Of a stretch of DNA of 33,345 nucleotides, positions 1-33,345 are shown piece by piece (position 1 is the stretch's first letter; each line of letters opens with the position of its first letter). The translations under genes and the position numbers were made by a program. This DNA is from Minisyncoccota bacterium. GTDB lineage: Bacteria; Patescibacteriota; Minisyncoccia; Phycocordibacterales; UBA918. The stretch is from the NCBI GenBank assembly GCA_022841645.1, contig JALHRC010000001.1, forward strand, positions 1 through 33,345, in the 5' to 3' direction. The notes beneath the pieces were generated by a model, which saw only the letters and a program-made list of their open reading frames with translations, had not been told where the DNA came from and searched no databases.

Positions 1-75
1 GTTAAAAACCAAGGCATCCCCCGCTACGAACAACTCCACGCCGCACCACCACAAGCATCTTTATTCACCACCTAA
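1..75 (+). CDS. C-terminal fragment of an unidentified protein ending ...YEQLHAAPPQASLFTT (partial; stop at 73-75)
   Basis: Frame 1 is open from base 1 to the TAA; the C-terminus has a QxSLF motif resembling a beta-clamp-binding peptide. Confidence 0.5.
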   Translation, partial: VKNQGIPRYEQLHAAPPQASLFTT

Positions 76-87
76 CCGAACGCCGAT

Positions 88-120
88 ACCCCGTATGCTT
101 GCATCGGGGTTGTTCATTTT
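88..120 (+). terminator. Intrinsic terminator
   Basis: ACCCCG(T)ATGC-TT-GCATCGGGGT hairpin followed by a T-rich tract. Confidence 0.7.
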
Positions 121-128
121 TTTCCGTA

Positions 129-362
129 ATGAAGCGACTCTACCTCAAAGAGCCTTTTAATAAAGTCGTTCTTATATCTGGAGATGGTGATTACAAATCA
201 ATGGTTGATTTTCTTATTGACCAAAATCGATTTGAAAAACTTCTTTTTCCAAAGCAGCGCTACGCCTCATCTTTGTACAAGTCCTTAGGGGCTCATTATT
301 TTGCCGATCTATCAGACGAGGGGACGCGAAACAAAATAGAAAAAATGAAAAGGGCTCCTTAG
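129..362 (+). CDS. N-terminally truncated NYN/LabA-like (PIN-fold) domain protein
   Basis: VVLISGDGDYKSMVDFLIDQ...GAHYFADLSD resembles the second half of NYN domains; the ORF-track TTG start at 99 lies inside the upstream terminator hairpin, so ATG 129 is more plausible. Confidence 0.5.
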   Translation: MKRLYLKEPFNKVVLISGDGDYKSMVDFLIDQNRFEKLLFPKQRYASSLYKSLGAHYFADLSDEGTRNKIEKMKRAP

Positions 363-546
363 GTAGTTAGCCGTTCGGAACCCTTTTCGTCGTGATGTGT
401 CAATTGTATGCTTTTTTAAATAATTGTCAACCGTGACTAAGTACCTGAAACGTTAAGAAAACTCCTATAAAGACGTATCACTTAACGAGCTACACTAGGT
501 GCTGTTTCTAGGCTAATATTATCGCTAATAATTATGGATCATTAAG

Positions 547-579
547 CCAAAGGCACCACCCGTAAGGTGGTGCCTTTGG
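547..579. terminator. Perfect 14-bp hairpin downstream of the kinase gene
   Basis: CCAAAGGCACCACC-cgtaa-GGTGGTGCCTTTGG. Confidence 0.6.
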
Positions 580-640
580 TCGCTTGTGACTATTTTGTGA
601 GTGGTAAGTACTCTGGATTGTTTCACCCGACTCGCAAAGA

Positions 641-1645
641 CTAGATTTGGCGGGCTTGGTATTCGGCGGGGCGGTTCTGCAGGTACCCTTCGAGCGCTTC
701 GCGGGTAAGGAGGCCAGCCTGGGCACCGATGTGCTGCACGACTGACATAGAGTTGATAGGTCCCCAGGCGAGCGCTTCGGCTGGCGTTTTGCCGAGTGCG
801 ATGGCCGCTGTGAAGGTGGTTGAGAACGAGTCGCCGGCACCGGTGCGGTCGACCGGGGGTGCTGGATCGGGGTACATCGGCATGTGCCAAGCAATATCGT
901 TTTCATCGATGACGTAGGCGCCATGAGGGCCGTCGGTCACTACTGGAAGCTTTGGCCCCAGAGCGCGTAGTCCACGGATGAGCGTCGGCACGTCTTGTTC
1001 GGTGGTCTTGAGGATAAGCTGCGCTTCCTCCTTGTTGCAGAAGAAAATTTCGGTCACTTCGTAGAGGTCTTTCAGTGCCTCGACACCGAGTTTAATCTGG
1101 AACGTACCCGGCTGGAAGACCAGTTTGCTCTCGGGGTGGGCTTTCACGTAGCGGGCGATTTCGTGATGGTGCTCGATACCATGCTCACCAATGGACGAGA
1201 AGTAAATAAAACGCGGCGGGGTAGGGAAGTCGGGCAAGCGGTACTCAAACTTCTCGTGTTTAATGAGAATAGTACGCTCGGGGCCGTAGCGCAGGACGTA
1301 GTGGAAGTTGGTCTGCTTGCCTTCGTGCATCTTTACAAAGTCAGTATGAACACCCTCGGTGCGCAGCGCCTCGAGGCAGTCTTTGCCGTTGCGATCGTTG
1401 CCTAAGTTTGTCACGAGCCCGGTACTAAGGCCGAGGCGGTGGGCGGCCACAGCGGCGTTTGGTGAGTTACCTACCGCATTTACCACCACCACATCCTGGT
1501 AGGGGAGTTTGGTGCCAAAGGGCATCTGAAGCGTCTGGCGGCCGGTGTCGAGGTCTATCGAAACGTCGGCGTCGTCCTTCGACAGCTCGATGAAGGCGTC
1601 GACGAGGATATCTCCGATAGCGACAAAATCATATTGTTGTGACAT
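641..1645 (-). CDS. PfkB/ribokinase-family carbohydrate kinase
   Basis: N-terminal VAIGDILVDAF, C-terminal DRTGAGDSF motif; start trimmed to MSQQYDF. Confidence 0.9.
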   Translation of the reverse strand: MSQQYDFVAIGDILVDAFIELSKDDADVSIDLDTGRQTLQMPFGTKLPYQDVVVVNAVGNSPNAAVAAHRLGLSTGLVTNLGNDRNGKDCLEALRTEGVHTDFVKMHEGKQTNFHYVLRYGPERTILIKHEKFEYRLPDFPTPPRFIYFSSIGEHGIEHHHEIARYVKAHPESKLVFQPGTFQIKLGVEALKDLYEVTEIFFCNKEEAQLILKTTEQDVPTLIRGLRALGPKLPVVTDGPHGAYVIDENDIAWHMPMYPDPAPPVDRTGAGDSFSTTFTAAIALGKTPAEALAWGPINSMSVVQHIGAQAGLLTREALEGYLQNRPAEYQARQI

Positions 1646-1847
1646 ACCTGCGCAGTATAGCGCAGCGGGTAGCATCGCGCGAAAGCCGCCTGTTTATTTC
1701 GTAGATGGAGGGGGGGGTATTTGCACGACCTTGATGAAGAGATAAGGCGTGGCCTGCGTATTGCTACGTTTAGTTCTCAGTGTGTCTACGGTACACTTAA
1801 GAGGTAAATTGCATCAGTACTACTAGCTATACACTACATCTATCTCT

Positions 1848-4638
1848 ATGCGACGAATTCTTGTACTCACCATCGTTTGCTTTTTGTTCTTTGCAGGTGT
1901 TGTCTCAGTAGAAGCGGCCACCAGTGTAGAATTTGAAAATGCTGGTGAGGCCAGCCTGCCGGCGGGAGTGGTAACCTTTGGGCAGGTTTTTCTTAAGGGT
2001 GAAATACCGAGCGGTAGCGGACTGGTCGCAAAAACCGTTCGCACCACCATCCCCGCGCAAATTGATGTAAAGACCACGTGGCCTGATGGTTCGGCAAAAA
2101 TGGCCGTAGTGGCCGTTGAGCGGCCCACTCTAGCCGCTGGGCGCTCTGCTTCTTACGAACTACTCCGCGGAGCAGCCCCCACTGATAACCTATCACTTTC
2201 TGATGGACTTAAAGACCAGTCGTTTGTCGTTGATTTGGCTATTACCGGGCGACCAACCACAACGATCTCTGTCCTTGAGGAGGTTCGTCGCGCCGTGGCA
2301 AGTGGTGCTATCACTTATTGGCAGAAGGGGCCCTTGGCGACCGAGGGTCGCGTGGAGACGCGGATACCCAATAGCTCCTTCCGTCTCATTTTTGATGTGG
2401 CGGTGTATAAGGGAGGGGGTTTCGTGGTAAAGGCACAGTATGCCAACGACCGTGCCATGGAGGCGATTGGTGGCCCCGTTACCTACGGGGTTACAGCCAC
2501 TTTAAATGGTCGTGTTGTTGAACGGCGAACCGTTACGCAGCGGCAGTATCAAGCCTGGTTTGCTACCTACTCGTCTAATGATGCACACGGCACGCAGGGA
2601 CTGGGAGCTCCCGACCGTGGCTGGCTGAACATACAGCACGACCCGACCATATATGTCAAAGCAAGCGTTATTCCCGCCATTGACGATTCGCTTGAGCCAC
2701 TGAAAGAGCGCTTGGACGGATATAAAGCGGAAGCAGCTAGACGTGCGTCAAAAATAGTTTTAGACAGTAATGAACTTAATTTTTTGCGCTCGCCGACAAA
2801 TGATGATAAAAATTTGCTCCTGAATTCAGCTTTCTATTTACCACCGGCTATTGATTGGCTTCGCACTAATCATCCCTACGCAGCAGCTCGTACGCTGCAG
2901 ATTGCGCAACTCGCGGGTACTGCACAAATTCGCACGTTTGCTCCCGCGACTAATCGCTGGCTGACCAATATTGACGTTCCCAAACTTTTCCCGATGGACG
3001 GCTTTGACTCCTACTATACGGTACGAAACTTAACGCAGCGGAGAGACGGTTCCGAGTACAGTAACTTGTTTAGATATGTCACACCAGACTTTTCATTTAT
3101 TCCGTATGTGCGGACGGGAGAGCGCTGGCTGTATGATAATTTGATGGCTGAAGGCGCTCGGGCCTTTACGTACTTTAGGAAGCAGTTGCCACATTACTAC
3201 GACATCAGCACTGATTTCGGTAACTTGTTCGGCAACATTACTGTTTTGAAAGAGTATGGCAACTCCTATGCAACCGCTGACAGTCTTACCCAAGGGTCAA
3301 TTTTTGCTTTTCAGCTTACCGAAAACGCTCTCTGGGCAAGTATTCCGAGTAGTTTTGAAAATGGCTTTTTCGGATCAGTCGCCTATCGAAATTGGAAAGC
3401 GCTCGATGACTTACGAATTGCTTGGATAAATGATAGGTACACTGCTCCGGACCACTTCGGTCGTGCCTCGACACTCGTAAGTGACATGTTTGTAGCACAA
3501 CTTGCACTAGCGCACAGTCGTGGTGGAGTTGGTGCTCGTGCCAATATCGAATGGCCAAAAAAAAGATATCTCCAGTCGCCGCCGGTAGTAACAGCGCGTA
3601 CCGCTGATTTTCAGGTAAAGTGGTCGCTCTCTGCACTCGCTAGTATTTGGAGCGTTACAGGTGACGCTGCGGCCAAGCAAGCCTATGAAAGAATACTAGT
3701 AGAACTCAGTAATAGTCCTGCAAAGGGGCTTGCAACCAAAAAAAGTTTTCAAGAAAGGCCGATTGCTGGTCCTCTGATCCCCGGTGTTTACGAGGATTCG
3801 GTAACGGCAGAGGGTACCGTTGTTATAAAGCTACCCACCATTAGTTTGGCAGTACAGCCAACCGCTATCGAAAAAGGCAAGAGTGCCACCTTGCGCTGGT
3901 CCACCACTGATGCGACGTCGTGTAGTGGGACCCCTTTGGAGCTCAGTGGTGTGACGGGTCGGCAGGCAGTCTCTCCTGAGGTCTCAACAAGCTATACTGT
4001 GTCATGTAGTGGGCCGGGGGGTAGTACGTCGGCCTCTGTACTGCTGCGAGTAGCTGAACCGCAAGTTGCACCAGCCCAACTGTCGCCTGACGGTACTAGC
4101 ATCACTCCATCGTCTACCACCGGACTCCGCACCAGGGAAGGATCATGGGTATTCGACCCCCGAAGTGGCGCAACGGGACATCATCTCATAAAACTCAATG
4201 ATGTAGTTATTCGCGGCTTCGGAGCGATAGAGATGGCAGTAGGTGCCCAAGGGCGATTATTTGCGAGAAACATTCATAGTCGTTGGTTTATGTATCATGA
4301 GGGTCAGTGGTTGCGCGCGAGAGAATTCGGTGTCATTCCACCCTTACCTACTGCTACCAGTACTCCATCAGCGGCGGCGAACGTGACCGAAGGTGTGGTT
4401 CAAGGAGTGACTGACACCAAACCTTTTTTTTTCTCGACTCTCCCTGCGCTCCTCGGGCGACGAAGTCACATCCCTCCAGTGGCTTCTTCAAAATCTCGGT
4501 TTCTACAACGACAGGATTACGGGCTACTTCGGCCCCGCTACTGAAGCCGCTGTCAAAGCCTACCAAGCAGCCCGTGGCCTTGAGTCTCTGGGCGTCGTAG
4601 GTCCACAGACCAGAGAACAGCTTAATAGTGAATGGTAA
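1848..4638 (+). CDS. Large secreted protein with Ig-like region; C-terminal PG_binding_1-like domain is out of frame after a T9 tract (frame 1 ends at 4544)
   Basis: Signal peptide MRRILVLTIVCFLFFAGVVSVEA; after T9 (4424-4432) the PG-binding sequence SLQWLLQNLGFYNDRITGYFGPATEAAVKAYQAARGL continues to TAA 4636-4638 in another frame. Confidence 0.7.
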
Positions 4639-4736
4639 GTAAGCGCCGTCGGGTGTAATTTTCCTAAGGAAAACTTGTTTGAAAAAAGCCCCTGTAGGGG
4701 GTGGGTGATTCGCTGGCCACCGGGGAATAAATGTGC

Positions 4737-4742
4737 TATAGT
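4737..4742 (+). promoter_or_regulatory. Extended -10 (TGCTATAGT) of rplY; ATG 9 nt downstream
   Basis: tgcTATAGTcgcgctcgtATG. Confidence 0.6.
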
Positions 4743-4751
4743 CGCGCTCGT

Positions 4752-5387
4752 ATGACTCTCACATTAGCTGCAGAAAAGCGAGGAAACGAAAAAAGCGCGC
4801 ATGTCCTGCGAGCCGCTGGTATGCTGCCCGGGGTGGTGTATGGCCCTACCCGCGAGCCGCTTTCGATCACGCTCACAAAAAAAGAATTTGATAAGGTCTT
4901 TAAAACGGCGGGCGAGTCGACCATTATTGAACTCACCGGCCTTGGTACTCCCGTCTCAGTACTCGTGAAGGAGGTTGATTTTGCTCCGACCAAGGGCGGC
5001 GTGCGCCACGTTGATTTCTACGCGCTAGAAATGAACAAAGAAATCACCGCTACTGTCCCGCTCCATTTCATCGGCGAGTCTCCAGCGGAAAAGGCTGGTG
5101 GTGTCGTCAATCGCGTACTTCATGAAATCGAAGTGACCTGTATGCCGGTCAACCTGCCGTCACACATCGATGTCGATATTTCAACCCTCGAGAATATTGG
5201 TGACCAATTCCATATCTCTGACCTCGCAATTCCTAAGGGAGTAGCGGTCGACACTGGCGCCGAAGAGGTGGTGGTAGTCATCGGTGAGCCGGCCGAAGAA
5301 GAGGAAGTGCCGGTCGAGCCTGTTGATATGTCTGCAATTGAAGTAGAGAAGAAGGGCAAGACCGAAGAAGAGACGACTGCAGAATAA
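4752..5387 (+). CDS. rplY: 50S ribosomal protein L25 (TL5/CTC family)
   Basis: LAAEKRGNEKSAHVLRAAGMLPGVVYG and the acidic C-terminal tail; start trimmed to 4752. Confidence 0.92.
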   Translation: MTLTLAAEKRGNEKSAHVLRAAGMLPGVVYGPTREPLSITLTKKEFDKVFKTAGESTIIELTGLGTPVSVLVKEVDFAPTKGGVRHVDFYALEMNKEITATVPLHFIGESPAEKAGGVVNRVLHEIEVTCMPVNLPSHIDVDISTLENIGDQFHISDLAIPKGVAVDTGAEEVVVVIGEPAEEEEVPVEPVDMSAIEVEKKGKTEEETTAE

Positions 5388-5408
5388 CGAAGCGAGGAGG
5401 TTTGTATG

Positions 5409-5449
5409 CCAAAGAGTCGCCCTGGGTGTAACCCAGGGCGACTCTTTGG
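5409..5449. terminator. Perfect 19-bp hairpin with 3-nt loop
   Basis: CCAAAGAGTCGCCCTGGGT-GTA-ACCCAGGGCGACTCTTTGG. Confidence 0.6.
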
Positions 5450-5455
5450 TATACT
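5450..5455 (+). promoter_or_regulatory. Extended -10 (TGGTATACT) of the 5467 gene, abutting the terminator
   Basis: TGGTATACT then 11 nt to ATG. Confidence 0.55.
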
Positions 5456-5466
5456 AAACACATACT

Positions 5467-6837
5467 ATGCGTGTTTTGTGTTCGTGGTGCCTCCTGTTTA
5501 TTTTAGTGCTTCTTAGTAGCGTACCTTTTACTATAGACGCTGCTGAGACTGATGCTGAACGCCGAGCCCGTCTTGAGGCTGAACTCCAGGCCGTGGAGCG
5601 ACAAATCCTTACCCAGCAAGTGCTGGTGGAAGACAAAGAGCAAGAGCGACAATCGCTCGAGCGTGACATTGCGCTCATTGAGGGACAGATCAAAAAAGCC
5701 CAGCTCGGTATTCAGGCGCGGTCACTTTCTATTCTCCAAATTTCCGACCAAATTGGTGAAAAGCAGGAGGTGATTGCTCTGCTGGAGAACAAACTTGAAA
5801 ATCAGCGCGAGTCACTCGCCGACCTCGTGCGTCGCAGCGCAGTGATGGACGACTATTCGCTCACTGAGGTGATGCTCAGTCGACAAAACTTCTCCGATTT
5901 TTTTAGTGATGTGGCCGCCTTCGCCGCGATCAAGGATTCGCTCAATGAGTCAGTCTCAGCACTTCATCATATCCGCCGTGACACCTACGAACAAAAGACG
6001 CAACTTGAAGAGAAACAACAAACCGAAGCTGAAATGAAGCGTATTCAGGAGCTCGAAAAACAAAATATCGAAGTTAAAGAAAAAGAGAAAGAACAGATTC
6101 TGACAGTCACCAAGGGAGAAGAACAACAGTACCGGCAACTACTAGAGTCACAGCAGCGCTCGGCCGCGCAGCTACGAGCCGCACTCTTCCAACTTCTTGG
6201 TGGGGGCGGTGGCATTCCGTTTCCTGAGGCGGTAGAGCTTGCGAAGTACGCCAGTCGCGTGACGGGCGTTGATGCGGCACTTATTCTCGCCATTCTTGAG
6301 CAAGAAACCAACCTTGGTTCTAACCTAGGAAGTTGCGCGTATAACGACATTCGGGGTGATCGGGCGGTGATGCATCCCGACCGCGATGCCCCTATCTTTT
6401 TGGCCGTCGCACAGATTTTGGGCTTTGACGCCCGTACGCGCAGTGTATCGTGTCCACTTATCAGTGGTGGGCAGCGTGTTGGGTGGGGTGGTGCGATGGG
6501 GCCGTCGCAGTTTATTCCGTCGACCTGGGCGATTTATGGCGGCATTGTAAATAACGGCAGTGGGTGGGTGTACAGCGAAGCTGCTGACGCAATTCGTCGC
6601 ATCAATGGCAACAATTCTCCGGCAAATCCCTTCAACAACCGCGACGCCTTTATCGCGACCGCGCTCCTCCTGCGCGACAATGGCGCTACCGGTGCTTACG
6701 CCAGCGACCGCCTGGCGGCGCTGCGCTACTACGCCGGCTGGGGCGGAGCAAACAATCCCTCAAACGCCTTTTATGGTGACCAAGTAATGCAGCGCAAGAG
6801 TCGCCTCGCGCAAGAAATCACCATTTTGGGGCAGTAG
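5467..6837 (+). CDS. Secreted coiled-coil protein with C-terminal lytic transglycosylase-like domain (peptidoglycan hydrolase)
   Basis: Signal peptide, long coiled coil, then [22 protein letters not shown]...[18 protein letters not shown] (SLT-type motifs). Confidence 0.85.
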
Positions 6838-6889
6838 GCGTACATTTATCAGCGATGTTAGCAACGGTTGCCAAAATAGGCCAGTCTGG

Positions 6890-6895
6890 TATAGT
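6890..6895 (+). promoter_or_regulatory. Extended -10 (TGGTATAGT) of rpmE2; ATG 10 nt downstream
   Basis: tctggTATAGTgggccgcactATG. Confidence 0.55.
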
Positions 6896-6905
6896 GGGCC
6901 GCACT

Positions 6906-7181
6906 ATGAAAGCAGATATTCATCCCGAGGATTACCGTCTCGTCATTTTCCACGATAACTCCAGTGGGGCTCGTTGGCTTGTGGGCTCAACCGTGGAGTC
7001 GAGTGAGACCGACACGTGGGAAGATGGCAAGGAATACCCACTCGCACGAGTGGACGTTTCGAGCGCCAGTCACCCTTTTTACACCGGTGAGGAGAAGGTA
7101 ATGGACACCGCTGGTCGCGTCGAGCGCTTCAAGAATCGCGCCGCTGCAGCAAAGACTGTTACCCGCAAGAAGAAAGCGTAG
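6906..7181 (+). CDS. rpmE2: 50S ribosomal protein L31 type B
   Basis: [25 protein letters not shown]...SHPFYTG. Confidence 0.88.
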
Positions 7182-7191
7182 CGTCGTTTAA

Positions 7192-7244
7192 AGAAGGACC
7201 CGCTCGTCCCTGCCCTTGTGGTGGCCTGACGAGCGGGTCCTTCT
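7192..7244. terminator. 17-bp perfect inverted repeat with 19-nt loop
   Basis: AGAAGGACCCGCTCGTC ... GACGAGCGGGTCCTTCT. Confidence 0.55.
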
Positions 7245-7308
7245 CGTGTAGACTTGAGGCTACCTGGTCACGTAAAGCAGAAGGAAGTCGGGACCACACG
7301 ATGTATTT

Positions 7309-8307
7309 ATGGACTTTTCTCCTGAACAACTAAGCGCATTTCGCGAGAATTCTAAAACGCAATTTTTGGCGCGGCAGTTTGATGAACTCTCTCTGAAACG
7401 AGACGAAGCAGTGGCGATGGGAAATGAAGACGCTGCCTTTGCCGAACTCGCTGGGGAAGAACTGCGCGTGCTCGACGAACAGCGCACGGCGCTCTATACC
7501 GAAATGTCACGGATTCTCGAGGAGACGAAAGTGGAGGAAGAAAAGCCTTACGGTGTCGTACTCGAAGTGCGTGCCGGGGCAGGTGGTGACGAGGCTGCGC
7601 TCTTTGCTGAGGAACTCTCGCGCATGTACCTCCGTTTTGCTGAGCAGAGTGGCTGGCGCTACACCACCGAGCACGAATCACGGGCAGCCTCGGGTGGCTA
7701 TAAGGAAGCAGCCTTTGAAATTATTGGTGGGGCAGTGTACGACGCCCTGCGCTACGAAACCGGGGTCCATCGCGTGCAGCGCATTCCGGTTACCGAAAAG
7801 GCGGGTCGTATCCATACCTCCACGGCCTCGGTGGCTATCTTGCCCATGCGCAAAAAGCCTATTATCGAAGTCAACCCAAGTGATATCGAAATGGAATTCT
7901 CGCGGGCTGGCGGCGCCGGGGGGCAGAACGTCAACAAGGTTGAGACGGCCGTACGGCTCATCCATAAGCCGACGGGAATCGACGTGCGTAGCCAGTCTGA
8001 GCGCAGCCAGCTTAAAAACCGCGAAAAGGCCATGGCTATTTTGCTCGCTAAACTGGAGGCGGTCCACGTGGAGGAGGAGGCCAAACGCCACGCTTCAGAG
8101 CGCAAAAACCAAATCGGTACCGGCGACCGCTCGGAGAAAATCCGCACCTACAATTTCCCCCAAAGCCGTATTACTGACCACCGGATCAAGCAGTCCTGGC
8201 ACGACCTCGAAGGAGTCTTGAGCGGTGACTTAAGTGGCATCGTAGCGGCCTTGACCGCGGTCGCCGCCGGGGGTGAGGTAGGGAGCGGCGAGGAGGTTGC
8301 GGACTAA
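7309..8307 (+). CDS. prfA: Peptide chain release factor 1
   Basis: GGQ motif [42 protein letters not shown] with RF1-type PxT. Confidence 0.93.
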
Positions 8308-8327
8308 GGTCCCTTGTGGTACCATCG

Positions 8328-8357
8328 GGCGCACTCTAAAGCGCCAGTCGCTTTTTT
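8328..8357 (+). promoter_or_regulatory. Possible attenuator-like alternative hairpins in the rpsB leader
   Basis: GGCGC/GCGCC competes with AAAGCG-CCAGT-CGCTTTTTT, ending about 11 nt before the rpsB ATG. Confidence 0.35.
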
Positions 8358-8367
8358 ATCATTATCT

Positions 8368-9117
8368 ATGTCATCACCCGCTACCCCCACGCTTGTTGAG
8401 CGCCTCTTTAAAGCCGGCGCACACTTTGGCTTTAAAAAGAGCCGTCGTCACCCGACTGTTACCCCGTATCTTTTTGCGACGAAACAGGGGAATGATATCT
8501 TCGACCTCGAACACTCGGCTGCCCTCATCGAGAGTGCTAAAGAGACACTCAAGGGTCTTGCGAGTCAGAACAAAAACGTTCTATTTGTTGGTACCAAAGA
8601 GGAAATCGCGAAGCTCGTACTCGCTACCGCCGAGAAGTTGGGAGCACCCTATGTGGTGAATCGTTGGATCGGTGGTATGCTCACCAACTGGAACGAAATC
8701 AAGAAGCGTATTGCCCGCATGACCTCACTTGCGCACGAGCGCGAAAGTGGTGAGCTTGATCGCAAGTACACCAAGAAAGAGCGTGTTATCCTGGGACGTG
8801 AGGCCGAGAAGCTCGCGACCTACTTTGGTGGCATCTCGTCCCTCACTCGCTTGCCTGACGCACTCGTGGTCGTTGACCCACGTCACGATGCTATCGCGGT
8901 GGCTGAAGCTCGCTTCATGAAGATTCCGGTCATTGGCATCATGAGTTCTGATTGTGACGTTTCTCTCGTGACCCATCCGATCGTGGTAAATGATGCCCTG
9001 CAGTCGAGCGTGAGTGCGGTACTCGCAGAGCTAGCAGCTGCCTACGTCGAAGGACGTGAGAGTGCGGCGTCGGCCGTCGAAGCACCGGCCGCTTCTCGTC
9101 CTGCCCCCACTGCGTAA
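8368..9117 (+). CDS. rpsB: 30S ribosomal protein S2
   Basis: LFKAGAHFGFKKSRRHPTVTPYLF...NRWIGGMLTNW; start trimmed to 8368. Confidence 0.95.
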   Translation: MSSPATPTLVERLFKAGAHFGFKKSRRHPTVTPYLFATKQGNDIFDLEHSAALIESAKETLKGLASQNKNVLFVGTKEEIAKLVLATAEKLGAPYVVNRWIGGMLTNWNEIKKRIARMTSLAHERESGELDRKYTKKERVILGREAEKLATYFGGISSLTRLPDALVVVDPRHDAIAVAEARFMKIPVIGIMSSDCDVSLVTHPIVVNDALQSSVSAVLAELAAAYVEGRESAASAVEAPAASRPAPTA

Positions 9118-9219
9118 GTGTAGTGTGTGTAGTGCGCCGGTGGCCGCTACTCCCCCCGTGCTGCCCAGTGCCTCGCCACCCAGAAGCTTTTATACGGTCA
9201 AGTTCATTTTCACTCGTTT

Positions 9220-9804
9220 ATGGAAATTACTTCAGCTCAGATCAAAGAACTGCGCGACCAAACCGGTATTTCGGTCATGCAATGCAAGAAGGCACTTGAA
9301 GAAGCCAACGGTGACATGGAAAAGGCACTCGTCATTCTCAAAAAGCGGCGCAGTGAGGCGGCTGACAAAAAATCTGACCGTGAGCTGGGCGCTGGGACAA
9401 TTGGTTCCTACGTGCACAACACCAATGAGGTAGCGGCGTTTGTGCTGCTCGCGAGTGAAACTGACTTTGTGGCCAAGAACGCGGAGTTTGTGGCGTTGGC
9501 GCGCGAGATTGCTATGCAGGTAGCAGCGACTGATCCAAAATATCTGAGTCGCGAGCTCGTACCAGCTGAGTCTCTTCAGAAAGCCAAGGAAGTTTTTGCG
9601 AGTGAGGTAGAAGGGAAGCCAGAGGACATGAAAGAGAAAATTCTTGAAGGAAAACTCGCGGCGTACTTCCGCGACCAGATTCTCCTCGAGCAGCCCTTCA
9701 TCAAAAACCCCGAAGTAACTATTGGCGAGATGATCGCTGGTGCGGTGCAGAAATTTGGTGAGAATATCCGAGTTGCGTCATTTCAGCGCGTGTCGGTAAA
9801 ATAG
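9220..9804 (+). CDS. tsf: Elongation factor Ts
   Basis: MEITSAQIKELRDQTGISVMQCKKALEEANGDMEKAL. Confidence 0.95.
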   Translation: MEITSAQIKELRDQTGISVMQCKKALEEANGDMEKALVILKKRRSEAADKKSDRELGAGTIGSYVHNTNEVAAFVLLASETDFVAKNAEFVALAREIAMQVAATDPKYLSRELVPAESLQKAKEVFASEVEGKPEDMKEKILEGKLAAYFRDQILLEQPFIKNPEVTIGEMIAGAVQKFGENIRVASFQRVSVK

Positions 9805-9808
9805 CAGC

Positions 9809-10279
9809 ATGTCTGTGACTGCACTTCTACTCACCTGGGGTGTACTCGCCGTCCTGTGGCTTCTGTGGTCGTATCTCGTTGGGGTAGAGACAGAGCGTGG
9901 AAGTCGGGTGTTCTTGCCGCGCGTTCGCATCTTTCTCGACCGCCTGGTGTCGGCCACAGCACGGCTCGTGGCCGGAGTGGTGCGCTACATCGACCGACAT
10001 ATCATTCGGTTGTCGTGGTACTACAGCCTTCATTCTTTCCTGCAGGCTGCGCTGCGCGTTGTGGTGTCTATCTACGATTACCTAGAGTCGTGGTTTCATC
10101 AAAATCGCGCGAGGGCGCGCGCTCTGCGGGCCGAGCGTCGCACTGGGCGTGGGGAGTCGCCAGTGGCTGTCAAAACGAGCCCAACCCACCTGGCAGAAAT
10201 TGCTGAGCACAAAGAACAAACCGCGCTTACGGAAAAGCAGAAGGTGAAGCTCAGGACCAAAAAGTTGGAGAAAGGGTAA
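9809..10279 (+). CDS. Small membrane protein of unknown function
   Basis: N-terminal TM segment and basic C-terminus; ORF directly follows tsf. Confidence 0.6.
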   Translation: MSVTALLLTWGVLAVLWLLWSYLVGVETERGSRVFLPRVRIFLDRLVSATARLVAGVVRYIDRHIIRLSWYYSLHSFLQAALRVVVSIYDYLESWFHQNRARARALRAERRTGRGESPVAVKTSPTHLAEIAEHKEQTALTEKQKVKLRTKKLEKG

Positions 10280-10298
10280 CCTGGCTCACACATCGCGA

Positions 10299-10326
10299 TT
10301 GCGTTTTGTGTCAAAGTAAGCATAAT
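10299..10326 (+). promoter_or_regulatory. Putative tRNA promoter
   Basis: TTGCGT, 16-nt spacer, CATAAT. Confidence 0.4.
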
Positions 10327-10336
10327 ACTGATCGTA

Positions 10337-10436
10337 ATTGATTCCCCTGAGCCGCCTTAGCTCAGTTGGTAGAGCAACGGTTTTGTAAACCGTAGGTCGT
10401 CAGTTCGAACCTGACAGGCGGCTCAGGGGAATCAAT
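10337..10436 (+). repeat. 21-bp perfect inverted repeat formed by the tRNA acceptor stem plus 14 flanking bp each side
   Basis: ATTGATTCCCCTGAGCCGCCT (10337-10357) is the exact reverse complement of AGGCGGCTCAGGGGAATCAAT (10416-10436). Confidence 0.95.
10351..10423 (+). tRNA. tRNA-Thr (anticodon TGT)
   Basis: Full cloverleaf: GCCGCCT/AGGCGGC acceptor, GCTC..GAGC D-arm, ACGGT-TTTGTAA-ACCGT anticodon arm, GTCAG-TTCGAAC-CTGAC T-arm, discriminator T. Confidence 0.95.
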
Positions 10437-10438
10437 CA

Positions 10439-10508
10439 GCCTTTAGCTCAGGCGGGAGAGCTGAAAGCGGGATGGGATCCGCTTTCAGAGTTTTGTAAAC
10501 CGTAAGCG
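10439..10508 (+). pseudogene. Rearranged tRNA-like remnant
   Basis: TTAGCTCA...GAGAGC D-arm-like segment, a 10-bp hairpin CTGAAAGCGG/CCGCTTTCAG, then a 15-nt exact copy (GTTTTGTAAACCGTA) of the upstream tRNA anticodon region at +110 bp; no T-arm or acceptor. Confidence 0.6.
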
Positions 10509-10517
10509 TATTTAAAT

Positions 10518-11063
10518 ATGTCAGTCACCATCACCTACTTCGTACACGGTACGACCACCGACAACGAGCAGCACATCTCGTCCGGCTGGAAGGATGTACT
10601 GCTTTCACCACTCGGTGTACAACAGTCAATTGATCTGGCAAAGCAAACGTCGCACTCCCACTTTGACGCGGTTTTTTGTTCAGACCTACAAAGGGCCATC
10701 GATTCCGCCAAATATACCTGGGGTGAGCACTACCCAATTATTGAAGATGCCAGATTGCGCGAATGCAATTACGGTGACTTCAACGGTCACTCATCTGACG
10801 AAGTAGAGCCTCTTCAAGAGCGCTCGATTACGACACCAATGCCAAATGGTGAGAGTTATGAAATGGTAAAAGAACGCATCGCATCGTTTCTGGCAGATCT
10901 AAAAATAAACTATGACGGGAAACACGTCGCCATAGTTGGTCACAAAGCCCCACAGCTCGCCCTCGATGTACTTATCCGTGGCTGGTCCTGGGAAGAGGCA
11001 TTTGCTAACGACTGGCGTAAAACAAAGGCTTGGCAGCCAGGGTGGGAGTACGTTTTGGAATAA
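10518..11063 (+). CDS. Histidine phosphatase (phosphoglycerate mutase-like) family protein with altered RHG motif
   Basis: YFVHGTTTDNE at the RHG position, SDLQRAIDSA, LRECNYGDFNG, VAIVGHKAP. Confidence 0.75.
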   Translation: MSVTITYFVHGTTTDNEQHISSGWKDVLLSPLGVQQSIDLAKQTSHSHFDAVFCSDLQRAIDSAKYTWGEHYPIIEDARLRECNYGDFNGHSSDEVEPLQERSITTPMPNGESYEMVKERIASFLADLKINYDGKHVAIVGHKAPQLALDVLIRGWSWEEAFANDWRKTKAWQPGWEYVLE

Positions 11064-11187
11064 CTATACTTCAGACCTGAAAGTTGGCTCATCAGAATAC
11101 CTATGTCAAAAACTTTTATATCACTTCATCATCAAAGAATCTCGCGCGATAGCGGATTGTTTTGGTGATTTTTGACATTACGAAAGC

Positions 11188-11217
11188 AACCCCCTGTCAC
11201 GCGAGTGACAGGGGGTT
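11188..11217 (+). terminator. Intrinsic terminator
   Basis: AACCCCCTGTCAC-GCGA-GTGACAGGGGGTTT. Confidence 0.75.
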
Positions 11218-11259
11218 TGTGGTGTGCCTACTCACGCCACTGTTCTTTGGAGAAGTGAG

Positions 11260-11610
11260 ATGCATAACGAAGAGGACGATTCATGGGGGCGCTACGCTGC
11301 AGCTTGCATTCGGCAGCTCTCCGTTGGAGTGGGGTTTGTCCGTAGGGACGACAGGGAAGCCCTAGTGCGACTGCGAAAGATCGCCGGCCCAGAAACTACC
11401 CGAGTCGTGCATGTGATGCTCGAACAAGGTGCGGCGGCCGTGTGGTTCTTTACCGAACCTTCCGATCTTGAAGGTCACCTGATCCTGACCAAGAAGGAGT
11501 GTGTCAGGTGTCGCACAGAGATCGAGCGACAGGGCTGGTGTGTGTGGGTGCAGGGACTGCTGCCATGCCTCCCGATGCCGTACCACCAAGCTGACCCGCC
11601 CTCACACTGA
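11260..11610 (+). CDS. Hypothetical protein
   Basis: ORF bounded by terminators on both sides; start trimmed to MHNEEDDSWGRY; no family recognised. Confidence 0.45.
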   Translation: MHNEEDDSWGRYAAACIRQLSVGVGFVRRDDREALVRLRKIAGPETTRVVHVMLEQGAAAVWFFTEPSDLEGHLILTKKECVRCRTEIERQGWCVWVQGLLPCLPMPYHQADPPSH

Positions 11611-11615
11611 AGTTT

Positions 11616-11644
11616 GGGCCCCGTCCGAAAGGACGGGGCCCTTT
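11616..11644 (+). terminator. Intrinsic terminator with GAAA tetraloop
   Basis: GGGCCCCGTCC-GAAA-GGACGGGGCCCTTT. Confidence 0.75.
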
Positions 11645-11696
11645 CATAACCCCACAAAAACACCCATTTGACACTGTTTTTGTAGTGATTTCGCGG

Positions 11697-11702
11697 TATA
11701 GT
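11697..11702 (+). promoter_or_regulatory. -10 element (TATAGT) of the glycosyltransferase gene
   Basis: cggTATAGT 13 nt upstream of ATG 11716. Confidence 0.4.
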
Positions 11703-11715
11703 AAGAAGGTTGTCT

Positions 11716-13284
11716 ATGGGGGTGAGTCAAGACCATCTATTGCCGTATGCCCGGCGGGCAGATTTTCACGTCGGCCGGGCGACTGAGCTTTCGGGCCGTG
11801 CCCGACTCTTTTATCGGTGTCTTGAAATTCTCCCTGGTCTGGCATCGTGGAGTACGCTTATTGGGGTGGTGCTCCTCTCCATCTATTTTCCATTTTTTGC
11901 CGCGTACTTTGTCATAGGCTTTGCTCTTTATTGGCTCCTAAAAACTGCCTTTCTCTCTTACCACTTGCGCCACAACTGGAAGCGGCTGCGACATCATCTT
12001 TCGCTCGATTGGCAGTCGTTGGTCGGACGTTTCCAATACGATCACCTCACGCACGTTATTGTCTTGCCGTTTTACAAGGAACCACAAGCGGTGGTAGAAG
12101 CGACACTCGAGTCGCTCGCGCACGTGCGCTACAACCATAAGAAGCTAGTGGTTGTCTTGGCAACCGAAGAACGTGCGGGGAAAGAGGCGCAAGCAATTGC
12201 TCGCGCCATGGAGAGCAAGTACGGGGCGCTGTTTGGCACGCTACTCATCACTACGCACCCAAAGGATATCGAGGGCGAGCTCGCTGGGAAAGGGAGTAAT
12301 GCCGCCTGGGCGGCGGAGGAGGTGCGGACAAAAGTCCTCGACCCGCAGGGTATCCGTTACGACCACACCATCGTTTCTATTTTCGATATTGATACTGTCC
12401 TCTACCCCGACTACTTCAATTGCCTTACCTGGCACTTCCTCACCTGTCGCCGTCCACTTAAAAGCTCCTTCCAGCCAGTGCCAGTGTTTAACAACAACAT
12501 TTGGAATGCGCCGGCTATCTCTCGTGTGGTAGCGATGTCATCGACCTTCTGGGAAATGGTGCAGCAAGAACGTCCTGAACGCATGGCCACCTTCTCCTCG
12601 CACTCGGTGTCGTTTCAGGCACTGTACGAAGTGGGCTATTGGCAACGCAATATGGTGAGTGAGGACTCGCGCATTTACTGGAATCTCCTCATGGCCAACG
12701 ACGGCCAGTATGATGTGGTGCCGCTTTCGTACCCAGTGTCGATGGATGCTAATGCCGCCCCTACGCTCTGGCGCACGATTGGGCAAATTTATCGTCAGCA
12801 CCGCCGCTGGACGTACGGGGTGGAAAATCTCTGCTACATCATCTACCACTTCCGTCACCAACATGCCATTTCACGGTGGAAGCGCGTTACGATTGCGCTC
12901 CGTCAGGCCGAGGGGTATTGGTCCTTAGTGACAAATCCCATCATGCTTTTCATTCTCGGATGGACCCCCATTTTTCTCGGTAATTATGAATTTCAACAGC
13001 ATGTGCTCTCGTATAACTTACCGATCATCGTGCGTGATCTCCTCATCTTGGCGATGTTTGGCTTGATTATTTCTTCGATGATCTCACTTACTATGATTCC
13101 CCCACGACCCAAAGAAAAGGGCCGCTGGCGTTATGTGGTCCTCGCGCTCCAATGGATCATGGTGCCTGCGACCATGATTATCTTTAGTGCTATTCCTGGA
13201 CTCGACGCCCAGACACGATTGATGTTTGGGAAATACATGGGCTTTTGGGTAACGCCCAAAACCCGCTCACTCCCTTCCTCGTAG
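11716..13284 (+). CDS. Membrane glycosyltransferase family 2
   Basis: VLPFYKEPQAVVEATLESL, FDIDTVLYP, EDSRIYW, RQHRRW (QxxRW-type), several TM helices. Confidence 0.85.
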   Translation: MGVSQDHLLPYARRADFHVGRATELSGRARLFYRCLEILPGLASWSTLIGVVLLSIYFPFFAAYFVIGFALYWLLKTAFLSYHLRHNWKRLRHHLSLDWQSLVGRFQYDHLTHVIVLPFYKEPQAVVEATLESLAHVRYNHKKLVVVLATEERAGKEAQAIARAMESKYGALFGTLLITTHPKDIEGELAGKGSNAAWAAEEVRTKVLDPQGIRYDHTIVSIFDIDTVLYPDYFNCLTWHFLTCRRPLKSSFQPVPVFNNNIWNAPAISRVVAMSSTFWEMVQQERPERMATFSSHSVSFQALYEVGYWQRNMVSEDSRIYWNLLMANDGQYDVVPLSYPVSMDANAAPTLWRTIGQIYRQHRRWTYGVENLCYIIYHFRHQHAISRWKRVTIALRQAEGYWSLVTNPIMLFILGWTPIFLGNYEFQQHVLSYNLPIIVRDLLILAMFGLIISSMISLTMIPPRPKEKGRWRYVVLALQWIMVPATMIIFSAIPGLDAQTRLMFGKYMGFWVTPKTRSLPSS

Positions 13285-13286
13285 CT

Positions 13287-14468
13287 ATGCCATTAGAACC
13301 ACAGGTAAAGCCGCTTTCGCTCCTCCGTCGTCGGCTATTTTTCGTTCTGCTTCTCCTGGCATTTTGTTTGGCACTTCCTGCGGCCATCTTCTACGCCGTG
13401 GGCTATCGATATAATCCCTTTGCTGAAAGGCCGGCTATTACGGCGACTGGTGGTATTTACGTCATTAGTGCCGCTCGTGATACCAGCGTGTACATAAACG
13501 AAGAGCTCATCACCGATGCCCGCACCTTCCGCAACGCGACCTACATTCAGGGTCTTGAGACAGGAGTGCACCGACTTCACGTCCAGTCACCGGGAGCGCA
13601 CACGTGGGTAAAGGAACTCCTCATTACGCCCCACATTGTGACTGAAGTTCAATCATTTAACGTTCCACTGATTCCTCGCGTACGAGTCGTCGGGGCGTTC
13701 AGCACTCTGGCTGGTGTACCAGTTGTGCTCGCGGCAAGCTCGACCACAGTACCATTTGCCTTCGCGTCAACGACTAACACATTTATTGCTACCACCTCAC
13801 GCGCCACTACCACCCTTATAGTGAACAGTGAATACGCCCAGGTAGCGACACTTTTTACGGAGAAAGCTTCCACGACCGCGCGGCGCAAGCAGCTAGAAAA
13901 TGCCATTGCGGCTGATCGTAAGCGCTTGGGCGACCGTGCCACCACAAGTGCTACCACTACAGCATTTCTCCGTACCGCCACTACTACCGTGATTATGGAC
14001 GATCTTATGCTCTATCAGCAGGGTGAGGATGTATATGTGCGAGCGCTTGGAACCGGACGTTCGGTCCCAGCGTACTTCTGTGCCGTTGCTACTTCGACCG
14101 CCACTCCTTCTTCTGAAATAGGTACCAGCTCGCTAGTGGTTTCAAGCACTACTAGAGCGAGCACGGGCACACCGTTTACAATCGAATTCTCGCCGGGTGA
14201 GCTCGAGCGGCGCTGTCGTACAGACATCCGTATCGACCGCAAATGGCAAACGGTACATGACTTCATGTTTATGCCCGGCGAGTCCCACCTAGTATTACTC
14301 CGACTTGATGATGGACTCCACGTCGTCGAAGTTGATGATCGGTCGTGGCAAAATACCCAGCTTCTCTATCCGGGAGAAAACCTCGCGGTTGTCACCGACG
14401 GTGGCCGCATCTATGCTTCGTCTACTGAAGGGGTGGTGGAAGTCTTTACCGAGATTCCAAACCCGTAA
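13287..14468 (+). CDS. PEGA-domain membrane protein
   Basis: TM segment then GGIYVISAARDTSVYINEELITDARTFRNATYIQGLETGVHRLHVQSPGAHTWVKEL. Confidence 0.7.
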   Translation: MPLEPQVKPLSLLRRRLFFVLLLLAFCLALPAAIFYAVGYRYNPFAERPAITATGGIYVISAARDTSVYINEELITDARTFRNATYIQGLETGVHRLHVQSPGAHTWVKELLITPHIVTEVQSFNVPLIPRVRVVGAFSTLAGVPVVLAASSTTVPFAFASTTNTFIATTSRATTTLIVNSEYAQVATLFTEKASTTARRKQLENAIAADRKRLGDRATTSATTTAFLRTATTTVIMDDLMLYQQGEDVYVRALGTGRSVPAYFCAVATSTATPSSEIGTSSLVVSSTTRASTGTPFTIEFSPGELERRCRTDIRIDRKWQTVHDFMFMPGESHLVLLRLDDGLHVVEVDDRSWQNTQLLYPGENLAVVTDGGRIYASSTEGVVEVFTEIPNP

Positions 14469-14487
14469 CATGCTAGAGTAACTTCAT

Positions 14488-15195
14488 ATGACCGGACATC
14501 GTCACCCTATATCTCAGCTGATAACTGAAATCACTACCATCTTCAACGAGATGGGTTTTACCTACGCCGAGGGTCCCGAGCGCGAACTGGTACAGTACAA
14601 CTTCGACATGCTCAATGTACCGAAAGACCATCCTTCACGGGACATGCAGGACACCTTTTATCTAGAAGCCGACGACCAAATGGTGATGCGTACGCACACG
14701 AGTCCCGTCCAGGTACGTTATATGGAGTCCCATGAGCCACCGATCCGCATGATTTGTCCCGGGAAGGTCTTTCGCAACGAGGCAACTGATGCTACTCACG
14801 AAGCGCAGTTTTTCCAGCTCGAGGGACTCGTGGTCGATGAAACGGCGTCACTCGCGCACCTAAAGGGAGTGCTTGAATACTTCTTTTCAAAATTGTTTTC
14901 CGGTAGCGTGGAGGTCCGTTTCCGTCCGTCATTCTTTCCGTTTACCGAACCGAGTGTAGAAGTGGATATGCGGATTGCGCCACAGGAAGGGAATAAGCTG
15001 TCGGGACGGTGGATCGAAATCATGGGTGCCGGTATGGTGCATCCCAATGTGCTGCGCGCTGCGGGTGTTGACCCGGAACGTTACCAAGGTTACGCCTTCG
15101 GCATGGGCATCGATCGTTTGGCCGTTATGCGCTATGGCATCGACGATATCCGGTTGCTCTACAACGGTGATCTTCGTGTAGTAAATCAGTTTTAA
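14488..15195 (+). CDS. pheS: Phenylalanyl-tRNA synthetase alpha subunit, short form
   Basis: HPISQLITEITTIFNEMGFTYAEGPE, DMQDTFYL, RTHTSPVQ, GMGIDRLAVMRYGIDDIRLLYNGDLR. Confidence 0.95.
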   Translation: MTGHRHPISQLITEITTIFNEMGFTYAEGPERELVQYNFDMLNVPKDHPSRDMQDTFYLEADDQMVMRTHTSPVQVRYMESHEPPIRMICPGKVFRNEATDATHEAQFFQLEGLVVDETASLAHLKGVLEYFFSKLFSGSVEVRFRPSFFPFTEPSVEVDMRIAPQEGNKLSGRWIEIMGAGMVHPNVLRAAGVDPERYQGYAFGMGIDRLAVMRYGIDDIRLLYNGDLRVVNQF

Positions 15196-15617
15196 ATGAA
15201 AAATGAAGAATTAAAAATGAAAAGTGGAAACGACACTTGGAAGCAGGGATATTTTCTTCGGTTAGTACAGTTTTCTGTGGCAACATTAAAGTTTGCAGAC
15301 GTGATACGTACAAATCGAACTCTGGCACCAGTAGCTGACCAATTGATTCGTAGTGCGACATCAATCGGTGCAAATGTTCACGAAGCACAGGGTGCAGGTA
15401 GCCGAAAAGACTTTGCACATTATTTACAAATTGCACTCAAGTCTGCCAGGGAAACAATTTACTGGCTCGAGGTTTTGCAGGCATACAAAGGCAAACCGTC
15501 AGACAAAATTACAGTTTTGCTTAGCGAGTGTAAGGAAATTACAAGCATTGTCTATGGATCATTACGAACCATCAGGGGCTTAAAGTAATCGGTTTCGGAA
15601 TTTTTCATTATTCATTT
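15194..15617. mobile_element. Candidate S23/IVS-type cassette between pheS and pheT
   Basis: 19-bp flanks AAATGAAAAATGAAGAATT and AATTTTTCATTATTCATTT are inverted repeats matching 17/19, enclosing a four-helix-bundle ORF. Confidence 0.45.
15196..15588 (+). CDS. Four-helix-bundle protein, S23/IVS (Avd-like) family
   Basis: ADQLIRSATSIGANVHEAQGAGSRKDFAHYLQIALKSARETIYWLEVL. Confidence 0.88.
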   Translation: MKNEELKMKSGNDTWKQGYFLRLVQFSVATLKFADVIRTNRTLAPVADQLIRSATSIGANVHEAQGAGSRKDFAHYLQIALKSARETIYWLEVLQAYKGKPSDKITVLLSECKEITSIVYGSLRTIRGLK

Positions 15618-15636
15618 ATAACTTTTCAATTTCTCT

Positions 15637-17544
15637 ATGAAAATATCCTACAATTGGCTCCAAACATTCTTTGCCGAACCGCTACCCCAAGCGGGTGAGT
15701 TGGCTGATGCACTCACGTTTCATTCGTCTGAAATCGAGGAAATTATTGATGAAGGAAGTGATACGGTGATTGACATAAAAGTCCTGCCCGATAAATCGGC
15801 GTGGCTCATGAATCACCGTGGGGTGGCAAAGGAAATTTCCGTGATACTCGATCGGCCATTAGCTCACGACCCTCTCGCACCTGCCCCGCTTTCAGTTCCG
15901 GATAGCGATCGTATCGCTATTACGCTCGAGGACACGCGGTGCGACCACTACAGTGCCGCCCTTATGACCGGCGTAAAGGTGGGTCCTTCACCAGAGTGGC
16001 TCCAAGCCCGGCTGCGCGCGATTGGGCAGCGACCGATCAACAACGTAGTGGACGCTGCCAACTACGTGATGTTTGAAATGGGGCAGCCACTCCATGCCTT
16101 TGATGCTGACAAGCTTGGCACAGTGGGGGAGCGCTACGCGGTGGGTGTGCGCTCTGCCACTCCTGATGAACGGATTACCACCCTCATGGGTGAAGAGGTT
16201 TCGTTGTCGGCCGCTGACATGGTGGTGGTTGACGGTACCGATAATAGTCCAATTGCTATTGCTGGCGTGAAAGGAGGGAATCGGGCGGCGGTGGTGGAAA
16301 GTACCACTACGCTTCTCATCGAGGCGGCTCACTTTGACCGTGTGGCGGTGCGCAAAACGGCACAGCGGCACTCTTTGCGTACTGATGCTTCGGCCCGTTA
16401 TGAAAATGGTGTCCCACGGGCTTTTGCTCCCCGTGGCCTTAGGAGGGTGTGCGAGCTCCTCGCTGAGCTCACTAGTGGTACGGTGATAGCTCGTCACACG
16501 GTGGGTGGCGGGGCAGAAGAGCGTCCAGTGGTCTCCGTTTCGCTCCTAAAAATTAATCGGGTACTGGGGTTAGCGTTGTCGCTTAACCTGGTGGAGGATA
16601 TTTTGCGACGACTGAGTTATGACTACACGGTAGAAAAAGACACCTTCACTGTACAGCCGCCATTTGAGCGCGATGACCTCGTGCTACCTGAAGACCTGGT
16701 TGAAGAAATCGGTCGCTTCTACGGCTTGACTCATGTCGCCGCCACGCCGCCTGCCGGTACACTAGGGGCCAGCATCAACGTGCGGCACTACTATGCCGAG
16801 CGCATTCGCGCGGCACTTACCGCCCTAGGTTTTTCTGAAGTAATGACCAGTTCATTTCGCGAGCAAGACGTGGTCAAGCTCAAGAATGCTCTGGCTTCCG
16901 ACAAGGGTTATTTACGTAGTGCTCTTTCTAAAAACCTGACCGAGGCGCTCGCTAAGAATGCTCCCAACCGTGACTTGTTGGGCCTTGCGGCCGTGCAGCT
17001 GTTTGAATTAGGAACGGTATTTACGCCCGAGGCCGAGTACTACCATCTGGGTATCGCGGTGCGCAGTGGGAGCGAGTATAAAGCTAAGCTCGATGATCCT
17101 CTTTTGGAAAATGCCAAAGCGGCAGTGGCGGCGGCCCTCGGCGCCAGTGTGTCGTGGACTACGTCTGAGCAGGGCGTCGCCGAGTGCCGCCTCTCTGACC
17201 TTCTGCCCACGCTGCCTGTTCATGACAGCTACGAGGTGAGTCCCGCCCCATCACAGAAGCGGTACGCGTCGTTTTCACTCCACCCGGCCGTCAGTCGTGA
17301 CATTGCGCTGTGGGTACCAGAAGGTACTGATGCTGCTGATGTGGCGGCGGCGCTGCGCGCCGCCGCTGGCGCTCTCTGCGTGCGCCTTACGCACATTGAT
17401 ACCTTTAGTAAAGACGGTCGCACCTCCCTCGCCTTTCGTCTTGTCTTCCAGGCCACAGACCGTACCCTCACTGGTGAAGAAGTCGATGGTTGTATGGAAG
17501 CGCTTTATACTCTGGCCAAGAAGCAGGAGTGGGGGGTGCGGTAA
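15637..17544 (+). CDS. pheT: Phenylalanyl-tRNA synthetase beta subunit
   Basis: MKISYNWLQTFF, NNVVDAANYVMFEMGQPLHAFDADKL, LPEDLVEEIGRFYG, C-terminal FDX-ACB-like region. Confidence 0.93.
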   Translation: MKISYNWLQTFFAEPLPQAGELADALTFHSSEIEEIIDEGSDTVIDIKVLPDKSAWLMNHRGVAKEISVILDRPLAHDPLAPAPLSVPDSDRIAITLEDTRCDHYSAALMTGVKVGPSPEWLQARLRAIGQRPINNVVDAANYVMFEMGQPLHAFDADKLGTVGERYAVGVRSATPDERITTLMGEEVSLSAADMVVVDGTDNSPIAIAGVKGGNRAAVVESTTTLLIEAAHFDRVAVRKTAQRHSLRTDASARYENGVPRAFAPRGLRRVCELLAELTSGTVIARHTVGGGAEERPVVSVSLLKINRVLGLALSLNLVEDILRRLSYDYTVEKDTFTVQPPFERDDLVLPEDLVEEIGRFYGLTHVAATPPAGTLGASINVRHYYAERIRAALTALGFSEVMTSSFREQDVVKLKNALASDKGYLRSALSKNLTEALAKNAPNRDLLGLAAVQLFELGTVFTPEAEYYHLGIAVRSGSEYKAKLDDPLLENAKAAVAAALGASVSWTTSEQGVAECRLSDLLPTLPVHDSYEVSPAPSQKRYASFSLHPAVSRDIALWVPEGTDAADVAAALRAAAGALCVRLTHIDTFSKDGRTSLAFRLVFQATDRTLTGEEVDGCMEALYTLAKKQEWGVR

Positions 17545-17551
17545 ATAGCAT

Positions 17552-18064
17552 ATGAAATTACTTGCAGAGATCACTGAACACACGCTGGGTATTGGTAGTG
17601 GGGAAGTTCGGCTCAGGGGTATGTATGAGCTTCGAAAAAGTGCTCGTGTTGTCCTCGAAAACGAGCGTGGTGAAATTGCACTACAACACCTTACTGAGTA
17701 TGGTTACTACAAATTACCTGGTGGAGGTATTGAGGCTGGTGAATCGCCAGAAGAAGCTGCAGTACGTGAAGTGCGGGAAGAAGTAGGTGCGCAGGCTACT
17801 ATTGTGCGTCCACTTGGCATAGTAATCGAATATCGAAACACCTTACTCCACATTTCTTACGCCTATCATGCACGGGTGGGAGGTATGTTTGCTGCGCCAC
17901 AGCTAGAAGCGGGCGAGATAGAGGAGGGTCAGGAAACTGTGTGGTTGTCGCCGGCGCAGGCCCTGGGCGCTATTCAGTCCGGCACACCTAAGAAGTACGA
18001 GGGACATTTTATTGTTGCCAGAGAGCGTGCTTTCCTAAACAAGTTTTTGTCTTCAGTTAATTAG
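17552..18064 (+). CDS. Nudix hydrolase
   Basis: Nudix box GGGIEAGESPEEAAVREVREEVGA. Confidence 0.88.
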   Translation: MKLLAEITEHTLGIGSGEVRLRGMYELRKSARVVLENERGEIALQHLTEYGYYKLPGGGIEAGESPEEAAVREVREEVGAQATIVRPLGIVIEYRNTLLHISYAYHARVGGMFAAPQLEAGEIEEGQETVWLSPAQALGAIQSGTPKKYEGHFIVARERAFLNKFLSSVN

Positions 18065-18069
18065 CTTAT

Positions 18070-18495
18070 ATGCTCATTACTAAACAAAAAGTAGTTGTCT
18101 ACGTCGTTCGTGAAGGCCGTCTTCTGGTTTTTCGACACGTTGATTTTTCATACGAAGAGGTTGGAATTCAAGTGCCAGCCGGTACCCTAAGAGAGGGTGA
18201 AGAGCCTGAGTCCGGTGCGCTACGAGAACTACAAGAAGAAACAGGCTACGATTGTTTCCGCATCGTGCGCTTTCTGGGTACTGCCACATACAATAAACTG
18301 CCGTATAGTGCTCAGCTACACGAACGTCATTATTTTTTGGCCGAACCGACAGCACCTCTTCCAGAACGCTGGCATAGCCAAGAAGACCACGATGGCCTAA
18401 AGCCACCAACTCATTTCGAGTGCTTTTGGATCCCTCTCGAGCGCGGACACATTCTTGAATCAGGTATGGGACAGTTATTACATCAACTGGTATAG
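18070..18495 (+). CDS. Nudix hydrolase
   Basis: Nudix box GTLREGEEPESGALRELQEETGY. Confidence 0.85.
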   Translation: MLITKQKVVVYVVREGRLLVFRHVDFSYEEVGIQVPAGTLREGEEPESGALRELQEETGYDCFRIVRFLGTATYNKLPYSAQLHERHYFLAEPTAPLPERWHSQEDHDGLKPPTHFECFWIPLERGHILESGMGQLLHQLV

Positions 18496-18496
18496 T
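18491..18496 (+). promoter_or_regulatory. Extended -10 (TGGTATAGT) overlapping the Nudix stop codon; ATG 6 nt downstream
   Basis: actggTATAGTaattctATG. Confidence 0.5.
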
Positions 18497-18502
18497 AATT
18501 CT

Positions 18503-20323
18503 ATGAAAAAAATACCCTCGCGATTACTTTTTAGCACGTTGGCCGCAACTCTTTTTATTTCGTTTTCCTCGCCAGTAGAGGCTGCGTGGATTGAGCGTAC
18601 GAACCCGGGTATTTTTGATTGGTCTGACATCGTATATGTGTCGGATGGGTCAAAAATAGTTGCGGTAGAAAATGGAGTTGGTTATCTTTTTATATCATCT
18701 GATGATGGTGCCACGTGGTCGACTTCGACCAGTGCCGGCGTGCGGAACTGGCGGGCGGTTGACGCTTCAAGTGATGGTACGGTGATTGTGGGCGCCGAGC
18801 AAAATGGTCCGATTTACACGTCCATAGACGGCGGTGCGACGTGGACAGTAGCGTCTACTGCTGGATCACGTTTCTGGAATGATGTTGCGGTTTCGGGAGA
18901 CGGGACAAAACTAGCTGCGGTGTTCGGCACTTCCGGTGTCACTGGTTATGTGCTTACCTCCACTGACGGCGGTGCCACATGGGCAACCTCAACAGCGGTT
19001 GGTCAATACTCCAGCTACGACATTACCGCCTCAGACGATGGGACAATAGTAGCGGTGACTGCGCACAATGGTCCAATTGTAACGTCAAGCAATGGCGGTG
19101 CCACGTGGGCAACCTCGACAGGGGCTGGCGTTCGGCAATGGAATCAGATTGATTCGTCTGCCGACGGCACCAGCCTGGTGGCCGTTGTTGGCGGAAATAA
19201 CCACATTTATATCTCTGGCAACGGTGGTGTGAGCTGGGCCACTTCAACCAATGCCGGGGCTCGAGGATGGCTCGCGGTAACCGTTTCCGCAGATGCTGAA
19301 TTTATTGCAGCTGCTGACAGTGACGGGTATATTTACACCAGTGATGACGGCGGTGCCACATGGTCTGCAGCCATCGAAGCGGGAGAAAGACCCTGGTATG
19401 GCATTTCAGTCACCGCAAATGGTGCCAAAGTCGCTGCCATTGACTACTTTGGAGAAGAAGGAGCGGGGGGCTACATTTATACGTTTAGTTCAGTAATTGA
19501 TACTGCTCCCACTGTTACTACGGGCGATGCGTCTTTAGTGGAGCGGACCGCGGCTCGTCTGGGTGGCACAATTATTGCGGTCGGCAGTCCTGCACCTACC
19601 ACTCGAGGTTTTACCTACGGCACTACCGCGGCGTACGGAGCTACTACCACTGAGTCTGGCACATTCTCGACCGGAGCTTTTTTGGCAGATATTTCTAACC
19701 TTAACTGCAACACCACCTACCATTTCACCGCCTATGCTACCAATGATGTCGGTACTGCGTATGGAAGCGATACTATCTTTACCACGAGCGCCTGTGCTTC
19801 ATCTGGGGGAGGTGGAGGGGGTGGTAGAAGTCGCTCTCGTTCAAACATAGCAACAGCTCCAACAACTCCGGCGGTGATGGCAACCACCACACTAGTTCTC
19901 CCCGTTGCTCCGCAATTGGTTGGTAGCACTATACCCATCACCTCCCTCAGCAATGATGAGGCCGCTCGTCAGCTTTTGATTCAGCTAATTTTACTCCTGC
20001 TCCAAAATCGAGGAACTGTACTTACCAACGGTGCAGTTACACAAGCGAGCACTACAGTCCTCTTAGTGTCGAGATTAAATCCAGTACCCAACAGTGACCT
20101 TGAGGCTGGCATGAGGGGACCATTGGTGCGTGATTTGAAAGAGATTTTGATTCGTGCGAATCGCGGTCCGCGCGCACTGCGACTACTGCGTATTGATACC
20201 GGGGACATATTCGACTCGTTTACAGCGATGGCGGTTGCTGAATATCAACGTTCAGTGGGTCTGCCTGCTACAGGATATTTTGGTCCTTTGACGCGAGCAA
20301 AGTTACGTTCAGAGGGTTTTTAA
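18503..20323 (+). CDS. Secreted surface protein: Asp-box (BNR/sortilin-like) repeats, Fn3-like region, Gly/Arg/Ser linker, C-terminal PG-binding-like domain
   Basis: Signal peptide; six S/T-x-D/N-x-G-x-T-W motifs; FTYGTTAAYG...; LRIDTGDIFDSFTAMAVAEYQRSVGLPATGYFGPLTRAKL. Confidence 0.85.
   Translation: MKKIPSRLLFSTLAATLFISFSSPVEAAWIERTNPGIFDWSDIVYVSDGSKIVAVENGVGYLFISSDDGATWSTSTSAGVRNWRAVDASSDGTVIVGAEQNGPIYTSIDGGATWTVASTAGSRFWNDVAVSGDGTKLAAVFGTSGVTGYVLTSTDGGATWATSTAVGQYSSYDITASDDGTIVAVTAHNGPIVTSSNGGATWATSTGAGVRQWNQIDSSADGTSLVAVVGGNNHIYISGNGGVSWATSTNAGARGWLAVTVSADAEFIAAADSDGYIYTSDDGGATWSAAIEAGERPWYGISVTANGAKVAAIDYFGEEGAGGYIYTFSSVIDTAPTVTTGDASLVERTAARLGGTIIAVGSPAPTTRGFTYGTTAAYGATTTESGTFSTGAFLADISNLNCNTTYHFTAYATNDVGTAYGSDTIFTTSACASSGGGGGGGRSRSRSNIATAPTTPAVMATTTLVLPVAPQLVGSTIPITSLSNDEAARQLLIQLILLLLQNRGTVLTNGAVTQASTTVLLVSRLNPVPNSDLEAGMRGPLVRDLKEILIRANRGPRALRLLRIDTGDIFDSFTAMAVAEYQRSVGLPATGYFGPLTRAKLRSEGF
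18697..19366 (+). repeat. Six degenerate ~126-bp coding repeats (Asp-box)
   Basis: Recurring gaNGgcGGTGCCACgTGG-type core encoding DGGATW at regular spacing. Confidence 0.8.
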
Positions 20324-20393
20324 AGCCCGTACTTTATTTTAGAGCGGTTACTTACGTGCAATTGGCGTTGTTGATAATGACGCCAACAACGAG

Positions 20394-20642
20394 CATAGTT
20401 ATTAAAAAAAGTCGTTGTCTACGTTGTGCACGAAGGCCCCCACGTTTTTCGGCATGTTAATTATTTATGCGAAAAGGTCGGGATACAGGTGCCGACCGAT
20501 ACCCTAAGAGATGGAGAGGAGTCAGAGGCAAGAAGACTACGACGGCACACGACCACCAACCCGTTTTGAATGTTTCTGGATTCCCCTTGAGCGCGGACAC
20601 GTTCTTGAATCAGGGATGGGGCAGATGCTGCATGCTATCTAA
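20394..20642 (+). pseudogene. Decayed, internally deleted copy of the Nudix gene at 18070-18495
   Basis: AGTCGTTGTCTACGTTGTGCACGAAGGC...ACCCTAAGAGATGGAGAGGAG joined to AAGAAGACTACGACGG...CTTGAGCGCGGACACGTTCTTGAATCAGGGATGGGGCAG; close to 18070-18210 and 18378-18475, with about 165 bp deleted. Confidence 0.88.
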
Positions 20643-20713
20643 AAGACCCACCCCAATAAATACGTATTTATTATAGTACATTAAAGCCCCTCTCTTCTTG
20701 GGGTAGATGTTTG

Positions 20714-21232
20714 TTACCCAAGATGCCACGCTGCGCCATCGTCAACAAGTTGAAGAACTGGTACTGTCGTTTCAGTCGACTCTAAGGCAGTTGTGAGAAC
20801 GTTGGGATAGGTGGCACCGTCAATTCCAACAATGATGAGGTGCATAGATGATTGTCGACATAGCTGCTCCATGATGCCGGTGTCGGTAACGGTGGTAACC
20901 AAGAGTGCAAACGGATCATGACGCGTTCCGGCGCGGATCGCGGCTAAGGTTGCGTCAGGGGCGTTTTCGGCTACTACTGAGTAGAGGATTGATGTTGGTA
21001 GCTCTGGAGGTAGGGTGCTGTCGATAAACACCGCTGCTACGAATGCAACCGCAGCTAGGTCCTCACCAAGATCATTTTTAAGCCCGGCCGCAAGTGTGTG
21101 GGCGAGAGCGGAAAAGAGCGCTCGCCGCCGCTGGTCGCTGCTGCTTATTACCACTAGTATTCCCTTGCCTGTCTCTAGCCGTTTTCTTACTACTTCCGTA
21201 TCTTTCCCAAGGAGGTTTGTTAGTGGTTCCAT
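20714..21232 (-). CDS. Hypothetical protein, possibly a degenerate secretion/pilus ATPase-like domain
   Basis: Complete ORF in intergenic space; GKGILVVISSSDQRRRALFSALAHTLAAGL and AIRAGTRHDPFALLVTTVTD loosely resemble GspE/PilB segments without Walker A. Confidence 0.5.
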   Translation of the reverse strand: MEPLTNLLGKDTEVVRKRLETGKGILVVISSSDQRRRALFSALAHTLAAGLKNDLGEDLAAVAFVAAVFIDSTLPPELPTSILYSVVAENAPDATLAAIRAGTRHDPFALLVTTVTDTGIMEQLCRQSSMHLIIVGIDGATYPNVLTTALESTETTVPVLQLVDDGAAWHLG

Positions 21233-21303
21233 AGTCTGTCTATAGTAGCAAACTATACGGCCTTTTACCTAGACAGGGGAGGGCAGTGGGTGACGAAATA
21301 TGC

Positions 21304-21309
21304 TATAAT
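21304..21309 (+). promoter_or_regulatory. Extended -10 (TGCTATAAT) of gyrB
   Basis: tgcTATAAT 42 nt before ATG. Confidence 0.5.
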
Positions 21310-21351
21310 ACCGGAGTATTTAGCGTATTTTTAGCACGGTAATTTTCGGAC

Positions 21352-23415
21352 ATGGCAGAGAAAAAGAGTAACTATGACGCCTCGGCGATCTCGGTCCTGG
21401 AGGGTCTTGATCCGGTGCGCAAGCGCCCGGGCATGTACATCGGCACTACTGGTCCCGATGGTCTTCATCACCTTATTTGGGAAGTCTTTGATAATTCACG
21501 CGACGAGGCGATGGGTGGCTTTGCCGACCGCATTGAAGTCACGCTTCTCCCCGACAACTACATCCGCGTAGCGGACAACGGTCGCGGTATCCCGGTCGAC
21601 ATGCACAAGCAGACAAAAGTTTCTGCTCTTGAGACCATCATGACCACGCTTCATGCGGGTGGTAAATTCGGTGGGGAAGGGTACAAAGTGTCGGGTGGTC
21701 TTCACGGGGTGGGCGTCTCGGTAGTGAATGCACTCTCGACCCACGTAATTGCCGAAGTGCACCGCGATGGCGGCTACTACATTCAGGAGTACAACATCGG
21801 CAAGCCAAAGTCGAAGGTAAAGAAGGTCAGTGACAGCAAGCAGCAGGGCACCATCATCACTTTCCAGGCCGATGTATCAATTTTTAAAGAAATAGTTTTT
21901 GACTGGAAGCGTATTGTGTCGCACTTGCGTCAGCAGGCGTATCTCGTGAAGGCCATGCGGCTTTCGGTCATTGATGCGCGCGACCTCGACGAGAAGGCTC
22001 AGAAGAAGCTCGACATGCGTGGCGTGCAGTATCTCTCTGACCTGGCACTTGAGGTACCGCACCAGCACTTTTACTTCGAAGGGGGTCTGCGATCATTGGT
22101 GGCTTTCAACAACCAGTACCAGAAGCCGATTCATAAAAATATTTTCTACGTCGAGAAAAATAACGTTGACAGTGCCGTGCTCTCAGTCGAAGTGGCGCTG
22201 CAGTACGTCGATGACCTTAGTCCACGCATTTCGGCGTTTGCAAACAACATCTACAACCCCGAGCACGGCACCCATATCACCGGCTTTAAAACCGCGCTTA
22301 CCCGTACGCTCAATAATTACGCCAAAAAGAACAACTTCTTTTCGGTGAAAGATAAAGACGCTGGTTTTACGGGCGACGACGTCCTTGAAGGTATTACCGC
22401 CGTGGTCTCGATTAAGATGCCAGAAATTCAATTTGAAGGCCAGACAAAAGCCAAACTTGGCTCGGTCGAAGCGCGTAGTGCTACTGAATCCGTATTCGGC
22501 GAAGCGTTTAATGAGTGGCTTGAGGAGCACCCCGACGACGCCAAGCAGATCATCAATAAAGTTATCTTGGCCGTGAAGGCGCGCAAGGCCGCGAAGGCTG
22601 CTAAAGATAGTGTGCTGCGCAAGGGTGCGCTTGAAGGCCTGTCGCTTCCCGGCAAGCTGGCTGATTGTCAGTCCAAGCGCGCTGAAGATTCGGAGCTGTT
22701 TATCGTAGAGGGAGACTCGGCCGGTGGTTCTGCTAAGATGGGCCGCGATCGTAAAACGCAGGCTATCTTGCCGCTGCGCGGCAAGATTCTTAACGTCGAA
22801 CGGGCCCGTATCGATAAAATGCTCGCTTCCGAGCAGATCAAAAATCTCGTGATCGCACTTGGTACCGCCATTGGCGACGTCTTCGATATCGGCCGCTTGC
22901 GCTACCACAAAATCATTATCGCGACCGATGCCGACGTTGACGGTGCACACATCCGCACGCTGCTCCTCACGCTCTTTTACCGCTACTTCCGCCCGCTCCT
23001 TGATACCGGCTACATCTATATCGCTCAGCCCCCACTGTATAAAATCCAGAAGGGAAAGGAGATTCGCTATGCCTTTAGCGACCCGGAAAAGTTCATGGTG
23101 CTTAAGGAGCTAGGTGTAGAAGAAAATGTCGAAGTGGGAGAAGGTGATGACGAGGCTGAAGAACCGGAAGATGAAGCGGTGGCCACTAAGAAAAATACCA
23201 AGGTCCGTATTCAGCGTTATAAAGGTCTTGGTGAAATGAACGCCGACGAGCTATGGGAGACCACCATGAATCCAGAACATCGTGTCCTCAAGCAAGTCAC
23301 CATTGATGACGGTCAGATGGCCGATAAGGTGTTCGACATTCTCATGGGGACTGACGTAGCGAGTCGTAAATCATTTATCCAAAGCAACGCCAAGATGGCG
23401 AATTTGGATATTTAA
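21352..23415 (+). CDS. gyrB: DNA gyrase subunit B
   Basis: SVLEGLDPVRKRPGMYIGTTGPDGLHHLIWEVFDNSRDEA, EGDSAGGSAKMGRDRKTQAILPLRGKILNVE, RYKGLGEMNADELWETTM. Confidence 0.96.
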   Translation: MAEKKSNYDASAISVLEGLDPVRKRPGMYIGTTGPDGLHHLIWEVFDNSRDEAMGGFADRIEVTLLPDNYIRVADNGRGIPVDMHKQTKVSALETIMTTLHAGGKFGGEGYKVSGGLHGVGVSVVNALSTHVIAEVHRDGGYYIQEYNIGKPKSKVKKVSDSKQQGTIITFQADVSIFKEIVFDWKRIVSHLRQQAYLVKAMRLSVIDARDLDEKAQKKLDMRGVQYLSDLALEVPHQHFYFEGGLRSLVAFNNQYQKPIHKNIFYVEKNNVDSAVLSVEVALQYVDDLSPRISAFANNIYNPEHGTHITGFKTALTRTLNNYAKKNNFFSVKDKDAGFTGDDVLEGITAVVSIKMPEIQFEGQTKAKLGSVEARSATESVFGEAFNEWLEEHPDDAKQIINKVILAVKARKAAKAAKDSVLRKGALEGLSLPGKLADCQSKRAEDSELFIVEGDSAGGSAKMGRDRKTQAILPLRGKILNVERARIDKMLASEQIKNLVIALGTAIGDVFDIGRLRYHKIIIATDADVDGAHIRTLLLTLFYRYFRPLLDTGYIYIAQPPLYKIQKGKEIRYAFSDPEKFMVLKELGVEENVEVGEGDDEAEEPEDEAVATKKNTKVRIQRYKGLGEMNADELWETTMNPEHRVLKQVTIDDGQMADKVFDILMGTDVASRKSFIQSNAKMANLDI

Positions 23416-23425
23416 GAAGTCCAAC

Positions 23426-23475
23426 TACAAACAAAACCGCCGGGAGCCCAAGGGCTCCCGGCGGTTTTGTTTGTA
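23426..23475. terminator. Bidirectional terminator, 24-bp perfect stem
   Basis: TACAAACAAAACCGCCGGGAGCCC-AA-GGGCTCCCGGCGGTTTTGTTTGTA between convergent genes. Confidence 0.85.
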
Positions 23476-23485
23476 TGCGCAGTTT

Positions 23486-24529
23486 CTAGCGGAGGACGCT
23501 CAGCTGTAGTGAAAAGCTATCGTTGCCACTGCTGCGGTCCTCGGACGATTCAATACGTGCTCGGAGCGTTTCCACTCGACTGTTGTTACGGGGAAGGGTA
23601 AAGCGCAGGGTGTAAATGGCGCGCTCGCTTGGTTTGAGTGCGGCTACGTCCTCTGCCTCGTACTCTGAGCCATCAGGCAACTCAACCGTCAGGTCGAAGC
23701 GGTCTGAAGTTTTGCTGCCGTAGTTGCGCACCTCGATCTGTACCGCGTTCTGTTCGCCCGAAAGGAGGCTGCCGCGGTTTACAAAGATGCCATTGTTGCT
23801 GATAGTACCGGCCCCTACGAAACGTACGCCCAGGTCGACGTTACCCTGTGGGTTTGAGGTTGGGTAGTAACTGTAGGTCACGTACTGTACGACTGGTCGG
23901 GGTGCTACGGGAGTGGTGGGCGTGACGGGGGTAGTCGGTGTCGGAGTGGTGACCTCGGGTGTGGGGGTTTCCACCACTACCACCGGTAGTGGAGTCACGG
24001 CTCCTGGTTTTGGCGCTATTGCCAGCTCACCTTCGCCGTTGACGCGCGCGGTGGTATCGTTGGTGCCAAAAAAGGCGACTGCGTAGGGCAGGACGACAGT
24101 CTGATCGCTGTTGTTTGTGATACGGAGGCGAATGCTGTCGACGTCGCCCACACTGTACCCAACATCGCACCGTACCTCGCGCGCCACGTCGTCGGTCAGG
24201 AGTTCAACGGTGACGTCGGGCGTGCAGCTGTGGGTGAAGGTGTAGGTGCCACTGCGGCCACTTTTCTCCCAGCTCAGCGTTACCTCATCTGTGGCGCTTT
24301 CGCTCGGGGTTACGTTCACTACTAACGTGTCACTCTGAGGGCCGCGCAGGCTCTCAGCCAAGTTCGCTAGGTACGAAAAAGCACTAGGAAGCAGCCGAAC
24401 TGCCATAATTGACAGCCACGCTACGAGGAGCGCTGCGACAATAAAGCCAATAATAACAAGCGCATTAAGGGTCTTTTGGGGCGGGGGGGTTGCGGGGCCA
24501 GTAGTTGGCTCGGGAGTGTGAGTTGTCAT
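23486..24529 (-). CDS. Membrane-anchored protein with C-terminal CARDB-like domain
   Basis: N-terminal TM; Pro/Thr-rich linker; NAVQIEVRNYGSKTSDRFDLTVELPDGSEYEAEDVAALKPSERAIYTLRFTLP. Confidence 0.7.
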   Translation of the reverse strand: MTTHTPEPTTGPATPPPQKTLNALVIIGFIVAALLVAWLSIMAVRLLPSAFSYLANLAESLRGPQSDTLVVNVTPSESATDEVTLSWEKSGRSGTYTFTHSCTPDVTVELLTDDVAREVRCDVGYSVGDVDSIRLRITNNSDQTVVLPYAVAFFGTNDTTARVNGEGELAIAPKPGAVTPLPVVVVETPTPEVTTPTPTTPVTPTTPVAPRPVVQYVTYSYYPTSNPQGNVDLGVRFVGAGTISNNGIFVNRGSLLSGEQNAVQIEVRNYGSKTSDRFDLTVELPDGSEYEAEDVAALKPSERAIYTLRFTLPRNNSRVETLRARIESSEDRSSGNDSFSLQLSVLR

Positions 24530-24644
24530 AATGAAACGCTACCCCTTATCTGTGGAAATGTCAATAAAAGGCGCGACAGCCGTGCTAGAGGGAGTATATT
24601 GACTTTTTGTTTAAAGTATGCTATCATAGAAGGATATTTTTGCT

Positions 24645-25328
24645 ATGTCAAATTTTATTTCCGTGAGTCCCGCCTTCAGTACGGTCGTCCGCAGTCGTGG
24701 CATGGCGTTTCTATTTGTCTTCTTTCTGGTCATGACACTGACGCAGATTGTCTTCTTGGCGCTCTCGCTGACGCCGACTGCGGTGGTGGAAACACCAATC
24801 GCGGACGAGCCTTTGCCTACTGCTACCGAGATGGTGGTCGAGTTTCCTGAACCAGTAGAAGAGCCAGAGCTCCCACAAAATGTCGATCCGCTCCCCCTCA
24901 CCCTTACTATTGATAAACTCGACCGCGAAGTGACGGTCCTTAATCCGGAGTCGCGCGCCATTAGTGATCTCGATGCTGCTCTCCTTGAAGGGGTAGTGCG
25001 TCATCCTGACTCGGCTACGTTTGCGACTGAAGGTACCATGTTTATCTTGGGCCACTCGAGCTACTTGCCGGTAGTAAACAACAAAAACTTTAAAGCCTTT
25101 AATGGTATCCAAAACCTCGTCTGGGGCGATACTATCCGCGTGCGTTCGTCTGACATGGAGTACGTGTATGAGGTAGAGCGCGTCTATAAAGCCCGCGCCA
25201 CCGACACCGAGGTAAAGATTACCGCTGCCGGTGCGCGTCTGACGCTCGCGACCTGCAATAGCTTTGGCACGAGCGACGATCGTTACATCGTTGAAGCAGT
25301 GTTGCGTACTAGCACCCCCATCTCATAA
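24645..25328 (+). CDS. Sortase family transpeptidase
   Basis: N-terminal TM; GTMFILGHSSYLP...LTLATCNSFGTSDDRYIVEAV (catalytic His and Cys contexts). Confidence 0.85.
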   Translation: MSNFISVSPAFSTVVRSRGMAFLFVFFLVMTLTQIVFLALSLTPTAVVETPIADEPLPTATEMVVEFPEPVEEPELPQNVDPLPLTLTIDKLDREVTVLNPESRAISDLDAALLEGVVRHPDSATFATEGTMFILGHSSYLPVVNNKNFKAFNGIQNLVWGDTIRVRSSDMEYVYEVERVYKARATDTEVKITAAGARLTLATCNSFGTSDDRYIVEAVLRTSTPIS

Positions 25329-25338
25329 TCACTCATTT

Positions 25339-26325
25339 ATGTCTACCTCGTTTGTTGCCGCCTTGCAGACACTTTCCACTACCGCGGTGGTAGGAAGTGT
25401 TGGTATCGCCCTCCTTCTTGCGGGTGCCTTTGGTCAGGGTGCTTTTATGACGTTTATTTTTTACACTCTGCTTACGCTGTTTTCAGTGATCGTAAGTTAT
25501 CGTCTCACGATGCGCCGCTACGTCACCCTCACTACGGCCGCGGTGGTAGAAGAGACGCCGGCGCTTTCGCCAGCCCATCGTTCGGTAATGGAGCGTCCTG
25601 ATTTGTTTCCTGCGGTGGTCATGCCGCCAGCCCGCGCAGCGAATGTACAGCACTTTAATGACCCTGGTGTCCCCGACAACTTGCCCGTAGTTGGCTACGC
25701 CGACGAAGCGGCCGCACATGTTACTGAAGTCGCCGCTGATGCGGAGGCCGAGCTCGCTCGTGACCTGGAAGCACAGGCCCATCAGGCGCACGTGCTCTTG
25801 TCGACCGACGCCCTGCGTCACTTTATCGCCACAATACCGCGCGGTGTTTCGCCCGAGGTCTTGATGAAAAGCGTACTCCTAAGCGCCAAGCAGCGTTATC
25901 CGTCGGAAGACGGCTGGGTGGTCGTGAGTGAAGCACGCATGCGTGAAGTGTGTGTAGAGTGTATGGCTGTGCCGATGGCCGCCTCAGATGAGGCACCCTA
26001 TGTGCCCACCGTGGTGCCGGCCGGTACCGGTTCACTGGCAGAAATGGTGGCGGCGGGAAACTTGAGTGCCGCTTACGGCCTCATTGGCCATCGACCGATG
26101 TTTGCTCTGGCTGACGCAGTGGCCGACTTTGATGCGCTCTATCGCAGTCGCGGTGGCGAAGACACCAACACGTCAGCGCTTCTCAAGGAGGTGACGGCCA
26201 ACATTTCAACTGACACTATTAAGGCTATTACGGTAGCGCTCACGAGTGCGCTTGATGGTACCTACACTGATGAAGCTGAGGCGGTCAAGACTGCCATTAT
26301 GAAGGCGATCAAAGTCCGCGGATAG
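25339..26325 (+). CDS. Hypothetical membrane protein
   Basis: Two N-terminal TM segments and a long soluble region; start trimmed to MSTSFVAALQ. Confidence 0.6.
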   Translation: MSTSFVAALQTLSTTAVVGSVGIALLLAGAFGQGAFMTFIFYTLLTLFSVIVSYRLTMRRYVTLTTAAVVEETPALSPAHRSVMERPDLFPAVVMPPARAANVQHFNDPGVPDNLPVVGYADEAAAHVTEVAADAEAELARDLEAQAHQAHVLLSTDALRHFIATIPRGVSPEVLMKSVLLSAKQRYPSEDGWVVVSEARMREVCVECMAVPMAASDEAPYVPTVVPAGTGSLAEMVAAGNLSAAYGLIGHRPMFALADAVADFDALYRSRGGEDTNTSALLKEVTANISTDTIKAITVALTSALDGTYTDEAEAVKTAIMKAIKVRG

Positions 26326-26326
26326 C

Positions 26327-26449
26327 ACAACTGGCAAAAGTCGCGAGCTGCATTGTCGCACTTCATTCGAAAACACTCATCGTACGTCAAAGTACGCCTC
26401 GTATTTTCTCACTCGTGCTTCGCGCATCTCATCGACTTTTGCCAGTTGT
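26327..26449. repeat. ~123-bp long imperfect inverted repeat with 17-bp perfect termini (MITE-like or structured RNA)
   Basis: ACAACTGGCAAAAGTCG (26327-26343) vs CGACTTTTGCCAGTTGT (26433-26449); inner pairings GCAC/GTGC, GAAAA/TTTTC, CGTAC/GTACG. Confidence 0.8.
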
Positions 26450-26511
26450 TGAATCCCGTATGAAGGGTGCCGCGAGGTGCTTATTTTTTGTACGGGTATA
26501 GAATAGGCGCT

Positions 26512-27669
26512 ATGGAACCCCTCGCCGTGCGCCTGCGCCCCAAAACCCTCAAAGACTACATCGGTCAGGAGCATTTGGTAGGGAAGGGCAAACCCCTGCG
26601 CGAAGCAATCGAGAAGAAGCATATTTTTTCGTTTATTCTGTGGGGACCGCCAGGAAGTGGCAAGACGACGCTGGCGCGTATTTACGCCAATGCCTTAGGT
26701 GCTCAGATTTTTGAACTGTCAGCGGTCTCGGCCGGGAAGGACGATATACGGCAGATCATCGAAGCTGGCAGTCTTGGTCGGCCGAAGGTGTTATTCCTCG
26801 ATGAGATTCATCGTTTTAATAAAGCCCAACAAGATTTTCTGTTACCGTATGTAGAAATGGGTGCGCTCACCCTCGTGGGAGCGACTACCGAGAATCCGTC
26901 GTTTGAAGTGATACCGGCGCTTCTCTCGCGTTGTCGCGTGTTCGTACTTCAAGAACTTACAGAGAAAGATATGAAGACGATTCTCAAGCGCACCAAATAT
27001 GACGTGCCTAAGGAGGCGGCCGAGTGGCTCATTGCACTCGCCGAAGGTGACGCGCGGCAAATGCTCACGGTACTTGATGCCGCACAGGAGCTGTATGGCA
27101 CAGTCACGCTCGACTCGCTTAAGAATACCGTCCAGTCAAAGCACCTACGCTACGATAAAAAGGGCGAAGAACACTACAACACCATCTCAGCGTACATAAA
27201 AAGTCTGCGGGCTGGGGATGCTGACGCCGCGCTCTATTACCTCGCGCGTATGGTCGACGCTGGTGAAGACCCCAAGTTTATTGCGCGAAGGATGGTGGTA
27301 TTTGCAAGCGAAGACATTGGCCTCGCGCAGCCGACGGCGCTCGTAGTCGCAAACGAAGTCTTTCGCGCGGTGGAAATCATCGGCTACCCTGAAGCGCAGA
27401 TCAACCTCGCCCACGGCACTGCCTATCTCGCACAATCAAAGAAAGACCGTCGCTCCTACGACGCATACTTCGCTGCGCTTGCGGACGTAAAAGCGCACGG
27501 TAACTTACCGATCCCGCTTCACGTGCGTAATGCACCAACCAAACTCATGAAGGAACTCAGGTATGGCGAAGGGCAAAAGTGGGAGGCCGGTTTTTCCCAT
27601 GAGAAAGGCTACTTGCCTGAGAAACTGAAAGGGAAGCGGTATTTGCAGCAAAAAACGAAAGATGAGTAG
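26512..27669 (+). CDS. rarA: Replication-associated recombination protein A (AAA+ ATPase, MgsA/RarA)
   Basis: [66 protein letters not shown]. Confidence 0.93.
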
Positions 27670-27671
27670 TG

Positions 27672-27703
27672 TTAACAGGGCGGCACCTATGGTGCTGCCC
27701 TGT
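27672..27703 (+). terminator. Terminator-like hairpin
   Basis: AACAGGGCGGCACC-TAT-GGTGCTGCCCTGTT. Confidence 0.65.
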
Positions 27704-27731
27704 TGTATACTCAAAGTATCAATAAAATTAT

Positions 27732-28502
27732 ATGGAACCATCACCAAACTCTAACCCCGCACCAGTCGCCGAACCTTGGCACGCACCGCTCAACAAAGTT
27801 ACACTGCTTTCGAAAATTACGGCCGCGATTGTATTCATTGCGCTGCCATTTGTGGGGTTTTGGTTCGGCTTTAATTTTAGTAAACAAGATACCCAAGCGG
27901 TTAATACGACTGGTAATAGTGATAATTCACACATTGCCACCAGCTCCCAAAATAAACCCGAGTTGAATGTAAAGACTAATGCGACAACTTCCAATGCGGA
28001 GAACACGGTTGATACAAAATCAAACAACACCCCGTTTGAACCGTTACTAGCTTCTTTTGAAGTTGTTGGCTTGGATGATGGGACAGTCAAAGGGAAATCA
28101 ATTGATCTTTTTTGGACAGTCAGTGAAAAAATAAAGCAAGAATTTCCTGAAGCGTACTCTTACGTTACGTTTAACATTCACCCAGCGAGCTCCACTAATT
28201 TTCTTCAGCATACGCAGAATGACGCCTTCGTTGCAATTGGCGACGGTTTTAAATTCAAGAAAACACAGGAAACGTACAATTACCAACAACCACTTACCAA
28301 TTGGCTTGTTCCTCGTGCAGGTCAACGGTACAAAATTGTGGCCACACTGACTATCCAGCCGGATGATTTTGAGTGTGACCCTAATCCAACCTATCGTGAC
28401 TGTCGGCCAATATACACAGAAGCTGACCAGAATCTAATCGACCTTGCTCAAAAATTCGTGTCGGTAAGCGACACTTTCGAAGTTATCCAAGCTGCAGAAT
28501 AA
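27732..28502 (+). CDS. Hypothetical membrane-anchored extracellular protein
   Basis: TM segment IVFIALPFVGFWFGFNF, then a Thr/Asn-rich linker and a soluble domain. Confidence 0.6.
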   Translation: MEPSPNSNPAPVAEPWHAPLNKVTLLSKITAAIVFIALPFVGFWFGFNFSKQDTQAVNTTGNSDNSHIATSSQNKPELNVKTNATTSNAENTVDTKSNNTPFEPLLASFEVVGLDDGTVKGKSIDLFWTVSEKIKQEFPEAYSYVTFNIHPASSTNFLQHTQNDAFVAIGDGFKFKKTQETYNYQQPLTNWLVPRAGQRYKIVATLTIQPDDFECDPNPTYRDCRPIYTEADQNLIDLAQKFVSVSDTFEVIQAAE

Positions 28503-30248
28503 CTATTTCCGCACACTGATTTCTGCGAGGAGGTGGTTCCCCAGTTTATCGAGGGTAGTTTCCTCTGAGGTGCCGTCGCGACTCTCGAGGGTGAGCGTTT
28601 TGGCCGCCACTTCTTTGTCGCCGATCACGACGAAGTAGGGAAGTTTGGCTTGCTTGGCGGAGCGGATTTTCTTGCCTAGCGATTCGTTATCACTATCAAA
28701 GGTAACGCGGATACCGATGGCCTTCAGGGCTTGATAGACACCCTGGGCATACTCGTTATGGCTATCGGCTACCGGAATGATCCGCACTTGCTCAGGCGAG
28801 AGCCAGAGCGGGAATGCCCCGGCGTAGTGCTCGACAAGGATACCCAAAAAACGATCGGGCGAGCCAATAAGAGCGCGATGAATCATCACTACGCGTTCTT
28901 TCTCCCCCTTTTCGTTGGTGCACGTCAGGTCAAAACGCTCGGGCTGGATGCGGTCCACTTGGATAGTAGAAATTTGCCATTGCCGACCGAGTGCGTCGAC
29001 CGCCATAATGTCGAGCTTGGGACCGTAGAAGGCTGCTTCACCCGTAACTGGTTTATATTCAACGCCAGCTTGCTTCACTACCTCCTCTAGTTCTCGCTCG
29101 GATCGTTCCCAGTCGGCATCAGTGCCAAGATACTTTTCTTTGTTTTCAGGGTCACGCAGCGATAGACGAATCCAGTAGCCGATTTGGTAAGTGGCGAGTG
29201 CTTCCTTTACGACCTCGAGTACTTTAACCAGCTCGTCCTTCACTTGTGCTTCTCGGCAGAAGATATGGCCGTCGTCTTGCGCAAAAGCGCGGAGGCGAGT
29301 GAGGCCAGAGAGCTCACCAGGGCGCTCGTCGCGGTAGAGGTTCGCAAAGTCGCTGTAGCGGATAGGCAGGTCGCGGTAGCTGCGTGGTCGCGAATCGTAG
29401 ATCTGGGTGTGCTGTGGGCAGTTCATCGGTTTGAGAAACATTTCGTCCTCAACGTACTGCGAGCGCACCGACAACATATCCTCTTTGTATTGATCGTAGT
29501 GCCCAGAACATTTAAAGAGCTCAGCTTTATTGATGTTGGGAGTATGAACCTCACCAAAACCGAGTTTCTCGTTGAGTTCCCGCGAGTAGTTGATAATCGC
29601 ATTTCGCACGATGTTGCCGCGCGGGGTCCATAGCGGCATACCGCTGCCTACCAGGTCGGAGAAGGTAAAGAGATCAAGTTCTTTACCTAGTTTACGATGG
29701 TCACGCTTTTTGGCTTCTTCGATGTGATGCAGGTAGGCATCCAGTTCATCTTTTGTGTTGAAGGCCAGGCCGTAAATGCGGGTGAGCATCGGCCGCTTCT
29801 CATCGCCACGCCAGTAGGCACCAGCGACTTTGTCGATTTTAAAGGCATCCATGTCGAGGTCTTTGTTGGGGTGCTCACAGTGGCCACCGCGGCAGAGGTC
29901 GGTAAAACCGCCGCAGGTGTAGAGCGTAATGGCTTCGCCGCGGGCCGCGATTTCTTCGATGAGCTCGAGTTTGTACTCGTTGCCTGCAAACGCCGAGCGT
30001 GCCTCGTCGACGGTGACTTCGCGATGTTCCCAGTCAGCCCATTTGTTTACTAGTTTCTTCATGGCTTTCTGCACGTCCTTAAGACCGTCATCCCCCAGGG
30101 TAGGGCCGCCAGAAAAATCGATGTCGTAGTAGAAGCCGGTATCGATAGCGGGACCGAGGGTAAGTTTGGCGTGCGGAAACTGCTCCACGACTGCAGCGGC
30201 GAGGAGGTGAGCTAAAGTATGGCGCTTGTTTTCTAGGGATTGTGACAT
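28503..30248 (-). CDS. thrS: Threonyl-tRNA synthetase lacking the TGS domain
   Basis: RHTLAHLLAAAVVEQFPHAKLTLGPAI, MNCPQHTQIYDSRPRSYRDLPIRYSDFANLYRDERPGELSGLTRLRAFAQDDGHIFC. Confidence 0.95.
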   Translation of the reverse strand: MSQSLENKRHTLAHLLAAAVVEQFPHAKLTLGPAIDTGFYYDIDFSGGPTLGDDGLKDVQKAMKKLVNKWADWEHREVTVDEARSAFAGNEYKLELIEEIAARGEAITLYTCGGFTDLCRGGHCEHPNKDLDMDAFKIDKVAGAYWRGDEKRPMLTRIYGLAFNTKDELDAYLHHIEEAKKRDHRKLGKELDLFTFSDLVGSGMPLWTPRGNIVRNAIINYSRELNEKLGFGEVHTPNINKAELFKCSGHYDQYKEDMLSVRSQYVEDEMFLKPMNCPQHTQIYDSRPRSYRDLPIRYSDFANLYRDERPGELSGLTRLRAFAQDDGHIFCREAQVKDELVKVLEVVKEALATYQIGYWIRLSLRDPENKEKYLGTDADWERSERELEEVVKQAGVEYKPVTGEAAFYGPKLDIMAVDALGRQWQISTIQVDRIQPERFDLTCTNEKGEKERVVMIHRALIGSPDRFLGILVEHYAGAFPLWLSPEQVRIIPVADSHNEYAQGVYQALKAIGIRVTFDSDNESLGKKIRSAKQAKLPYFVVIGDKEVAAKTLTLESRDGTSEETTLDKLGNHLLAEISVRK

Positions 30249-30365
30249 GGGGTAAGCTATAAAGAAGGTTGAATAATAGACTTGGTCCGTCCAGCGATTT
30301 GCTTAAGGGAAAAGCAAATCGGGACATAAATTCGTAATAGTCGCTACGCTCGTTTACTCATTTAA

Positions 30366-30533
30366 CAACAAACGCCCGAGCAAAAAATCGACGAGTCGAT
30401 TTTTTGCTCGGGCGATCATAGACCGCGGTTCCACCGAGCTTCCGTGTGGCATGGCCACCGGCGCTTTGTACAGATTAGGCTCTGAAGCGTCGCCTTTGCG
30501 ACTGGCGGTTGGTAGCCACCACAATCTCTGTGT
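30366..30533 (-). promoter_or_regulatory. T-box riboswitch-like leader of thrS
   Basis: CGGTGGAACCGCGGTC T-box sequence (about 30436-30421); antiterminator GCUCGG-[UGGAACC]-GCGGUC-UAU-GAUCGC-CCGAGC; upstream stems; competing terminator. Confidence 0.85.
30373..30414 (-). terminator. T-box leader terminator
   Basis: CGCCCGAGCAAAAAATCGAC-TC-GTCGATTTTTTGCTCGGGCG (20-bp perfect) followed by TTTGTTGTT on the minus strand. Confidence 0.85.
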
Positions 30534-30535
30534 TG

Positions 30536-33345
30536 CTACATCGTAACGGGTTCAGCTGTATTGTCAACCGACACACCAACATTGGCAGTAAACACCTTCA
30601 CAACATCTACTGCAATACTTGCTTCGTCATTGCGGATAGAAAGTCGCCCCTTCACTGCTATGCAACTCCCGGGGGCCAGCTTGTCTTTGTGTTCGGTGTA
30701 GGTGCGCGGGAAGAGAACCATCTCGATCGCGTCGGTCTGATCGGCCAGAACCACAAACGCCATACGATCACCTTTTTTGGTAAGGAGTTCCCGGACACTC
30801 GCCACCATGCCGGCAGTAACAACGGGGATGCCCTGTCGATTATCTTCCTTAATAGCCTTTATGCGAGGACGCTTTTCTAGCTCGGCTGCATGGGCATCGA
30901 GCGGGTGACCCGATACGTATACGCCAAGGAGCTCTTTCTCCCACGTAAGTTTTTGGATGGTAGACGCGTCGGGGGATGGTGCGAGCGCGAGGCTGTCGAC
31001 ACTGCCCTCAAGGCCACCAAAGAGGGAGGTCTGCGACGCCTCACGTCGCGCCACGGTGTCTTTGTTGAAGGCGAGCAAGGTTTCGATGTTGGCGTACATG
31101 CGTCCGCGCGAGTCGAAGCGGTCGAGAGCGCCGGTCATGATGAGCGCTTCGAGCGATTTCTTATTCAGGTTTCGGTCGTGGATGCGAGTGAGGAAATCGG
31201 AAAGTGAAGCAAAGGGGCCATTCACCTTTCGTTCGCTAATAATACTTTCGGCAATTCCTTCACCGAAGTTTTTGATGGTGGTGAGTCCAAAGCGGATCGT
31301 TTGCGTGCCGGGTACCACACTGAAGTCAGTGAACGATTCATTAATGTCTGGCGGCAGCACCTCGATACCCATGCGTTCACACTCGTGGATGATCTCGGCA
31401 ATCTTTTCCGTGTCACCTGAGTCAGCGGTGAGTACGGCTGACATGTACTCGACCGGAAAGTTGGCCTTCATGTAGGCAGTCTGATAGGCCACGCGGCCAT
31501 AGGAGGCAGCGTGCGCCTTGTTAAATCCGTAGGCGGCGAAGGGCTCAATCAGCTTCCAGAGCTTTTCACCAAGGGAAGGGGAGAGCTTACCGAATTCAGC
31601 GAAGCCCTTGAGGAGCTTGTCTTTTTCGGCCGCCATCACCTCAGGAATCTTTTTGCCCATCGCTTTGCGCAGGGTGTCGGCCTCGAGCCAGCTGTAGCCC
31701 GCGAGTTCGCGCGCGATGGTCATCACGTCATCTTGGTAGGTGATGACGCCGTAGCTGCGATCGAGGATGGTCTCCATGCGCGGGTCGAGGTAGGTCACGA
31801 GCCCTGGGTTATGCTTGCGTTCGATGTACTGCGGAATCGATTCCATCGGTCCCGGGCGGTAGAGTGCCACCATGGCGTTGATGTCGTGGATGCTCGAAGG
31901 TTTGAGTTGCTTGAGAAAGGCGGTCATGCCACTGCCATTGAGCTGGAAGAGACCCATGGTCTGTCCGGCCGCCAGAATGTGAAAAGTCTTTGGGTCATCG
32001 AGGGGAATATTTTCGATGTCGACGGTCTCGCCTCGAATGACGCGCACGCGCTTCACGGCGTCCGCCAGAATGGCGAGGTTCTTGATGCCAAGGAAGTCGA
32101 ACTTGAGGAGTCCCACCCCGTCCTCACCCACACTCTTCATTTCGTACTGCGTGATGTATTTGCCAGTTTTAGGGTCGAGCTGGATCGGTACGAAACGATC
32201 GAGTGGCTCGGGTGCGATCACGACACCCGCGGCGTGTACACCGAGGTGCCGCACGCGACCTTCAATCTGTTTAGCCAGGTCGATCACCTCCCGCGACTCG
32301 GCGTCTTTTTTATAGAGTTCGGCGAGATCCGGCTCCATCTCAAGCGCGCGCTTGATCGTCATCGGAAAGCCCTGTGCGCCGAGGGGAATTAGTTTAGCGA
32401 TACGATCACCGACCGTATAGGGGTGACCAAGGGCGCGCGCTACGTCACGCACGGCCGCACGCGCCATCATGGTGCCAAAGGTACCGATCTGCGCTACCTT
32501 GTCAGCACCATATTTGGTCTTGGTGTATTCGATGATTTCGTCGCGCCGATCGTCGGCGAAGTCCATGTCGATATCGGGTGCTGAAGGACGCTCTGGATTT
32601 AAAAAGCGCTCAAAAGGAAGTTTGTACTCGAGGGGATTTACATTCGTAATACCAAGGACGTAGGTAGTAAGCGAACCGGCCACCGAACCACGGATGGTAG
32701 TGAGAATGCCGCGCTCGCGCGATTCGCGCAACAGGTCGCCCACCACGAGGAAGTATTTCGCGTAGCCCTTGTTTTTAATTACTTCGAGCTCGTAATCGAG
32801 GCGGGTCTTCACTGTCTCGTCCTCAAGTGAAAGTCCACGCCAGGGGACGCCAGCGTACGCGGTTTCGCGCAGCTCGTCGTCGGGCTCGCGTTTGCTCTCA
32901 ATAATATAGTTAGGGAAGTACCAGTGGGTGCCGATTTCGAGTTCAACGTTACACATGTCAGCAATCCGGATGGTGTTTGCGAGAGCGTCAGGCGTTTCGG
33001 CAAATAGCTCGGCAGCGCGCGCTTGCGTGATGAAGGAAAAGTCTTCCTCCCCGCCGTGGTCGGCGCTTACGTCCACCACACCACCATTTTGGATCTTTAT
33101 CATCGTCTCGCGAGCGAGTCGGTCCTCTGGTTTTAAGTAGTAGACGTCGTGGGCGGCGACCAGCGGTGTCCCCGAAGCGCGCGCCATCTGTATGATGCGC
33201 TCCTGGTTCTTTTCGTGGTCCATGATTTCGGGATGGTGGGTGAGCTCGAGGTAACAGTCCTCGCCGTAGAGAGTGTGGTAAAAGTCGAGACGTGCGCCGG
33301 CGGTTTCGATGTCGCTGTTTTTGAGTGCCTGCGCTACTTCGCCAG
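30536..33345 (-). CDS. dnaE: DNA polymerase III alpha subunit (5' part lies beyond the window)
   Basis: RGSVAGSLTTYVLGITNVNPLEY, DIDMDFADDRRDEIIEYTKTKYG, GFNKAHAASYGRVAYQTAYMKANFP; frame open upstream of the listed Met to the window end. Confidence 0.95.
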   Translation of the reverse strand, partial: GEVAQALKNSDIETAGARLDFYHTLYGEDCYLELTHHPEIMDHEKNQERIIQMARASGTPLVAAHDVYYLKPEDRLARETMIKIQNGGVVDVSADHGGEEDFSFITQARAAELFAETPDALANTIRIADMCNVELEIGTHWYFPNYIIESKREPDDELRETAYAGVPWRGLSLEDETVKTRLDYELEVIKNKGYAKYFLVVGDLLRESRERGILTTIRGSVAGSLTTYVLGITNVNPLEYKLPFERFLNPERPSAPDIDMDFADDRRDEIIEYTKTKYGADKVAQIGTFGTMMARAAVRDVARALGHPYTVGDRIAKLIPLGAQGFPMTIKRALEMEPDLAELYKKDAESREVIDLAKQIEGRVRHLGVHAAGVVIAPEPLDRFVPIQLDPKTGKYITQYEMKSVGEDGVGLLKFDFLGIKNLAILADAVKRVRVIRGETVDIENIPLDDPKTFHILAAGQTMGLFQLNGSGMTAFLKQLKPSSIHDINAMVALYRPGPMESIPQYIERKHNPGLVTYLDPRMETILDRSYGVITYQDDVMTIARELAGYSWLEADTLRKAMGKKIPEVMAAEKDKLLKGFAEFGKLSPSLGEKLWKLIEPFAAYGFNKAHAASYGRVAYQTAYMKANFPVEYMSAVLTADSGDTEKIAEIIHECERMGIEVLPPDINESFTDFSVVPGTQTIRFGLTTIKNFGEGIAESIISERKVNGPFASLSDFLTRIHDRNLNKKSLEALIMTGALDRFDSRGRMYANIETLLAFNKDTVARREASQTSLFGGLEGSVDSLALAPSPDASTIQKLTWEKELLGVYVSGHPLDAHAAELEKRPRIKAIKEDNRQGIPVVTAGMVASVRELLTKKGDRMAFVVLADQTDAIEMVLFPRTYTEHKDKLAPGSCIAVKGRLSIRNDEASIAVDVVKVFTANVGVSVDNTAEPVTM
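30540..30567 (-). promoter_or_regulatory. Putative promoter of the thrS leader, embedded in the dnaE 3' end
   Basis: TTGACA (30567-30562), 16-nt spacer, TACGAT (30545-30540). Confidence 0.55.

Follow-up and report, generated by a model that had tools for sequence, protein, structure and literature searches.

The thrS operator of E. coli carries an anticodon mimic for the enzyme. Among T-box riboswitches, the known transcriptional ones are reported in general to depend on a long Stem I bearing an elbow-binding motif (PMC7583486), and the ileS T-boxes of Actinobacteria, which are translational, rely on a K-turn, a Stem II S-turn and a pseudoknot (PMC7583486, PMC10651847). An early survey recorded T-boxes in Firmicutes, Actinobacteria, Chloroflexi, Deinococcus/Thermus and Proteobacteria only (PMC2494555), and the models with which TBDB was built are those of Rfam together with an actinobacterial one (PMC7778990).

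We describe herein a leader found in a window of 33,345 nucleotides (the whole stretch of DNA that was analysed), which we take, with a probability of roughly 0.93, to be a threonine-specific, transcription-terminating T-box riboswitch of unusually compact design. An earlier note on this DNA had placed a T-box controlling thrS on the minus strand of the dnaE-thrS gap in a CPR-like genome. The sequence is indeed found there, both gene identities were confirmed by NCBIfam, and the Thr specifier and the gene context support control of thrS. The nearest named relatives of the ThrRS come from Ca. Kaiserbacteria and other Patescibacteria/Paceibacterota, which bears out the view taken of the genome. 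Stem I and the specifier were absent from that note and were added by the present analysis. The features are collected in Table 1.

Table 1. Features of the thrS leader and its surroundings, by position in the window
Feature	Position	Strand	Basis
T-box leader, between dnaE (upstream) and thrS (downstream)		minus	Gene identities by NCBIfam
Sigma-70-like promoter, -35 TTGACA, 16-nt spacer, -10 TACGAT	30540..30567	minus	Within dnaE, at its 3' end
Stem I domain, outer helix CAGA/UCUG (30530-30527 with 30474-30471)	30471..30530	minus	Covariation in relatives
Near-invariant core GA-UUG (30526-30522) ... CUAA (30478-30475), adjoining the outer helix		minus	Relatives
Specifier hairpin UGGUGG-CUACCAA-CCGCCA, 7-nt loop	30503..30521	minus	Covariation; RNAalifold
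Specifier triplet ACC (Thr), complement of tRNA-Thr anticodon GGU	30511..30513	minus	Loop CUACCAA
Two small hairpins within the Stem I domain, GUCGC-AAAG-GCGAC and GCU-UCAG-AGC	30479..30502	minus	First in the predicted fold; rest by inspection
Stem III hairpin CCGGUGGC-CAU-GCCACACGG, conserved AAG just before	30442..30461	minus	RNAalifold, fold
Antiterminator, A1 GCUCGG/CCGAGC and A2 GCGGUC/GAUCGC, UGGAACC bulge (30433-30427)	30406..30439	minus	RF00230 alignment, covariation, fold
UGGA, complement of tRNA-Thr(GGU) 3' UCCA (discriminator U73)	30430..30433	minus	Sequence
Intrinsic terminator, 19-bp stem and UUUGUUGUUA tail; CGCCCGAGC common to antiterminator	30363..30414	minus	Stem 30414-30373, terminator search and fold
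thrS, threonyl-tRNA synthetase, 581 aa, regulated gene	28503..30248	minus	TIGR00418, 637 bits

The promoter-like site lies directly 5' of the leader, and a similar one is found upstream of 42 of 55 thrS leaders, against 4.9% in shuffled sequences. At eight of the loci read, the thrS behind the T-box starts at the catalytic part, apparently without the N-terminal TGS/editing region.

The only Rfam family that aligns convincingly with the leader is RF00230. A search with this model, proposed in the earlier note as a check, gave a match that is significant for a whole genome (24.6 bits, E 8e-4), with the T-box bulge aligned, although the score falls well short of the gathering score of 93. When the leader was folded without the 3' arm of the terminator, the minimum-energy structure (-50.1 kcal/mol, z -2.5) contained A1, the UGGAACC bulge and A2, just as that note had drawn the antiterminator, together with the specifier hairpin, a small hairpin and Stem III. 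In the fold of the full leader (-80.1, z -6.7), a terminator of 19 bp, one fewer than previously counted, captures the CCGAGC strand. The antiterminator and terminator are thus mutually exclusive through that strand. The Stem III-like hairpin is likewise real, being recovered by both RNAalifold and the fold. One feature of the terminator, its interrupted U-tract (UUUGUUGUUA), counts against the T-box reading.

Covariation was assessed in an alignment of thrS leaders from 20 relatives, picked by the core letters and ACC without regard to pairing; its statistics cover the thrS class alone. Pairing as proposed is seen in 95.0% of the pair cells, compared with 84.0 +/- 0.8 in shuffled alignments, and fell to 28-42% when the pairing partners were slid. 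Cells changed on both sides numbered 64, where 16.6 were expected from shuffles; pairs with such changes numbered 12 against 7.4; and the covariation score was 0.414 against 0.187. Changes on both sides occurred in all six pairs of the specifier stem and in three of the six A1 pairs. RNAalifold, unprompted, recovered the specifier hairpin, Stem III and the antiterminator. The search for homologous leaders and covarying stems that had been called for thus yielded strong covariation. A larger block table of 54 distinct thrS leaders was also drawn up. Because its rows were pre-selected for pairing, the unbiased test of covariation is the 20-leader alignment, and as its automatic A1/A2 columns sometimes took the terminator arm, only the letters of the outer helix and specifier were used.

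In these 54 leaders, GAUUG is found in 49 and the facing CUAA in 51, whereas the neighbouring outer helix is freely variable and covaries. The small hairpins within Stem I differ in size and sequence among relatives. Stem III is not visible in a few thrS leaders, where 71-73 nt separate the junction from UGGN. The triplet in the specifier loop is ACC in 53 leaders and ACG in one, and thus encodes Thr in all. At the other end of the presumed ligand, the genome's tRNA-Thr(GGU) has U as its discriminator and an encoded CCA, so that its 3' UCCA matches UGGA. A second threonine tRNA gene, tRNA-Thr(UGU), lies in the same window (10351-10424), and its discriminator is likewise U.

The specifier also changes with the gene downstream. 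Leaders of aspS carry GAC in the hairpin loop (GAU in one case), and in other members of the order AUC precedes ileS and AGC precedes serS, as read by inspection, with the genes confirmed by NCBIfam for at least one representative. Before six bacterial-type aspS genes, the specifier reads AAC (by inspection; NCBIfam on representatives), which would be in keeping with a non-discriminating enzyme that also charges tRNA-Asn, and suggests that these leaders sense tRNA-Asn. The genome itself contains a second T-box (27.6 bits with RF00230) with a GAC specifier before a non-discriminating aspS, annotated by NCBIfam as aspartate--tRNA(Asn) ligase. Four aspS T-boxes are very short, with the GAC hairpin present and Stem II not visible. 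No tRNA-Asp was called among the scanned tRNA loci of the genome, a subset of its tRNA matches. At G000:C19:376-478, a gene resembling a tRNA is interrupted in its anticodon region by an insert of ~30 nt, and a 71%-identical version is present in another genome from that genus (G039:C2:480-579). The insert contains GGAUUAGAUACCCG / GGAAUAGAUACCCG, resembling letters of 16S rRNA helix 24. ARAGORN makes no call on this gene, which could have a GUC (Asp) reading.

From these features, we infer that the leader binds tRNA, senses its charge and permits read-through into thrS. Transcription would begin near 30533, the start predicted from the position of the promoter, and the specifier hairpin would present ACC to the GGU anticodon of tRNA-Thr. 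With an uncharged tRNA-Thr, the 3' UCCA would be free to pair with the UGGA of the bulge, the antiterminator would be held, and the polymerase would continue into thrS. With a charged one, the amino acid would block the UCCA-UGGA contact, leaving the terminator to take CCGAGC and stop transcription before the gene.

In its layout, the loop CUACCAA resembles an anticodon loop, with a U before and an A after the triplet, and the anticodon loop region of the genome's own tRNA-Thr(GGU) reads AUGGUAA. Hence the hairpin might instead mimic the anticodon arm of tRNA-Thr and be bound by ThrRS, the enzyme repressing itself as at the thrS mRNA of E. coli. This appears very unlikely. The triplet is the codon ACC rather than any of the anticodons GGU, UGU and CGU, and therefore lacks the GU that ThrRS reads; it is because the loop bears a codon that the idea was rejected. 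Moreover, the leaders of aspS, ileS and serS have their own codons at the same place, and a T-box antiterminator and terminator come after the hairpin.

The two remaining alternatives are both to be regarded as extremely improbable. A constitutive terminator might simply separate dnaE from thrS, the T-box letters being due to chance or left from a decayed element; a strong terminator is indeed present, and function is read here entirely from comparative evidence. Against this, the stems covary, the Thr specifier is fixed across the 54 leaders, and an antiterminator competes for the terminator strand. In addition, a promoter-like site precedes the leader, and without a switch that promoter would lead only to a stop. 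A further possibility is that the element acts chiefly at the level of translation, as do the actinobacterial ileS T-boxes with a short Stem I, whose specifier likewise sits in an apical loop (PMC7583486). However, the intrinsic terminator, which lies ~115 nt before the thrS start, shares the antiterminator's 3' arm, and no sequestrator covering a ribosome-binding site was seen. Terminators also follow the other thrS leaders examined, most of them with at least 16 pairs. A T-box that terminates transcription thus remains the reading best suited to this leader.

Similar leaders are widespread in the lineage. RF00230 matched at E <= 0.05 in 35 of 49 genomes of the same family, with none above the cut-off, and by eye these matches fall into two classes, the thrS and the aspS leaders. 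A model built from the thrS leaders of the 20 relatives (R1) gave matches in 91 of 398 genomes from the order, representing 47 of 179 genera, and outside the class it picked up thrS leaders in several further families. Among the R1 matches read, those below ~1e-8 are almost all upstream of thrS, and weaker ones are other T-boxes. Applied to 80 named thrS loci, R1 matched eight Patescibacteria contigs (Kaiserbacteria, Taylorbacteria, Lloydbacteria and other Patescibacteria). As these eight are the model's own source sequences or genomes, it is the negative side that is informative: the Bacteroidota thrS loci gave no match, with a best score of 15.7 bits (~40 non-Patescibacteria thrS loci served as the control). 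No similar element was found in phage records. The TGGCACC before thrS in a Yonathbacteria contig, and a like case at another locus (L037), were put down to chance, there being no surrounding antiterminator.

Across the phylum, RF00230 matched in 129 of 384 genomes, about a third, with 13 above the cut-off; some Patescibacteria T-boxes are therefore detectable with public models. Many of the strongest matches are long-Stem-I T-boxes before argS, argG, tyrS and proS-like genes (named by inspection). A T-box-like leader was also seen before a relative of the YbdK/glutamate-cysteine ligase carboxylate-amine ligase. The earlier note had wondered whether T-boxes were undescribed in CPR. T-boxes in the lineage extend beyond this one element, but no report of them in CPR, Patescibacteria or Parcubacteria was found in the open-access literature searched; the thrS class, for its part, would probably be missed by TBDB, considering the models on which it was built. 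Few regulators are known in Patescibacteria. With T-boxes indicated by RF00230 in about a third of those sampled, upstream of several synthetase genes, the phylum would possess a widespread response to amino-acid starvation, mostly hidden by present cut-offs.

The thrS class also puts to the test a rule of the field, whereby a transcriptional T-box must hold the tRNA by means of a K-turn together with a long Stem I, or with Stem II where Stem I is short, and in this respect the general requirement for a long Stem I counts against the T-box reading. There is little room for such a stem: the shortest leader has 71 nt from the core to UGGN. By sequence pattern only, a double T-loop motif 3' of the specifier occurs in 1 of 55 thrS leaders, compared with 10 of 15 long T-boxes of the phylum, and the S-turn AGUAG[AG] in 1 of 55, compared with 22 of 27 leaders of the aspS/ileS class and 11 of 15 long T-boxes. 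The core GA-UUG/CUAA is off the K-turn consensus in its letters, though it may form a non-consensus bend, whereas several aspS leaders read CC-NNN-GA...GA-GG, a K-turn pattern (from an illustrative scan that missed some aspS leaders). It may be that this is a minimal T-box, as short as ~110 nt when counted through the antiterminator, in which tRNA-Thr is read only through its anticodon and 3' end, the conserved GA-UUG/CUAA junction replaces the K-turn, elbow-binding motif and Stem II, and which occurs in many Patescibacteria below the Rfam cut-off; we consider the chances of this to be even. If so stripped-down an RNA works, the essential core of a T-box is much smaller than thought, which matters for how T-boxes evolved and for compact tRNA-responsive switches.

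With the class I transcriptional T-boxes of RF00230, the thrS element has in common the UGGNACC bulge between A1 and A2, Stem III with a preceding AAG, a mutually exclusive terminator, a specifier that is a codon of the downstream synthetase and a UGGN that corresponds to the tRNA discriminator. In contrast to them, it appears to lack the long Stem I, the interdigitated T-loop elbow motif, the Stem II S-turn and the IIA/B pseudoknot, and has no recognisable K-turn. The ultrashort-Stem-I ileS T-boxes of Actinobacteria (M. tuberculosis, N. farcinica) likewise hold the specifier in an apical hairpin loop and have no elbow-binding motif; unlike them, the thrS element has a terminator at its 3' end, seemingly with no K-turn, S-turn or pseudoknot. 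The aspS, ileS and some other T-boxes of the order are nearer to the actinobacterial plan, with a K-turn pattern and S-turn sequence, yet are also terminator-ended. The glyQS glycine T-boxes resemble the thrS element in being transcriptional and without Stem II, but retain a long Stem I with a K-turn and elbow-binding motif, neither of which is apparent here. The E. coli thrS operator and this leader both place a hairpin with an anticodon-like loop before thrS, except that the loop here holds a codon. The element is canonical in its 3' half only; judged from its sequence, it is a compact variant, common in this corner of Patescibacteria, in which that half is joined to a Stem I of a different, compact design.
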